A stretch of 64,000 nucleotides of DNA, taken from assembly GCA_022539475.1 (NCBI GenBank), contig VCMS01000203.1:16761-80760 (forward strand), written 5' to 3'. The translations under genes were made by a program, and so were the position numbers. The notes beneath the pieces are model-generated. The model was not told where the DNA came from. It was given only the letters and a program-made list of their open reading frames with translations, and did no database searches. Each line of letters begins with the position of its first letter. The first letter of the stretch is position 1. Origin of the DNA: Gracilaria domingensis. Its lineage: Eukaryota; Rhodophyta; Florideophyceae; Gracilariales; Gracilariaceae. This document shows, piece by piece, positions 1 through 64,000 of this stretch.

Positions 1-9
1 TACGACCTT

Positions 10-569
10 TCAGAAGACTGATCTTGGTCTTGAGTCTCTGATACTCGATGCAAGCACGTTCACGAGCTTCGTCGTCCGTTGGTTTGACATAGCTACGTCG
101 TCCATTCTTTTGACATAGGCGTATCCATCAGGAACATTTGGGATGGGATATGCATCTTGGTCCGCGACATAAACAAAGTCACGAGCGACTCGGAGTTGTG
201 CTACGTCAAACCATTTGAGTTTACTATTGCGAGCTGAATGGACAGCGAAAAGGTCATTGGTCAGTCGACGCATATCTTGAAATCCAACGATTGCGCGTTG
301 CGGAGCGAAGCGCACGCTATCCACCACACCTACATTCTGTTCTCCACCCATTTTCCAGCTCACGGAACGACATTCCCTGGCTGCGGTACGATAAATCCAC
401 GAGAATCCAAACTCTCATTCCTGGAGGAGCCGTATACTGGAATGCGTGCTAGACGATACGCGTTTGGCCAATTCGACAATGTTCTCTTGACTTGCACCGT
501 ACTACGTGGAACCAAAGGAAGACTAGCCTGAAATGACCTTCTGAAAACGGATAGCATTGAATCACTCAT
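10..569 (-). pseudogene. Unrecognised coding remnant in two overlapping frames
   Basis: Two minus-strand frames abut: 569-360 (69 codons from ATG) and 363-10 (117 codons, opening with GTG). The TGA that closes the first overlaps the GTG of the second, so a single-base frameshift could join them. Both have ordinary protein composition; the second contains a stretch rich in aromatic and acidic residues around VYVADQDAYPIPN. I recognise no family. It lies next to a transposase gene, so it may be a decayed mobile-element gene. It could also be chance open frame. Confidence 0.25.
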
Positions 570-1034
570 TGAAAGCTAGACAAAGCCAGCCGTTGCCGGA
601 AGATGCGCGAGTTGTCGCGAATAGTTGGACATGCTTTTGCTCAAGAGGTGCTTAAACGCTGGTACCGTAGCCTTTAGCATTTGGTCTGTCTTTCAGAGTA
701 TGGGGCATATATCTATGTAATTTGCTTTCAGGTTCGTTTACGAGCGCATCAAGTTGTAGCTTCTACAAGATTGTAAACTATGACAAATGAGGATTGTCTC
801 AAGCAAAAAGCAGATGAAACTTTTACGAAGTTCTAATGACATAATTCCTTCGGGCAAGTCCTTTTCGTGATATCACGCGGAAAGGAAGCTCAATTCTCTC
901 AGTCCATCCACAAGTAAAAACGCATAAAGATATAGTCGAAAACATAATAGGTTCCTTGTTTCATTGATATCGGCGAAGGCTTAATGTCTCGATTCGATGA
1001 ACCGTAGTCCTTTGCTCTTCCAACAACGCGAATA
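570..1034. other. Gene-free stretch downstream of the transposase
   Basis: No convincing coding frame. This is the 3' flank of the hAT-type transposase gene. I looked for a terminal inverted repeat matching the right-hand side and found none. Confidence 0.5.
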
Positions 1035-3449
1035 TCAAAGCATCTCCACCGCTTCAGTGGTGGAGACAAATTCGTTCTGCCAATTCTCCAGTCCGTCCAA
1101 TTCAAACTCTTCCTCAACCTCGTTAACCTGATCTGATGAGATAATCTCATCATCGAGAAATTGCGAGTACATATTCCCATTCATCGCTCCCTCGGACACA
1201 TTCGCGCTCATTGCTTCGCTCAGCCCCCCAAATCGTAACTGAATGTACTCAGTCCCAGAAAGTTTCTTGACAGATCTACAGCGCGCTTCAATCAGGGAGT
1301 CGTTAAAGGCGCAAAACACTAACTTCGATACTTTCCCTTGTTGTAATCTATTTCGAGAAGATGTTCGCACCCTCCCTTGTAGACTGAAACTGCGCTCGAC
1401 CGTCGAAGAAGATGGGCTGGAGCATAAAATACGAAGTGCAAACTCCCGAAGAAGCGATTTCTTGGAGTATTCAATCCAGTAATATACTGGCGTTTGACTG
1501 TACATGAGCAAAGAATGCTTGGTGATGGGGTCCTGCAGCTGCGAACGCCATGACATCCGCACAGACACAAACTCTTTGCATATCTTGTCAACCGCACCGT
1601 TTTCTCCTCCTTCGCTCCCAACCTTTTCGCTCGCAGGAAAACTGTCTGAACGGACAAACGACAGCACTTGCTGCACCACATGGGAACGAAACAGTGCCAA
1701 GTTCTCTGCAAGGCTACGAAGATCCAACATGTATGCAACGTGATGTATAGGGGTGACCAATGCGACCTTCTTCCCTTCCCCTTGCATTCGTTCCTGGAAA
1801 ACTCTGATAATTTCATCTTTCCTTTCGCTGGTGTAGAATGGTGTGTTCGGCAACTGCCGAATCTTTTCCAACAGCTGGACCGAAGCTGGATAAACCTCTG
1901 ACAGCAATGAGGACTCGTCGTCAAAAAGTCTCAAGTACTGCCGAACGAGGCGAAAAATGTGATATATATCCAGGAGCTTGTCATAAAGAGGCTCGTTGCG
2001 AATCGTAGCCTTGAAGGTTTCCCTCTTTTCTCGGTTCCGGCCATTATATAGAGCAGAATGAAAGTCCTGACAGTCGATTAGTTCATTCAGGACCACTTTG
2101 CATCTAAGAAAAGCTGCAATCATTCTCTCCGACGACGCGAACCTCGTCTGAGCCATCTTGCAGGGAAGAATGGCAGTAGGGGGCAAGCAGACTCTGCCGT
2201 ACTGATCCAGTTCGGAAGAGGTTCGATTACGTGCAGTTCTTAAATTAAAGCGCGTCTTGAGCTCTTTGAAACGATAGTAAAGCTTGGGATGATTTCGAAG
2301 ATCCCCAATCACGGCCGACACCATCGACAGAATTTCACGAATCCACACGAGTTTTCCCATGTCTTGCATTAATAAGTTGGCCAAGTGTGTCTGGTCCTGA
2401 ATTGCGATCATGTGGTTGTGTCTTGCCAGAATATTCTCTTTGGCCTTAACGCAGGAGCTCGTGTTGTCGCTGACAACTGCGCAAATACGCTGCATGTCAC
2501 CGAATTCTAACATTGCGTCTTCGACGACCCTGGCGTAAAAAGATGCATCGCATGAAATAGATCCTGTATAAACCGACTTCAAGAAAAATGTTTTCCTAAT
2601 CGTCTCAACTCCTGTTATGGATAGTAAAACGTTCACGACCGCTTCATTATTTGCGTCAGTCCATCCATCAAAGACCAACGTACCATACGACTGCTTCAGA
2701 GACGAGCCAATAGATTGCTTAACGCGACTATGCATGGTCTCGTAATAGATGTTAACATTCCTCGAACTCATCGTATGCGGATCTGAAAGCTGTTTGCTCA
2801 ACTGATAATCCGCTAATCGGATAATTTCATAGAGCTCATTTTGTCCCTCTGTGCGGCTCAGTAGCGAGAAAGGAAGCATGTGCTTCACAAAGAAGCGAGT
2901 TACTAGCTCATTAAATCTCGACCTCCGGTCCCGAGAACAAAGTGTTTCGATACTGTTTGAGTTCTCGGGCTTACTGTCTTCCAACACCGAAGAACTGCCC
3001 TTGACGACAGAACGAGATCCAATTCCAGCAGACTTGTTCTTCCTTACTCCGTGGGTTGAGAGCGCTTTGCGCTTTTTTCTAATAACAGGCGTAATTGGGG
3101 TTCCAAACAAATCTGAGCCACCATTATTGCAGTTTTCCCGGTAGTACTTTCCAAGAACCTTGTCCCTCTTGAGGCGGTGGCGATCTTCTGGGGAGAGCTT
3201 CTTGCAACGCATTAAGTGCTGCCCCAATTTTGTGGTGTTGGGTATTTTTGCTCGTGATTGAAATCCACAGGCCTTGCAAGTGGGATACACATTGGCGGAA
3301 CCACCATCCTCGTCATCGTTATCATCAGCGCGAAAAACATAAAGTTCTTCCACCCACCATTTTTTCCGTTTCGTTTTGTGCACTGCGGAGACAGAATGTC
3401 TTTCTGTGTGCTCCGTTGCTGTATTCACGGATGATATTTGCTCCGACAT
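1035..3449 (-). CDS. hAT-superfamily transposase with BED-type zinc finger
   Basis: An 804-residue frame without internal stops. Order of domains: a BED-like zinc finger (C58, C61, H78, C82); a DUF659/RNase H-like core with the first acidic position in VFDGWTDANNEA and the second in CAVVSDNTSS; a long helical insertion; and a C-terminal hAT dimerisation region reading SSSTVERSFS, then RNRL, which supplies the Glu of the DDE set. hAT transposases move DNA by cut and paste and leave 8-bp target duplications. The Cys of the CxxH motif that usually follows the second Asp is missing; the local sequence is IQDQTHLANLL. No flanking terminal inverted repeats were found, so the gene may be an immobile copy, a domesticated one, or an element whose ends I missed. 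Family assignment is firm; activity is unknown. Confidence 0.88.
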   Translation of the reverse strand: MSEQISSVNTATEHTERHSVSAVHKTKRKKWWVEELYVFRADDNDDEDGGSANVYPTCKACGFQSRAKIPNTTKLGQHLMRCKKLSPEDRHRLKRDKVLGKYYRENCNNGGSDLFGTPITPVIRKKRKALSTHGVRKNKSAGIGSRSVVKGSSSVLEDSKPENSNSIETLCSRDRRSRFNELVTRFFVKHMLPFSLLSRTEGQNELYEIIRLADYQLSKQLSDPHTMSSRNVNIYYETMHSRVKQSIGSSLKQSYGTLVFDGWTDANNEAVVNVLLSITGVETIRKTFFLKSVYTGSISCDASFYARVVEDAMLEFGDMQRICAVVSDNTSSCVKAKENILARHNHMIAIQDQTHLANLLMQDMGKLVWIREILSMVSAVIGDLRNHPKLYYRFKELKTRFNLRTARNRTSSELDQYGRVCLPPTAILPCKMAQTRFASSERMIAAFLRCKVVLNELIDCQDFHSALYNGRNREKRETFKATIRNEPLYDKLLDIYHIFRLVRQYLRLFDDESSLLSEVYPASVQLLEKIRQLPNTPFYTSERKDEIIRVFQERMQGEGKKVALVTPIHHVAYMLDLRSLAENLALFRSHVVQQVLSFVRSDSFPASEKVGSEGGENGAVDKICKEFVSVRMSWRSQLQDPITKHSLLMYSQTPVYYWIEYSKKSLLREFALRILCSSPSSSTVERSFSLQGRVRTSSRNRLQQGKVSKLVFCAFNDSLIEARCRSVKKLSGTEYIQLRFGGLSEAMSANVSEGAMNGNMYSQFLDDEIISSDQVNEVEEEFELDGLENWQNEFVSTTEAVEML

Positions 3450-3986
3450 GTACGTAAATCAAATGACAACTGCGGAACTGTAGAACTCTGTCTGCAACGC
3501 GAAGCGGAAAATATGAACCGTCTGATGAGCTTATTAGTTCAAGCGACAGTTGAAGATCAGTAGCGTTGACACAGCAAGCGTCGCGCAGTACCCCAGCGTA
3601 TAATGGGTAGCCTTAGTCAGTCGTCGGCGGAGAGAATAACAAGAAGGGAGTTCAAAGCTCATTGTGACTACAGATCTGAGGTGCCCGGAGAGAAAACCAT
3701 GTGAGTCACAGCGATTGATAAGGGTGTCAGGTTTTGAGCTGTGGTTTGATTACTTTGCGCCAAAAGCGCCGTAATTGGAACAAAGGAGCAGACACAAAGA
3801 TTAGGCAACGATAGGTAGTATGTTTCTCAAACGGTCTGTGAGGGTGAAAAGGTATCTAGTGATTAGAGGGAGCGTAAATGGCGCGCAATATTAGGTTCGG
3901 GGAGAATATAAGATTGCGGGCGTTCGAACGATTATACGATACATCTTAAAACTGGGCGTATGTAAACTGATTTTGCTACAACAATG

Positions 3987-4050
3987 GCAGTAAAGTAGGC
4001 TCACTCTGGTGATATCATCTGAAGTGTTTTGAGTGAGCTTACTTTACTGC
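3987..4050. repeat. Inverted repeat, 20-bp arms
   Basis: The left arm is 3987-4006 and the right arm is 4031-4050. They pair at 19 of 20 positions across a 24-bp spacer that itself contains TGATATCA. The size suits a tiny foldback element or a pair of transposon ends brought together. Confidence 0.75.
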
Positions 4051-4263
4051 TTCGAGCATTGCCTACGGCTCACAAAGGTAAGGGAAAGGCTTTCAATGAA
4101 AGCCTGGTCTGACGCGTAATTCGTTCCGATTCAGGACTGCTGAAATAAGAGCACAATGAAAGACGTGCGTCTGACCCAGTTCCTGTTGTACGCGGTAGCT
4201 TGGGTGTGCGGTGAAGTATTCATGCGGGGAGGCAAGCGCATGAGTACACGTGTTTCAAGTTTT

Positions 4264-4282
4264 CAAAGTTTTGAAAACTTTG
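4264..4282. repeat. Palindrome, 9-bp arms
   Basis: CAAAGTTTT at 4264-4272 and AAAACTTTG at 4274-4282 are perfect reverse complements around a single G. Confidence 0.7.
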
Positions 4283-4505
4283 CTGCACGCCAACCTTTCC
4301 GAGTCAGAGAGACTCTTGGGAGGAAAGCCGGAAAGTTTCCATTTGCCGTTTTCTTGGGTGTACATATGACTCCTGTGACATGAGTCATCAGCTGCTGAGC
4401 GAGACTTGCTACACCGAGGCTAGTGTAGGACGACAAGCTGCTTGACATTGCCGACATTTCGCATTTGTCGAAGCTTCGATTGCGCGTCGTCAACGCTTGT
4501 TAAGA

Positions 4506-4546
4506 CAGGGCCCGAGGCCCGGGTAAGGCAGAGCTCGGGCCTCGGG
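4506..4546. repeat. GC-rich hairpin preceded by CAGGG
   Basis: CCCGAGGCCCG at 4511-4521 pairs perfectly with CGGGCCTCGGG at 4536-4546 across 14 bases. The preceding CAGGG at 4506 resembles the outer bases of many hAT terminal repeats. The 8 bases before it are TGTTAAGA, but no matching opposite end or target duplication was found. Confidence 0.6.
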
Positions 4547-4771
4547 TTTGGAGGTTGTGTGTCTGGAACTCGCAGCTCATTCAAAGCATAAGATAGTTTG
4601 GCATTATCAAACTAAGCGGCCGTGTTATTCCGCTTGTAAAGCTCTACATCTCCTGCAAGAATACGTGTCTTGATATCGGGCTCAGATATCCTCGTTCGCA
4701 CCCAAGTTTAAGCTACATGCGACATCAGGGACCTCCGCAAGAATTGGATGCGGTTGATATTGGAGATTTAA

Positions 4772-6130
4772 ATGTTCTATATCATCCTTGGTCGACCTAG
4801 AGACCAGTCCATGCTGGTTGATGGGCAAAATCAGCTTCCGGTAATTTCATTTTCGGGTGATGTGGCACATTTTCCTCAAGAGGTGTGCCGTATGGTGCGG
4901 GAGAAGTTAAATTGCAGTTTTGAAATCAATTTCCTTCGAGTCGAATGTTGGTCAGAAGAAATCGCTTGGTGCACTGTTGCTTTGTTTGAAGTACTGAGCA
5001 AAAATGAAGCGGAGGGGACCAGCCATGGCCATTGGGTGGAACAGTCTGATGCTGAAAGCGTAGTCGTTGATCCACCGTCGCAACTAGTGACAGAGTACCT
5101 GCAAAAATACAAGTTGCATGGATTATCGGTGAACGAAAAGCGCTTATATCCTTTTTCTCGCGCTGGCTGGTTTGAGCGCGCCCGTTTTTGGGCAGAAAAG
5201 AAATTGAATGACTATGGATACGAGGTCCAAACTATTGAGAAGCTTCAGCATGGTAGTGGAAGCTGAGTTTTGAGAGTTAAAGTTACTACTGGCCTTCTAT
5301 TCTATATGAAATCCTCGGAACGCATTGGTTGTTGGAATGAGGTGAAAGTCACATGGGCACTGTGTGAGGTAATGCCGGAAGAGTTTCAGAAGCCGATCGC
5401 AGTTGAATTTGACCTGGGATGGATGCTAACAAGAAATTACGGAACAACGCTACCATATCGGCATTTTGAAGATGATTTTGATGTTGCAAAGCAGGTTCTA
5501 TGTCATTGGGCGGAGATCCAGAAGAAGTCTGTGGCAAAAGTGCAGGAACTGCAAAAAATGGGGGTGGCAAAAGTAGATGGGAAAGCGATGAAAGCGGGAG
5601 TAAATCGAGTGATGGAAGACCCTGCGTGGTTTAAAGCACAACGAGAAGAAATGGACGAAGAACAGTTAGAGCAATATTATGATGAACGTGAGTACAAGAG
5701 TAAGTATCGGAAGTACTTGGAGCGGCTGTTCGAGAAGGTTGAAGGATACAGAGTTCCACTGGCTCTTGTGAACGGCGACCTAGAATCCGTGAACACGATT
5801 ATTGGTGAGAATCAAAAGTGCACGTTTATCGACATGTTCCACACGCAAATATCGTTTCCATTTATGGATGTGGTATCATTTCCTATAAAGTGTGGGTCAG
5901 GACTGAGCTTGCATGATTTCGACCTTGACTTCTACTTGGAGTATTGGACAGAATATGAAACTATGGAACGTCTTCGAGAACTTCTTTCGCTCGTTGATGA
6001 GGTAACTCTAGTTGAATATATGATTTTCGGTGTTATTAGGTACGAGAGAGCGGAGGAACACCAACGAGAGTACTATTACAGAGAGATGAAGGTCCCGGTT
6101 TGTCGCAGGTTTGAATATCACATGGGCTGA
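4772..6130 (+). pseudogene. APH/choline-kinase-like phosphotransferase interrupted by an in-frame TGA
   Basis: One continuous reading frame of 452 codons is cut by a single TGA at 5264-5266. Upstream is a 164-residue N-lobe; downstream are 286 residues with the C-lobe. Downstream of the stop is the strand FYMKSS; further on is the Brenner-type loop LVNGDLESVN, where the usual HGD is NGD but the Asp and Asn remain. The metal-binding Asp follows in FIDMFHTQISFPFMDVVSF. Such enzymes phosphorylate small alcohols or amines; the substrate cannot be told. The TGA falls inside the N-lobe, so no shorter product would be a complete kinase fold. Options are a nonsense mutation, programmed readthrough or a base-call error. 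No GT-AG intron spans the stop. Confidence 0.7.
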
Positions 6131-8625
6131 TAGGATTTTGGAAAGCACAACTGACGGGAGAGAGAAAGACTCGGGAGGTTGTTAAACTAGCCCGAGCGAT
6201 CGGTCAGCTTGCTGGTCGCCCTCATGGACTTCGATGACACGTCGCTAAACTGCCCCCGTTTTACCTGCACGTAAGTAGTCGGTCACGAGTAGGTTATCGG
6301 AGTAAGATCCTACAGTACCGCAGTTTCCTTGACTTTTTCCCTTTGAATAAGTTTTGTTCATGGGTATTCTGGGACGGACTACTTTGGGTGCGCTGGGGTT
6401 GGGTAGCAGTAAAAGACTACGGACTGGTTTGTTCTTGCACCTCATTTCGCCGGTGATGTGGCGATTAGGTCGAAGAAACGGCACTCATGGTTTCTTGAGA
6501 GGCCACTAAGATACGTACAGAGTGTTGTCGTAGTGTGCCTTCTGCCGATGGTCTCCAAGAGCATGAAGGAGAGATAAATGGGAGAAAGGTGATAAGCGTC
6601 GGTAGCCTAACGCCCGCAGTTGTAAACGCTTCAGATATCCAATATCTTCTCACCATAGCCCAGCAGCCGGTGTAGCGCGGCTACTGAGTGGTGGTCAGTG
6701 GTTGCTATGGTAAGCTATTGTAGGTCGTTCGATCTTGAGATAACCCACGCATAGAAGCGAAATCAGCTTCACAGTTTCCACAGAGAGACATGAGAGAGAG
6801 CTTCGGAAACTTGTTGAATGTCTTTATGCAGTAAACCTAGCTCAAGATGGATTTGCATAGTCACTCAAACGATTTGGAATGACCCAGGAATGCTCTGCAC
6901 ATGCATAGCTCGGAGACAGAAACAAATGAATGACTACGATAGTATCCACATGCTGTATCAGCAGATCACTTCTTCTGGCTCTTTACCTTGTGCGGCGACT
7001 TCCTCATCTGACACGTCTTTACATGTTGGTGGTAGTCACCTGTAGAAAAACAAAACAATATGAGAAAAGAAACAGCAGAAAAACGAAAACAGCTCCAGAA
7101 GTTGTATTTAAAAACACCGAAGACAAGTCCACAGAACTTGAACAGAATGTTTGCTGCGATAGAGAAAAACTTACGGGTTGGAAAGTAAGAGATCCTTCGA
7201 TCGATTTGGACACAGTTGAATGATTTGACCAGAATAGAGAAAAGAAAAGCATGAATCTGTCAGAATCAATCTCAAACAGGTGCAATAATGTATCACTTCG
7301 GTGCACCTCATGAACATCCTATATGGCCTTCCCTATGGGTCGCTTCAGAGACAATGGACACGCACTGCTCTGTACAGGGTCTACAGCTCAGCGACTGGAC
7401 CCGGCTTTGTATTATGTTGGTAACGGAGGCCATCCTTGTCCCAACTTACTTTCCACAGTACGTGCAGTTGCGGTTTCGATCATGTTCATCTTCCCGCTTT
7501 TCCTTCGTGTCGGAACCACTGCTTCCTGTTTGCCTTCCGGAACTTTAAGAACTCGTTCCACCTGAGCTGCTCATGATAACTTCTTTCGGCGCACAAGCTT
7601 GACAAAGGCAATGATATGCTTAGTTCTCTGCTGGTGGAAGATGAACGAAACCAATTTTGCCCACGCGATTCTCAATGCTTTTTGTCAAGCAATCTAACGC
7701 CTCCAGATGAACGCCTTCGGTACAAATGTGCGAAGTGCGGTGGTTTTCGGTTCTGAGCCCAGTTGTTTTGAACGAAGAGACAGTCTGTTAACCACTCGGG
7801 CAGCCAATGACGGTCACGCAACATGCCATGAGAAGGGTCATTGTAAAGATGAGATATCATTTAGACCTCATATATGAGAAAGACAATCTATTTTAGCTTC
7901 TTTAACTTTCATTGTCTGTTTGATGCGTTGCATAAAAGGGCACGAATGCAGAATGGCGACCGTCATGAGATCCGCCTACTTCGTGGTGTACCTGCCTTCC
8001 CGTTTAAACGGAAGCGAAACGGATTTAAATCTGGGACCCACCTTTCGAGCCGAGGCAGATGAAAATCGAAAATCGATGACGCACGTTAGCCATATTCCAG
8101 CTGAACTGCCGAAGTCTTCTCGCGTGTCGTACAGTGTGCGAAAGTTGTGTAGAGCCAAAAACACTTTCATACCGTACGGAAGTCAATTTATTTGAGAGTT
8201 CTCTGTCTTATGTCAGAAGTTCGAACCCAAGACCCCAGAGAACCCTCAAATTGCGTTCGTTCGTATACAAATGCAAAAAGTGCTTGTTCCATGTAATCAT
8301 TGCATATCACTTTGCGCTGCTCGGATTCACATACTCAAGCTCCATTACTCCATCAATTACGCGCTCTCGGAACAACCAGAGAGTTTCGACATGGCTCGGG
8401 TAGAACTGGTGATACCTGGACCTAACGAGTCAAGCTATCACCGGTTCTATACATTTCGACTTTGATCATCACCGAATTCATCAGTCCCAGAGATAACCAG
8501 TTTCTTTCAGTCCTTTTCCATCGCTATACTTCTTGCGGCACACCTCCAAAAATGCAAACATGAATCAGGTGCTCGTTGAGCGACGTTCGACATTATGTTT
8601 CTCAAAGTTAGACTCATTCTGGCTG
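6131..8625. other. Gene-poor stretch of 2.5 kb
   Basis: Only short frames with no recognisable domains, overlapping on both strands. Base composition is close to that of other intergenic DNA here. I see no RNA gene, no long repeat and no transposon protein. Confidence 0.5.
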
Positions 8626-9117
8626 CTACGTTTGCTCATTAGAATCTTCCCCCATACTCAGCACTCCCATGTCTTCACTAGTGCTATCCTCGTTCCGAAC
8701 AACACCTTCACATAACGCATTATACAGCTCTTGCAACCGGGATTCTTCGGGTATCATACGAATTTCTCTAAAATCATCTCCAGTTTGGGCGTAAATGCTT
8801 GGAGGAAAACCATTTGATGCATCAGTCGATATGGCATGCAGGTTAATGTCCGCGAAATTGATTGTCAATGATGGTGCAGATTCTGATTCCCAGCGTAGGG
8901 ATTCTGGTGTGATATTCAGAGTTCCTGGGGGAGTCTGCTCTTCTGAATCATTGACCAAGTACACGTTTTCAAACCTGATGAGAATCAAGTTCTGCGAATC
9001 GGCTCCGTTTTCTTTTGAAGAAGCATCATCAGCGGGATTTCGTACCATTGAGTATTTTATTGTACCCTCTAAAGGAAGGCGAACATATGCATGCAGGCTA
9101 CTACGAACGACGACCAA
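8626..9117 (-). CDS. pICln-like methylosome subunit
   Basis: A 163-residue protein (140 if translation starts at the ATG at 9048). The middle matches the PH-like fold of pICln: the strand GTLNITPESLRWES, then LTINFADINLHAIS and FPPSIYAQ. A second block, REIRMIPEESRLQELYNALCEG, corresponds to the region before the acidic tail, and the C-terminus is acidic. pICln binds Sm proteins and delivers them to the PRMT5 methylosome for arginine methylation during snRNP assembly. It is shorter than animal pICln (about 230 residues) because the N-terminus and acidic tail are compact. The first 23 residues from 9117 look unconserved, so the start is uncertain. Confidence 0.8.
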   Translation of the reverse strand: MVVVRSSLHAYVRLPLEGTIKYSMVRNPADDASSKENGADSQNLILIRFENVYLVNDSEEQTPPGTLNITPESLRWESESAPSLTINFADINLHAISTDASNGFPPSIYAQTGDDFREIRMIPEESRLQELYNALCEGVVRNEDSTSEDMGVLSMGEDSNEQT

Positions 9118-9246
9118 GTTCAGACTCGGAACGGTAGCATTTCGATCATCGAGCTTTTCTTGTCACGCAAATGAGAGGGCTATCCTGCAGCCTTTTGGTA
9201 CCTTCGTACATGTACAGGTTCTATTTTGGTTTCCCAGGCTTTTTCT

Positions 9247-9345
9247 GCCCGTGGGCCTGCACATCTGCACGGGCATTACGCGCAGGCTCTCCGAAGTGTG
9301 CGCATTGTGCACACTGGGCCCCAGTGACTGGGGGGAGCCTGCGCC
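9247..9345. other. Cluster of GC-rich stems, possible structured RNA
   Basis: Four stems are visible. Stem A pairs 9247-9254 with 9269-9276 (8 bp). Stem B pairs 9281-9290 with 9336-9345 (10 bp) and encloses two more: 9296-9302 with 9310-9316 (7 bp, 7-base loop), and 9320-9325 with 9329-9334 (6 bp, 3-base loop). B and its two inner stems form a three-way junction of 65 bases. It does not have tRNA T-loop or D-loop sequences. Strand is undetermined. Confidence 0.45.
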
Positions 9346-9397
9346 TGCGTCCCGTGCCACGAAGGATCTGCATTGCAACGGTATCTTTCGGATAAAG

Positions 9398-9417
9398 CTC
9401 TCTCTCTCTCTCTCTCT
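9398..9417. repeat. (CT)10 microsatellite
   Basis: Ten CT units in tandem, directly downstream of the hairpin cluster. Confidence 0.95.
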
Positions 9418-10514
9418 GTTTATGGAACTGTGAATCAAAACAGGACTTACCAGCGCGGGTTTGCTAAAGACCCAACGGCCTATAATACCTCTACACCGTA
9501 ACCACAAACTACTGCTGCACAGTAGCTGTACTACACTTACTGGGCGACGATACGGATAAAGCTACCATTGTGAAGCATATCTGTCAGGCGAAAGGATATA
9601 AGGATATAAGAAGAGCCCTTGCAGCGGTACAAGGCCACCCTTGTAGCCCGAAGATCTCAAGTGCGCCAAATTTGTCACTTCAAAAGCTGAAGGGGACAGC
9701 CATAGAGCATAAGCAAACGCAGAGCGTACCAAAGGACGCACTGCGGACAACTGTCATTCCCAAAAACGTCTCCTGGCCCCTCCAGCTAGGGCCGCCGAAC
9801 ACATCATTAAACCAACTTCCCTCTCTCTCTCTTAGACCGCCGAGTGGCTTATCATGTGTCACTGCTCCTGCGTGTTCTCTGCAAAGCTTCATTTCTAAGT
9901 AGACGAGCGAAATGCTCTTTGTTAGTGCACAGTTCCTCATTAGAGAAAGAATGTCTTTCTCTAACCCACGTAAAGTTTATCATCAAGATGATTGTGCAGG
10001 ACTATAACTGTGTCCTTGTGCAGAACCGCATTCCACCTCGGTATTTATACAAGTCATAAAGGGAGCAACAACTTGAGAGAAAAACGATTAAGAACGATTG
10101 CCTTTACAGAAGAATGCCATACCATTAGATGGAACTTCTTCTCCCCATGCAATGCGCTTCTACCTCTGATTCTAGACGAAAGTAAAACATAAAAGGTAAA
10201 GTTCTCTCTCGCCAAGAAAGCTATCGTGGGAGGATTTGGTGAGAATTTTTGAAGCGATGTGCTATTTTGTCACCCTTTGGTCTTGTCAGATCTTGGTAGT
10301 ACGTTTGGACGTTTTGGTTCATGGTCAAAGAATGCATGTTGAAAAAGTAAGCATCGGTTTTTAAATTGTCTCTTTTCCCTCGGTAATTGTTCATGAAGGT
10401 TATGAAAATACATATGTTCACGTTCTATTCTCCACGGAGAAAGTCGGATATTAGCATATGTTCACATTGCCCTTCCGTGTTGTATGCATGGCAGTATTTG
10501 ACAAGGAGATTGAT

Positions 10515-11357
10515 CTAGGGCTTCCTGCCACAGACATACCAACTCTCGATGATATCCGGAACCAATCCCTCGGCGTCCCTCCTCTCCTCAATCAACTGAA
10601 CCCATCGGTCCCTTATTCTCTTGTTCTCCTCTTGAGACAAAGTCCTGAGCTTACCCATCATCGCATTTCGACCCACCACAGCATCCCAAAAGCGCTCCAA
10701 TTTGGCGACATCAAGCGAGTAGCGAGTGACTATCATTTTGGTTTGCACGTCGACAAAGCCGGCATCGCTCATTAGTTTTCGGTTAGCTTGCTCGTCATGA
10801 GTAATGGCGTGAGGAAGTTGGAAAACATTCTTTGCGCGCTGGGGACCCAGCACCTGTTCAATGGCTCGTTCTAGTTCCACACCGTTGACATAGGAGTCAA
10901 GGGTAACAGCCTGATATGCAAAGAAACCTCCGTGGTTAACAACCCTATAAATCTCCCTTACAACGGCCGGAATATCAGTAAAATAAACTAAAGCCGAACA
11001 GCAATAAGCGCAAGCAAAGGTGCAATCATCAAACGGCAAGCTCTCAGCACGGCCTTGCACAAAGGTGCCTCGTGGACTGAGAATGCGTGCCTTCTGGAGC
11101 ATGGCCTCTGTGAGGTCAAGCCCTGTGACGCCTTCGCCTTGACGGCTTAGCTGCTCCGCCAAAAGACCGGTTCCGCAGGCGACATCCAGAAGTGGGTATT
11201 CAGGCGGGTACAGTTCGAGGAGGGTCTGAATGGTTTGGCGATGCTGTTCGCCGCTTAGACCGGAATTATACTCCGGCGCCCTCTTGGTGAAGTCATACTG
11301 AATGGCACGAATGTACTCGTCTTCCGTGAACGTTTCATCGAAGCTTATATTGGCCAT
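10515..11357 (-). CDS. Class I SAM-dependent methyltransferase (Methyltransf_11 type)
   Basis: 280 residues from the ATG at 11357. Motif I, LLDVACGTGLLAEQL, lies at about 56-70, followed by the acidic end of strand 2 in GLDLTEAML and by the post-motif RAESLPFDDCTF. These place it in the UbiE/Methyltransf_11 group, which methylates small molecules using S-adenosylmethionine; the substrate is not evident. The frame stays open for 134 more codons to an ATG at 11759, but that part lies in the GC-rich divergent promoter and reads like low-complexity non-coding DNA, so I chose 11357. A short targeting peptide from an intermediate start is possible. It is transcribed away from the kinase-phosphatase gene. 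Confidence 0.82.
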   Translation of the reverse strand: MANISFDETFTEDEYIRAIQYDFTKRAPEYNSGLSGEQHRQTIQTLLELYPPEYPLLDVACGTGLLAEQLSRQGEGVTGLDLTEAMLQKARILSPRGTFVQGRAESLPFDDCTFACAYCCSALVYFTDIPAVVREIYRVVNHGGFFAYQAVTLDSYVNGVELERAIEQVLGPQRAKNVFQLPHAITHDEQANRKLMSDAGFVDVQTKMIVTRYSLDVAKLERFWDAVVGRNAMMGKLRTLSQEENKRIRDRWVQLIEERRDAEGLVPDIIESWYVCGRKP

Positions 11358-11925
11358 GGTGGCAGCGGTGCTGAGAGCGCTCAAGCTCTCGAAGCTGCGC
11401 CAGATGGACGTGTAGAGCGGCGCGAGATTAAATAGATTCAGAAGTACCCACGGACGCCACGTCGACCATCGGTGCCTCGCCACAACGACAAGCAGCGGAC
11501 GAGCGTTGTAAGCCGCGGGCACCTGGAACGCGCCGATTGGGGCGCGCGCAAATCTTGTGCAGCATCGCGCGCACAGGCGAACGTTGGGCGCGCACGCCAG
11601 CCAATCAGCGGCGCTGGCGAAAATTCCCAGATAACAGTCAACGTACACCGCAAGCGCGCCGCCTTCCGCCGCCTTGACAGTGCATCGCGGCGCATTTCTG
11701 TCATCCCATGTTTCACCGCGCCACGCTGCCGCCTTGTTCCTGCCCCCCCCGCCGTTCACGCTGACCTCTAACTTACCGTAACCTCACTTCTAACTTGCTA
11801 GTCTAACTTTGCTTCATATAAACTCCCCATTCTTCCCCCCACCTTTTTGCCTGCATTAGCTCGCTCTCTGAGCTCGACTTCGCCCCTCTCCGCGCTGTGA
11901 CGTCTTACGACTTCTTGGAGGCACC
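11358..11925. promoter_or_regulatory. Divergent promoter between methyltransferase and kinase-PP2C genes
   Basis: A 568-bp GC- and CpG-rich stretch with runs of CGCGC. It contains ATTGG at 11536-11540 and CCAATCAG at 11601-11608, both CCAAT-box forms. On the kinase side there are three copies of TCTAACTT (11767, 11789, 11802), a TATAAA at 11817-11822 and a pyrimidine-rich stretch before the ATG at 11926. The layout suggests a TATA-driven promoter for the kinase gene, with shared CCAAT elements upstream. Activity is inferred. Confidence 0.5.
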
Positions 11926-13863
11926 ATGGGTTCCACAGGCGATATGATATGGCGTGAACTTAGCCCGCAATTCTTCTCCAATCTCCAGCTCAAGGCCGAA
12001 GGTGCCGGAGCCTCCGTATACCGCGGTCTGCTTCCCTCTGTGAACCCCTCAGAAAAGCCATGCACTGTCGCGCTGCGAAAGCCCAGAATCACTTCAATGT
12101 CAGCCCTCACTCGCTTCGAGTCAGAGCTCCGTCTGCGCTCCAGGATATCCCACCCTAACCTACTCCCTCTTCTGGGAGCCTGCACCTCCCCTCCTAACTA
12201 CTGTACCGTGTCTCCATGGATGGATGGCGGAACCATGTTTGATGTCCTGCATGCCAAGTCGGTTAAGATGTCCTTTGAGCGCCTTATTCAGCTAACTCTG
12301 CAGTTTGCCAAGGCTATGGCACACATGCACCAACTCAATCTTGTACACCGTGATTTGAAAACCGCCAACATTCTTCTTGACGGCAAGTGGGAGAATCTTA
12401 TGGTTGCAGATCTTGACCTTGCCATCGATGTCAACGAACTTCTTTCGGCAGCCTCTCGCAACGGTGGCCGCGCACTTCACAGAGGTCCTTCTAATGGCAG
12501 ACTGTCACACATGGTTGGAACTTTGGTTTACATGGCTCCTGAGGTACTGCAAGGTAAACCGCATTCGTTTGCGGCTGATGTCTACGCTTTCGCTATCACT
12601 GTCAACGAGATGGCAGCTTGCGCTGTTCCATACGTTGACAGAAAAATGCCCGTGCCCGAGCTGCACACTGTTTTGGAGACACGTTTCAACGAGGTCAAGC
12701 TGCGTGGCGCGATAGTCAAGAACCATTTGAGACCCGTTCTTGCACACGGTGTTCCCCATGAATTCAGCAATCTTGTACAACAATGTTGGCATCCTGATCC
12801 GCAACAACGCCCTAATTTCGTTCAGATTGTTTCTGTTCTGGAGTCCTTACTTGCGAAGGGTTCAAACTATCTCTCTCAGTTTTCTGGCTCCACTTTCGAC
12901 ACCGATGAACATCTTGCCGCCACTTCTAAGAATCTGAAGATCGATGATAGTAATATTGTTTTGCAGGAAATCAGGGCAAGTGCTGCCAAGCCCCGGAAGC
13001 CCATTTGGGAATTGTGCGACCGAAAGCAACAAAACTCTGGCTATGGCCGCATGGAGATAGATGCCAAGTTGTTGGAGGTTACTGCAGCCTTGTCATCCAC
13101 CTGTGGAGAACGAGGTCCAGATCGTATGGAAGACCGAAGTATCGTGGAACCAAATCTGGGAAACCTTCCCAACACTCACTTGTTCGCCGTCTTTGACGGT
13201 CATGGTGGTCAAAATTGTTCCGATTTTGTCGCAAGAAACTTCCCGGGAGCTCTGTTCCGAGCTTGGTCTAACGAAGAGGCTACGCCAGAATCAGCTCTTG
13301 TCCACGCATTCGAAGACGTTGATTATGCATTTTTGAGGGACTCGCCTGCCGAAGAAACTAGTGGCTGTACCGGACTTGCAGCCCTTATTATTGATTCTAA
13401 TCTTTATGTCGCCAATGCTGGTGATTGCCGATGTATCCTAAGCCGAAAAGACGGTACTGTACTTGCGTTGAGCAAGGATCATGTGGCCACTGACCCTGCA
13501 GAACAAGCCAGGGTGGTTGCAAGGGGCGGCTTTGTCTCAGCAACTGGTCGGGTCATGGGATGCCTTATGGTGTCGAGATCATTGGGAGACCGAGCGTTTA
13601 AAAAGTACATTTCCGCTACACCAGATATTGTCAAGCAGCGACTGACTGCTGACGACGATTTCATTATTATGGCTAGCGACGGTCTCTGGGATGTGGTACC
13701 TGTTGACGAGGCGGCAGCACTTGTTCGATCTACGGTCCGCGTTCCCGACCTTGCTGCGAAGAGACTTGCCCTGAAAGCCGTTGAATTAGGTTCGGACGAT
13801 AACATATCCGTTATCGTTGCGTTTTTCGGCGGCAACGTTAGTTTCAGTTATTTTGGGAGCTAG
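11926..13863 (+). CDS. Protein kinase-PP2C phosphatase fusion
   Basis: 645 residues. A kinase-like domain (about 20-310) is followed by a PP2C phosphatase domain (about 385-635). Kinase: the VAIK position reads VALRK (R51 where Lys is expected, K52 next), the catalytic loop HRDLKTAN is intact (D143), DFG is replaced by DLD (162-164), and the APE motif reads MAPE (203-206). PP2C: RMEDR (E402, D403), FDGHGG (D424, G425), SDGLWD (D585) and DDNIS (D625) keep all metal ligands, so phosphatase activity is expected. Plants have a comparable kinase plus PP2C protein. The kinase part may be a weak kinase or a pseudokinase that regulates the phosphatase. A TATA box lies about 110 bp upstream. Confidence 0.92.
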   Translation: MGSTGDMIWRELSPQFFSNLQLKAEGAGASVYRGLLPSVNPSEKPCTVALRKPRITSMSALTRFESELRLRSRISHPNLLPLLGACTSPPNYCTVSPWMDGGTMFDVLHAKSVKMSFERLIQLTLQFAKAMAHMHQLNLVHRDLKTANILLDGKWENLMVADLDLAIDVNELLSAASRNGGRALHRGPSNGRLSHMVGTLVYMAPEVLQGKPHSFAADVYAFAITVNEMAACAVPYVDRKMPVPELHTVLETRFNEVKLRGAIVKNHLRPVLAHGVPHEFSNLVQQCWHPDPQQRPNFVQIVSVLESLLAKGSNYLSQFSGSTFDTDEHLAATSKNLKIDDSNIVLQEIRASAAKPRKPIWELCDRKQQNSGYGRMEIDAKLLEVTAALSSTCGERGPDRMEDRSIVEPNLGNLPNTHLFAVFDGHGGQNCSDFVARNFPGALFRAWSNEEATPESALVHAFEDVDYAFLRDSPAEETSGCTGLAALIIDSNLYVANAGDCRCILSRKDGTVLALSKDHVATDPAEQARVVARGGFVSATGRVMGCLMVSRSLGDRAFKKYISATPDIVKQRLTADDDFIIMASDGLWDVVPVDEAAALVRSTVRVPDLAAKRLALKAVELGSDDNISVIVAFFGGNVSFSYFGS

Positions 13864-14106
13864 ATGAGAGCTAGAACACGAATGTAATTCTAACTTGCAA
13901 CTATACACACACTTCATCTGCTTCTGTGGAATGTTTTCGAGTCCGTCCAAGGTTAAAGCATATACAACAAACACAAATATAAACATGGCTCCTCAGGGCC
14001 GTTTTGCGATCTCACGACTCATGAGTCACGAGTGAGACGAAGCTCACCTGCAGTTCTGAATTGAGAGGAAAGAATGAGAGCTCCTTTTTGCAACATTTCG
14101 AACGGT

Positions 14107-16248
14107 TTACCTATGCCCCGATGGCCAGGCAGGAGTCATCAATCTAGCGCGTCCAGGCTGCCCTGAGCTTCCTCGATTATTGCTACCGCTAAATCCTGCT
14201 GGAAGGCTTGGGGTGTTGCCTTTCGTAGGACCAAAGCCGGGAAGGTTAACCATTCGTGAAGATCCACCTCGCCTTCCAGATACGTTTTCTTCGCCTGTGA
14301 CGCATCTGCTGCATCTCGGTTCATTGGGTTTATCTGCATAGAGCCAGAAGGTTTGAGTTAGCGGTAGTCTACATATTGTACAAGTCAAGCAGTCTTTGTG
14401 CCATGTCTTATCCATTGCTGTGATGACCGTATCCATGATCGGCTTCGAGCAACGGGCGCATCGAGAAGCGATGTGATTCGCATAGCATTGATTACAAAAT
14501 GGGATCCCGTTTCGCTCTCGAAACTGACTTGGACCGATTGACATCGGCCGTTTGCACATACCGCAGCAGAAGCATTGGGGATGGAATTCTTTTCCCATTG
14601 CTTTCGTGACTGCGCCTGCTATCGGTAGCCCACATGCAGCACATTTCGGTCCTTGGATATTGGGAGTTCCTGCAGGAACAGAAGATGATTCTTCATGCTT
14701 CACCTCAGATTTGTTCTTAATTTTGTCATCCTTCTTTCCCTCTACTGCGGGGGACACCTCACTTACAGGTCCGTTAACGGTAGATGATGGACCTGGCTCA
14801 CTGTGAGCTCGAGCGGCGGGAGCCTTCGCTTGCTTCCCCTTCTGCTTCTTCCTGTTCTTCTTCGCAGCCTTCCTGTTTGCTTTGTTCCTTGGTAGCGTTG
14901 AAGATGCAATAGTTGCAGCAGCTGCCTTCGAAGCCACCGCACCAGTCTTGCTCCCAGCGGGGCCTGATTTTCTTGCAGCAGACGACGTACCCTTTGTGTC
15001 CTGCTTGCTTTTATTCGAAACTGAGGGCTTGGTGGCCTTCTTCGGCTGAGCTGAAAGACCTCCAAGTGCTGCAGCATGATCAAACCCAGTCGGCGGGGTT
15101 CCAGATTTAGCTCCTTGTGCCTTTTTAGCGCCGCCTTTAGCCATTGCGATTTTAGCGGATATCTCAGCTCTCAACATATCGCGTGTTGCTTCTTCAGCAC
15201 AATTATAGAGTGGCGGAACTGGTACGCGTGCAAGCGCGACATTGTATGACTGTTGCACATATTCAATGGTGAATGTCTCCCAAGATCCCTTATGGTTGCG
15301 CATTTCCAGTCCCCCTCGCGGACCAGCCATAAGCCATTGAATGGAATCTAATCCTTGTCGACGAGCGCCAATATTCACCTGCCCTAGCGAACCTGAAGCG
15401 CTTAAAAAGAGTGTTGATTTCTCAGTGATCAATCTTGCACATGGAAAGTTTGTATCTGATTTACCGATCGTGAGATAGCGGTCGCAATTCACTTCCTTAA
15501 GATATAAACACAACGAAGTGGGATCCGTTCTGTCTGAGGAGCTTCTGCTGGCAACAAATATCAAGTCGTGATCACGACTGGAATTGACTTCGCTCCGCGC
15601 TCCTGTTTGAAGCACCGAGATTTCTTCTTTTTGGGTAACATCTCGATGCAGAATTCGTGCATGAACAGATCGAAGTCTGAAACGAACACCGAGCAACAAC
15701 AAGACTTGTGAAATGGCTTCCGGAACCTGAAGAAACGATGGCGCAAACGGAAGAGGTGAGCCGGTTAATCCTTTACTTATGGAGCCTGGTATGATTTCCA
15801 AGTGAAACAACTCCCACTTCGTACAACGGTTACGCGACTGCACCTTCTGATCTCGTTTGACGCCATGCAAACTGAGATATTTTCGCGGCTTTGCGACAGA
15901 AAAAAGAGAGAACAGCATACGACGAGGACTGGAAGCATCGTTTAACTGGATCTTGAGAAGTTGTGGGGGCTCAGCGAGCGTGGGAACCTCTCCAATTGTT
16001 AAAAACTTCTTCGTGCCCTCTTCCGCATGTTGCGACATTACCACCGCTTGAATTGGCTTGAGAACAGAGGTGTTGTCTCCAGACACGAAATGCAGAGCGG
16101 CTGCATTTTCACGCGAATCAGTTCGGAAAAGCGTGCCATCGTTCTGCGCGACAAAAATGTCGGCAGTTTCGGAACGAAGGCGAGCCGCAAACCCAAGACG
16201 CAAGAGCGCGTTGAACTGAAAAACGTTGGGGTGCTCAAACAGCGCCAT
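14107..16248 (-). CDS. Two-LIM-domain protein with beta-trefoil-like N-terminus
   Basis: 713 residues. About 1-335 hold repeated strand motifs of the fascin/ricin-like type (KFLTIGE, KYLSLHG, RYLTIGKSD, MRNHKG); I read these as beta-trefoil repeats, which is an inference. A linker of about 200 residues is rich in Ala, Lys, Ser and Gly. Two tandem LIM zinc fingers follow at about 534-590 (CAACGLPI ... HPQCFCCGMC ... CNQCY) and 594-650 (CARCSKPI ... HKDCLTCTIC ... CSRC). A Gly/Ser/Pro-rich tail ends the protein. LIM domains bind proteins, often in actin assemblies; a trefoil plus LIM pair would fit actin bundling, but partner and location are not shown by the sequence. Confidence 0.85.
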   Translation of the reverse strand: MALFEHPNVFQFNALLRLGFAARLRSETADIFVAQNDGTLFRTDSRENAAALHFVSGDNTSVLKPIQAVVMSQHAEEGTKKFLTIGEVPTLAEPPQLLKIQLNDASSPRRMLFSLFSVAKPRKYLSLHGVKRDQKVQSRNRCTKWELFHLEIIPGSISKGLTGSPLPFAPSFLQVPEAISQVLLLLGVRFRLRSVHARILHRDVTQKEEISVLQTGARSEVNSSRDHDLIFVASRSSSDRTDPTSLCLYLKEVNCDRYLTIGKSDTNFPCARLITEKSTLFLSASGSLGQVNIGARRQGLDSIQWLMAGPRGGLEMRNHKGSWETFTIEYVQQSYNVALARVPVPPLYNCAEEATRDMLRAEISAKIAMAKGGAKKAQGAKSGTPPTGFDHAAALGGLSAQPKKATKPSVSNKSKQDTKGTSSAARKSGPAGSKTGAVASKAAAATIASSTLPRNKANRKAAKKNRKKQKGKQAKAPAARAHSEPGPSSTVNGPVSEVSPAVEGKKDDKIKNKSEVKHEESSSVPAGTPNIQGPKCAACGLPIAGAVTKAMGKEFHPQCFCCGMCKRPMSIGPSQFRERNGIPFCNQCYANHIASRCARCSKPIMDTVITAMDKTWHKDCLTCTICRLPLTQTFWLYADKPNEPRCSRCVTGEENVSGRRGGSSRMVNLPGFGPTKGNTPSLPAGFSGSNNRGSSGQPGRARLMTPAWPSGHR

Positions 16249-16423
16249 AGGTGGTCAAGACTGTAAATCTCGATGGATGATATCAAGCTGATGAAGGCCA
16301 GCTTCGTTCTCGACAAGAGTGGACTGAAGCGGGAATTCGGTAGGGCTGCGTGGAGGGCACGAGGCAGCTCCTGTAGCCCAGGGGGTGAATGTGGGAGGTG
16401 GGTCTGTCAGTAAAGCGATGGCG

Positions 16424-16989
16424 TTATGAAATGGGTGACACTCCAAGCGAGGCAACTTCTCTCCTTGGTGACCAGAAGCTCTTGATCACGACGTCATCTC
16501 GCTGAGACGTGGATACCCAGCCAAAGCTTGACACGCAGCACAACAGAGCAACAAACGGTATACCGTAAGATATCCTTAGATTCGGCACAGTATGAGGCTT
16601 TCCCACTAGAAACAATCCTGATTTTGGAAAACACATTATTCGGGCTTTGGAATCCAAACTTTGGACTTGGCGAGTGCCAAACTCTCTATGGACTTGCCCA
16701 TACAACCACTACTGTCGTGGATCAAATCCTGGGCACTTTTACAGTTCCACTTTTTCTGCAGTCTCTTCGTACGTACAGCGTCTTTCTGAGCAGACTTCCG
16801 AACGAAGATGCCTTGATATGGCGCGACATATTCAGGTACCCGATTACATTTTGTGGACTGTTCCCATCTGAGCTTCTGTTGCGTCTTGTCAGGAGGCCAC
16901 GCTGCGTGTCTAGCAAACCACCAAGAAGCAGATGTGCAACAGTAAGAGTTGCATACTTGCAGTGAGCAATGCTTCCTCAATATCGCCAA
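16424..16989 (-). CDS. Possible spliced small membrane protein
   Basis: Two minus-strand frames can be joined by a GT-AG intron at 16742-16606 (137 bp; donor GTAAAAG, acceptor TTTCTAG). Exon 16989-16743 (247 nt) plus exon 16605-16424 (182 nt) gives 143 codons in phase, or 142 residues. The second exon encodes one hydrophobic helix (YGIPFVALLCCVSSFGWV) followed by a charged tail, a layout seen in small mitochondrial assembly factors such as COX16, though I cannot claim that family. The ATG at 16989 overlaps the divergent sugar porter start by 21 bp. If that porter starts at its second Met (17014) the overlap disappears. Weak support. Confidence 0.35.
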
Positions 16990-18270
16990 ACCTCACCTAG
17001 CAAGCGTCGAACTATGACTTTATCAGCACGATTATGGGGCATGTGCTTTTCTGCGAATCTAGGCGGCTTGCTTGTGGGCTTTCACTTAGCGGTGTTTTCG
17101 GGCGTGCTTGAGATGCCATCATTTGCTAACGAGATGCCGTTCACGCTAACGCCCTATACTAAGTCAATTATAACCTCTGCGCTAGTGATCGGCTTCATCG
17201 CTGGTGCCATTCCGGCGGGGCCTCTATGCGACAAATTTGGGCGTCGAAAAGCGCTTATGGTTACCGCCTTGCTCTACATCGTCTCCACCGTCACCATGGC
17301 CACTTCAAAAACTCTACGTCAGCTCATTATCTTTAGATTTGTCGCAGGTCTCGGTTATGCAGTGGCCAACGTTACCTGCACACTTTACACAGCAGAGATC
17401 GCACCGCCTGAAATGCGTGGGGTGTTAGTCAACTTGTACCAACTAATGATCACCGTCGGTATCTTCTCCGCACAGACTGTAAATGCATTCGTATGGGAAC
17501 ATTCCCATTGGAGCACACCTCTCTGGATCGCTGCGATTCCTGGTGTGATTATGCTATGTCTTGTTGCGCTTCTCGTGTCAGAGTCTCATGTGTGGGAGAG
17601 CAGTCCGTGTTCTGCCGAGCCTGGAGTACCCTTGTCGAGCGTTTTGAAGGATCCCTCAGGGCGGAAGAGACTAATTATAGGAAGCGGGTTGGCCATAGCA
17701 CAACAAATGACAGGCATCAATGCCGTCATCTTTTTCGGACCTGCTCTAGTGTCAGATGTCCTCAAACTTCAAACCTCCAGCGCTCCGTTTGTAGCAGCCG
17801 CCTGTGTGGGAGCAGCCAACTTTCTTGCTACAATTGCCTCGCTCGTAGTTGTTGAGAAGTATGGACGACGAGTGCTGCTCTTAGCGGCTGGCCCGCCCAT
17901 GATTTTCAGTCTGCTCATTCTCGGGGCAATGCAAAGTGAAATGATTCCCGTACACAAGGTTCTTGGCCTGGGGGCCTTGCTTTTGTTTGTTGTTTCATTT
18001 GCAATAACTTATGGCCCAGTACCGTTCTTAATCATTGCAGAAATCTTCCCCTTAGCCTATAAGGGGGTAGCGATGGGTTTTTGTAGCATGTTACTCGCGA
18101 CGTTTTCCCTGGGCATTGGCTCTGGGTTCTTGCCGGCACTGAAGATTGTTGGTGGATTTGTGTACCTAGGCTTTGCCGCATGTGTCGCCCTTAGCAGCTG
18201 GTTTGTCTACAGCAAAGTCCCAGAAACGAGGAATTTGACACTGAATGAAGTGGATCAGCTTTTATCATAA
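16969..18270 (+). CDS. Sugar porter family (MFS) transporter
   Basis: 433 residues with about 12 hydrophobic segments. Sugar-porter signatures are present: GPLCDKFGRRKAL between helices 2 and 3, QQMTGINAVIFFGPAL in helix 7, EKYGRRVLL after helix 8, VPFLIIAEIFPLAYKG near helix 10 and PETRNLT at the C-terminus. It should move a hexose or polyol across a membrane, likely with protons; substrate and membrane are unknown. The length is near the lower end for the family because both termini are short. The Met at 17014 is an alternative start that would leave helix 1 intact. Confidence 0.92.
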   Translation: MLPQYRQTSPSKRRTMTLSARLWGMCFSANLGGLLVGFHLAVFSGVLEMPSFANEMPFTLTPYTKSIITSALVIGFIAGAIPAGPLCDKFGRRKALMVTALLYIVSTVTMATSKTLRQLIIFRFVAGLGYAVANVTCTLYTAEIAPPEMRGVLVNLYQLMITVGIFSAQTVNAFVWEHSHWSTPLWIAAIPGVIMLCLVALLVSESHVWESSPCSAEPGVPLSSVLKDPSGRKRLIIGSGLAIAQQMTGINAVIFFGPALVSDVLKLQTSSAPFVAAACVGAANFLATIASLVVVEKYGRRVLLLAAGPPMIFSLLILGAMQSEMIPVHKVLGLGALLLFVVSFAITYGPVPFLIIAEIFPLAYKGVAMGFCSMLLATFSLGIGSGFLPALKIVGGFVYLGFAACVALSSWFVYSKVPETRNLTLNEVDQLLS

Positions 18271-19267
18271 TTGGAATATGCTGCTCTCCGTGGCTATCTG
18301 TGCTCAGAGCTCCTTGGACGGGGTGGTGAACAGAGTAACTTGTCGTCTTGATTCAATTCTATTCTTGAAGAATCCTTTCGAGACGTTCACTGTACTATTT
18401 TGTTCGTCCTATGACAGTTAGAAGTGTATCGTTGGAAAGATTTCTGGCTTAACGAACTCTTCTATTGAAATAAGCATTCTCTCAGAAGTAAGCCTTCATC
18501 TTTTCAGGCCTTTTCTTAATGATATCTGCAGAAACCAACTCATGTTTCTCGCAGAGGAGAGGCACGCATACGCTCAAGCTGTTGGGCCACTGGCTATATG
18601 ATCCAGAGTGCATATAGCCACAGTGCTGAAAGCAACTAGGGGTATCCTTACTTGCCCAGATGAGGGCCTCGAGCGCGTGCGCCCTTATTTTCTTCGTAAG
18701 CTTTAGTGTGCTTGAAAATGTTATTCGTGGACTAAACTGGAATAAACTGTACAGGAATCCTTATCTCCGCATTTTGATGTCGCCGAGACCTTCGCCCCTT
18801 TCACTAGATATCGACCATTGATCCTACTTTAGTGCACACGGAGCAATTAGTTTAAAGCGTATGGAAAATGTCCGCATCACGAAAAGTGAAGGTGATTAAC
18901 CGTGTACAAGAAAAGGAGTACGCAACCGGTTGGCTCTGCATTTGTCGGGAATGGGGTCGAGTTCACAAAAGTTGTAAGGTACAGTGATGTGTCACAGAGA
19001 AGAGCCAACATCAGAACAGTGAGACGAAGTATTTTGTTGCAAGATCCGGTTACACTCTGGTCGAGACTTCTTGGCCTCTGTGCAGAGATGCAACCTCATT
19101 TCAGGACACGAATGTCCTTGTTAAAACAAAAGAATTCAAGTCCACAGAAGAAGACGGCAAAGAATAAGCCTAACGTGCACAGCTCTTGGTACCGACGAGA
19201 AGGACCAGACAACGTTTTAAACATTGTTGTGTGTATTACGACGGGACTTTCCTCAGAACTATTTTCG
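18271..19267. other. Intergenic, with one hairpin
   Basis: No convincing gene; a plus-strand frame at 18902-19306 has no recognisable domain. A hairpin at 18591-18620 has 10-bp arms (TGGCTATATG and CATATAGCCA) around 10 bases. Confidence 0.5.
18591..18620. repeat. Hairpin downstream of the sugar porter gene
   Basis: Ten-base arms at 18591-18600 and 18611-18620 around a 10-base loop, 320 bp past the stop codon. Confidence 0.65.
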
Positions 19268-20090
19268 CTACGAAGGAATTTGTTTGGGATTCTTGTCCTC
19301 CTTTGAAGCCGAGATGCCCGTCGACCGAAGACTTTTTCTTTTGTTCAATAACGCTACTGATCGGAAGCGCTTCAAGTCTGCCAAAAGTGTGTTCTCCACA
19401 AATCTACCCACAAAGTCGTTATCGAAAATCCTTGCAACAGCACCTGGAAGGTCAAACTCCACCGCAAGAGTGAGTTTGCAATTATTCTTCTCCACACTAC
19501 GGAACAAAACTCGACCTCGATTTGTCAACCCCGTCTCACTCTTCCACGCAATAATCTCTCCCGGTTTCACCAGCGTATTCCCTACAATGGATCAAAGATA
19601 TTGGTAGCACAATCGTCAGCATTCTAGGTGCTAAAAGAACAGAGTTTGGTGTGAAATAGTAAACACTTACGAGCTTGCCAAGAGATGGTGATTCCTTGGG
19701 AGGCCAAGGTCCATCTAGATACGTCGCCGTCATTCTTGTCAACTTCAACACTCTTCAGCCATGGAGACCTATTCGTTCCAAGGATGATACAATCATTGCC
19801 TCCGGGCAACGTTAGAAGAGGCATTTCTTGTACGCAAGACGCAAAGAAATCATTTTGCAAGGAACCTACCATTGTGGCATAGCTTCTAGGTCTATGTAGT
19901 AGTCATAAGCTTCCGTCGGGGGCATTTCAACCAGAACCGTAGCAGAACGCTCAACCCATACGCATGTAGGCGTAGTCTTCGCTGGAGATTTCACCATTTT
20001 TGGCCGGATAGTGGTTTTACTTCCGCGAGCGAAAGAACACTGATTCCTGAGGTTTGCTGAGGTAAACGATGAAACGAATGTGCATGACAT
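19268..20090 (-). CDS. SRPBCC (polyketide cyclase/lipid transport-like) protein, three exons
   Basis: The gene is split by two introns. Exon 1 runs 20090-19870, exon 2 19768-19671, exon 3 19581-19268. Introns are 101 bp (donor GTAGGT, acceptor AATAG) and 89 bp (donor GTAAGTG, acceptor TTGTAG). The three exons sum to 633 nt, or 210 residues, in phase. The join gives a continuous START/SRPBCC sequence running EAMPQW-SPWLKSVEV, then ITISWQAR-NTLVKPGEIIAWKS, then GLTNRGRVLF. The family binds hydrophobic ligands in a deep pocket; chloroplast members exist in plants. The first 60 residues are Ser/Thr- and basic-rich and may be a plastid transit peptide. Ligand unknown. Confidence 0.8.
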
Positions 20091-20787
20091 GATGTGCAGT
20101 TATGAAATAACCTGCTGGTATGCCGTCTGATAATAGCTGAGAAATGAGAATACTCAAAGAAGTTCAGGACCCGGGTTCTTCGGAAAACAAACAAGCCCCT
20201 TTTCCAGCAACACTCGAGCCCGAGAAGAGAAGGTCAGTTCATGTAGGAGCTTACGAGCGCTGATGACCTTGTGGTTGATCAACCGCAGAAGTCTTAGTTT
20301 AAAGTTTGCGGGTTAAAAGCTATGAGCTTCGCTTGCTGCGAAGGTACGGAAATTATGAAGTTATCTGCAACTTATATCATATGTTGGTCGAGTTCAAGAT
20401 ATTCGCTTCACGAGAAGATAATTTAGATATGATATTCGAAGAAATCGCAGAGTTCAGGAACTGCTTGAAGAGGCGACTGTTCAGAAAAATTCCATCGAAT
20501 GTACACCTGGCACCTGCGGGTTGGTCCAGTTCCAAATCGCAGTGAACCACCCACTGGGGAATCAAGCTTGCTGCAGTCACGGCGCATGCGGTTGACAGAG
20601 AGTTGCACCGAGTGCCAATCCAATGCGTGTGGTCGCACTTTGGCTGTGCTCATCGTTGACCTCGAAAGGGAAAACGCCATTCTATCTGTGCCTACTAGCT
20701 AGCGCTTTAAGAGTCAAGACAAGTCACATGCTTCCTCTCGTGCTCGAATTGAGCAGACCTGGATATCGTTTTACACGGTCTCGGTGA
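20091..20787. other. Intergenic between SRPBCC and ABC1K genes
   Basis: Divergent promoter space of about 0.7 kb. Short frames only; nothing recognised. Confidence 0.5.
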
Positions 20788-23073
20788 ATGCCAAAGTTCT
20801 CAGGGCGGTTCCGAAAAGACAATATGTCTGCTTGTTATCGTGCTACGCTCGGGCTTAGGCCTCTAACTTTTGTCCCATCTGGTTCACTTTCGCACACTAA
20901 GAAGTTTCTGTCCGTTCCTTTGGCCAGACGTGGTTCATCGCAGCGACACACGTCATACCGCATAAAGCCAACCTCAAGCCCTAGAGCTGCCCTCGCGCTC
21001 TCCGAATTCCGTGAGGACGAGGGTCAACAGTCGACAACACGTATATCACAAGTTTCGAACATTGGCGGTGATGATACAGGACTTCCTCTTGAATTCGATC
21101 AGGAAGCTATTGAGAAATACTGGAACAAACGCGGCACAGCCCTGACAAAGCGTTTGGTAGAGGTTACTGCAATTTTCACGCCGTGGATTCTTCGGGTAGC
21201 AGCTGACGCGGCAGGGGGAACGCTGAACCAAAATGGAGCAAAGCGAGCTGCGGAACTAAGAGATGTGCTTACCACGTTGGGACCGACGTTTGTCAAACTT
21301 GGTCAAGCTCTTTCGGTACGTCCCGACATCATCGGTCCGGAAGCGATGAACGAACTTCGCCTGCTCTGTGATGCCGTGCCGTCGTTTGCGAATGAAATTG
21401 CATTCCAGATGATGGAAGAGGAGTTAGGCCGTCCTATTGATGAAATCTATTCCGAGATATCGGAAAAACCTATTGCTGCGGCTTCGCTCGGCCAGGTGTA
21501 CAAGGCACGACTAAGAAGCAACGGAAACGAAGTTGCGGTGAAAGTGCAACGCCCAGATATGTTGCGAAAAGTCAGCTTGGATTTGTACTGCATGAAGAGA
21601 GTTGCTCGTCTCGTGGAGATGGTTCAAGCCCAGTTCACTGCAGCTCAAACTGATTACACCAGTCTCTTATTGGAATGGTCGAAAGGTACATACAAGGAAC
21701 TAGATTATGAAAACGAAGCGGAGAACTCACGACGATTTGCAAGTCTCGTCCAAGCCCGTCTACCGGAAGTTTACGTGCCCGAAGTTTACGACCAGTATAC
21801 GAGTCGCAAGGTTCTAACCATGGAGTGGATTAACGGAAGGAAATTATCGGAATGCAGTCCGGAACAAATTAACGCTTTAGTATCTAAGGGGGTAGAGTGC
21901 TTCTTATTCCAACTTCTCTCTGCCGGCTTCTTCCACGCAGACCCTCACACAGGAAACTTGATTCGCTTAGACAACGGGCAACTATGCGTTATTGACTTTG
22001 GTCTCATGGCTGTGATTGACAAAGAAGAGATGGACGCTATGGTGTCTGCCATCGTTCACTTGGCAAACAGAGACTGGCCAAAGGTTATTGAAGACTTCGT
22101 AATTCTCAAGTTTCTACCCGCCGATATCGACACATCCAAGGTGGAGCCCGTTATTGGGGCTATTCTCGATCAAGCTCTTGAGGGCGGTGGCGCAAATTCT
22201 ATCAACTTCCAGTCTCTTTCCGACGAATTAGCAACTGTAACGTTTGACTTCCCCTTCTCCATTCCTCCGGCTTTTGCTCTTCTCTTGCGTGCACTGTCTG
22301 TCTTAGAGGGTATTGCGCTCGTTGGTGACCCACAGTTTAAGCTTATTATGGAATCCTTTCCATTTGTATCCCGACTCATTATGACGGACCGGAGTCCAGC
22401 TCTAAGAACTGCTCTACGGGAAATTTTGTACAAAGACGGCAGTTTTAGCCCGAGGAGGCTTCGAGTTCTTCTTGATTCATCTCAAGGAGTAATTAACGAG
22501 GGTGATGCTTTTGTGGACTTTGATACACTAAGCAACAACTCCAAAATCTCAAGAGATGCCGTTGACTTTCTTTTTAGTGAGGAAGGCCTCCTTATTCGCG
22601 AAATACTAGTGGAAGAACTGGCCAAAGGAATTGATGTGTACGTCAGAGATGCATATCATCGTACTGCCGTATCCTTCGAACGGTCTGTTCCCGCGCCTCT
22701 ACGTGGATTCTTGCGTACTCCAAGCTTAGCAGTACCACTTGTTCCGTTACCGTTCATGTTAAGTCCCGAACCTTTCTTCGCGCTTCCTCCTGTTGACAAG
22801 TCAGAAAGGGCGTTCTTGGACAATCTTAGTGAAATATTTGAATGGGTAGCAACAGACGCCGTTTCTTCAGGAGTGCTGCAACCCAATGTAATTCTTGAAT
22901 TGCTTCCAGAAGTTGTAGCGAAGTCGAGCATAATCGGGAGACAAGTAGCAGGTCATCTCGGAGAGAGGTTTCTGAGGAGACTTTTCGAAGATCTCCTCCG
23001 TGGGAACGGCGAGGTCATCAACGGGCGCAGACGAATTACTTTTGCAGAGAAGCAAGCGACCGAGGGGCTCTAG
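20788..23073 (+). CDS. ABC1/UbiB-family atypical kinase, plastid type
   Basis: 761 residues. The first 70 are rich in Ser, Arg and hydroxylated residues, consistent with a plastid transit peptide. The ABC1 core follows: the KxGQ motif in FVKLGQALSVRPD (about 168-180), the Ala-rich loop AAASLGQVYKA (about 230-240), the VAVK lysine (K252), the catalytic loop FFHADPHTGNL and the metal-binding IDFG. The C-terminal extension is long, as in plastoglobule ABC1K proteins of plants, which influence prenylquinone and carotenoid metabolism. ABC1 kinases are unusual ATPases or kinases that control prenyl-lipid pathways. Which ABC1K subgroup this is cannot be settled by eye; mitochondrial COQ8 is less likely given the length. 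Confidence 0.9.
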   Translation: MPKFSGRFRKDNMSACYRATLGLRPLTFVPSGSLSHTKKFLSVPLARRGSSQRHTSYRIKPTSSPRAALALSEFREDEGQQSTTRISQVSNIGGDDTGLPLEFDQEAIEKYWNKRGTALTKRLVEVTAIFTPWILRVAADAAGGTLNQNGAKRAAELRDVLTTLGPTFVKLGQALSVRPDIIGPEAMNELRLLCDAVPSFANEIAFQMMEEELGRPIDEIYSEISEKPIAAASLGQVYKARLRSNGNEVAVKVQRPDMLRKVSLDLYCMKRVARLVEMVQAQFTAAQTDYTSLLLEWSKGTYKELDYENEAENSRRFASLVQARLPEVYVPEVYDQYTSRKVLTMEWINGRKLSECSPEQINALVSKGVECFLFQLLSAGFFHADPHTGNLIRLDNGQLCVIDFGLMAVIDKEEMDAMVSAIVHLANRDWPKVIEDFVILKFLPADIDTSKVEPVIGAILDQALEGGGANSINFQSLSDELATVTFDFPFSIPPAFALLLRALSVLEGIALVGDPQFKLIMESFPFVSRLIMTDRSPALRTALREILYKDGSFSPRRLRVLLDSSQGVINEGDAFVDFDTLSNNSKISRDAVDFLFSEEGLLIREILVEELAKGIDVYVRDAYHRTAVSFERSVPAPLRGFLRTPSLAVPLVPLPFMLSPEPFFALPPVDKSERAFLDNLSEIFEWVATDAVSSGVLQPNVILELLPEVVAKSSIIGRQVAGHLGERFLRRLFEDLLRGNGEVINGRRRITFAEKQATEGL

Positions 23074-23265
23074 ATCTTAGCTTGTTCTTTCACCACTCTG
23101 TTAGGTTAAAAAAATAGTTGTACAGTAACTCTGCACAATCGTGAGAACTGGAGCTTCAGAAGCATTCCGAGCTGAGCATCGGGAGAAAACGTCGAAAAGG
23201 ATTTCCGTTTCTCGTTCTTTCGCGCAGTAAGCCGACGTGTACTGATACGGGTTTCAGGCCACTTC

Positions 23266-24066
23266 CTATCGACCCCAACTTTTTGTCTTTTGCGATGATG
23301 GCAAAGTCGGAATTGCGATTGAAGGACGTTTCAATCTCCTCCCTCGAGCTCTTCCATCCAAAATTGCGAGCCGCATAAGACTGCAATACAAATAAATCGC
23401 ATGAGCATTGTCATCGTTTCCTGGAATGGGATAAGTGAGCAGCTCTGGATCACAATCTGAGTCCGCAATGCCAATGGTAGGGATACCACACAGCTTAGCC
23501 TCTCGAAGGGCCGGCATATGCCTCAGAGTGTCCACAATGAACACGCAGTCAGGAATTCTGTAGTTGAACCTCTCGGCCTGATTGGATTTGATCGGGTTCG
23601 TAAGAGTGCCACCCGTCCATCGAGCACCGCTGATCGTAAACGCACCAGCTTTCCTTGCCTGTTTTTCAACTATCTTGCCCTTCTGCACATCTTTTGGTCC
23701 AAGCCAAAGAAAGGTGCAGTCATTCTCAGCCATATGGGAAGCTGAGATCAGAGCGCGACGTAGCATTTCCATAGTTTTGTCTAGATCTATCACATGCATC
23801 CCGTTACGATGACCAAGGAGGTACGGTGCCATCTTCGGATTCCAAAGCTTTGTCCTGTGACCCATATGTACTCTGGCATCCATTAGATCCTGGACGCTGT
23901 ATTTATGGAAAATTGAATTGGCACTTGAAGCAAACTTTGGTGTAGACATCAAATCAGAATATGACATGGGTCCCTTGGGCGAAGCAGAGGTCGTGGAAAA
24001 GTTCCGAATGACTCTCACAGAGCTTCGGAAAGCCATGTCTCTTGGCGGTCCAAACTTCCTGCTCAC
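23266..24066 (-). CDS. Mitochondrial small-subunit ribosomal protein uS2
   Basis: 266 residues. The N-terminus is basic with RNFSTTSA, a typical mitochondrial presequence ending. The uS2 body follows: the signature VQDLMDARVHMGHRTKLWNP, then HVIDLDKT, the central PDCVFIVDT block, and GIPTIGIADSDCDPE near the end. It binds the head-platform junction of the small ribosomal subunit. Nuclear location and presequence indicate the mitochondrial copy, since red algal plastids encode their own rps2. The ABC1K gene converges on it. Confidence 0.92.
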   Translation of the reverse strand: MSRKFGPPRDMAFRSSVRVIRNFSTTSASPKGPMSYSDLMSTPKFASSANSIFHKYSVQDLMDARVHMGHRTKLWNPKMAPYLLGHRNGMHVIDLDKTMEMLRRALISASHMAENDCTFLWLGPKDVQKGKIVEKQARKAGAFTISGARWTGGTLTNPIKSNQAERFNYRIPDCVFIVDTLRHMPALREAKLCGIPTIGIADSDCDPELLTYPIPGNDDNAHAIYLYCSLMRLAILDGRARGRRLKRPSIAIPTLPSSQKTKSWGR

Positions 24067-24667
24067 CAGACGATCAGTAAATCTTGACGCCTTTTAGGCC
24101 TTCCGTGCTCACATTCGAGTCCTATCCCTTGATCACGGTACTTCTAATCATGGGAACCCGTGAACCAGGGAAACTCTAGAGTAGGCACCAGGAGTTCTGT
24201 CGTAAATGAAGTCTCGCGAAGCGGACAACTCCAGTAATAAAATAATCTAAAGAGTCCAGATCAGTTCTCTTTGATTCCTTGACACTCAAAAAGTTGCAAG
24301 CAAATTGTAAATAAATTATTTATAACGGAAATTCTTGAATTGCGCGATCTTCAATATTTTCCATTCGCTTGCCCCATATCACTATTTTGGGAGAATTGTA
24401 TTGTATGCAGGGTGCATACTATGCACCCTCACATTCTTTACGTCACCAATTGTGACACTATCGGCGTGTTCGTCGGGATCTTTCGGATCTCGTTTTTTGG
24501 AATGGAGAACACAAGTTCATTCTTCGTCCCTAGAACTCGCAAGTTTGACTGGTGTTTAGCATTAGCCAGCGTCTTACACCAATATTGAAACTGGTAATCC
24601 TAGACTACCGCAACAGAAAACAATCACCCCCCACAAATTTTAACGGTTTAGTTTTTCTCAACTTGAT
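24067..24667. promoter_or_regulatory. Divergent intergenic region with palindrome
   Basis: About 600 bp between the uS2 and CRY-DASH genes. It includes a perfect palindrome at 24409-24429 (AGGGTGCATA and TATGCACCCT around one C), which could be a binding site for a dimeric factor. AT-rich runs lie near 24300. Confidence 0.4.
24409..24429. repeat. Perfect 21-bp palindrome
   Basis: Arms at 24409-24418 and 24420-24429 around one C, between divergent uS2 and CRY-DASH genes. Confidence 0.8.
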
Positions 24668-26548
24668 ATGCCGAGGGTAACCCAGAAGTTGGGGGTGGTG
24701 ATATTAACAGAAAAGGAATCACTTGGAAGGATCGCTCTAGGACCAGCCTTTGCCCAACCGTCGACAATCAATTGGAACAAACAACACGGTCCAAGCTGGT
24801 GCTCTGCATTTGATAAAATGAATCGGACCTCTGGTCGTGGCCGAGACGCATACCAGACAAGAGGTAGAGGTAGAAGACATCGGGCACCTAATTTGCGAGC
24901 ATCTATAGATCCATTCGTTGGTCCAAAAGTCTTAAAACGTGAGCTGCCAAAGTCTCTATCGCCTGATAGCGTTGCTGTTCTTTGGCTTCGCAACGATCTC
25001 CGTGTTCGTGATAACGAAGCTTTGGTACTAGCGAACACTGCAAACATATTCGTACCGGTTTACGTCTTTGACTTGTCAAAGTTCGGGATAAAGAATGCCT
25101 CGCCTTGGGGGTTTCAAAGAAATGGTCCTTTTCGAACGGTGTTTCTGATAGAGTCTGTGAAAGATATGCAACAGTCGTTACGAGTGAAGGGGAATGATCT
25201 GTTAATACGACAAGGCTCTCCGGTGGAAGAGGTCCTTGACGTCGTTAAGTCTTTGGTAAAGGCTGGTCTTGGTCCTGTGAATGTGGTGGCTCATAAAGAA
25301 TCGACTTGGGAAGAGACAAGAGATGAAAATGCTATCGAGGAAGGTCTGAAAAAACAGTCGGAGGAAACTGGAGTTGAAATCAAAATGCACTGGGTGTGGG
25401 GATCAACAATGCATCATGTAGATGATGTACCTTTTAACCCAGGAGGTCCAGCTTTGCCAAAGACATTTACTGCGTATCGCAAACTAGTTGAAGGGAGGCA
25501 GGTTCCCGTCCGCAAAGAAATCCCAACTCCTGAACGATTGAAACTGTTTCCACTTCACTTACGACTGCGCAAGGATCCCTTTCCTACCCTACGACAAGAC
25601 TTGCAAGTGGAAGGTCTTTGCGATCCTCTTGACTATGCCTTCCCTCATCCGTTAGGTGCGATGGATTTTGTTGGTGGTGAATCAAAGGGTTTAAAGCGAA
25701 TGAAGGTCTACTTCTGGAATGGTTTTCTGGAAGAGTACAAAAAAACTCGGAATGAAAGCGGAAGGAGAAACTCATCTTCGAAATTTTCCTCATGGTTATC
25801 ATTAGGATGCCTTTCACCTCGAACTTTGTACTGGGAAGTTAAAGAGTTTGAAAACAAGAAAGAGGCAAACGACTCTACCTATTGGATGATCTTTGAACTG
25901 ATGACTCGCGACTATTTTCGATGGGTTTCTGCGTCTGTCGGTACGAAGTTATTTGCTTTAAACGGTTACACAGGAAGAAGTTCAAGTGACAAGTCCATTT
26001 TCGCCGTGGACATTACAACAATGAAGCCTTTCCATCGTGAAAGGTTGCGAAAATGGATCGAAGGAAAGACCGGCGCCCCTTTCATTGATGCAAGCATGCG
26101 TGAACTTGCATTGACGGGGTTTATGAGCAATCGCGGGAGACAAAACGTAGCATCTTTTCTCATTCATGATCTTGAGTTTCCAGACTGGAGGGCGGGTGCT
26201 GAATACTTCGAAAGTATTCTTATCGATCATGACGTCGCTTCGAACTGGGGCAACTGGGCTTATCTCGCTGGAGTTGGTAGTGATCCTCGTGGAGGCCGGA
26301 AGTTTAACGTTATAAAGCAAAGCATAGAATACGACCCAAATGGGTGGTTCATTCAAAGATGGTGTCCTGAACTTGTCGACTTGCCTGCACCGATGATTCA
26401 CGAACCACACAAATTGCCTCCTGAGGCTCTCAAGGATATTGGTATAATCAAAGGAGAAACTTATCCCAATCCAATCGTGCCACTACCTGAGGCACCTGTC
26501 ACACAGGATAATCAAGCCAAGAAAACCCCCACTGACGCTAAAGTCTAA
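24668..26548 (+). CDS. Cryptochrome DASH / photolyase-family flavoprotein
   Basis: 626 residues. The photolyase antenna domain starts at about 100 with VAVLWLRNDLRVRDNEAL. The FAD-binding half carries FIDASMRELALTGFMSNRGR, then QNVASFLIHDL and DHDVASNWGNWAYLAGVGSDPRGGRKFN, a block diagnostic of the CRY-DASH clade. CRY-DASH proteins repair cyclobutane dimers in single-stranded DNA or signal blue light, and are commonly in plastids and mitochondria. The first 100 residues include an RG-rich patch (TRGRGRR) and may contain a targeting sequence; an internal Met at about residue 51 is an alternative start. Confidence 0.92.
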   Translation: MPRVTQKLGVVILTEKESLGRIALGPAFAQPSTINWNKQHGPSWCSAFDKMNRTSGRGRDAYQTRGRGRRHRAPNLRASIDPFVGPKVLKRELPKSLSPDSVAVLWLRNDLRVRDNEALVLANTANIFVPVYVFDLSKFGIKNASPWGFQRNGPFRTVFLIESVKDMQQSLRVKGNDLLIRQGSPVEEVLDVVKSLVKAGLGPVNVVAHKESTWEETRDENAIEEGLKKQSEETGVEIKMHWVWGSTMHHVDDVPFNPGGPALPKTFTAYRKLVEGRQVPVRKEIPTPERLKLFPLHLRLRKDPFPTLRQDLQVEGLCDPLDYAFPHPLGAMDFVGGESKGLKRMKVYFWNGFLEEYKKTRNESGRRNSSSKFSSWLSLGCLSPRTLYWEVKEFENKKEANDSTYWMIFELMTRDYFRWVSASVGTKLFALNGYTGRSSSDKSIFAVDITTMKPFHRERLRKWIEGKTGAPFIDASMRELALTGFMSNRGRQNVASFLIHDLEFPDWRAGAEYFESILIDHDVASNWGNWAYLAGVGSDPRGGRKFNVIKQSIEYDPNGWFIQRWCPELVDLPAPMIHEPHKLPPEALKDIGIIKGETYPNPIVPLPEAPVTQDNQAKKTPTDAKV

Positions 26549-26974
26549 CCATGAAGGGCGACCCGGTGCCACAGAGTACAACTGATGAAGCACTCACAAG
26601 TCCTTCAAATGCTTGACAGCAGACTTTCAGAGCTGGCTACTGTGCCTTTGCAAGTTGAACCAAAGTAAATACAAAGTCTACGATTGCAAGTTTGCTTTAA
26701 GAGCACGACCAATATGTGCAGAGAAGGCAAGCATGCGCCGTCTGCACGCCTGCAACTGTCGATGACAGCAGCCTGTATACAAACTATTGAGTTAGTTGAA
26801 CCCAGAATACCTGTCTCATCCCGTCTTCTTCGGCATACGAAAACAAAGTTCCGAAAAAGACAAAGGAGGGCGGTGCCGAAAAACCGTAAGACATTCTGGG
26901 TCGTTGATCACCATGAGATGGCCATAGTGAACAGGAGAACAATACAAGAGCAGCATTCGCCGCAATACATTCTG
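26549..26974. other. Intergenic between two convergent genes
   Basis: CRY-DASH and the pseudoprotease gene converge here. Small frames only; nothing recognised. Confidence 0.5.
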
Positions 26975-29900
26975 TCACTCTGTGCCAGACTCAGAATCAC
27001 GACGAATTCTATCATTCCAAATCTCTTTGAGCTTTGGGACAGACAAATGCCCTGTTTCATCACTGTTATTATTACCCCTGGTATTGACATCCTTTTCCCT
27101 TTGACTGTATCTCATCACTCGACTTTGCACCGCGACGCTGCCGAGTTGCTCTGGTAGTTCCGGCTTCACCTCAGGAAGTCCACCAGAAAGTGCATCTTTT
27201 GTACCTTTGGCGTCGGCACTCTCGCTACCTCCTGTTGGAGATGGTCCACCTGCAAACAAAGAGACCCCCAGTTCATGTTTCGATGTTGAATATTTATTGG
27301 CTCTGGATCCACTTTGCTTTTCATGCTGTTCCAATGTTGACTTGTAGTTTCTTGGTTTCGATTGCAACGAAAATTCTGGAGCAGAATCGTGTAAAACCCC
27401 CGAATGCTTTGTTTCAGGAGCAGAGGGACTCGTCGCTCGTTTCGGGTGTATAGGGCGAGCATTTTGGTGTTCTGTGTGATCCATTTCCTCAGTTCTACCA
27501 ACAGTTTCATACATGACCTGAGGAGAGTCACTTGGCAGCAACTCTTGTTTTGGTGCTGAATCATGCATAAAATCCGCACTATGTGGCGCATCGTTAGCCT
27601 TGGAGTCTTCTGTGGTCGTAGCAAATCTTGCATGTGAAAACTTAGCATTCACAGCTGATGGGGTTTTCCGCAAAGTATGTTCATCTCGATTCGATCGGTT
27701 TTGTGCCGTGTTCGATTCCAGAGCGTCTTGCGAGACTATAGGGTGCGTATGGCAGAAGGGTGCGGTGCTTTCAGCCTTCTCGTTACCCTCGAATCGAATA
27801 CTTTCTAAGTCTGGGGTATGGAGATGCTTTCCTAAACAAAAATCAGTCTGTGAATCGCAATACTTCGATGGCGCTATGAAACGCGACAATCCCTCAGTAC
27901 GAACCGCAGAACCAGAGCCAACATCTTGCATCGAAATCTGCGACATTTCCGATTCGCCATGCTGATACCCGGACCAAAGCTCCCGCACTTGAGATGATGA
28001 CTCATCTTCAATACTCCCAAGAGTCGCCCTTGAGGGGCTCGAGGTGAGCGGTAAGGCCGGCGATACCATACTGACGTTTCGCTCACTCTCTCCACCCAGC
28101 AATTTGCTTTCTTCCGGAGGACTGGCTGCATCTTCTTCGTTCATGTGACTAGACCGTCGTTTTTCCAGTTCATCAAGTGAAAGAGAAGGCCCTTTTCGAT
28201 AACCCCTGAGAGTGGGAATTGACCGTGTTTCTTCGAAACCCGAACGCCTGTCATCTGTGTACCGTCGGTTACCAGCCATAAAAGCCCGCTCGAACAATTC
28301 TTTAGCATCACTTTCCGATCCAGAATCTGAGACGCTGTAGTTTTCTGAGAAGTAGTCCATTCGTGTCAAACTGTACTTGCCAGATACCGAGAAGGAACTC
28401 TCTAGCATTTCACCGCTACTTGATTCAGCTTGACGTGAACTTGCACCCTGACGACTGCTGCTTGCGGGGCCATTGGACTGTCCATCGCTAGAAAGGGTGC
28501 TTTCCTTCATTCCAGAGCCACTGAACATTCTACGTAAGGCGTTCACGACATTTGGACGCTTTGCAGTGGCAAGTGCACGCAACGCGGCAGAATCAACGAT
28601 CGTTTCTTCAACGTGCTCTGACTCATTATCGATAGGAGCAAACGCCGCGAGCAATGTGTCAGCTTTTGCTAGCTCTCCAGGAGGCGGTCGTGAGGAAGAC
28701 AGAGCGCGTCTTAATGGTGATGAGGATGCTGAACCTCGTTTGGACCCAGAACGTGAAAGACTAGCAAACATACCGCGCGAACCGCTTTGAGGAGATTGCG
28801 GCAGTGGCGATAAAGGGGGCGAAAGGTTAGTGGATGCAGCCTCAGACATGCTGCGCAGACTAGTTTGCACCTCAAGACGGTGCCATGCAGCTTCAAGATT
28901 CGCTTCCTCTCTCGCAGCCTGAAATGCCACTTCTTGCAGACTTGGTTCAACGCTTTTATCGGCACCCGAAAGCACATCGTCCACAACGCGCTGTGTTGGA
29001 ATCTTGTGTATAGAGGAGAGATCTGACTTCGACGGCGGTCGAAAAAGCTTATCCCAGGCTGAACTTACCCATTCGGGGGCGTCCGGAATCGCTTCACGAG
29101 GTAACTCAAGTGGTTCTTCTTCTTTCATCATTCTCGCACGTATGGCAGCTAGGGAACGTGTAGAGTATTCTTTAGCACGCTTTAAACGTTCGATCGCATT
29201 GGAAGATAGTTGAGAAAGTGACATAGTTGATTGCCTTTCACGCTGAATACCCTCAAAGGGGTCAGGCATGATTAGGTCTGGAGCTCGTGAGTTAATGAAA
29301 GAATCCTCGGCTTGAAGCCCAGTTCTCCAACGACGTCGACGAGCTCGCATGCGCCGCACGATGCAAAGGAAAATGAGGGTTCCGAGTAAGCCAGCTAGCA
29401 CAAGAGTACACACAGCAATTATAGAGGCGCGAGCAGCCACGGGGAGCGAACCTTTTGGGGTTGCCAGTACAACATTGTTGATGCCCGTAGGAGGAATGAA
29501 AAACTCTGAAAGTGTTGCGTTGCCCATGGTCCTGCGAATCCATGAGACGTAAGGTGCAACAGTTGTGTAGATGATAGGGGCCCTCCCATTTGTGCAAAAG
29601 GGTCTCTGAACTTCGTAAGAATCGTGCCTACCAAGCGTGGCGACGGCGACAAGAACGGCGACAGTGCCAGATTTATCTACGTCGTAAAGTGGGCTACCTG
29701 TGTCCCCAAAACACGGACCACATGTTGCAGAGGAAGCGGTACATATACGACGTGCACGATCATTATCTTGCGGTTCAGGACAAGGAGATATCGGCATGTC
29801 TGCGAATAGAAGTGGACGCTCCTTGTGTGTGAGAGGTTGCTGGTTGTTGAACGGAGGTTCACTTGTCCCATACCCCTTGAGTCTAAGGTATGTTCGCCGT

Positions 29901-30427
29901 GGAGATCTTGCAAAGGCAGAATTGTTATTTACGCGCATAACGTTCTGTGTCTTAAGATCAATGGGCTCCGGGATCGGTTCCGATGATTCCACGGGAACTG
30001 TGTCACTGGTGAGAAGGATGGGGCGTCGTAATTGTACGAGCTGCAAGTCATAGCGCCATGGAGTCGGGGTGGGCAATCTGTACATGGGGTGAGAGATCAC
30101 TCGTTCGATTTCGTACAATGCACCAGTGAGGGACGAGCCTCCGTGAAGAACGAAGTTGAAATCGGCCGAGATGGGGCATTGCGCAGCTGTGAGCACCCAC
30201 AAGGGATGAATAAGCGAGCCAACACAGACATAGTTAATTCCTTCAGCGTCACGATACGCTAGCGTCACGACGTTGTCGAGAGCAACAGCCTCTGCAGGGC
30301 GACCGCCTAAAATGCGCACGCTAGTGTTAAACAACGGAAGTTTGACCTCACATTCCTCCTGAGCTTTCGCCACGCTTAGCAGCAGTAACAGGGACAGTGA
30401 ATAGAGAAGCCATGGCTGCGACTGCAT
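26975..30427 (-). CDS. Membrane-anchored trypsin-like pseudoprotease with long cytoplasmic tail
   Basis: 1150 residues from the ATG at 30427, chosen because it opens a clear signal peptide (MQSQPWLLYSLSLLLLLSVA). The frame extends 60 codons upstream without a targeting signature. A chymotrypsin-fold domain (about 38-300) begins RILGGRPA, like an activated N-terminus. Catalytic positions are altered: LTAAQC (Q83 for His), YDLQLV (D127 kept), GDTGSP (T243 for Ser). A single membrane helix follows at about 334-357 (IIAVCTLVLAGLLGTLIFLCIV), then RRMRARRRR as a stop-transfer. The remaining 790 residues are Ser-, Glu- and Pro-rich and presumably disordered and cytoplasmic. This predicts a type I receptor-like protein with an outside binding domain that cannot cleave in the usual way. 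Confidence 0.85.
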   Translation of the reverse strand: MQSQPWLLYSLSLLLLLSVAKAQEECEVKLPLFNTSVRILGGRPAEAVALDNVVTLAYRDAEGINYVCVGSLIHPLWVLTAAQCPISADFNFVLHGGSSLTGALYEIERVISHPMYRLPTPTPWRYDLQLVQLRRPILLTSDTVPVESSEPIPEPIDLKTQNVMRVNNNSAFARSPRRTYLRLKGYGTSEPPFNNQQPLTHKERPLLFADMPISPCPEPQDNDRARRICTASSATCGPCFGDTGSPLYDVDKSGTVAVLVAVATLGRHDSYEVQRPFCTNGRAPIIYTTVAPYVSWIRRTMGNATLSEFFIPPTGINNVVLATPKGSLPVAARASIIAVCTLVLAGLLGTLIFLCIVRRMRARRRRWRTGLQAEDSFINSRAPDLIMPDPFEGIQRERQSTMSLSQLSSNAIERLKRAKEYSTRSLAAIRARMMKEEEPLELPREAIPDAPEWVSSAWDKLFRPPSKSDLSSIHKIPTQRVVDDVLSGADKSVEPSLQEVAFQAAREEANLEAAWHRLEVQTSLRSMSEAASTNLSPPLSPLPQSPQSGSRGMFASLSRSGSKRGSASSSPLRRALSSSRPPPGELAKADTLLAAFAPIDNESEHVEETIVDSAALRALATAKRPNVVNALRRMFSGSGMKESTLSSDGQSNGPASSSRQGASSRQAESSSGEMLESSFSVSGKYSLTRMDYFSENYSVSDSGSESDAKELFERAFMAGNRRYTDDRRSGFEETRSIPTLRGYRKGPSLSLDELEKRRSSHMNEEDAASPPEESKLLGGESERNVSMVSPALPLTSSPSRATLGSIEDESSSQVRELWSGYQHGESEMSQISMQDVGSGSAVRTEGLSRFIAPSKYCDSQTDFCLGKHLHTPDLESIRFEGNEKAESTAPFCHTHPIVSQDALESNTAQNRSNRDEHTLRKTPSAVNAKFSHARFATTTEDSKANDAPHSADFMHDSAPKQELLPSDSPQVMYETVGRTEEMDHTEHQNARPIHPKRATSPSAPETKHSGVLHDSAPEFSLQSKPRNYKSTLEQHEKQSGSRANKYSTSKHELGVSLFAGGPSPTGGSESADAKGTKDALSGGLPEVKPELPEQLGSVAVQSRVMRYSQREKDVNTRGNNNSDETGHLSVPKLKEIWNDRIRRDSESGTE

Positions 30428-31108
30428 TGGAATGACTTCGGGCGCGAAACCGGCGTTCACTCTGGGTCGGGGAAGGTGTGGCGCCACCGCGACCTTCCCC
30501 GGCGACACGAAGCAACGCCCTACGGCGCTTACGTGAGAGTTGATGGGCTGACGGCCCTCATGCGAGAAGGAAATATAGGAGCGGGACGCGTGTAAACCGC
30601 CATTCAAGTGCTAGCTTAGCGCTGCATCGCCAGCTCTCGCGATGATGGCGTATGAGATCAAACCCGGTTCACACTTGTGCTACTGTACTCTACTAGAGGG
30701 TAGAAGGATAGCCCATAAGATACAACGGCGCCTCACTCCTGGCCAATGCGCGAAATCCAAGCGTATGTTAAACATATGGTTGGTACAGTACAACAAACAT
30801 CTGAATTTTGTTCAAAACATTGCATACAAACATTATTTGGTAATCGTACTACTACTAGCTAGAGGGAAGTCCGAAGTTTTGGGACGTTTCCAAGTCCTCT
30901 CTCCTGTCCACTTCGGCCGCCAAAGTTTGGCGTTGAGCTCCGGGCTCGACCATTCCAGAAACGGCACAGAAGATAAATCGTTCTTTATCTCCCGGAATAG
31001 ATCTACGAGGACTCCTACCACTACTGAAAGCGTCTAGTAATCCTTCACTCTGAATGCTTGTTCCCAACCATAACATCTTTCGTTTTGGAGACTTTCGATG
31101 TTTGATAT
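30428..31108. promoter_or_regulatory. Divergent intergenic region, pseudoprotease and IPP isomerase
   Basis: About 0.7 kb between divergent genes. Frames at 30642-31037 (plus) and 30855-31235 (minus) overlap each other and show no domain. The part beside the protease gene is GC-rich. Confidence 0.4.
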
Positions 31109-31972
31109 GTGAAAGCGCCGCAGCTTTGGTACCACATGCAACGTACAGCTTTACCCCTAGCACGGTGGTTATTTTCCAAAAAGATGGTGCGACGTGGTGC
31201 GATAGGAAGATCAAATGTAAGATTAGCGTCGGCAACCTCGTTTGCCAATGACGTTAATCAAAAGCAAGACGTTCTTGCTGAGGCAGATCCAGAGCAAGCC
31301 AGACTTATGGCGGAACAGGTCATCTTGGTAGATCACGAAGATAACGTGCTCGGCAGCATGTCCAAGAAGGACTCTCATCTTGTTGGCAACAATCTACCTC
31401 TACACCGGGCATTTTCCGTTCTCCTGTTCGACACGAAAGGCAGAATGCTGTTGCAACAACGAGCGAATGAGAAAGTTACATTTCCTGCGTATTGGACGAA
31501 CACTGTGTGCTCTCATCCACTATACCGCCCCATTGAGCTTGGCGAGGAAGACGGAGGAGATTCTGTGATGGGGGCGAAGCACGCAGCTATTAGAAAATTA
31601 TCTCACGAATTAGGAGTTAAAAGTGGAGCAGTCCAAGCTCATGATCTCCTGTTTATGACTCGAATCCTCTACAGATCTGAGTGCGAAGGTAGTATTTGGG
31701 GTGAACACGAGCTTGATTACATTTTCTTTGTTCAGAAAGACATCGAGATACAACCTGAGCCAAATGAAGTTCAGAAAGTGCTTTATGTGACAAAGGAAGA
31801 GCTTTATGACATGTTCAACGAGGGGGAGAAGTCAAATGCTTTAAAAATAACTCCGTGGTTTGCGTTGGTTATGAAGAACTTTGGTTGGTCTTGGTGGGAC
31901 ATTGTGATGGAAAAAGGCTTCCCAGAGCTGGAAAGTCTACAGGACAATCGCATTCGTAAGTATTCAGAATAG
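31109..31972 (+). CDS. IDI1: Isopentenyl-diphosphate delta-isomerase, type I
   Basis: 287 residues. The Nudix-fold isomerase body starts at about 70 (LVDHEDNVLG). It has the catalytic Cys in TNTVCSHP, the basic/acidic Nudix-like segment AAIRKLSHELGV, and the catalytic Glu region GEHELDYIFF, followed by a Trp-rich C-terminus (WSWWDIV). It interconverts IPP and DMAPP, the isoprenoid building blocks. Residues 1-50 are basic, with several possible starts (Met 1, 10 and 26), and look like an organelle-targeting peptide. The MEP-pathway enzyme DXR is encoded 15 kb away in this window. Confidence 0.95.
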   Translation: MKAPQLWYHMQRTALPLARWLFSKKMVRRGAIGRSNVRLASATSFANDVNQKQDVLAEADPEQARLMAEQVILVDHEDNVLGSMSKKDSHLVGNNLPLHRAFSVLLFDTKGRMLLQQRANEKVTFPAYWTNTVCSHPLYRPIELGEEDGGDSVMGAKHAAIRKLSHELGVKSGAVQAHDLLFMTRILYRSECEGSIWGEHELDYIFFVQKDIEIQPEPNEVQKVLYVTKEELYDMFNEGEKSNALKITPWFALVMKNFGWSWWDIVMEKGFPELESLQDNRIRKYSE

Positions 31973-32368
31973 GGCATAGCGACAGTCCGGTCTTTCCTTA
32001 CTAGATGGTTTATATCAGGCTTTCTTCAAGGGCCAGTGTCTTAACAAAGGAGCGAGAGACAGCTTCATCATTGATGTAACCGAAAATCCCATTGGCGTCC
32101 ATAGGTCCGGACTGGTGCATGTTAGAAATGGCTCGCTCTATGACTTTAGGAATTTACTTTTGAGCATATGTACATTGATGCCACATTGGTTACCTACAGT
32201 CAAAATGGGCAGTTCCCGCAGTAGAACACTCTTGCGATCTGAACCTCCACGTAGCTTATCGTCTAGGATCAATATTCTCTTCGAAGCGATGGGAGGCGTT
32301 CAGCGTTTGACATGCGTTTCTACAGCTTCCTTTAATTCACTATACGTATACCGTTGATACCTTCCGCT
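31973..32368. other. Intergenic between convergent genes
   Basis: IPP isomerase and the glycosyltransferase gene converge. Nothing recognised. Confidence 0.5.
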
Positions 32369-33442
32369 TCACACTAGATGGACATACTCCACCCCCTTTT
32401 CCAAATGTAGAGAGTCCAGGTTTGCCTCAAAGCCGCCCCCGGATCTATCGAGCGCAACGCAGCATGCAATGGGCGGCCGAACCTGCGAAAAGTGAACCAC
32501 TGGTTTGTCATAAACTACCTTTCCGATCTTCTTGACGTCAACGTCCGCCCACATTGTTACCAAATTCTGCGAACGTTGAGAAAGTCTCCGAAAAACATCT
32601 CGCCCATCACGTCCACACCCCCATATTGCAAACCCATCCTGCCAGGCTGGTAAGGACAAGACAAGACTTTCAAAGGCTTCAACTCGTATTGAAAGCAGCG
32701 TGCGTCTATGCAAAGTGTGGCTAGTCATTTCGTCGTGGTAGCGGTATCCAGTTAGGCTGTCCCCGTTAAGTTTTCCTAATTTGAAACCGTTCTTCATGGC
32801 ATCATATAGGAAGTGCATATCTTCGGCTACCCCTCTGCCTTCTCGGAAATTTGTTGTTTCCCACACTTCGGTTCTACATGACACGGTGGGGAATGCTAAG
32901 GGAGCATCCCGAAACGCATGTGCAAATAAATCATCAGTTCGAAGTCTTTGATGGTATCGTTCATAACGAGGAGTTGATCCAAAAGGGATGCGGTCAAATA
33001 CTCCACCGATAACATCATACCGATTTTCCACAGATTGAAACGCTTCCAATGTTCTTGCTATACGCATAGGTCTCATCACGTCGTCAGCATCTTGAAAGAC
33101 GAGAACGGGAGAACACGCATTTCGGCAAGCCTTATTACGTGCACTGCCAACTCCAGAAGGGCCATCTTCCGCGCGATAGAACAGAACTCGACCAAAAGCG
33201 CGACAGAGGATGTCCAACAACGATTCCACAATTTCGCAGGATTTGTCGGTTGATGAGTCATCGAGTAGTACAAACTCAACGCGTTTAAGGTCTACATTCT
33301 TCTGTTGAAGTATTGAATCTAGACATTCCTTCAGAAAATGAGCTCCGTTGTAAATCGGTGTTATAATAGAGCAAAGAAAACTATCAATTCTACAAGCAGA
33401 TTCGATCTTTATACCATCTGCCATGTGTACCATTTTGTACAA
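32369..33442 (-). CDS. B3GNTL1/QTGAL-like family 2 glycosyltransferase
   Basis: 357 residues. The GT-A fold begins with SIITPIYNGAHFLKECLDS, the DXD-type metal site is FQDADDVMRP, and a GSARNKA block lies between. The C-terminal half (FAIWGCGRDGRDVFRRL ... RPPIACCVALDRSGGGFE ... LHLEKG) matches the tail of animal B3GNTL1. That protein is now known as QTGAL, which adds galactose to the queuosine at the wobble position of tRNA-Tyr. No signal peptide or membrane helix is visible, fitting a cytosolic tRNA-modifying role rather than a Golgi one. Function in algae is inferred from homology. Confidence 0.82.
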   Translation of the reverse strand: MYKMVHMADGIKIESACRIDSFLCSIITPIYNGAHFLKECLDSILQQKNVDLKRVEFVLLDDSSTDKSCEIVESLLDILCRAFGRVLFYRAEDGPSGVGSARNKACRNACSPVLVFQDADDVMRPMRIARTLEAFQSVENRYDVIGGVFDRIPFGSTPRYERYHQRLRTDDLFAHAFRDAPLAFPTVSCRTEVWETTNFREGRGVAEDMHFLYDAMKNGFKLGKLNGDSLTGYRYHDEMTSHTLHRRTLLSIRVEAFESLVLSLPAWQDGFAIWGCGRDGRDVFRRLSQRSQNLVTMWADVDVKKIGKVVYDKPVVHFSQVRPPIACCVALDRSGGGFEANLDSLHLEKGVEYVHLV

Positions 33443-34191
33443 CCCGGATGTTTTGTTGCTTTCCCCTCCTGGTGCCTCGACAACGCTCCCGGTGGAATGA
33501 AACGACTCTAGCCACGATTGTAGCTCATAGATATTTGGCTGAAGAAAATCAAAAGGGTAATGGCGTGATCGCCTGATCAGTTGAAGGATGAGATGAGCAA
33601 GTTTCTGATGCTTTTCTTATTAGCTGGCATAGGAATTGTCACTCTTCTGGGTCCATTTAATAAACTCTTATGAAAACCTATGCGCCCCAGATCTGGGTGT
33701 CGTACTCACGAGGATTCATAGAACTTCTTCACCATTGCCTAGAGTGTTCAATCGTAGTGATGCCACCGTAGCCGTGTTATGAACAATTTACACTGCTGTG
33801 CAGCGGTTGACTGACGAGAGGGCTCAGCAGTAATAGACTAACGTCTCTCTTGAATGAATGATCATGGAGTTCTTGATGGTGAAAGTTTTGAATTCGAAAG
33901 AGGCTATGGACGACGAAGCTGTGGCTTGCTTCGCATTGAAAGGCTTGCACTGGCCCCGGTACAATATTATTGCCCTTTGTGTATGGTTATCATCATGATG
34001 AATGAGAACGACGGAAAGGCTGCCAGGCAGAACTGCTTTTGCCTGCACCCTTTGTATTATGCAAAATTTGCAGAAGTGGTGTAATGCAATCATTGTTGTT
34101 TCTGCTGTCTGGCTAGACGCCGCAGAGACTCGCAGCACGAAGCTCACCTTGCGAACTATCTGCGGCAGCTTCTGAGTTCCTTTTCGAAAGG
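33443..34191. other. Divergent intergenic region, glycosyltransferase and COG8
   Basis: About 0.75 kb. Short frames on both strands; no recognisable feature. Confidence 0.5.
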
Positions 34192-36093
34192 ATGACAGCC
34201 GAGGTATTGGGTGTGCAAGAGAAGCCTCCCGATTCTGTTAATACATCTGTGCCTCTGGATCCGGAAGCAGATGCTGAAGAGGCGCTGAAAGCGATCTGCA
34301 AGTTTGTTCTGAACGACCTGCCTAGTGATGCACCATCCTGTGAAAAGTGGCATGGGCTTCATGCCTACATTGAAGAGCTATGTGGTTATAGCATTGACAG
34401 GTTATCGCGCGAGCCAGATGATCTTAGTTCTGCCTGTATCCGATTGAAGAATGAGCTTGAAGATGTTGCATGCGGGAACTATCGCGCACTTATTGAAAGC
34501 TTTGAATGTGCAGGTGCAGTCCGTGATGGTGTTGCAGATGTACGCTCCAGACTCGATGAGCTAATCACTTCTTTGCCGAAGCTGGCTGACGCCACTCGCC
34601 AGTTTTCGGCAAGCGTCACAGAAAAGCAACGCGAGAGAGAAAGCAGATTGCGTGCCATAACTGAGCATCGAGCTGTGGCGGATATAGTGGAAATGCCAAG
34701 ACTGATGACCACTCTCGTTGGTGCGGAGTTGTATGATGAGGCATTGGAATTGCGCGAATGTGCCATGAAGCTATACACCATGCATGGTGATGAAATTCTA
34801 ATTCGCCATATATGTGAAGAAATGGATGTTCTCACTCAACAAATGGTTCTTCAACTGCTCGTTCTCTTGCGAAACTCCATACAACTCCCGATGTGTTTAC
34901 GAATCGTTGGCTTTCTGCGCCGCCTCGATGTTTTTTCGGAGTACCGATTACGAATGCTGTTTTTGCACTGCCGAGGGGAATGGATGAGAAACGGAATTGA
35001 AACTTCTACGGCCAACACGAGGCAAGCAGAGTTGGTTAGTTTAAGCGACAACATGAGGTCCATGATGTTCGAAATCATTACCCAGTATCGCGCCGTCTTT
35101 GACGATGATACTGAAGAAGGGTCGGATAAGCTTGGAGGAGATTCATCTGCCATATCTGGGAGATTATACTCACATTCGTCGTCAATTTTATTCGACTGGA
35201 CATCTTCCTCAGTCACAGAGTACTTGAACAAGCTTCGCAATGGCATAAGAGATGTTAAAGATGGGGCAGCTCTCAACACAATACTTCAACAGGCGATGTA
35301 CTGCGGTCAATCTCTGGGTCGAGTTGGAGCAGACTTTCGAGCAGCACTTCCCCCAATGTTCGAAGATTCTGTGATGCAAATCTACTGCTCTCACCTAAAT
35401 GCTGCTCTACGGCAATTCGAGATGATGATTGAAGACAATCGGTGGGCTCCTGTGGGATCTTCAGCATTACGAAAGGAGAGGGGACAACTTGGAATGGGAT
35501 CTCAATACAAAAGAGAATTTCAATCTGGTGATGCTGATAGCTCGTCAAATAATGAATATGATCCTCCTCTTGCAATCCTTGATAGCCCACCTTTAGCTGT
35601 GTTCATGAACGGAATCCTTGCTGCTTTCAATGACTTGCGACTTTGCGCCCCGTTATCTCTCGGACCACAGCTTGGAAAAGTCTTGCACGAAACATTGATA
35701 AGTGCGGGAGAGTTTATGACTGCTATTGGCGGTCCAGGAGGGGCATTCTTGAAAAGGTCTGATAGGCCTCACTACGTGTCTATGGCACTTTCCCTACGTG
35801 ATTTATGTGTGCCTCATGTGTCGAAGTGTTTGGAACATTGTATGAACTCGACTGGTTTAATATGTGTCGAAGACCTGCAAGATGTATTAAACACGATGTT
35901 TGGAGACACTCTACCGAAAGTTACGACACTTGGAAATGATGAGCTCCCGAATGAAGAAAGCAGTCATGCCTATCAAGCAGGAGATTCCATTGGTGATGCA
36001 AATAATCACCCTGGCTTGTCCGAAGAAAACGGACATGTTGCCAACTTCGAAGACGTTGACAAGCCGGAGGCAGAGGAGAATTTGATTCTGTAA
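34192..36093 (+). CDS. COG8: Conserved oligomeric Golgi complex subunit 8
   Basis: 633 residues. The N-terminal half matches the Dor1/COG8 family: helices around YIEELCGYSIDRL, then LKNELEDVACGNYRALIESFECAG, then LPKLADATRQF and the block GAELYDEALELRECAMKL. COG is the CATCHR-type tethering complex for retrograde vesicles within the Golgi; COG8 belongs to lobe B. The C-terminal 60 residues are acidic and low in complexity. Length is close to that of animal and plant COG8. The start is the ATG at 34192, followed by a non-conserved acidic segment. Confidence 0.85.
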   Translation: MTAEVLGVQEKPPDSVNTSVPLDPEADAEEALKAICKFVLNDLPSDAPSCEKWHGLHAYIEELCGYSIDRLSREPDDLSSACIRLKNELEDVACGNYRALIESFECAGAVRDGVADVRSRLDELITSLPKLADATRQFSASVTEKQRERESRLRAITEHRAVADIVEMPRLMTTLVGAELYDEALELRECAMKLYTMHGDEILIRHICEEMDVLTQQMVLQLLVLLRNSIQLPMCLRIVGFLRRLDVFSEYRLRMLFLHCRGEWMRNGIETSTANTRQAELVSLSDNMRSMMFEIITQYRAVFDDDTEEGSDKLGGDSSAISGRLYSHSSSILFDWTSSSVTEYLNKLRNGIRDVKDGAALNTILQQAMYCGQSLGRVGADFRAALPPMFEDSVMQIYCSHLNAALRQFEMMIEDNRWAPVGSSALRKERGQLGMGSQYKREFQSGDADSSSNNEYDPPLAILDSPPLAVFMNGILAAFNDLRLCAPLSLGPQLGKVLHETLISAGEFMTAIGGPGGAFLKRSDRPHYVSMALSLRDLCVPHVSKCLEHCMNSTGLICVEDLQDVLNTMFGDTLPKVTTLGNDELPNEESSHAYQAGDSIGDANNHPGLSEENGHVANFEDVDKPEAEENLIL

Positions 36094-36339
36094 ATGTATC
36101 CTATTACTTCCGTAGACAGGGCAGACAAATGTATCCATAGACCCACTGACTATTTGCCACAAACGTGCAAATGAGACGATACCGTTTTCGATCTTTGCCT
36201 TCTGTAGCGTAAAAGGAGGGCGCACAGGCATCGTCCATGTGCAGGAGATGCAACCTTATGCTTTTTAAATCTGTGACACATGGTTTGCCACCCACATTTA
36301 TTACATCTACATGAAGATTTCTGCCTACATAGAAGCTCT

Positions 36340-37722
36340 CTAGGAAGCGACCTTACTTACCACTCTCAGGATGTTAGTCACGGACTTGTTTCCTTCAATA
36401 AGTGTTTCCGAAGTGTATGGGATATTGTGCTTTGCACAGAAAGCCCTGAAAATTGTTCTCAGCTTTGGTAAGTGATGGCGAGGAATTGTGGGGAAGATGT
36501 GGTGCTCAATTTGATAGCTAAGTCCCCCCGTGAACCAGTCAGTGAACCAGTGTGGATCTACGTTCCTAGATGTCCTGACTTGCAGTCTAATGAAGTCAGC
36601 TGCTCGTAGTTCTTTTAGAGTCAGTACATCCATTCCGTTGTGACCAACAGCGAACACAACACCCAAGAGAACTCCGCCAAACGCCTGGGAGGAAAGCATG
36701 AACAACAAAGCGCTGGAGAGCGAGCCGTATATGGCAATCTTCTTGACAAGTAGCAAGTAGAGAGCGTGATGAATGGCAAGGCCGAGCACTTCCACAACAT
36801 ACATGAAGTAACTGGTAACATGGGGGTTCGGAGCTTGCATCTGATAGGTGAGCGACTGCATGACCCAAGAAGTTCGCGCCATACACAAAACTGGCCAATA
36901 CATGATACTCTGATTGCGAAGCATCCAACGCGGGAATTTGTCAAGTTCTTCTCCCTCGATGAGTTTTTCAGACCAGAAGAGAATTGGCATAGTAGCAATG
37001 TCTGGATCCCCTCCACTCGGGGCTTCAGTGACATTCGGGACCGCATGATGATGATTATGCTTGTTCTTCCACCAAGAAACGGAGAATCCCTGAAAAATGT
37101 TACCAACCAGCACGCCAAAGCAGTTGTTAATCGAGCGGTTGATGAACACTTGATGATGCAAAAAGTCGTGAGCCAGCCAGCCACACTGCTGCCAGAACAA
37201 GGCCATGACAAACGCAGCCACAAGAACGGCAATCCATGACGACGGAAAACTGAGTGCGATGAGGACGGATAGGGAGCATATCGCAACATTAGACAGAATC
37301 TTAAACGCATAAAACAACTTTGAAGAATCAAACAAGCGCAAGGCCTGGACCTGTTGACGCATCTTTAGGATATCGCGCACGTAAGTCTCATCAACTCCAT
37401 CAGGTCTCTTTCCACTCGCTAGGTCAATTTCGCCAACACAGAGCGGAGGAAGCAGACGCCACGAGCTCGTAGACGCATGAAACCCAGAATACACATCGGT
37501 GGCATCGGTCCCCGCGGCAGTAAGGATGATATCACCTCCAGGATGGCGCTTTGCAAAGTCTGTCACATCATACACTCGTCCCTTGATAGCGATCCAAGCG
37601 TCATCGACCGCGTTATGACGCGCCAGCTCTGACCAGGAGATACGGCGAGTGTTGCTATCCGCAAAGGGTTCACTGGCAAACGCAGAGCCCTTCACGACCT
37701 GATGGGTCCCGGCAATACACAT
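36340..37722 (-). CDS. Cytochrome b5-fused front-end fatty acid desaturase
   Basis: 460 residues. An N-terminal cytochrome b5 domain carries the haem motif HPGGD (about 60-64). Four or so membrane helices and three histidine boxes follow: HDFLHH, HNHHH, and QIEHH, whose first residue is Gln rather than His. The Gln form of the third box and the b5 fusion define front-end desaturases, which add a double bond between an existing one and the carboxyl end. In red algae such enzymes act in arachidonic and eicosapentaenoic acid synthesis at the ER. Whether it is delta-5, delta-6 or delta-8 cannot be read from the motifs. Confidence 0.92.
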   Translation of the reverse strand: MCIAGTHQVVKGSAFASEPFADSNTRRISWSELARHNAVDDAWIAIKGRVYDVTDFAKRHPGGDIILTAAGTDATDVYSGFHASTSSWRLLPPLCVGEIDLASGKRPDGVDETYVRDILKMRQQVQALRLFDSSKLFYAFKILSNVAICSLSVLIALSFPSSWIAVLVAAFVMALFWQQCGWLAHDFLHHQVFINRSINNCFGVLVGNIFQGFSVSWWKNKHNHHHAVPNVTEAPSGGDPDIATMPILFWSEKLIEGEELDKFPRWMLRNQSIMYWPVLCMARTSWVMQSLTYQMQAPNPHVTSYFMYVVEVLGLAIHHALYLLLVKKIAIYGSLSSALLFMLSSQAFGGVLLGVVFAVGHNGMDVLTLKELRAADFIRLQVRTSRNVDPHWFTDWFTGGLSYQIEHHIFPTIPRHHLPKLRTIFRAFCAKHNIPYTSETLIEGNKSVTNILRVVSKVAS

Positions 37723-38442
37723 ATTTCGGAATTACGCACGAAACGGCCCAGTGCTCTGTTCGCGATTGCTCGAGAGAACAAAGCCAAGCCCTCCGGTGCT
37801 CGAGCAGACGAACAGGGAATGCGCCAGTTCCGTATTCGAGAAGAAGACAACCCGCAAGAGAGCGAGGCGCTGTTGCGCACGTAGTACTACTACGGTAGTA
37901 GACAACAGTTGGCGATGCCAATTGCACGCTGTGATGTTAGGTGTGCCACGGCGAAGCTCAAAAATTGGCGGATAGAACGCAGGTGCGCCAATGCGCGGCG
38001 TGCGGCCGCAAAGCGGCGCTCCCCGCGTGCTCGTTGCGGCACGCGTCGCTCGCGCAGAATTACGCCGCCAGCGGCCGAGCGTCGTCCACCGCTCAGGCGC
38101 GCGCCGCACGCGCGCCTGCAACTTGGCGTCGCTTCGTTGGGCGCGTGCCTCAATCAGCCGCCGCTCCAGTTCGCCAACGGAACCCACGTGTTTCCCGCAG
38201 CTGCTCCGCCCCGGAACTCTTTTCGTACTATGCACGTGCAAAGCACAGATGTCTTCGCACAATCTCGAGTCCCGTAGATGCGCGCATTCCATGGCGGTCC
38301 TCCGCAAGTCCTCAATGGCAGAGTATTTGACGCTTATGATGGAAGGAGGGCGCACAACTTATCCGCTCCTCAAGAGCATCGCCCGCCCGCCCGAGAAGAG
38401 CTTGCCGGAAAATAAGTGGCTCATACCAGCTTACATTTACAA
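37723..38442. promoter_or_regulatory. GC- and CpG-rich region upstream of the desaturase
   Basis: Dense CG dinucleotides from about 37980 to 38140 with ATTGG at 37964-37968 and CCAAT at 37988-37992. Long overlapping frames on both strands here reflect GC richness and have repetitive Arg/Ala composition, so I do not call them. A plus-strand frame ending at 38446 (last 52 codons from 38291) is the only one with ordinary composition; it has no recognisable domain. Confidence 0.4.
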
Positions 38443-39243
38443 TTAGGTAGATGTATCTGAGTCAGAACGGTCTTTAGCCGTTGTACTAGTACCCTCACTG
38501 CCGCTACTACTGCCACTTTCCGAGCGCAACGACTCCGCACTGCCCGATTCCGATGCAATATTTTCCACGCTGCCGTCCTCACCCAAAAGCTCCTCTTCCT
38601 CGCTTTCCTCCTCCTCCTCACTCTCTTGATTTCTGGGATCATCCGGATCATTCAAGTCCCAAAACTCGCTCTTGGGGGCTCCACAAAGCGGGCATTTAAA
38701 CGAGTCTGGGAAGAATTTGAATTCTCGTCCTCGCGCCGGGTACATTTCATAGCCGCATCCCCCGCACTTGAATACGTGAAGTTCGGCCTCTTCCTCCGAC
38801 GATGTAATAGCGGTTTTGGGAACGGTCACCTTGTTGACCGCGGAGGGTCCACTCGACCACTCTCCACTCTTCACCTTAAACATCTTGATTCCCAACGCCA
38901 CAAACCCAAAGCCGACGAAAAACAATGGAAGCACGCCAATGCCGTCCCAATGCGCTTTTGTTTTGAAGCCTAGAATTCCTGTGGACTGAGCTGAGTCCGT
39001 CTCCACGGAGACGCCCTTTTTCTCCTGCGTTGCTGACTTGCCAACGATGCCTATCACTCGCCGTGGTCTGGCCGATCTTTGCGTGTCAGATGTGGACGGA
39101 AGCGCCATTCTCGCTGGTAACGACCTGGTGCGAATGACATGGTGCGCACGTCTAAGCGGCTTTCGTTGCAAATATTGTGTTTCGGTGCTGCTGGGTGACA
39201 ACTTAGCGCCATGAAACGCCGACACGAAGGCGACTGTGCACAT
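38443..39243 (-). CDS. Membrane-anchored plastid rubredoxin
   Basis: 266 residues from the ATG at 39243; this start gives MCTVAFVSAF, with the early Phe of red algal transit peptides. The frame is open further up to 39519 within GC-rich DNA. One membrane helix lies at about 104-121 (VLPLFFVGFGFVALGI). The rubredoxin domain follows, with four iron ligands C160, C163, C184 and C187 (KCGGCGYEMYPARGRE ... FKCPLCGAPKSEF). The last 70 residues are Glu- and Ser-rich. Plastid rubredoxins assist photosystem II or I assembly. Here the helix precedes the rubredoxin domain. Confidence 0.88.
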   Translation of the reverse strand: MCTVAFVSAFHGAKLSPSSTETQYLQRKPLRRAHHVIRTRSLPARMALPSTSDTQRSARPRRVIGIVGKSATQEKKGVSVETDSAQSTGILGFKTKAHWDGIGVLPLFFVGFGFVALGIKMFKVKSGEWSSGPSAVNKVTVPKTAITSSEEEAELHVFKCGGCGYEMYPARGREFKFFPDSFKCPLCGAPKSEFWDLNDPDDPRNQESEEEEESEEEELLGEDGSVENIASESGSAESLRSESGSSSGSEGTSTTAKDRSDSDTST

Positions 39244-39905
39244 GGTTCCCGCGTAACCTGTACAATTCACAGCTGTGTGCAGCGGCAGGAGCGTTCTTGC
39301 AGGGGCGTGTGTATAGTTTGAGTACAAGCTGCGTGAGGGCCGCAGGTCGACAACACGACGGGGGAAAGAACTATTATTCGGCGCGGGAGGACGAGATGCC
39401 CTTGAAAGACTGTGTTTCGACGGACGACGACGACGCCCACGCGGAGTGCTAAAGCGTTGCGCAGATCTTTCGTGGGAGCGTTCTGGGTGCGGGCCGGAAT
39501 GGGCCACGCGCCAACGCACACATGCGTGGCCAATCCAACCTGCAAAAATAGAGCCGTAAATTACATGCCACGCGCCGCGCCGCTGTGGACGTTGCCGCCT
39601 CGAGGGCTCGCACCAAACTTCTCTTATCTAATCCGATAATCGGATCACGTGTCGGCCGCTTGGCACCGTGATCGGCGCGGAACGTGGAGCGCGGATTTGG
39701 TTGATCCCGTTTTTGCAGATCTAAGATCGTCGCCGTCGACCGTCCCATCCTAGTTTTTCATAGAACCGGACGTTTTTCTATCGAGTGGCACTTTATCTTC
39801 AAAGCGTATATCAGCGTCCCATAAACTTCCCCCTCTTCCCCTCTTCAACAGCAACCATTCGCTTTCCATATATCACTTGTGCCTGCTTTGAATCTCCTCG
39901 GGAGG
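39244..39905. promoter_or_regulatory. Divergent promoter, rubredoxin and eIF3m
   Basis: GC-rich 660 bp between divergent genes, with CCAAT at 39530-39534. A pyrimidine-rich run (39828-39848) and AT-rich CATATATC (39868-39875) lie just before the eIF3m start. Confidence 0.4.
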
Positions 39906-41186
39906 ATGGTCGCTCCCATAAGCGACGCCGTCACAAACGGCGTTCACAACAACGGTCCAACCGCTCTTCCCGACGACGACGTAGATGATCAGGATCTCAA
40001 AGTTCTTCGCACCGAACTCGGAGCCGCTGCAAACTACTTGCAGTCCTGTATCAGCGAAGATGGCCTTCATGATTCAATAGTCCAGGCGGAGGCTGCAGGA
40101 GATGCGTTGAATGCCACAAACAAGCTGGCTGATGCGTTCATCAAGGCGCTTGACTCTCCTGAAGATCCCGCTGCATCAGGCTCTTTAGAAGGCTGTATGC
40201 AGGAGTTGTTGGTCTGGGTCAAGAAGCGATGCGCTATGAATGACGATCTGGTGGATAAGATCCGAACTGGTCTTTGCGAGGGTGTTTCAAACGGCGAGCT
40301 GCGACTGCGATGCATGGCCTTGCTTTATAATTTTGTCGGAGAAGAAAACCATAATAAGCGCTTTACATTGCTCTTGGCCACTATCACCCTCGCATCCAAA
40401 GCTGACTTGATGCCAAAAATCTTAGACACCGTGCTGCCGAAGATCGACATATTCTTGCGTCAATGGGAAACCCCTGTGCCCCAGAAGAGAGAAATGTACA
40501 AAGGTTGTTACGAAGCCCTCAAAGCTGCGGACATGGCCGCATTGGCCTTTGCGTTTAACGTCAAACAGCTCAGTCTCTACAACGGCGCCACAGACGAAGA
40601 GTTGGAGGCGGCACAGGATTCAACCATTGATGTCATTGTTCAAGCGGTTCGTTTGCCGAAACTTTATCGCTTCGATACTTTGCTAGAACTGGATGCCGTA
40701 AAGCGTTTTGGAGACATGGATGGGGATTTCAAACTGTTGCATGAGTTGATCTCGATTTTTGTACGAGATGATCTTGCAGTATTTTCTGACTTTGAATCTA
40801 GAAACGAAGCTTTGTTAAAGAAACACAGCATCGACGTTGACGTGGCAGAAGACAAGATGAGGTTGCTCACATTTGCATCTCTGGGCATAGATTCACAAGA
40901 CCTTACCTACGACATGATTGCCAATGCTTTACGAATTCCAGAAGGTCAGGTTGAGGAATGGGTTATTCGTGCAATTAGCTCTGGTCTTGTGGATGGAAAG
41001 ATTAATCAACTACAATCATCTGTGGCGATTTATCGGTCAACACAGCGAATGTTTACGAGAGAGGAATGGCAACCGCTTTCTCAGCGTATCAACATCTGGA
41101 AGGAAAACATTGGGGAACTGTTAGGTGCGCTCCGTGAAACGAGAAAAGCGTCGACGATGGCAGCAGCAGAAGCTTATTCGGGCTAA
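39906..41186 (+). CDS. Translation initiation factor eIF3 subunit M
   Basis: 426 residues from the ATG at 39906. The protein is mostly helical, with a PCI domain in the C-terminal third (KMRLLTFASLGIDSQDLTYDMIANALRIPEGQVEEWVIRAI, a winged helix, positions about 320-360). The upstream block RLRCMALLYNFVGEENHNKRF is typical of eIF3m. eIF3m is a core subunit of the eIF3 complex that organises the 40S initiation complex. COP9 signalosome subunit 7 is the nearest look-alike, but the length and N-terminal helices favour eIF3m. Confidence 0.85.
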   Translation: MVAPISDAVTNGVHNNGPTALPDDDVDDQDLKVLRTELGAAANYLQSCISEDGLHDSIVQAEAAGDALNATNKLADAFIKALDSPEDPAASGSLEGCMQELLVWVKKRCAMNDDLVDKIRTGLCEGVSNGELRLRCMALLYNFVGEENHNKRFTLLLATITLASKADLMPKILDTVLPKIDIFLRQWETPVPQKREMYKGCYEALKAADMAALAFAFNVKQLSLYNGATDEELEAAQDSTIDVIVQAVRLPKLYRFDTLLELDAVKRFGDMDGDFKLLHELISIFVRDDLAVFSDFESRNEALLKKHSIDVDVAEDKMRLLTFASLGIDSQDLTYDMIANALRIPEGQVEEWVIRAISSGLVDGKINQLQSSVAIYRSTQRMFTREEWQPLSQRINIWKENIGELLGALRETRKASTMAAAEAYSG

Positions 41187-42351
41187 AATGGCTCGTTCAT
41201 CCCAATCTGCACTCAGTCACTCCTCGCGCTGCACGCTCCGCAAGACGGGAATTATGAAGATACAGAACCCTGTCGTGTTGTGCTTCTTATCCGTTCTTCT
41301 TATGAAGGAGGAGATCGGCATCGCAAGTTATCGTATAGGCCTTGCAGGACACGCCTGCGACCAGTTGCAACTAACCTCATTTGTCACATAAAGTCACCAT
41401 CGTCATCTTCACCCTCTTGGGAACGTTCAAGTATGATTGCAAGATGCCGCGCACGATCAGCATCACTGCTTTGCAGCCTTACAGAACCTATCGGGATATT
41501 TTGCCTAGAAGTGCTTGCCCGACGGGCATTGCACGTTGACCTCCCATTCTGTTCCGACCTTCGCTTCTTTCCTTGCTTTTTAATCACCGGACGGGTTGCC
41601 TGCACATCTTTGTGCGCACGAGGGCAAGACGCAAGCAGTTTATAACCGTGCCTGATTGTCATTGCCTGCTGCATATCTTGTTCGTCAGGAATGTATGCAA
41701 TCATTACGTTACTCCTAGAAGAGGACCCTTCTTTGAACTCGGAGAAGCCATCAGCGTAAACTGGAAATTCTGGTAGTATGCTTGAGTCTTTCATTGCCTG
41801 TACGGTTTGTAGCCTTGCTTGAGAGTTTTGCTAGGTTGGCTTGCTGTTCTGAGGATGTGACTTCCAACGTCAACAGGAAGGACAGCCTGAGCCTCTCTGG
41901 TACAAGCAGATGTGCTTTCACTCCAGCCATTTGCCCCCGGCACGTCTGTTAACTGAAAAACAGATTCTTTTTGGGCACTGGTGGGGATGGAAAGCAGTAG
42001 ATGGCGACACACTTACAGTTTTCACAGATGCTTTGTCTCTCACCCCTCTCTTGATCTGCAGGATCACGGGGGATGCTCTTGACACGTAGCGTTGTATACC
42101 GTCAATTTGACATCAAAGATACAGTACCTTGGTAGACAAGCTACAGTAAGATATACGATATGAATGAATCTCCGCTGGCCCAACCTCCACAACAAGCTCG
42201 GTGTTTATCTCCGCCGTATTTGCAAGAACTGAGAGCTCTCCAGCCAGCCAGAGTGCATCCGTGAAGGAAGGAGAAGTGATTTCGTTTGAAACTCACTATC
42301 CGCGTTTGGTCAGAGAGAATTCACGCAATTTAGTCCATGTTGCAATCGAAT
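41187..42351. other. Intergenic with possible spliced minus-strand gene
   Basis: See the separate entry for 41384-42017. The rest, including 42018-42351 just upstream of the RimO-like gene, shows nothing recognisable. Confidence 0.4.
41384..42017 (-). CDS. Candidate small spliced gene or pair of frames
   Basis: An open frame at 41794-41384 encodes 136 residues with a basic centre (KKQGKKRRSEQNGR) and an acidic end (EGEDDDGDFM). Its ATG overlaps the stop of an upstream frame (ATGA at 41791-41794). Upstream, a canonical intron is visible at 42016-41953: donor GTAAGTG, acceptor TTTTTCAG, 64 bp. It joins open sequence on both sides in phase. I cannot find the first exon or any family, so the exon structure is unresolved. 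The ATGA overlap means either an extra intron or two separate frames. Confidence 0.3.
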
Positions 42352-43827
42352 ATGGCATTTGTAGTATCACCTCTGGTACATGCCTCACCATCAGCTCATG
42401 TGCAGAAATGCTCCGCACGAAGATACCGTCCATCAGCAACAGCTACTCACCCGGCAGCGGCTAATCCGGCTTCAATATCATCAGAGACGTCAGTTTCGCT
42501 AGTTTCTTTAGGATGCCCTAAGAACGTCACGGATGCAGAAGTTATGCTTTCCGATCTGGCCAAGAATGGTATCAAGATTCAGTCGTCTGAGGCAGAAGCC
42601 CCAGCAGACGTGATCGTTGTGAATACTTGTGGCTTCGTCGAAGATGCCAAAAGGGAGTCGATAGATGCTATTCTAAATGCTGCAAAAGGCAAAGAGAATG
42701 GTACAAAGGGTGTTATCATTACGGGTTGTCTTGCTCAGAGATATGCAGACCTCCTAGCTGAGGAGCTACCCGAAATAGACGCTGTCGTTGGCTTTGAACA
42801 CTACCATGAACTCCCTCAACGTGTGAAAGCACTAGCAGCAAATGAGGCACAGGCACCCCTCGAGAAAGTCAAAGTTGGTATCACAGATGTTCCTTTTCGA
42901 CCAGAACATGAACGCGTACGATTGGGTCCAAAGCATTCCGTATATGTTCGTCTAGCAGAAGGTTGCTCTCACTCGTGTACGTTTTGTGCTATACCTGGTC
43001 AGTTTCGAGGAAAGTTTCGATCAAAGGCTTGGGATAGCCTGACCAAGGAAATCGAAACACTTGTTGCCGCGGGTGCCAAAGAACTGGTATTCATCGCTGA
43101 AGATACAAATCAGTATGGTATGGATTTCCCCCCAGAGGAAAGCCGTCGGCTGAGTCATCTGTTGCACCATGTTGCAAGGAAAAACACCGGCGCAAAATGG
43201 TTGCGTCTCTTGTACTGCTATCCCTCTTATTTCACTGATGAACTTGTACGAGCTATTGCAGAGCTTGACATTGTGTGTAAATACATCGACATTCCTCTTC
43301 AGCATATATCTGACAATGTGCTTCGTCGGATGAATCGACCAGGAAGAAAACATACTGAAGAACTTTTGAAACGACTGCGGGAAGGAATCCCAGACCTGGC
43401 TCTTCGAACGACCTTTATCGTGGGGTTCCCGGGAGAAACCGAAGAAGATCACCTCGAACTTTTAGACTTCATCAAGAAAAGTCGCTTTCAACATGCTGGT
43501 TTCTTCATTTACAGTGAAGAAGAGGGCACCCCAGCTGCGCAATTTGAGGATCAAGTACCGGAGGAACTTCGTGAATACAGACGGGACGAGCTTGTGTCTA
43601 TGCAACAGCAAATTCAAGAAGAAATCGCATCTGAACGAGTCGGCCAAATACTTGACGTGATCGTGGACAAGATTGAGGATGGACATTCAATTGGGCGGTG
43701 TCGCTTTGACGCTCCTGATATTGACGGTTGCGTGCACATTTTGCAAAGAATAGAACCGGGAACCATATTGAAAGTTAGGATCTTAGGCACGTCGTCGTTC
43801 GATCTGTACGGGGAACCAGCGGAGTAA
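42352..43827 (+). CDS. rimO: RimO-like radical SAM methylthiotransferase, plastid-targeted
   Basis: 491 residues from the ATG at 42352, giving MAFVVSPLVH, a plausible transit peptide (an ATG at 42337 is also in frame). The body follows RimO: UPF0004 domain with SLGCPKNVTDAE and NTCGF, GCLAQRY; radical SAM cluster CSHSCTFCAIP; the stretch DIPLQHISDNVLRRMNRPG; and a C-terminal TRAM-like region ending SSFDLYGEP. RimO adds a methylthio group to ribosomal protein uS12 using two 4Fe-4S clusters. The bacterial-type sequence plus a leader indicates plastid ancestry. MiaB is a close relative, but the CPKN and LQHISDNVLRRM forms fit RimO. Confidence 0.9.
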   Translation: MAFVVSPLVHASPSAHVQKCSARRYRPSATATHPAAANPASISSETSVSLVSLGCPKNVTDAEVMLSDLAKNGIKIQSSEAEAPADVIVVNTCGFVEDAKRESIDAILNAAKGKENGTKGVIITGCLAQRYADLLAEELPEIDAVVGFEHYHELPQRVKALAANEAQAPLEKVKVGITDVPFRPEHERVRLGPKHSVYVRLAEGCSHSCTFCAIPGQFRGKFRSKAWDSLTKEIETLVAAGAKELVFIAEDTNQYGMDFPPEESRRLSHLLHHVARKNTGAKWLRLLYCYPSYFTDELVRAIAELDIVCKYIDIPLQHISDNVLRRMNRPGRKHTEELLKRLREGIPDLALRTTFIVGFPGETEEDHLELLDFIKKSRFQHAGFFIYSEEEGTPAAQFEDQVPEELREYRRDELVSMQQQIQEEIASERVGQILDVIVDKIEDGHSIGRCRFDAPDIDGCVHILQRIEPGTILKVRILGTSSFDLYGEPAE

Positions 43828-44273
43828 GGCCTTCTTCCTTCCTTTTGCTACAGGCGGTCACAACCTCGGCCCGAAGCACACTTGGAATGCAGTCTGTTAT
43901 ATGGCAGGCCAGTACGTTCACCATTGTGAGAAATTCCTGGAAGATTTATTGATCACTTCTTTGGCGAGATACGGAAACTGCTTTCATTGAATTCGAATCC
44001 GCAACTCAGATTCGTCACGGCCAAGAACAAGATTGTGCGTTAGCCATTACGGCAGTGTCGGCGTCAGAGGAGCTCTTAATGTTTTCAAGAGTTCAAGAGT
44101 GCAGCAGGTTCTTTGAATCCGTGCCATCAAATGAGGCTTCTCCTGAAGCGCTTGTGTCCTGACAATTGTCGCCCGGCGCATTTAGCGATGGAACGCTCCC
44201 ATCACCTACACTTCAGGTTGTTATTAGCCCGCACCGCAACTTGTCAGTAGCAACAGCTCCACCCGATGGTCTT
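43828..44273. other. Intergenic between convergent genes
   Basis: About 450 bp; nothing recognised. Confidence 0.5.
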
Positions 44274-46007
44274 TTATTCTGTTTGGAGAAATGAGTAGCA
44301 TCGAAGCATTCTATCCACATGAATTCTTCTTTGATTGATGTGCTCATCAGCAGATCGCAGCAATTCAAGATCATCTGTAAAACGAAAAATGACCTTCTCA
44401 GGTGCTGTGATGATCTTGAGTTCTATCAGGTTAAGTATTTCGACGACTTTAACATGAATAACTCCGATGTGTTGCATGTGTCGCAAAATATACTCAGCTT
44501 GACGCATGTCTCCTCCGTCCTCCGCTTCTATAGCAAGAAAAGCGGTCTGTATGTCTCCAAGGAGAAAGCGCGCCGTGTGAGCCCCCGACACAATCATTCC
44601 CGCGTTCCTACCGCGCATTTGATACGCAATCGTGGAACATATTTGGACTAAGGAAGCTACGATGAGCAATGAGGGAGCTAGCGCGACCAGTGCAAGATTG
44701 AGCTCTTGTGCCCGAAGCAGCTGCATGCTTTTCAGCATCAATTCTTCCACATCGCATTTCAGTTTCTGAACTTGAAGGAGAATCGCTTGAGGAAGACTTC
44801 CGATGATAGTGTTTCTGAACGGTTGCCGTGCTTGCTCGAGAATAAGTTTCGTCACAGCCTTGAAGTCGCCAACTTTCGCCATGGTGCTAGCGCCATCCGT
44901 GTGTTTTAAGTGCTTCTCCGTAAACTCGGCAAGCATGTCTTGAAGAATCTTGCGTGAGTCCGAAACTGACTTTTCATCTGATGTAGTCGTGGAGGTGCGA
45001 AAAACCTGCTTGTAGAATCGCGTTATCGGAACAAGAACATTGTTATCAATGAAGGAACGAAACACGCGACCGAAGTACACTACGGTTTCCTCTAGTTCGC
45101 CATTTCCACCGAGAAAGGCCGCAGTGCGTGCTAAGTACCTTGTTGATACCCCTGAAACGATAGCCAAACTTCCGTATCGAAACGGACGTCTTCTGATATC
45201 GTATGGCTTCGCTACATCCCGTTCACATAACCGGTTGAAGCGTCTCAACGTTGTCTGTACCTCAGACAGCTCTCGCTGAATGATTTGAATAGTTAGCCGC
45301 ACATCATGGGCCCCGAAACGTTTTGCGCTTGAGGAACCGTTCTGGTTCCAAAACTGGCCAAGTTGGCCGGCAATGTGAGACTGTTCTGGCATGTCTATTT
45401 GGCTTGCAGAGATCGAAGTTCTCACTACTTCTTGCAAATTGTGCGGTAGATCTGCTGCGGAGTTGGCTTGACTTATTGCATGGTTGAAGCAACTCACTTG
45501 TCGACATGAAGTTACAATAGTACGAGCGAGATCGTCTTGATGAGCTTCTCGAAGAGCAAGGCGAATGGCATGACCAGTCTGCATGTGCAAGCCGATAAAC
45601 TGGCAGACTGAATGCTCGATACGTTCGATAAGGTTTCGAATCTCATCGTTGTATTCCGCTGTCGACAACGCTGAGGATGAAAAAGAGTAGCGAAAGAATA
45701 CACCTCTGAGAGACTTGCGAAGTGCCGCAGACTCGGTTCGATAGAAGAGAGCGTATGATTCTAGACGTTGAATAATTGTTACGATTTGCTCTAGAAGATA
45801 AAGACTGCTACGCAACCGCAGGTGTGCCAACGCCTGGTTATCGTCCACGATATCATCGGTTCGTTGTGACAAAATCTGAAGCAGATGTTGAGCAGATTGG
45901 GAATTGTTGATTTCGAACGAAACTGAGGGCTTATGTCGCTTGGTAAATCCAGTATGGGGAAGCAATAGCTTCTTCAGAACAATCGAAAGCTGAGGTAGAA
46001 GATCCAT
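44274..46007 (-). CDS. NCA2-like mitochondrial protein
   Basis: 577 residues. The C-terminal half has the NCA2 block: KLILEQARQPFRNTIIGSL, then LLQVQKLKCDVEELM, then RAQELNLALVALAPSLLIVASL, the last being a membrane helix. NCA2 in yeast affects expression of mitochondrial ATP6/8; the plant relative DGS1 is a mitochondrial membrane protein that influences lipid balance. The N-terminal half is helical and less conserved. It diverges from the ABITRAM-like gene. Confidence 0.8.
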   Translation of the reverse strand: MDLLPQLSIVLKKLLLPHTGFTKRHKPSVSFEINNSQSAQHLLQILSQRTDDIVDDNQALAHLRLRSSLYLLEQIVTIIQRLESYALFYRTESAALRKSLRGVFFRYSFSSSALSTAEYNDEIRNLIERIEHSVCQFIGLHMQTGHAIRLALREAHQDDLARTIVTSCRQVSCFNHAISQANSAADLPHNLQEVVRTSISASQIDMPEQSHIAGQLGQFWNQNGSSSAKRFGAHDVRLTIQIIQRELSEVQTTLRRFNRLCERDVAKPYDIRRRPFRYGSLAIVSGVSTRYLARTAAFLGGNGELEETVVYFGRVFRSFIDNNVLVPITRFYKQVFRTSTTTSDEKSVSDSRKILQDMLAEFTEKHLKHTDGASTMAKVGDFKAVTKLILEQARQPFRNTIIGSLPQAILLQVQKLKCDVEELMLKSMQLLRAQELNLALVALAPSLLIVASLVQICSTIAYQMRGRNAGMIVSGAHTARFLLGDIQTAFLAIEAEDGGDMRQAEYILRHMQHIGVIHVKVVEILNLIELKIITAPEKVIFRFTDDLELLRSADEHINQRRIHVDRMLRCYSFLQTE

Positions 46008-46488
46008 CTTTAGTCGCGTTGTGACAAGAGGGGACGACAGTCTGCGTACCGTGACGACGATAACCGAAAAAACGTTAGGGGTCGGTACATAAATATAAGT
46101 TCCGAAAACCGCTATTCAGATTGCTCAACATGTTGGAGGTGACACGCAATTTTCCCCAATGATGAGTGCGCAGCTGCGCCTAGAACGTCGCCTTCGATGA
46201 ACATGTCATCCCCGGAGATGCACGGAAGAGCGATTCGCGATTCGCGAGCATGGACGTATCTAGCCAGGAGAGAGGGCTATCTTTGGAACTGTCGGTCACT
46301 CTCTGTGGGACTGCAATCAGGTTGTACGAAACGCCGGTGTCTCTATGCTTACAGTGCCTTAAAGACGCATACTAGATACCGGTACCTCTATGCGTTGCGT
46401 CTCCTTCGCAGGACGCTATCGCGCCATCATAGCTGAACGCATCTCAACGTCCTGGTTCCCGCTTTACCTCCAACTCATTGTGGGAAGC
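46008..46488. promoter_or_regulatory. Divergent intergenic region, NCA2 and ABITRAM
   Basis: About 480 bp. An AT-rich ACATAAATATAAG at 46087-46099 is the only promoter-like feature. Confidence 0.3.
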
Positions 46489-47007
46489 ATGCATCGTGTG
46501 GTACCCCCTGGCACAATTGAGCGCTACTTTACCTTGCACTATGCTCCAGGTTTTGCGCGTTTGCTGGCGCCAAGGACCAAGCCGCCATCTCGAGGAGAGG
46601 ATGTGTGCGTAGCTCGTCACCACAACGGAATCTGTGTCCTTTGTTTATCTCCGTCGCACCCCATCGTTACTCAACGCAAAGCAGTTCAAGCTGTCGACTA
46701 TCGCGTGGAGATGCGCCAAGTTAAGGGCAAACGGAAGAAGGGTGGTATCGTCGTGGAGGAAAAGACCCGATTGTGTACTATCACATGCGCAGCTGGTGAA
46801 AGATATGCCGTTCAATGTGCAATCAAGGGTACTCTTCTAGAGTACAATGATGCCTTGGCAAGGGACACATCCTTGATCAACAAAACACCGCTTACGGAAG
46901 GTTATTTGGGTATCGTGCTGCCTTGGTCGTCTCAGATAAAGACGGCCGTCGACGAGCTGATGTCTCCGGAAGAGTATGAAAACGTTGATGATTCGAGCGA
47001 ACCATGA
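46489..47007 (+). CDS. ABITRAM/FAM206A (Simiate)-like protein
   Basis: 172 residues from the ATG at 46489, close to the family's usual 180. The family blocks are in order: IERYFTLHYAPGF, then ICVLCLSPSHPI, VDYRVEMRQVKGKRKKGG, LCTITCAAGERYAV, KGTLLEYN and TEGYLGIVLP. The fold resembles lipoyl/H-protein domains, but no lipoyl lysine motif is evident. In mammals the protein binds actin and sits in nuclear speckles. The frame is open to 46390, but that extension is unconserved. Confidence 0.85.
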   Translation: MHRVVPPGTIERYFTLHYAPGFARLLAPRTKPPSRGEDVCVARHHNGICVLCLSPSHPIVTQRKAVQAVDYRVEMRQVKGKRKKGGIVVEEKTRLCTITCAAGERYAVQCAIKGTLLEYNDALARDTSLINKTPLTEGYLGIVLPWSSQIKTAVDELMSPEEYENVDDSSEP

Positions 47008-47177
47008 AACGGGGTTGGCGGGATACAAACAACACGGTGTACGTACAAATCTTCTCAGGAGGTCGTGAGCGTCTTTTACAACCATCCGGATGCGCTATGA
47101 AACACAAGTTACAATAAGCTATACCTTGAAACTATTATTATGTCTCTGAGAACGACAATGAGCGAAAGGCAGCTTGA

Positions 47178-48611
47178 TTACTTCAGGGTGGCAAACGTTT
47201 GTGCCAGCTTGCCGGAAGATACATACTCCCTGGCATAAGTTCTCGTCACTTGATCGAACTGCACAATTTCATCGAGTGTGGGTTCTTGAATGAATTGCTC
47301 TTTGTGCATCTCCATCATAGCTTGATTGATTCTGGGAATGTCCAGGAAGTGAATCTTTTCTTCCCGGAACATTTCTACTGCGGCTTCATTCGCAGCATTT
47401 AAAACACAAGTCATCGTTCCCGCTTTTCGCCCGGCAATATACGCCAAATCCATATTGGGATATTTCTGTCGGTCGACTTCTTGGAAGGTTAAGGAACCAA
47501 CTTGAGAGAGATCCAGTGGTTTGAATGACGGCATAGGAATTCGGTGTGGCCACGAAATGGCGTACAAGAGAGGTAAACGCATATCCGGCCAGCCTAATTG
47601 TGCCAAAACAGATGAATCCTGAAACTCGACCAGAGAATGAATGATTGATTGCTTGTGAATGACGGCATCGATATGATCATAATCTGCTCCAAAGAGATAG
47701 TGCGCCTCGATAACCTCAGCAGCTTTGTTATACAAACTTGCCGAGTCGATGGTGATCTTGGCACCCATAGTCCAGTTAGGGTGTTTCAACGCGTCGGCCA
47801 AGGTAACCTTTTGCAGGTCTGCTGCCTTCCAATCGCGGAATGCTCCTCCGGATGCAGTCAATATGATGCGGCGAAGCGCTTTTGACGGCGCTCCCTGTAG
47901 ACATTGAAAGATAGCTGAATGTTCAGAATCCGCAGCGGTCATGCTTATTCCGTATTCCTTGACGAGAGGAACCACAACGGGTCCGCCGGCGATGAGAGTT
48001 TCTTTATTTGCCAGCGCGATGTCCTTTCCAGCACGAATAGCAGCAACGGTGGGCAGCAAACCCGCACATCCGACAATACCAGTGACAACGACCTGAGCAT
48101 CGGTGTCGGCCGCAGCTTGCACAACGCCGTCCTTACCAGCCACGACTTTGACAGCGGAACAGCCCGCTTCGTTCAACTTCTGGCGCAGCTCTGCAGTTCG
48201 CGACTGATCCAAAATGCATACCATATCGGGTGAAAACTCGCGCGCTTGCTCGACGAGGAGATCGACATTGGAGCCTGCTGACAGTGAGGCGACGGAGAAA
48301 AACTGGGGAGCTTCTCGCACAAGGTCGAGCGTTTGTGTGCCGATGGAACCGGTGGATCCCAGCACTGAAATGCGACGGGAAAAGGAGTTGCCTTCCTCGA
48401 TTGCACGACGTACGGCCTCTTGCAGCGCGTTGTCGGTGCCGACTGGGGCGGCTCCTTGTTGTAGGGTGGCCGTGATTGGAAATGGGTGGCAATGTCGGTG
48501 CGACGCTGTTTTATTGCGAGGCTTCGCAACATGCTGCCTCTGCGAAATGAAGGAGCTCCGCGGGACGGCCGGAAACAGGGAGGATGGCGGTAGCTGAATA
48601 AATGCGTTCAT
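47178..48611 (-). CDS. DXR: 1-deoxy-D-xylulose 5-phosphate reductoisomerase
   Basis: 477 residues from the ATG at 48611, chosen because it gives [13 protein letters not shown], an early-Phe transit peptide; the frame runs on to 48740. The NADPH-binding motif is [16 protein letters not shown]. Others are [10 protein letters not shown], the metal/substrate block [23 protein letters not shown], the region [20 protein letters not shown] and [10 protein letters not shown]. It converts DXP to MEP, the committed step of the plastid isoprenoid pathway. It shares a divergent GC-rich promoter region with the LETM1-like gene. Confidence 0.96.
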
Positions 48612-49261
48612 AGCTGATGCGTATCGACTTTGAAGGAGAAGCGCTACCACCGGTGTTTCGATGTAGCAAAGAAAGATCGAACGATGCGGCAGCAAGCAAA
48701 GACGACCGGAGACGGATATGCACGGCGATGCGGACCTCACGAAGGTATGCTCGGCGGCGATGAGATACGCTAGATACGACGCCGGGATGTCGCAACACCA
48801 TCGACCAAACGAAGGTTATCCCATCGAAGCGGCGTGCTGCGCGAGGTGCTCGCAACGCGCGCGCGCCGCCAAGTGGCCCAACGAAACGGCGCGCCACGCC
48901 GACGCTTCTGTTGCCAAAAGCTCCCAATTTGTGATCTTTTTTCAGGGGCCAGCCGCACATTGCAGCGGCTCGCGTCCAGATCCCGCGCTCGCGGACGCTT
49001 CACACTCGCGATGGCGTGGACGCGCGCCACATTTCGGTTGCTTGCAGCTGCGCGTCGCGCCCACGCCGAGCATCTCCCGCGCCGCGAATGCCGATCATGT
49101 GCCCTGAGCGCGCCGCCGGTGCCTTCGTGTGAACTTCCACCGTTCGCGTCCGCGCCGCTCTTTGTGCCGCTTTTCATGACGCTCCTCTTCTGCGCTCCTG
49201 TCGTGTCTGTTTGCTAGCCCACGCCAGTGGCCCTGTATCGCGCCCAGTTTGTTCAGGTGCA
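48612..49261. promoter_or_regulatory. Divergent GC-rich promoter, DXR and LETM1-like genes
   Basis: About 650 bp, CpG-dense, with open frames on both strands that have compositional bias only. No TATA box is obvious. Confidence 0.4.
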
Positions 49262-51391
49262 ATGACTTCTTCAGCTGCGCAGCGCAGCCGGTCTGCGCAG
49301 CGGAGCTCTCTTCGCCGCCCCCGTTCTTCATTTGTGCCGCTGCTCGCGCTTCCGCAAAGAGGCACGCATAGCGCCAGCTGTCGAATATCATCGCGTCGTC
49401 GATTCGTTCGCCGTCTCCAGAGCTGCGCCCAGCCTCCGAAACCGTCCCAGTCACCGAGCTCTCTACCGCCACCCAAAGTCGCGCAGCCGGGCACCACTAC
49501 CACTTCCAATGACGTCAGCCCACAAGAGCGCGAATTCGGGCAAGTAGGCAAGCGTGTAAGAGCACTGAACACACGCCTCATCGTCCGTTTGGCAGAGGCT
49601 AATATACGTGTTGCCCTTGGTCTTCTTGACTTCCCGGATCTTCACCCGGACTCCGCTTCGGATGTATCGGAAGCTCAAGCGGCTGCGCATCGAGTGCGAA
49701 AGGATCTGCGCTCAATCAGACGCATAGCAGCGGAAGCTCCTGTTGAACAAGATGCTGCTACGCTCATCACTAAGCTCGAACAGGTTCTCGGGGATGTGGA
49801 TGCCGCTCTTGAACAAAGCCAGTCCCAACAACGCCCGTACGACGTGGATGCTGACACCTCTCAGGAACTAGTTGATGCATCCATTCGTCCCAAAGAGGAT
49901 ACGCAATCTATGGAGGATGTAGACATCGACATCGAGAGCAAACCGGGAGATAAGGAAGATATTGTGCGTATTGTGCAGCGAACAGTTTTGGAAAGTGGTC
50001 AGACTTTGAAGCGCAGTGCGAGCACTGTTGGACAGAATGTTCAGGACGCTCTCACAAATTTTGTTCGCGATGACGGATCAATAGACGTTCCGGCGCTGCG
50101 ATTATTTCTTTCAAATTGGTTGGACAATGCAGGCATGACATGGAAGAGACTGAACGGCACTGTATCCGATACCGAAGCAGGACAAACATTGGAGAGCTCC
50201 CTCCTACCCCCTGTAACGATATTAGATGTCAGAGACAAAGAAAAAGAGTATCAATTACGGGAACAAATTGGAGAGCTCGAGAAGCAGCTCTTCAACAGTA
50301 GCAAAGAGCGAGAAGCCGTATTGCGCCGTGAAGATCAACTCGGGAAACTTATCCGTGCAAAGGAAATTAGAGAAATGGATGATTTTGTCAGCTCGCTTCG
50401 TCGAACACTTGCAGTGCGAGTCTTGCAACTGGAGATGGAGAAGATATTTGCTAGTATGGCAGAAGAGATTGACAACTGTGACCGCGAGACAATGAATGAA
50501 CAGCGAATGATGGTTGTCGAATTTACGGAGCTGGATGACCGTCTTGCCACTTTGGAATTATTCGTAGAGCAACAGGAACCTCTTCTCATCGAAGACGGTA
50601 TCGTTGGCGAGTTAGCCGGAGACGTACAATACCTGAAAACTCGGCTTGGGCTCGACGAGCCCTTGTATAGTGCATCAACTTTGAGTTGGCCTCAAGTACG
50701 CCAGTTCATCGCGTCCTCTTCCAAGAAGACACGGGCTGGAATCGAATTTTATTCTCGCGGGGTGCGGTTGTTTATAGGCGACTTGCGGTTTGCTTTACGT
50801 CTTATTAGGCGAGCTGTGACAGGATATACGCCAACTTCGCGAGAAATTCGTACTATCCGAAGAACGGTGAAGGATCTTCTAACCTTAATCCCGTTCACCA
50901 TTGTCTTGATCGCTCCTTTGACGCCGGTTGGTCATGTTCTCATTTTCTCACTCCTTCAACGATATTGGCCTGAATTCTTCCCGTCCACTTTCAGTGAGAG
51001 GCGACAGGCGCTGATGCGCAAGTATGAACACTATGAAAAATCCATTCAAGAAGAGAACGGCGTAAACGGTGATTCTGAGAATGCTGCAGAATCGCCGGAG
51101 TCAAAGGGCCCGCTTGCTTCTCTTCTGAAAATGCTGTTGTTTGGAATGTTTGTCGGGGAGTCAACCGAAGGTGGGGACAAAACGATAGACGTTGGTACAA
51201 ATGGTTTGGACTCAAAGCCAGGAGGAAGCGTCGATTTGAATTCTGACTTAAGTGCACAAGAGTCGCTTGTGACAAACGGGCGTCCCCATGTTTCTCTCAG
51301 TGACTTGTCGAAAGCTGCACCCAGTAGCAACAGCATAGTTCAGAAAGATAAAGTTTCGATCGCCTTGGATGAACTTCATCTGGCGGATTGA
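49262..51391 (+). CDS. LETM1-like protein, probably plastid
   Basis: 709 residues from the ATG at 49262. The N-terminus is Ser/Arg-rich (about 60 residues), consistent with a transit peptide. The middle is helical and charged (coiled coil around 330-420). The LETM1-like block comes at about 555-620: REIRTIRRTVKDLLTLIPF, then a hydrophobic helix VLIAPLTPVGHVLIFSLLQ and RYWPEFFPSTF. LETM1 proteins are inner-membrane cation exchange or ribosome-binding factors; plants have plastid relatives. The tail is acidic and unconserved. Confidence 0.78.
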   Translation: MTSSAAQRSRSAQRSSLRRPRSSFVPLLALPQRGTHSASCRISSRRRFVRRLQSCAQPPKPSQSPSSLPPPKVAQPGTTTTSNDVSPQEREFGQVGKRVRALNTRLIVRLAEANIRVALGLLDFPDLHPDSASDVSEAQAAAHRVRKDLRSIRRIAAEAPVEQDAATLITKLEQVLGDVDAALEQSQSQQRPYDVDADTSQELVDASIRPKEDTQSMEDVDIDIESKPGDKEDIVRIVQRTVLESGQTLKRSASTVGQNVQDALTNFVRDDGSIDVPALRLFLSNWLDNAGMTWKRLNGTVSDTEAGQTLESSLLPPVTILDVRDKEKEYQLREQIGELEKQLFNSSKEREAVLRREDQLGKLIRAKEIREMDDFVSSLRRTLAVRVLQLEMEKIFASMAEEIDNCDRETMNEQRMMVVEFTELDDRLATLELFVEQQEPLLIEDGIVGELAGDVQYLKTRLGLDEPLYSASTLSWPQVRQFIASSSKKTRAGIEFYSRGVRLFIGDLRFALRLIRRAVTGYTPTSREIRTIRRTVKDLLTLIPFTIVLIAPLTPVGHVLIFSLLQRYWPEFFPSTFSERRQALMRKYEHYEKSIQEENGVNGDSENAAESPESKGPLASLLKMLLFGMFVGESTEGGDKTIDVGTNGLDSKPGGSVDLNSDLSAQESLVTNGRPHVSLSDLSKAAPSSNSIVQKDKVSIALDELHLAD

Positions 51392-51656
51392 CAGCCTCAG
51401 CTCGCTGCTGTATAAAATGTTAAGAGTCATATATAGAAAGAGCGGACAGTCGACCTCGCCTGCCTAACTTAACACATGTTGTGACAAGTATCATTGTATA
51501 TAGTTCAGATCTAAGAGCGTTCTGATACATTGCCACTCACAGGTTGATTATAATGTTACCTTTGCTTAGATCATATGACGCGAACAGTGCAGGGCTGGTG
51601 AACAGATCTACAGTTTGTTTCGAGTATCGTGGTGTGCGAATGCTCTGCATGGTTTT

Positions 51657-52649
51657 TCACGCATGGTAGGATGCTATTCCTCCAGGACATCCAAATTCCT
51701 TGATGACTCCGGCCTGATGTAACGTTTGCCTTGTTTTTTCAAGCATTTTGCCGCATACCTCTCGTTCTCCGCTGTCCGCATACCTCACCCCTGCCATCCA
51801 AGCCAATGCGTCGTCTCTCGACATTCCGTGGCGCTTCGTTATTTCTTCAGCATTCTGATCATTGTTGACAAATTGTTTTCCGGCTTCAACAAAGGCATCC
51901 GTCATGCGGTGGACTTCATCCAGCCTCTCACAACCTTCACGAACGACTACAGTGAAACAACTCCATGGTGTTGGGATACCACCGATGATCTTCACTATTC
52001 CCTTGTCCGCGTATGGCTTGGTTGTATAATGTTCCCACAAAAAGGCATCAATAATGCCTTCTTCTAGTGAGTTTCGCAGACCTGCGAAGTTTCCACACAC
52101 TTTGAACTTGGGCTCTTGTGACCAGTCTTGTTCCTTTGCAAGTGTATAGACCATTACATGACTACCACTGTTCATCCGTGATATGCCCCATATGACATCC
52201 GATAAGTCTTTCACATTGACAACCTTTTTTGGGTTGACAATCACTGCCCAAGTAAGAGGACTCTTGACAAGTGGTCCCGCTATCCGCACCGGGTCCTTAT
52301 TTTCTATTGCGGCGACTATGCAGTCTGTAAGAGCAAAAGCCGCATCCAATTCTCCGTTTATCACACCTTTGAGCATAGACCCACTGCCCCCTGGGCAAGA
52401 TGCGAAACTGGGACTGACTGTGAAACCATGAGAGCCATAGTCAGCAAAAGAGAAGGGGTCGTTAAAAGCTTCCGGAACACCTCCTACTTTCAAAGCGTTC
52501 ATTCGTGAAGATTTCTCAGTTTGTACAGACGTCGTTCCAGTTGTCAATGAATCAGAAACTTCTGATACAGCAGATTCCAAACCTTGGTGGAAGGTGCGAG
52601 AGCCTTGCGCTGTCGTTATCTTGGATTGATTCGAGATACATTCAGGCAA
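51657..52649 (-). CDS. Ca3427-like type 2 periplasmic-binding-fold protein
   Basis: 330 residues from 52649, or 281 from the ATG at 52502 (MNALKVGGVPEAF), where conservation begins. The fold is that of NMT1/THI5-like ligand-binding proteins: KVGGVPEAFNDPFSFAD, then SCPGGSGSMLKGVINGELDAAFALTDC, GNFAGLRNSLEEGIIDAFLWEH and GGIPTPWSCFTVVV. The glycine-rich PGGSG loop probably binds the ligand. In bacteria such proteins feed ABC transporters; the eukaryotic Ca3427 group is soluble and of unknown function. There is no signal peptide at 52502; the longer start adds a Ser/Thr-rich leader. Confidence 0.78.
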   Translation of the reverse strand: MPECISNQSKITTAQGSRTFHQGLESAVSEVSDSLTTGTTSVQTEKSSRMNALKVGGVPEAFNDPFSFADYGSHGFTVSPSFASCPGGSGSMLKGVINGELDAAFALTDCIVAAIENKDPVRIAGPLVKSPLTWAVIVNPKKVVNVKDLSDVIWGISRMNSGSHVMVYTLAKEQDWSQEPKFKVCGNFAGLRNSLEEGIIDAFLWEHYTTKPYADKGIVKIIGGIPTPWSCFTVVVREGCERLDEVHRMTDAFVEAGKQFVNNDQNAEEITKRHGMSRDDALAWMAGVRYADSGEREVCGKMLEKTRQTLHQAGVIKEFGCPGGIASYHA

Positions 52650-53062
52650 ATGAGCTCGAAGAAAGTGGCAAAATCAGGGCGATTCTGCATTGCTCTTCAA
52701 AATACAGGGCAAAAGATGCGCAAGGGCTTTCCAAGTTCTTAATCCGAGGTCATCTGCGCAGGTCTGCAAGACCATATCTCTAACTGAAATTCAATGGACC
52801 ACGCCTAACTTTGCAGGGTTTTCTAAGCACGAACAGATCGAACTCTCATGTAATCTTTGCGATGGCCAAGCTCGGGAATGATTTGAGTTACACTCTCCTC
52901 AAGGGACGAAATTTTAGTTAGATGTAATGTTTCTGGTGTTCTACAGGTTGCACAAGGTAGAGGACGAGAAGACTTCTGGAAGAACTATTAAGCGGCTGAG
53001 ACCCAACGGCTTCGGACACCATAGACTGCATGAGAAAGCGAGGTTGCCCAAAGAGAAAAACA
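52650..53062. other. Intergenic between two minus-strand genes
   Basis: About 410 bp; nothing recognised. Confidence 0.5.
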
Positions 53063-53638
53063 TCAACGTGGGAGAAGTGCATCATAGTGGTTGCCGTTCA
53101 TGTACAAAACTCGAATGATCTTGCGGGCTGAGAATCTTCCCTTTGAATAATGCTCGCCATATGTGACGATATTGCGCAGCTGCCCCTGAGTGGTCCGCAA
53201 GTATACCATGATCGGCCTCTTCAATGCGTCCGACAAGGCCAGCATCTCCGGCTCGCCGGCATAAAACCTGGGGTTCCGCATGTTAGCACAATAGGAGCTG
53301 AGGCTGCCCTCGATGACGTGTTTTGAGCGGAATTCCTTCTTACGCTCTACACAAATCTCGCGCCATGCTATATCACGCAATGCATCGGCGTCAGCTCGTT
53401 CCAAATTTTCTGATAGCCGACGACCGTCACTGCTCGCAAGGTTCTTTGCAATGGCACGATAGAGACAGCGGCCGTCGCCTCGCACAGGAACAACTCGTAG
53501 CGGCGGGGTTACGGTAGCAAACGGAAAGGCAGTTGCGTACCACAGCAGACGGCGAGTGGTCTTTCGAAACGTCGACGACAGAGGGGACGAAGGGATCGGT
53601 GTGAAAATCGGGCTTCGACGATGCGAATTGGAGCTCAT
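53063..53638 (-). CDS. OTU-family cysteine protease (deubiquitinase)
   Basis: 191 residues. Catalytic motifs are GDGRCLYRA (Asp and nucleophile Cys) and NGNHYDAL (His) near the C-terminus. The core is about 130 residues, the minimum for OTU domains. The first 55 residues are Ser/Pro/Arg-rich with a short hydrophobic patch and could be an organelle-targeting or disordered segment. OTU enzymes cleave ubiquitin from proteins. The small size and lack of other domains give no clue to linkage preference. Confidence 0.88.
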   Translation of the reverse strand: MSSNSHRRSPIFTPIPSSPLSSTFRKTTRRLLWYATAFPFATVTPPLRVVPVRGDGRCLYRAIAKNLASSDGRRLSENLERADADALRDIAWREICVERKKEFRSKHVIEGSLSSYCANMRNPRFYAGEPEMLALSDALKRPIMVYLRTTQGQLRNIVTYGEHYSKGRFSARKIIRVLYMNGNHYDALLPR

Positions 53639-56600
53639 GGCGACGAGAATTACGCTGCAGAGAGGCTTGAGAAGGGGGGACGGGAATGGTCTATGTGCGC
53701 AAGTTACTCAGAAGCGTTGGGGGTGAAGCAGACTTGAGCTGACAGTTGTTTTCCACACACAGAAAAGCTTCCGATATGTGGGACGCACCGGCTGGAAAAT
53801 TGATAATCGATAGTTGATATCGGTGCGAACAGTCCGCAATCGCCCGTCGCTTGTGGCTCAAGAAAATTTGTGACGCGGGTGAAACACAGCAGCTCGCTGA
53901 CCGGCAGTTGCAAACAGACTTCGAGTTTCGCTAAATGACTGGCTGTAGTACGGCAAATACAGCTTCTTAGCTCCCTAGCTGCAAATATACGCCGGATAAT
54001 GTGTTGATGCGCCGAACGCACTCGCAAGACTAGAGACGCGCGTTTACACAGCAGGCCTGGTAAAAGAAAGAACAGAAAGTCCAACTCCGCGTAGAACCTT
54101 GTGGAAGCAAACTGAGAGAATCCGAGGTATCAGAAGTAAACTTCGCTGCAGAACCGCCACGGGTGCGTTAAGAAGCAGCAAAGGGACAGCGAGGGTGATG
54201 GTGATGAACTCGAAACCACGAGTAGGTCTTCCGTCGAGCGAAATGCCAGCAGCAGCCGTCTCGCTAAATCGACGGAGGAAAACGCACGGAGCGTAACGAA
54301 CAGCTCTCGCGGGGAAGAGAAAGAGCTATGCGAAGCAAGATACCGAGAAACAGCGCATTAACTGAAAGGGGCAACGAAGTGCGGTGGTCGACCGGAGAAC
54401 GGCTGCAATGGCGATAACTACAATCGACCTGAGGATACTTCAGCGCGTTATATCCGCAAACACCCCAGGCCAGGTCGTGAGCAGTGGTCGCACACACTGC
54501 GCGCACGATCAGTATTGCGTTGAAAATTCTATTGATTCGCGGACTCTTTTAAGATAGGTGGGGCACATGTGGACACGCGCGCTTCTCACGTGAGCTCGTC
54601 TCTAGCACCGATCACAAGCTTGTTTTTTTTGCTTGCAATGCACAATTCCGTACCAATTTTCGGCGCGATCAAGTCGGGGTTTTATGCAATGGCTTGACAA
54701 CCGAACAACGTTACAGTGACAATAGGCCTTCTTAATTAAGAGAAAACGGCTTCCTTTTTCAAACAAGAAAAAGAGTTTTTCTTGTACCTTGTTTAATTAG
54801 CGCATCACAGAACGGCTGAGTTTAAAACAGCAAGCAAAATAGCAGAGCGAACCAAAAGGCGACTTCCAAAAAGCTTAGCTCATGTTAAGCAGATAAAAAT
54901 CGTAATCCATCGTCGTTGGCCAACAGAGAACACCAAAGATAGACAAACGTCGTCTGCCACGCCTGTTTCAGCTTTGGATTGCACTTCTTATTTAAAAGTA
55001 AAAGCATGCCAACTACTTTCACAATCTGTCTCTAATGCGGCACTATCTTGACTGCACATTCAACAAAACAAGCTTGCATCGCGAAAATTTGTTATAGATA
55101 AGAATCGAAATAATAAGTGCTGCAACCATTGACCTCTCACAGCGTGCTTCTATGCAAAAATATAAAAGGCTTCAAGAGAAATGTTAAACCGTAGCTAATC
55201 TTGCGCAAAATAGACACTGGACGGGTAGCTTTTTGTTTGAAGACGGAGTACAGGTATTTATAACATATTTTGTCAATACGGCTACATGAAGTTTATGAAA
55301 GCTAAAAACGTTCGTAACAAAGTTTTGTCTGTAAACAATTTTTCAAGCAAAGTCATAATCTCCGTAGACAGATATACCGACAGCCATGGTCTTCTAGTAC
55401 GGGCGCGTCAAAAAACATTGACACCCAACACATGCTAGATTAGTCAGTAGTCAATCACAAGCATGAAATGTTCCGAAGAATGCCTACTACAGAGAAAAGC
55501 ACAAAGGCTGTCTTATCGACAGCGCAAGAGTTGAAGGCACAGAGAACAAAAATCAGAACGGTACAGACGAAAGTCATTTGCAAAGAAAATAAAAAGGCTT
55601 TAAAGAGGCTCAAGTGCTCTTCAAAAGTAAAAAAACTGCAAGAAAGTTGCCACCTGCTCAGTCTTCCATACTTAATTCGGCGATTACCAGAGCGAGAAGA
55701 AAGAGAACAGTTATGCGCTTTTGTAGATCACTTCGCTTAAAGCAACAACGTGCAGGGAAAAGAGTGTTTACCGCAATTCCTGCAGTCTTCTTCTTCCGAC
55801 ACGTTGTCGTCGGACGCGAATTTGTTTGATTCCTGTGAGTTAGCAGGAGCGTGTGCAATGGAGAGTAGTACGGTATTTTGGACGTCTACAAAGGCTTCGA
55901 TAAAAGCAAGCAACGCAGCTCAAACCACACATATGAAAGAAAGTTGAGCTACACTGACCATCTTTTTTCGTTCGCGCCGCTAGTAGCACGAGCGCTAAGT
56001 TTCCAGCAAATCTCGCCGTACTCGAACGTAGCAATAGACGTATCATCTCCCATGTTCCCTTTATTCTTCCCCTGGCCTCCATCTTTTCTTAATAGCGACT
56101 TCTGGGCTATAAATCACATCTACTATGTAGTTATTAGCGAGGAATCATCACGAGCGAATTGTACGCGATAGGAAATAAGATTCTCTCAGACACGCATCGA
56201 TCAAAGAATAAACTAAATATGTTCTTGATGAACCTTATGCCCCATTCATTGAATATCTGTTCTTTTCAAATCAAACTGTTGTACTCCGTCATGTGCATTC
56301 CGAAGGTCTTTTTCTTCTTTTTCTACGGCACGAAAAGACCGCCAATACCAAAAATTCTCACGTCAGCCATTATGTGCTTCCCTTGTGATAGATATGAACT
56401 TCATTTTGGTACCAAACGACGCGATTATTTACACACCCTTACACTAACCTCTTCGAGCAGAAAGAGAATCAGGTTAGAACAACCAACCTCTTAAAAAGCC
56501 CAGCTTGAGCCCAGAATTTTCCAAAACCAATAAACAGAATATACTAAAAAAAGGTTTTCAAAAAAAAATAAAACATAAAAGTAGGCAGTCTGAGAACCAC

Positions 56601-57334
56601 CAAATAACAAAAATAAAACAAAGCACAACAACAAATTGCACGCAAATTCTGCAGCAAAACTTACCTCTGCGATTTTGAAGACAAACCTGTAGACTTCTTA
56701 CAAAACTATTAAAGTAAATCCACGAACTAAAGATAAGTTTTTACTCTTTCTCAAAACTTGTCTCTTGCAGATAACGTTGCGTGGCGCTTAATTAAATTTT
56801 GGACGGAAAGATTCTCGTCTAGCAACTACGTTTTTGTAGCACTAGATCTCTCGACACCATTATTGAACCAGATCTTCGCTGGCGCCCACTTACGACAAAA
56901 ACGTCTTTGAAACACACTACACAATTTTCTTTCGTAGGTAGAACATTTTAAACTGTACTAAGATTCAAATGAGAGGCTTTGTACAGTAAAGACTTTTTGC
57001 TATCAAATTCATTACTTTGCTCATAATCAGATATTATTTGTGATTGGTGACGTGGCGAAGCTATGAAATCGTTTCTTACTTTTCGGCAATTCCTGAAGGG
57101 GTTTAGCGCACTCTTGATAAATGAATCCTCTGTAGAAAGTGTATAGTCAGTGAAATGATTGGCTGTGTGTAACGTTCGGGTTGCAAATAGTTGTGTCACA
57201 TCCGTTAAGATTTACCCCATCTTCTCCAAGTAGATTTTCTACGTGTAGAACCCTTGAGAGGTGTGCATCGTAGACATAATAGTAGTATATATGCTTGAGT
57301 TATTTCACTCTAGAGTCTCTAAGTAAATGAATAC
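53639..57334. other. Gene-free region, AT-rich from about 54.6 kb
   Basis: The first 0.9 kb resembles other intergenic DNA. From about 54600 to 57330 the sequence becomes clearly richer in A and T, with A and T runs (for example 56544-56580). A frame at 55468-55740 encodes 90 Lys-rich residues with no recognised domain. A perfect 10-bp-arm hairpin lies at 54763-54785. I see no plastid or mitochondrial gene in it. Confidence 0.5.
54763..54785. repeat. Perfect hairpin in AT-rich block
   Basis: ACAAGAAAAA at 54763-54772 and TTTTTCTTGT at 54776-54785 pair perfectly around GAG. Confidence 0.7.
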
Positions 57335-58568
57335 TTGAGTCAACACTCAAGTCAAATCTTGTTCAGGATCAGACTATTGTTGTTTGCGGCTTACGTAAGT
57401 TTACGACTCCATTTAGAGACTGACCACGACTGGTACCGGCACTACTTTCCAGCGTCACTTAGAAAGCACTTGTTATCCCATATTTGTATCCTTGATCGTT
57501 GCTACCGCTGTATCAATTGTCTCTTGTTGTTTTTTGTTCTTTCCCGTTTTGTTCTTGTAGTTGATTCTTGTTTCTATCACTCTTTTGAGTCGCGTTGTGT
57601 ACACGTGTTCCCTTGGTTCAGGTATCGCTTCCGCTCCAGTATTGGGTTTATTTCTCGCGTCTTTGAGTGCGTCGCTCGGCTGTCGGACCCATTTCCGCCG
57701 GTTGTCACGATCCGGAGCTTCGCTCCGGAAGTTTCTACCGTGAGCCTTCCGCCGTTCACACGGTCCGATTTTCTTCTCTTTTGTTCAGGTTCGGATCACA
57801 CTCCATCTCTGGAATTTCACCGTTCTTTGCATCTCACCTCTGTATGTAAAGCCAGTCACCGTCTCCGGTCTTACACCCGTCTTGTCACTCGATTTGAGTA
57901 CAAACAGAGGGTTCTATCGCTAAGCCTATCCCTCATCCCAGGGGAACATTTGGGTGGTTCATGTACGCTTCATGTCTGGTATGCGGGTTTAAGTGCCTAC
58001 TCTGTGCCATGTTTGGCACAATGTCGTATATAGGCCGTATCTGCGTCCCATATGTGTCGTTTGAGTGCTTGTTGCATGACGGATGATTGCAGATGCAACG
58101 CATTAAAAAACGTAATATTTTGAGATTGGCACTGTGCCTGTTGTGTGCGAATACCATCCATAAACCAACCATGCGCACGCCATAGATACGACACACATAC
58201 AGTATACATCAGTTTTTCGCCCATAACAGCCACATAGTAGACTCTTGAAGCCTTTTGTGAGGCACAGATAGTCCAAATACAACCCAAATGATTACCAGGG
58301 CATAGGCTGTGGGACTCGGACATCCTACTGGAGATTCCTTATTGCGTTTACCGCAGAGTTTTGCTCTACATTTTGTCCTCCCGACCTAAAACGGTGTAGG
58401 ACCATAACTGGGTTGTTGTTTCAATTGGAATCTGGACATTTGAAATTCCCTTCTGGGAGATTGAGAGCTATAGCCCCTTGGTACGGGTTGTGATTAGATT
58501 TCTCCCATCCCCTTTTTCTTGCAGTTCGAAAGTCTCGTGATTTCTCACGGAATCATCCAGGAGTCCGG
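57335..58568 (+). other. Leader of the first retroelement
   Basis: The stretch before the gag start is pyrimidine-rich at its left end and contains no convincing gene; a 232-codon frame at 57335-58033 has Ser/Phe/Arg bias and no domain. A CTTGAGT/ACTCAAG hairpin lies at 57333-57350. It may be LTR and untranslated leader, but no second copy is in the window to define an LTR. Confidence 0.35.
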
Positions 58569-60683
58569 TTGGCTACCTGCAGTATGCCACGCCAGGCCCC
58601 GTCTTCGAAAGGAAAATCGGTCACATCGAACGCCCCTGCTCTTTCGGGTGGTGCGCGTTCAAGGAGATCGGTCGCCGAACCGGGAAGTAATCGTGAAAAC
58701 TCCGAGAACCCGGACGCACCAACTGATGGACAGGAGGTTGTAGAATTTCCTTCTCAGGCTGCACCGCAACCGGAAGAGGAAGATCCAGTCATGGAGATAC
58801 CCTCAACCGCACCGCCGGAAAAGCTTGACTCTCAGGAGTACACTAATCTGGGCGTCCGCCTTAGCATTGCTAATGCAGCCCACGTATCCCTCATCGAGTC
58901 AGTCGAGGAGCTCCGTCGACAGGTCTATAAACTCCTAGATGAGGATGTCTCGGGAGAAGTTCGTACCCTGAGACAGGAGGTGAATTCCATAATGGAGTGC
59001 TTTGGTTCCCCAAGGGTATATGTAGAGGACTCTTGCCTCGAAAGAGAGGTGACCCGAACCGCCCTGGAGCGAATCCACGTACGTTTGGATACCCTCGAAG
59101 CCACCATTATCATAGATGAGAAGACAGAAGCCGCCGAGCGGAATCGTTCGGATGCCGAAAGTTCCATTCATCGATCTAGTAAGAGGAGCCGTCGCAAGTC
59201 CATGAAGGAATCCCGTAATTATTCGGATGTGTCTGACTCCGACTCCCGAAGCAGTTCGGACAGTTCGTCATCGTCATCGTCCTCCGATTCCTCGTATGAT
59301 AGCCGCCGCTGGCGTCCCCGTTCGTCAAAATCACGGTCTAAGGCTACCTTTACCTCTCAGGGGGCAATCCGCACTCGGAAGCAAGGCAAGAAGCACCATG
59401 GCTTGAAGGAGTTGAAGCCATACAATCAGCTTTATCGGAAGTTGCTTTCATATCGATATTATCGACTTCAGGATACTTCCGAAGTTCGGACCTCAAGAGG
59501 AACTGGAAAGGTTAGGGATTTTATCCGAAGACGCGGCATTACTCTAAACAAGAAAGAGTTTACTGGAGAAGACCCCATTCTGGTTCAGGACTTCCTTGCA
59601 ATGTTCGTGCAAGAAGCCGATATACTCGGAATGAGTGAGGGACAGGCGTATGTAGCCCTCCTGTATTACCTCAAAGGTCTGGCAGAAGATCAATTCAATT
59701 CCGTCTGCGGATCGTCAAGACCCTCGGAAGGAGGAGTTAATTGTTGGCCCGAAGCGATACACTACCTCTTACGGTCATTCGATACTGGTCACGCCATTCA
59801 AAAGGCTGCGTTAGCTCAGAGGGATACGAAACAACGTCCGGGAGAAACGGGAACCGCTTATTCAACGGGCCTGAGTAAGGCTCTTCGCCGCTGTGGTAAT
59901 GCTCATCCTTCTGGAGAGAGATGTTCCATGTTAGTGGATGGGTTGGATGCCCAGATACGAGCACTTATAGCCCGATATCGGGAGGATAATAGAAAGATGA
60001 CCTACCTTGAATTGGTACAATATGCTTAAACCGAAGGTGAAACGCTTCAAACTCGGCGTTTCTCTATGTCAAAGCCTCGCAAGGTACTGTTCGCTGAGAA
60101 ATCTGACTATTCATCCGCCCAATATGATGGGAACGACTCCAATTTGGATCATGATAATATCAACCTCGTGGGTAGCAACCCCGACTCAATTGGTACTTCG
60201 GAATTACCGTCCACGTCAGCGGAGACTCGGAGACTGATCCTGCATTTTATGCACATGGATAGCGAGTTCCCGCACCACCTATTCCCTATATAGGTCGTGG
60301 GATGAGATTCAGTCGCCCAGGAGAGGGAAAGCGCCCCACAGGGTCGTGTGGATAGAAGTCCGCAAGACCAATCAACCTCAGTTATCTGCTACGAGTGTTA
60401 CCACTTTGGGCATATCTTGACGCAGTGTACGCTCCCAGCACGGGAAAGGTTGAGAATCATCGCTCAGGTCGAGTCCCTCTCGCCAGAGAATCAGGCCCGT
60501 GTGCCGAGAACTTCCTATGAAGGCGCGAAGCACGCAATGGCTGTTCATTTGAGTGGAGGATCAAACGTCGGTCAAGCCGCTCGCACGGCAGCGCATAACA
60601 TGGTGGAAAAACTTGAACACGCGAACGGTCATCAGCTGATGCTTAGGATGGGAACCGCCCCCAACAGGTGGGTCCTGCTGTGA
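58569..60683 (+). pseudogene. Retrotransposon Gag, decayed copy 1
   Basis: The first frame gives 486 residues: a Ser/Pro-rich start, an SR-like run, then the capsid-like region (EFTGEDPILVQDFLAMFVQ, LLYYLKGLAEDQF, KALRRCGNAH). An in-frame TAA at 60027-60029 ends it. The same frame resumes, is stopped again at 60291 and 60303, and ends with a CCHC zinc knuckle (CYECYHFGHILTQC) at about 60384-60425. Another frame is better protein-like at about 60260-60345, suggesting two compensating frameshifts. No protease, integrase or reverse transcriptase follows. This is a mutated LTR-type element of the alga. Confidence 0.75.
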
Positions 60684-61313
60684 TATAGTGAGCGGGATGG
60701 CGCTCCTCTGGGACTTGCCAGAAAGGTGGTCTAGGTAGGACACGTGAGACACACCGTGACCGGCCGGAAAATGGAAACGTGGACGGATGGCACAGTGGTG
60801 CTGATGGCAAGGGTTTCAGCACCGGAGCGTACTGTAGGGCACGTGTGTTGATTTTTCTTTTGTGGACGTAGTAGTATTATAGTGTAAGCGGTCAGTCGAG
60901 CGTACCGAGGCGAGAGCCGTTGATATTTAGGCGTACCTCAGTTGCCCGGCGACCCCAAAAAGTAAACCGTAAGCACTTTCTACCACACGTCTTCCTCGCC
61001 AACTTGCGTTACCAATAGACCGCACGGTACTTTTTCTTTGGTTTTCTCAGACCGTTCGTACCCTTTCGCGTGCACCTGAGCACGTCTGGTGATACCAATC
61101 GTCCACTCTCTCCCTCGACTCCCCAGTGCTTCTCCCTTGCTCCCGGTTTCAGACATATAACAGTCACTGGTTCGTGTGCCGCCACGATTCCTGTCTCAAG
61201 ACCGCTTCGGGTTCTTTCCCGATAAATAATATATCACACTGGTTTTCCGACTTGGAAGTGGGATTCGAAACCATACGGAGTCAAAGAACCGATCTGGAAA
61301 AGATACACGCGAA
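60684..61313. other. Spacer between two gag remnants
   Basis: No pol sequence and no supported gene. It probably contains the tail of one element and the leader of the next; no LTR pair can be set out. Confidence 0.4.
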
Positions 61314-63509
61314 ATGAGCTCGCAGGTCCCGATCGGAGAGCAAGGCGAAGGGTTGAACGTCGTTAAAGACACGGCTAAATTCGCTATGGCCGCCCCTCGC
61401 GCCACTTTGGACAGTGTTTCGGTTGGCCACCGCAGCACACGAAGTAACGCGACGGCCTACGTTACCGCTTCAGATGAACCCGAACGGATCCTTCGTGGAA
61501 ACCTGTCTAAGGGTAACCAGAACGGTCGAAAGAGGAAAAACAAGTCCTCCGCTTCCGTTACGGAGGCCCAGAAGCAGCCGCAGGACGCTACCGGCCCCGC
61601 AGCTTTGCTTCCCTCCGAATGGAAGGCTCATCACCAGTTATGGTCGGAAATTGCTGCGTACGCACTGGAAGAACTCTGAACGAAAATTAAAGTCCATGTC
61701 CTCATGGCTGTGGAACTCTACTTTCGGAAGGGGATTCTTGAACTGTTAAAAAACGATCTCCCACCGCTCGTACGTGATATTGTCCAGAAAGTCTTCAACA
61801 CCGAACGGACTGATACGGACGTCCAAGAAATCTGAGCAGTACATTGGCCGCTTTGGTAGCCAAGCTACCACCCCAACCCCCAAAATTTGCACCTGGCCGT
61901 GCGGACGAAGGCACCGATAACGATTAGCGAGATACCCAACCGGAATTGAAGAAGAGTTCAACGAAGGATCCGACCGGGGTATATCTCCCACCAGTTGTAC
62001 GACAGAAAGACCCGGACAAAAGCTCGAATGATTCCTCAGACGAGAAGAGAGATCGCCGCCGTAGAGGCGGTAGACCGAGCGGAAACTTCGATTCAGAACA
62101 TTCACCACACCGAAGAAACCGACGTCGGCACCGCAGAGGGCGACGACACACCGACACGAACTTCTAGCCCTCCCACTCATCGTCAGAGGACGAGCACACC
62201 GGTACGGATGTTGATAGGGACTCCCAAAGTCCCCGGAGGAGGGGCAAGTCCGGACGGTATCGTTCCCGTCCTGGCGGGCTCGCGATGAAGCGCATATGAC
62301 CTTTGAACGAGAAGTTCGCGAAAGTGGTGGACTGACGTACGTGCAGGCTATATCGCCGTAGCCAGAAGTACGATTCAAACGTGGCGCGAAACATTTCGCT
62401 CTACCAAAAAAAAATTGAACGTGCAGATGGACGGACATTCTTTTTCAAGAACGGATCCTATTTCCGGTCTCAACTTCCTGCAGTGGTTCAAAACCCCTTG
62501 CAACCACAACGGACTTACAGAGGGAGCAGCCTTCCGGTGCTTCCAGTTTTACCTGACCGGACCCGCGCACACTTTGGTTCAATCTCGTCTAACTGGAGAA
62601 TTGGGCGCGGTAGACGCCCCAAGGGAAGAGGCGCTCCAAACGTACGAAGAGTTAGTTAACTTTCTTTTGAAAAAGTACGCAACGGACGAAGTGATCGCCG
62701 ACGCCTGTTCGGAGGTTACACTTTACCGACAATCTTCGGGAATGTCCGAAACGGAGTTCGCCCAGAAACTCTGGACGAAGGCTCTGAGATGTGGTAACGT
62801 TCTCACGGACCGGAACCTGAAAGGCATCTTTGTCGAAGGACTTCTTCCCGCTATACGGTCAAAGGTGAGAAATCACCTTGCTTCCCATCCAAACATTGGT
62901 ACGACGCACCCGCTCGATACGCGGAATCATACGGTGACATGCACCTTGCCTCGAGGCGCCAATCCGTACGGGTCGACACTCAGAGCCATTTCGCTCGCCC
63001 ACCGGCAGCACGATTCACTCGGAAGGTGCACAGTGTGGAAACTCCGTTCGAATCGGTTTACTCTCTATTGGATGAAGAAGGCGACCAGGCTTTGATCATG
63101 TCGCGAGGTTCGTCTGTGCCGTCTCCGCCCATCACTCGTTCAGTTTCAACACCGGCACAGTCTGTACGGTCCAAGTGCTCCGAGTCCTGGAGTCCAGAAC
63201 GTTCAGGGACAAGTGGCGAGGGACCAAACCTGCGGCATCTGTCTTTCTAAAGAGCCCAACTGTTGCCAGTTATTGCCTCCGGATCTCAAGAAAAAGCTGT
63301 TGGCCATACGGAAAGCAAATTACAAACGTAGTCGCGAAGAGGGCTTTTACAGTGGTTCTCAAGCCGCTCGGAGAATTAGCTCCCAAAGCAAGGACATTGG
63401 GTACCGCCAGACTGGGCAGGCCCACCCGCAAAATCCCTCGCGGTGCCAACAGACCATGTTAGTCGAAGAGCTCGCACCGGTACAGGGAAACGAACCGGAG
63501 GGTGCGTAG
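61314..63509 (+). pseudogene. Retrotransposon Gag, decayed copy 2
   Basis: Three segments lie in one frame: 61314-61679, 62415-63095 and 63213-63509, with good protein-like sequence continuing past the TGA at 61677 (VELYFRKGILELLKND). A neighbouring frame carries the reading through about 62940-63210. The capsid-like part (FLQWFKTPCNHNGLTEGAAF, KALRCGNVL, VEGLLPAIRSKV) resembles the first copy in layout but not closely in DNA. A Cys motif (CGICLSKEPNCC) sits where the zinc knuckle would be. The element is broken by stops and frameshifts; its pol, if any, lies beyond the window. Confidence 0.65.
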
Positions 63510-64000
63510 AGGCGTCGCTTCCTCCAAAGATGCCTTGCTTCAAACTGTCCCCTAGTAGAATCTCATTATTGTAGAGGAGTGAGTAAAAGAGAACATTTTG
63601 CCCTCCCTAGAAGCTGCGAAGTAGGGGTGAATCAGAGAACGAACAACGTATGGCTTTTACCTTTAGGTACACTATATAAGAACCTGCTCCACATCGTAAA
63701 TGAACACCCCGTATGATACCGTTTTGCATGCCACTCTGACCGTAAACGACCCTCTTTGTTCCCTTTTCTACGCTAAAAGGCCCGCGTTCTACCCGTATCT
63801 GCACCATTTCGTGCGCAGAATGACCGCCTATTCGTTCTTTTTCCATGATATCTTCGATCAGTACCAGGTCCTTTCATTATGGTACAGATCCGATCTGTCT
63901 CTTGCAGATGCTAGTTTTTGGCGAGGGTCGTCCAGAAATTGGCAAGGGTCGTCCAGTAAATTTTTTGAAAAAATATCGAGATCAATTATTTTCAAAATCT
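63510..64000. other. Downstream of the second gag remnant
   Basis: No gene supported. Contains a tandem pair at 63920-63962. Confidence 0.4.
63920..63962. repeat. Tandem duplication, 21-22 bp unit
   Basis: Unit 1 is 63920-63940 and unit 2 is 63941-63962. They differ by one substitution and one inserted base; both contain AGGGTCGTCCAG. Confidence 0.85.

What the first reader, a model, noticed from the sequence alone, without database searches (positions are those of the whole stretch)
26975..30427. Transmembrane trypsin-like protein with Gln and Thr in place of catalytic His and Ser
The chymotrypsin-fold ectodomain keeps the activation-like RILGG, the disulphide-type cysteines and the Asp, but LTAAHC reads LTAAQC and GDSGGP reads GDTGSP. 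It is joined to a signal peptide, one membrane helix and a 790-residue Ser/Glu-rich tail. A large cytoplasmic tail on a dead protease fold suggests a receptor or scaffold. I know of no described family with this layout in algae.
Basis: partly seen in the sequence, partly recalled or inferred. Interest (0 to 1): 0.75.

Follow-up and report, generated by a model that had tools for sequence, protein, structure and literature searches.

The report
Membrane-anchored dead trypsin with long tail
One gene appears to encode a cell-surface protein whose outer part is a trypsin that has lost its cutting residues and whose inner part is a very long flexible tail, so it probably binds and signals or scaffolds rather than cuts.

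Summary
One uninterrupted 1150-codon frame (26975-30427, minus strand) encodes a leader, an S1 (trypsin) domain, one membrane helix with a basic flank, and a 793-residue tail. The S1 assignment is firm: Pfam Trypsin E=1e-15, and an AlphaFold model that matches solved S1 proteases at target TM about 0.8. Catalytic His57 is Gln83 and Ser195 is Thr243. Ser214, Gly197, Gly226 and Asp189 are also changed, while Asp102, Gly193, Asp194, Ile16 and the framework cysteines remain. Of 105 aligned bacterial and IMG/VR homologues, 105 keep His57 and 104 keep Ser195. It is very probably a pseudoprotease. The tail has no Pfam match and no credible PDB match, and its kinase-type motifs are no denser than in shuffles, so 'receptor or scaffold' is an inference, not a result. 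No orthologue could be tested: no genome is held for the window and IMG/VR, phages and plasmids gave no close relative. Red-algal origin was not verified. Dead S1 proteins are well known; the type I membrane layout with a huge tail is the unusual part.

The parts
30362..30427 (-). Signal peptide, residues 1-22 (cleavage after AKA, by the usual -3/-1 rule, recalled)
   Evidence: Sequence MQSQPWLLYSLSLLLLLSVAKA, judged by eye; no signal-peptide predictor was available and its 19-residue hydropathy stays under 1.6.
30314..30361 (-). Propeptide-like stretch, residues 23-38, ending in Arg38; contains Cys26 and sequon Asn34
   Evidence: Arg38-Ile39 aligns with the zymogen activation site Arg15-Ile16.
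29528..30313 (-). S1 (chymotrypsin-fold) domain, residues 39-300
   Evidence: Pfam PF00089 residues 39-297, profile 1-220 of 220, E=1e-15; AlphaFold model pTM 0.73 and Foldseek PDB matches E down to 1e-15 with target TM about 0.79.
30179..30181 (-). Gln83 (CAA) in place of catalytic His57
   Evidence: His in 105 of 105 homologue rows.
30047..30049 (-). Asp127, equivalent of catalytic Asp102, retained
   Evidence: Asp in 105 of 105 homologue rows.
29699..29701 (-). Thr243 (ACA) in place of catalytic Ser195
   Evidence: Ser in 104 of 105 homologue rows.
29357..29422 (-). Membrane helix, core about residues 336-357
   Evidence: The only run above KD 1.6 in the protein; continuous helix in both models, block pLDDT 84-94 and 91-96 over residues 335-364.
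29324..29356 (-). Basic stop-transfer RRMRARRRRWR, residues 358-368
   Evidence: Sequence; sets the tail on the cytosolic side by the positive-inside rule (recalled).
26978..29323 (-). Ser/Glu-rich tail, residues 369-1150, probably disordered with a few helices
   Evidence: No Pfam match at E<=0.1; one PDB match at E=0.41 to a designed-looking metal/porphyrin protein; single-sequence AlphaFold pLDDT under 50 for 660 of the 816 residues 335-1150.
26990..27040 (-). C-terminal helix, residues 1130-1146
   Evidence: Predicted helix; the last three blocks have pLDDT 62, 75 and 58, the highest beyond the stretch next to the membrane.

Best explanation
It is a single-pass (type I) membrane pseudoprotease. 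The S1 domain sits outside the cell or in a lumen, keeps the trypsin fold and the disulphide framework, and has lost catalysis. It most likely uses the altered cleft and the enlarged surface loops to bind a partner: an extracellular protease, inhibitor, peptide or wall component. The long, Ser-rich, flexible tail acts as a cytosolic docking platform regulated by phosphorylation, so that the protein works as a receptor or scaffold. Because Arg38-Ile39 and Asp242 (Asp194) are kept, cleavage at Arg38 by an outside protease could still switch the ectodomain's shape, as with hepatocyte growth factor. Shown by computation: the S1 homology, the loss of catalytic residues, the single frame through ectodomain, membrane helix and tail. 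Inferred: membrane orientation, tail disorder, loss of activity. Hypothesis only: ligand binding, cleavage switch, signalling.
For: S1 homology over the full Pfam profile; best solved relatives by sequence are granzyme M and elastase. The fold model matches solved S1 proteases, 862 PDB matches at E<=0.001, the best 50 seen. Of 32 columns that are at least 90% conserved in homologues, 22 are kept; kept ones include Cys42, Cys58, Cys191, Cys220, Asp102, Gly193, Asp194 and Ile16, and lost ones include His57, Ser195, Gly197, Ser214, Gly226 and Asp189. The intact 1150-codon frame argues for retained function. Cysteines concentrate in the ectodomain, 8 of 312 against 3 of 792. One membrane helix with a strongly basic inner flank. 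Precedent for dead S1 domains as ligands, cofactors and scaffolds: PMC13194640 passages, PMC5718610 passages.
Against: No orthologue, expression or binding data. The tail has no known domain, and of 13 motifs counted only PxxP exceeds shuffles (7 against 3.2; 38 of 1000 shuffles reach it). The excess of changes at active-site columns over other conserved columns is suggestive only (3 of 8 kept against 19 of 24, Fisher p=0.07, columns chosen by me). The window domain also keeps fewer of the other conserved columns than any of the 105 homologues, so general divergence contributes. The ectodomain's codon score (0.079) is below that of all 14 neighbours (0.111-0.262, which were in the training set). 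The model's alignment is made of relatives that nearly all keep the triad, which steers it to their fold.
Confidence: 0.5

Rival explanations
1. Anchored decoy or cofactor: the dead S1 domain binds a protease, inhibitor or hydrolase at the cell surface, and the tail serves only trafficking or anchoring, with no signalling.
For: Oomycete glucanase inhibitor proteins are catalytically inactive S1 proteins that act in the apoplast (PMC3091767 passages); protein Z and insect homologues act as cofactors (PMC5718610 and PMC13194640 passages). No signalling domain in the tail.
Against: A 793-residue tail is large for anchoring alone. Among 127 homologous ORFs scanned, 13 have a hydrophobic 19-mer after the domain and the longest stretch behind it is 195 residues (some ORFs may be cut by contig ends, and several of the 19-mers need not span a membrane).
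Confidence: 0.27
2. A degenerating gene: an S1 protease that recently lost function in this lineage and is drifting.
For: The domain is more divergent than any of the 105 homologues at conserved columns outside the active site, and the ectodomain's codon score is below that of all 14 neighbours.
Against: No frameshift or stop in 1150 codons; the framework cysteines, activation site and most core glycines are kept; the four tail segments have codon scores (0.139-0.22) inside the neighbours' range.
Confidence: 0.12
3. Two products: the secreted ectodomain and the tail belong to separate or alternatively spliced transcripts.
For: No RNA data; the codon signal in this genome is too weak to prove each part on its own: in 60-codon steps the true frame beats the other five in 17 of 28 windows.
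Against: One continuous frame runs through ectodomain, membrane helix and tail. The 14 neighbouring ORFs of the training set are single ORFs; 13 of them were scanned against Pfam and several hold near-complete domains, e.g. PP2C 5-255 of 255 and FA_desaturase 2-251 of 253, so introns seem rare.
Confidence: 0.07
4. Still an enzyme, with Thr243 as nucleophile and another base in place of His57.
For: Gly241, Asp242 and Gly244 of the oxyanion loop are kept, and Thr can be a nucleophile in other folds (recalled).
Against: Gln is not a general base; Ser214, Gly197, Gly226 and Asp189 are changed too, so triad and pocket are both lost.
Confidence: 0.04

Closest known systems
Serine protease homologues (S1 pseudoproteases) of animals: Spheroide, Masquerade and protein Z (PMC5718610 passages); haptoglobin and scabies mite inactivated protease paralogues (PMC13194640 passages)
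   Same: S1 fold with one or more triad residues replaced or a disabled active site; binding roles without cutting.
   Different: Those named are secreted, as far as I recall; this one carries a membrane helix and a 793-residue tail.
[quoted passage not shown]
   Same: Dead S1 domain with a zymogen-type cleavage site; here Arg38-Ile39 and Asp242 are kept.
   Different: They are soluble ligands with further domains (recalled); here the S1 domain is itself attached to the membrane. The pseudo-active site as binding surface is untested here.
Glucanase inhibitor proteins of Phytophthora (PMC3091767 passages)
   Same: Inactive S1 proteins in a non-animal eukaryote.
   Different: Apoplastic effectors without membrane anchor (anchor point recalled); no evidence for a glucanase target here.
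Type II transmembrane serine proteases such as TMPRSS2 (among the solved relatives)
   Same: Membrane-attached S1 domain.
   Different: Opposite topology and active enzymes (recalled); here the membrane helix follows the S1 domain.
S1 proteins of algae: trypsin-like proteases of Pyropia yezoensis induced by ACC (PMC12394230 passages) and a Chlamydomonas V8-type protease with a Kazal domain (PMC8643629 passages)
   Same: S1-like genes in algae.
   Different: For Pyropia only annotations were seen, not triads or topology; the Chlamydomonas protein has a different layout.

Membership tests
Peptidase family S1 (Pfam PF00089) by descent | Full-length profile match above the curated cut-off | tested here: met
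   58.6 bits against 20.6, profile 1-220 of 220.
Peptidase family S1 (Pfam PF00089) by descent | Chymotrypsin double beta-barrel fold | tested here: met
   AlphaFold pTM 0.73, mean pLDDT 73.5; target TM about 0.8 to solved S1 proteases. The alignment of triad-bearing relatives steers the model.
Active S1 serine proteases | Catalytic His57, Asp102, Ser195 | tested here: not met
   Gln83, Asp127, Thr243.
Active S1 serine proteases | S1 pocket residues (Ser214, Gly216, Gly226; Asp189 for trypsin specificity) | tested here: not met
   Thr264, Gly266, Ile285, Gly237; only Gly216 is kept. The Asp189 reading follows alignment A2 and counting back from Cys191; the HMM alignment sets Gly237 in a different register.
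Active S1 serine proteases | Zymogen switch: Arg15-Ile16 and Asp194 | tested here: met
   Arg38-Ile39 and Asp242.
Serine pseudoproteases (serine protease homologues) | S1 fold with at least one triad residue missing | tested here: met
   definition as in PMC5718610.
Serine pseudoproteases (serine protease homologues) | No peptidase activity | not testable with these tools
   Needs an assay.
Type I membrane protein | One membrane helix after the ectodomain with a basic inner flank | tested here: met
   Hydropathy and sequence, helix in both models.
Type I membrane protein | Cleaved N-terminal signal peptide | tested here: inconclusive
   Judged by eye from the sequence; no predictor was available.
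Type II transmembrane serine proteases | N-terminal signal anchor with the protease domain at the C terminus | tested here: not met
   The membrane helix lies after the S1 domain.
Glucanase inhibitor proteins | Secreted, inhibits endoglucanase | not tested
   The membrane helix argues against it; binding needs an assay.
Cell-surface receptors | Ligand and downstream signal | not testable with these tools
   No signalling domain found in the tail.

The most novel reading that the evidence does not exclude
A class of cell-surface receptors in algae in which an inactivated trypsin serves as a protease sensor: an outside protease cuts the preserved Arg38-Ile39 site, the new Ile39 end docks on Asp242 as in zymogen activation, and the shape change is passed through the membrane helix to a phosphorylated cytosolic tail.
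Probability: 0.12. Interest if true: 0.85.

Novelty: new variant of a known kind. Interest (0 to 1): 0.45.

Why it matters
Dead S1 proteases are known as soluble ligands, cofactors, decoys and scaffolds. One built into a type I membrane protein with a tail more than twice as long as its ectodomain would be a way to turn a protease fold into a receptor. Algae have few recognised cell-surface receptors (recalled), and the preserved activation site gives a direct test: does cleavage at Arg38 trigger a response?

Tried and rejected
Own-genome search for paralogues: no genome is held. Close relatives of the ectodomain in IMG/VR: no pattern match. Whole protein in phage records: no match. Ectodomain in plasmids: 3 bacterial records at 27-33% identity, one annotated serine protease, one without annotation, one (28% of the query, E 5e-3) annotated as a non-specific endonuclease. 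Tail in IMG/VR: 6 pattern matches, none confirmed. Tail against PDB: one match at E=0.41, taken as chance. NCBIfam and PHROGs: no match. Model against viral structures: 239 matches at E<=0.001, the best named ones being trypsin-like proteins of insect nudiviruses (the virus group is recalled for one of them); this only repeats the fold.

Codon scores as proof of one gene: the signal is weak. The true frame scores highest of six in the ectodomain and in tail segments 370-560, 750-950 and 950-1150, but not in residues 560-750, the membrane stretch or the signal peptide, and in 60-codon steps it leads in 17 of 28. I therefore rest the single-gene claim on the open frame.

Phosphosite reading of the tail: of 13 motifs only PxxP, which is no phosphosite, exceeds shuffles. 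Internal DNA repeats in the gene: no direct repeat of 18 bases or more. A second S1 copy in the window: none. A bacterial-type promoter scan inside the gene found nothing and is uninformative for a eukaryote. Single-sequence folding of residues 335-1150: low confidence fits disorder but also any orphan sequence, so it is weak evidence.
Full report
OBSERVATION. The minus-strand frame 26975-30427 opens at ATG 30427 and runs 1150 codons. The mechanical ORF extends upstream to a TTG at 30607, but the leader starts at the ATG. With the window's base composition the chance of such an open stretch is about 5e-26. By eye there is a leader of 22 residues; by hydropathy there is one membrane helix, followed by RRMRARRRRWR and 782 further residues.

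WHAT THE ECTODOMAIN IS. Pfam Trypsin matches residues 39-297 over the whole profile at E=1e-15 and is the only Pfam family at E<=1 in the protein. By sequence 192 distinct PDB chains match at E<=0.1; the 60 shown are S1-family chains, the best being granzyme M at 4.6e-11. A profile made of the homologues without the window row finds it as the only hit among 1318 window ORF translations of 30 residues or more, at E 4.1e-26. An AlphaFold model of residues 23-365 on 106 aligned sequences has pTM 0.73 and mean pLDDT 73.5, with 201 of 343 residues at 70 or more. Foldseek finds 862 PDB matches at E<=0.001; the 50 listed are S1 proteases, target TM 0.72-0.81 except for two full-length kallikrein entries at 0.33. 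The alignment holds relatives that nearly all keep the triad, so the model leans to their fold.

WHAT IS LOST AND WHAT IS KEPT. I fetched 79 loci from bacterial genomes and 38 from IMG/VR with an alignment of the window domain and three typed enzymes. The scan pattern allowed Ser or Thr at 195 and Gly or Ser at 197, so it did not exclude the window's own variants, but it did exclude other changes there in the matched stretch; His57 was not in the pattern. Of 136 aligned domain rows (window included), 125 read His-Asp-Ser, 8 are pieces of domains split in the alignment, and 3 differ: the window (Gln-Asp-Thr), one with Gly at 195 and one Arg-Asp-Phe. In the alignment of 105 homologues, His57 is kept in 105, Ser195 in 104, Gly197 in 104, Ser214 in 105, Gly226 in 96 and Asp189 in 96; the window has Gln, Thr, Ser, Thr, Ile and Gly. 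The register at Asp189 differs in the HMM alignment. The window keeps Asp102, Gly193, Asp194, Gly196, Pro198, Ile16, Cys42, Cys58, Cys191, Cys220 and Tyr228. In all 22 of 32 strongly conserved columns are kept. Active-site columns fare worse than others (3 of 8 against 19 of 24) but p=0.07 on columns that I chose. Outside the active site the window keeps fewer conserved columns than any of the 105 homologues, so it is a divergent S1 domain as well as a dead one. The loops at about residues 143-180 and 267-277 are longer than in the three typed enzymes.

TOPOLOGY AND TAIL. Eight of 312 ectodomain residues are Cys against 3 of 792 in the tail (p=0.003). Together with the basic flank this suggests a cytosolic tail. 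The tail has no Pfam match at E<=0.1 and no credible PDB match. Single-sequence AlphaFold gives pLDDT under 50 for 660 of the 816 residues 335-1150, with the membrane helix and a C-terminal helix (about 1130-1146) standing out. Kinase-type motif counts do not exceed shuffles: SP/TP 12 against 10.6, RxxS/T 13 against 13.9, CK2-type 26 against 23.4; PxxP, 7 against 3.2, is one of 13 motifs. Ser richness therefore allows phosphorylation but does not show it.

RELATIVES AND ORIGIN. No close relative was found in IMG/VR, phages or plasmids. Identity to the 105 homologues is at most 28%; short segments reach 36%. No eukaryotic genome collection is available and no genome is held for this window, so paralogues, orthologues and dN/dS are untested. 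Gene content suggests a photosynthetic eukaryote: DXP reductoisomerase, ABC1 kinase, a Cyt-b5 desaturase, eIF3m and Dor1 family proteins, a LETM1-type domain.

MECHANISM. The best-supported reading is a membrane-anchored pseudoprotease that binds through its ectodomain. In the passages I saw, dead S1 domains act as receptor ligands, cofactors or decoys, and scaffolds (PMC13194640; PMC5718610). In PRSS23 the Ile16-Asp194 switch is lost while the triad stays; here it is the reverse, which makes a cleavage switch a testable idea. Decoy or cofactor use is the main rival; the two differ in whether the tail signals.

NOVELTY. S1 pseudoproteases are a known kind; oomycete glucanase inhibitor proteins show them outside animals (PMC3091767 passages). 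The type I layout with a 793-residue tail did not appear in the listings of ten paper searches, which cover open-licence papers only. Passages were seen of five papers (PMC13194640, PMC5718610, PMC3091767, PMC12394230, PMC8643629); none was read whole. Among 127 bacterial and IMG/VR ORFs with the domain, 13 have a later hydrophobic 19-mer and at most 195 residues behind it. I file it as a new variant of a known kind, resting on a single sequence.

Noticed in passing
window 11926-13863 (+): One 645-aa ORF joins a protein kinase domain (about residues 25-305) to a PP2C phosphatase domain (391-627), opposing activities in one protein.
   Followed up: partly
window 14107-16248 (-): A 713-aa protein with two C-terminal LIM domains; the N-terminal half looks fascin-like to the eye, untested.
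   Followed up: partly
window 1035-3449 (-): An open 804-aa hAT-type transposase frame, DUF659 plus the hAT dimerisation domain.
   Followed up: partly
window 58569-60029 (+) and 62415-63095 (+): The second ORF has a borderline Retrotrans_gag match, 23.8 bits against a cut-off of 24.1; the first looks gag-like by eye with no family above its cut-off.
   Followed up: partly
window 38443-39519 (-): A protein with a sub-threshold rubredoxin match (17.6 against 23 bits) and, by eye, a hydrophobic stretch and an acidic Ser-rich C terminus; perhaps a plastid rubredoxin.
   Followed up: partly
L048 3638-6880: A bacterial locus with three S1 ORFs in a row, one of which reads Gly at the Ser195 position, a possible bacterial S1 pseudoprotease beside its paralogues.
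   Followed up: no
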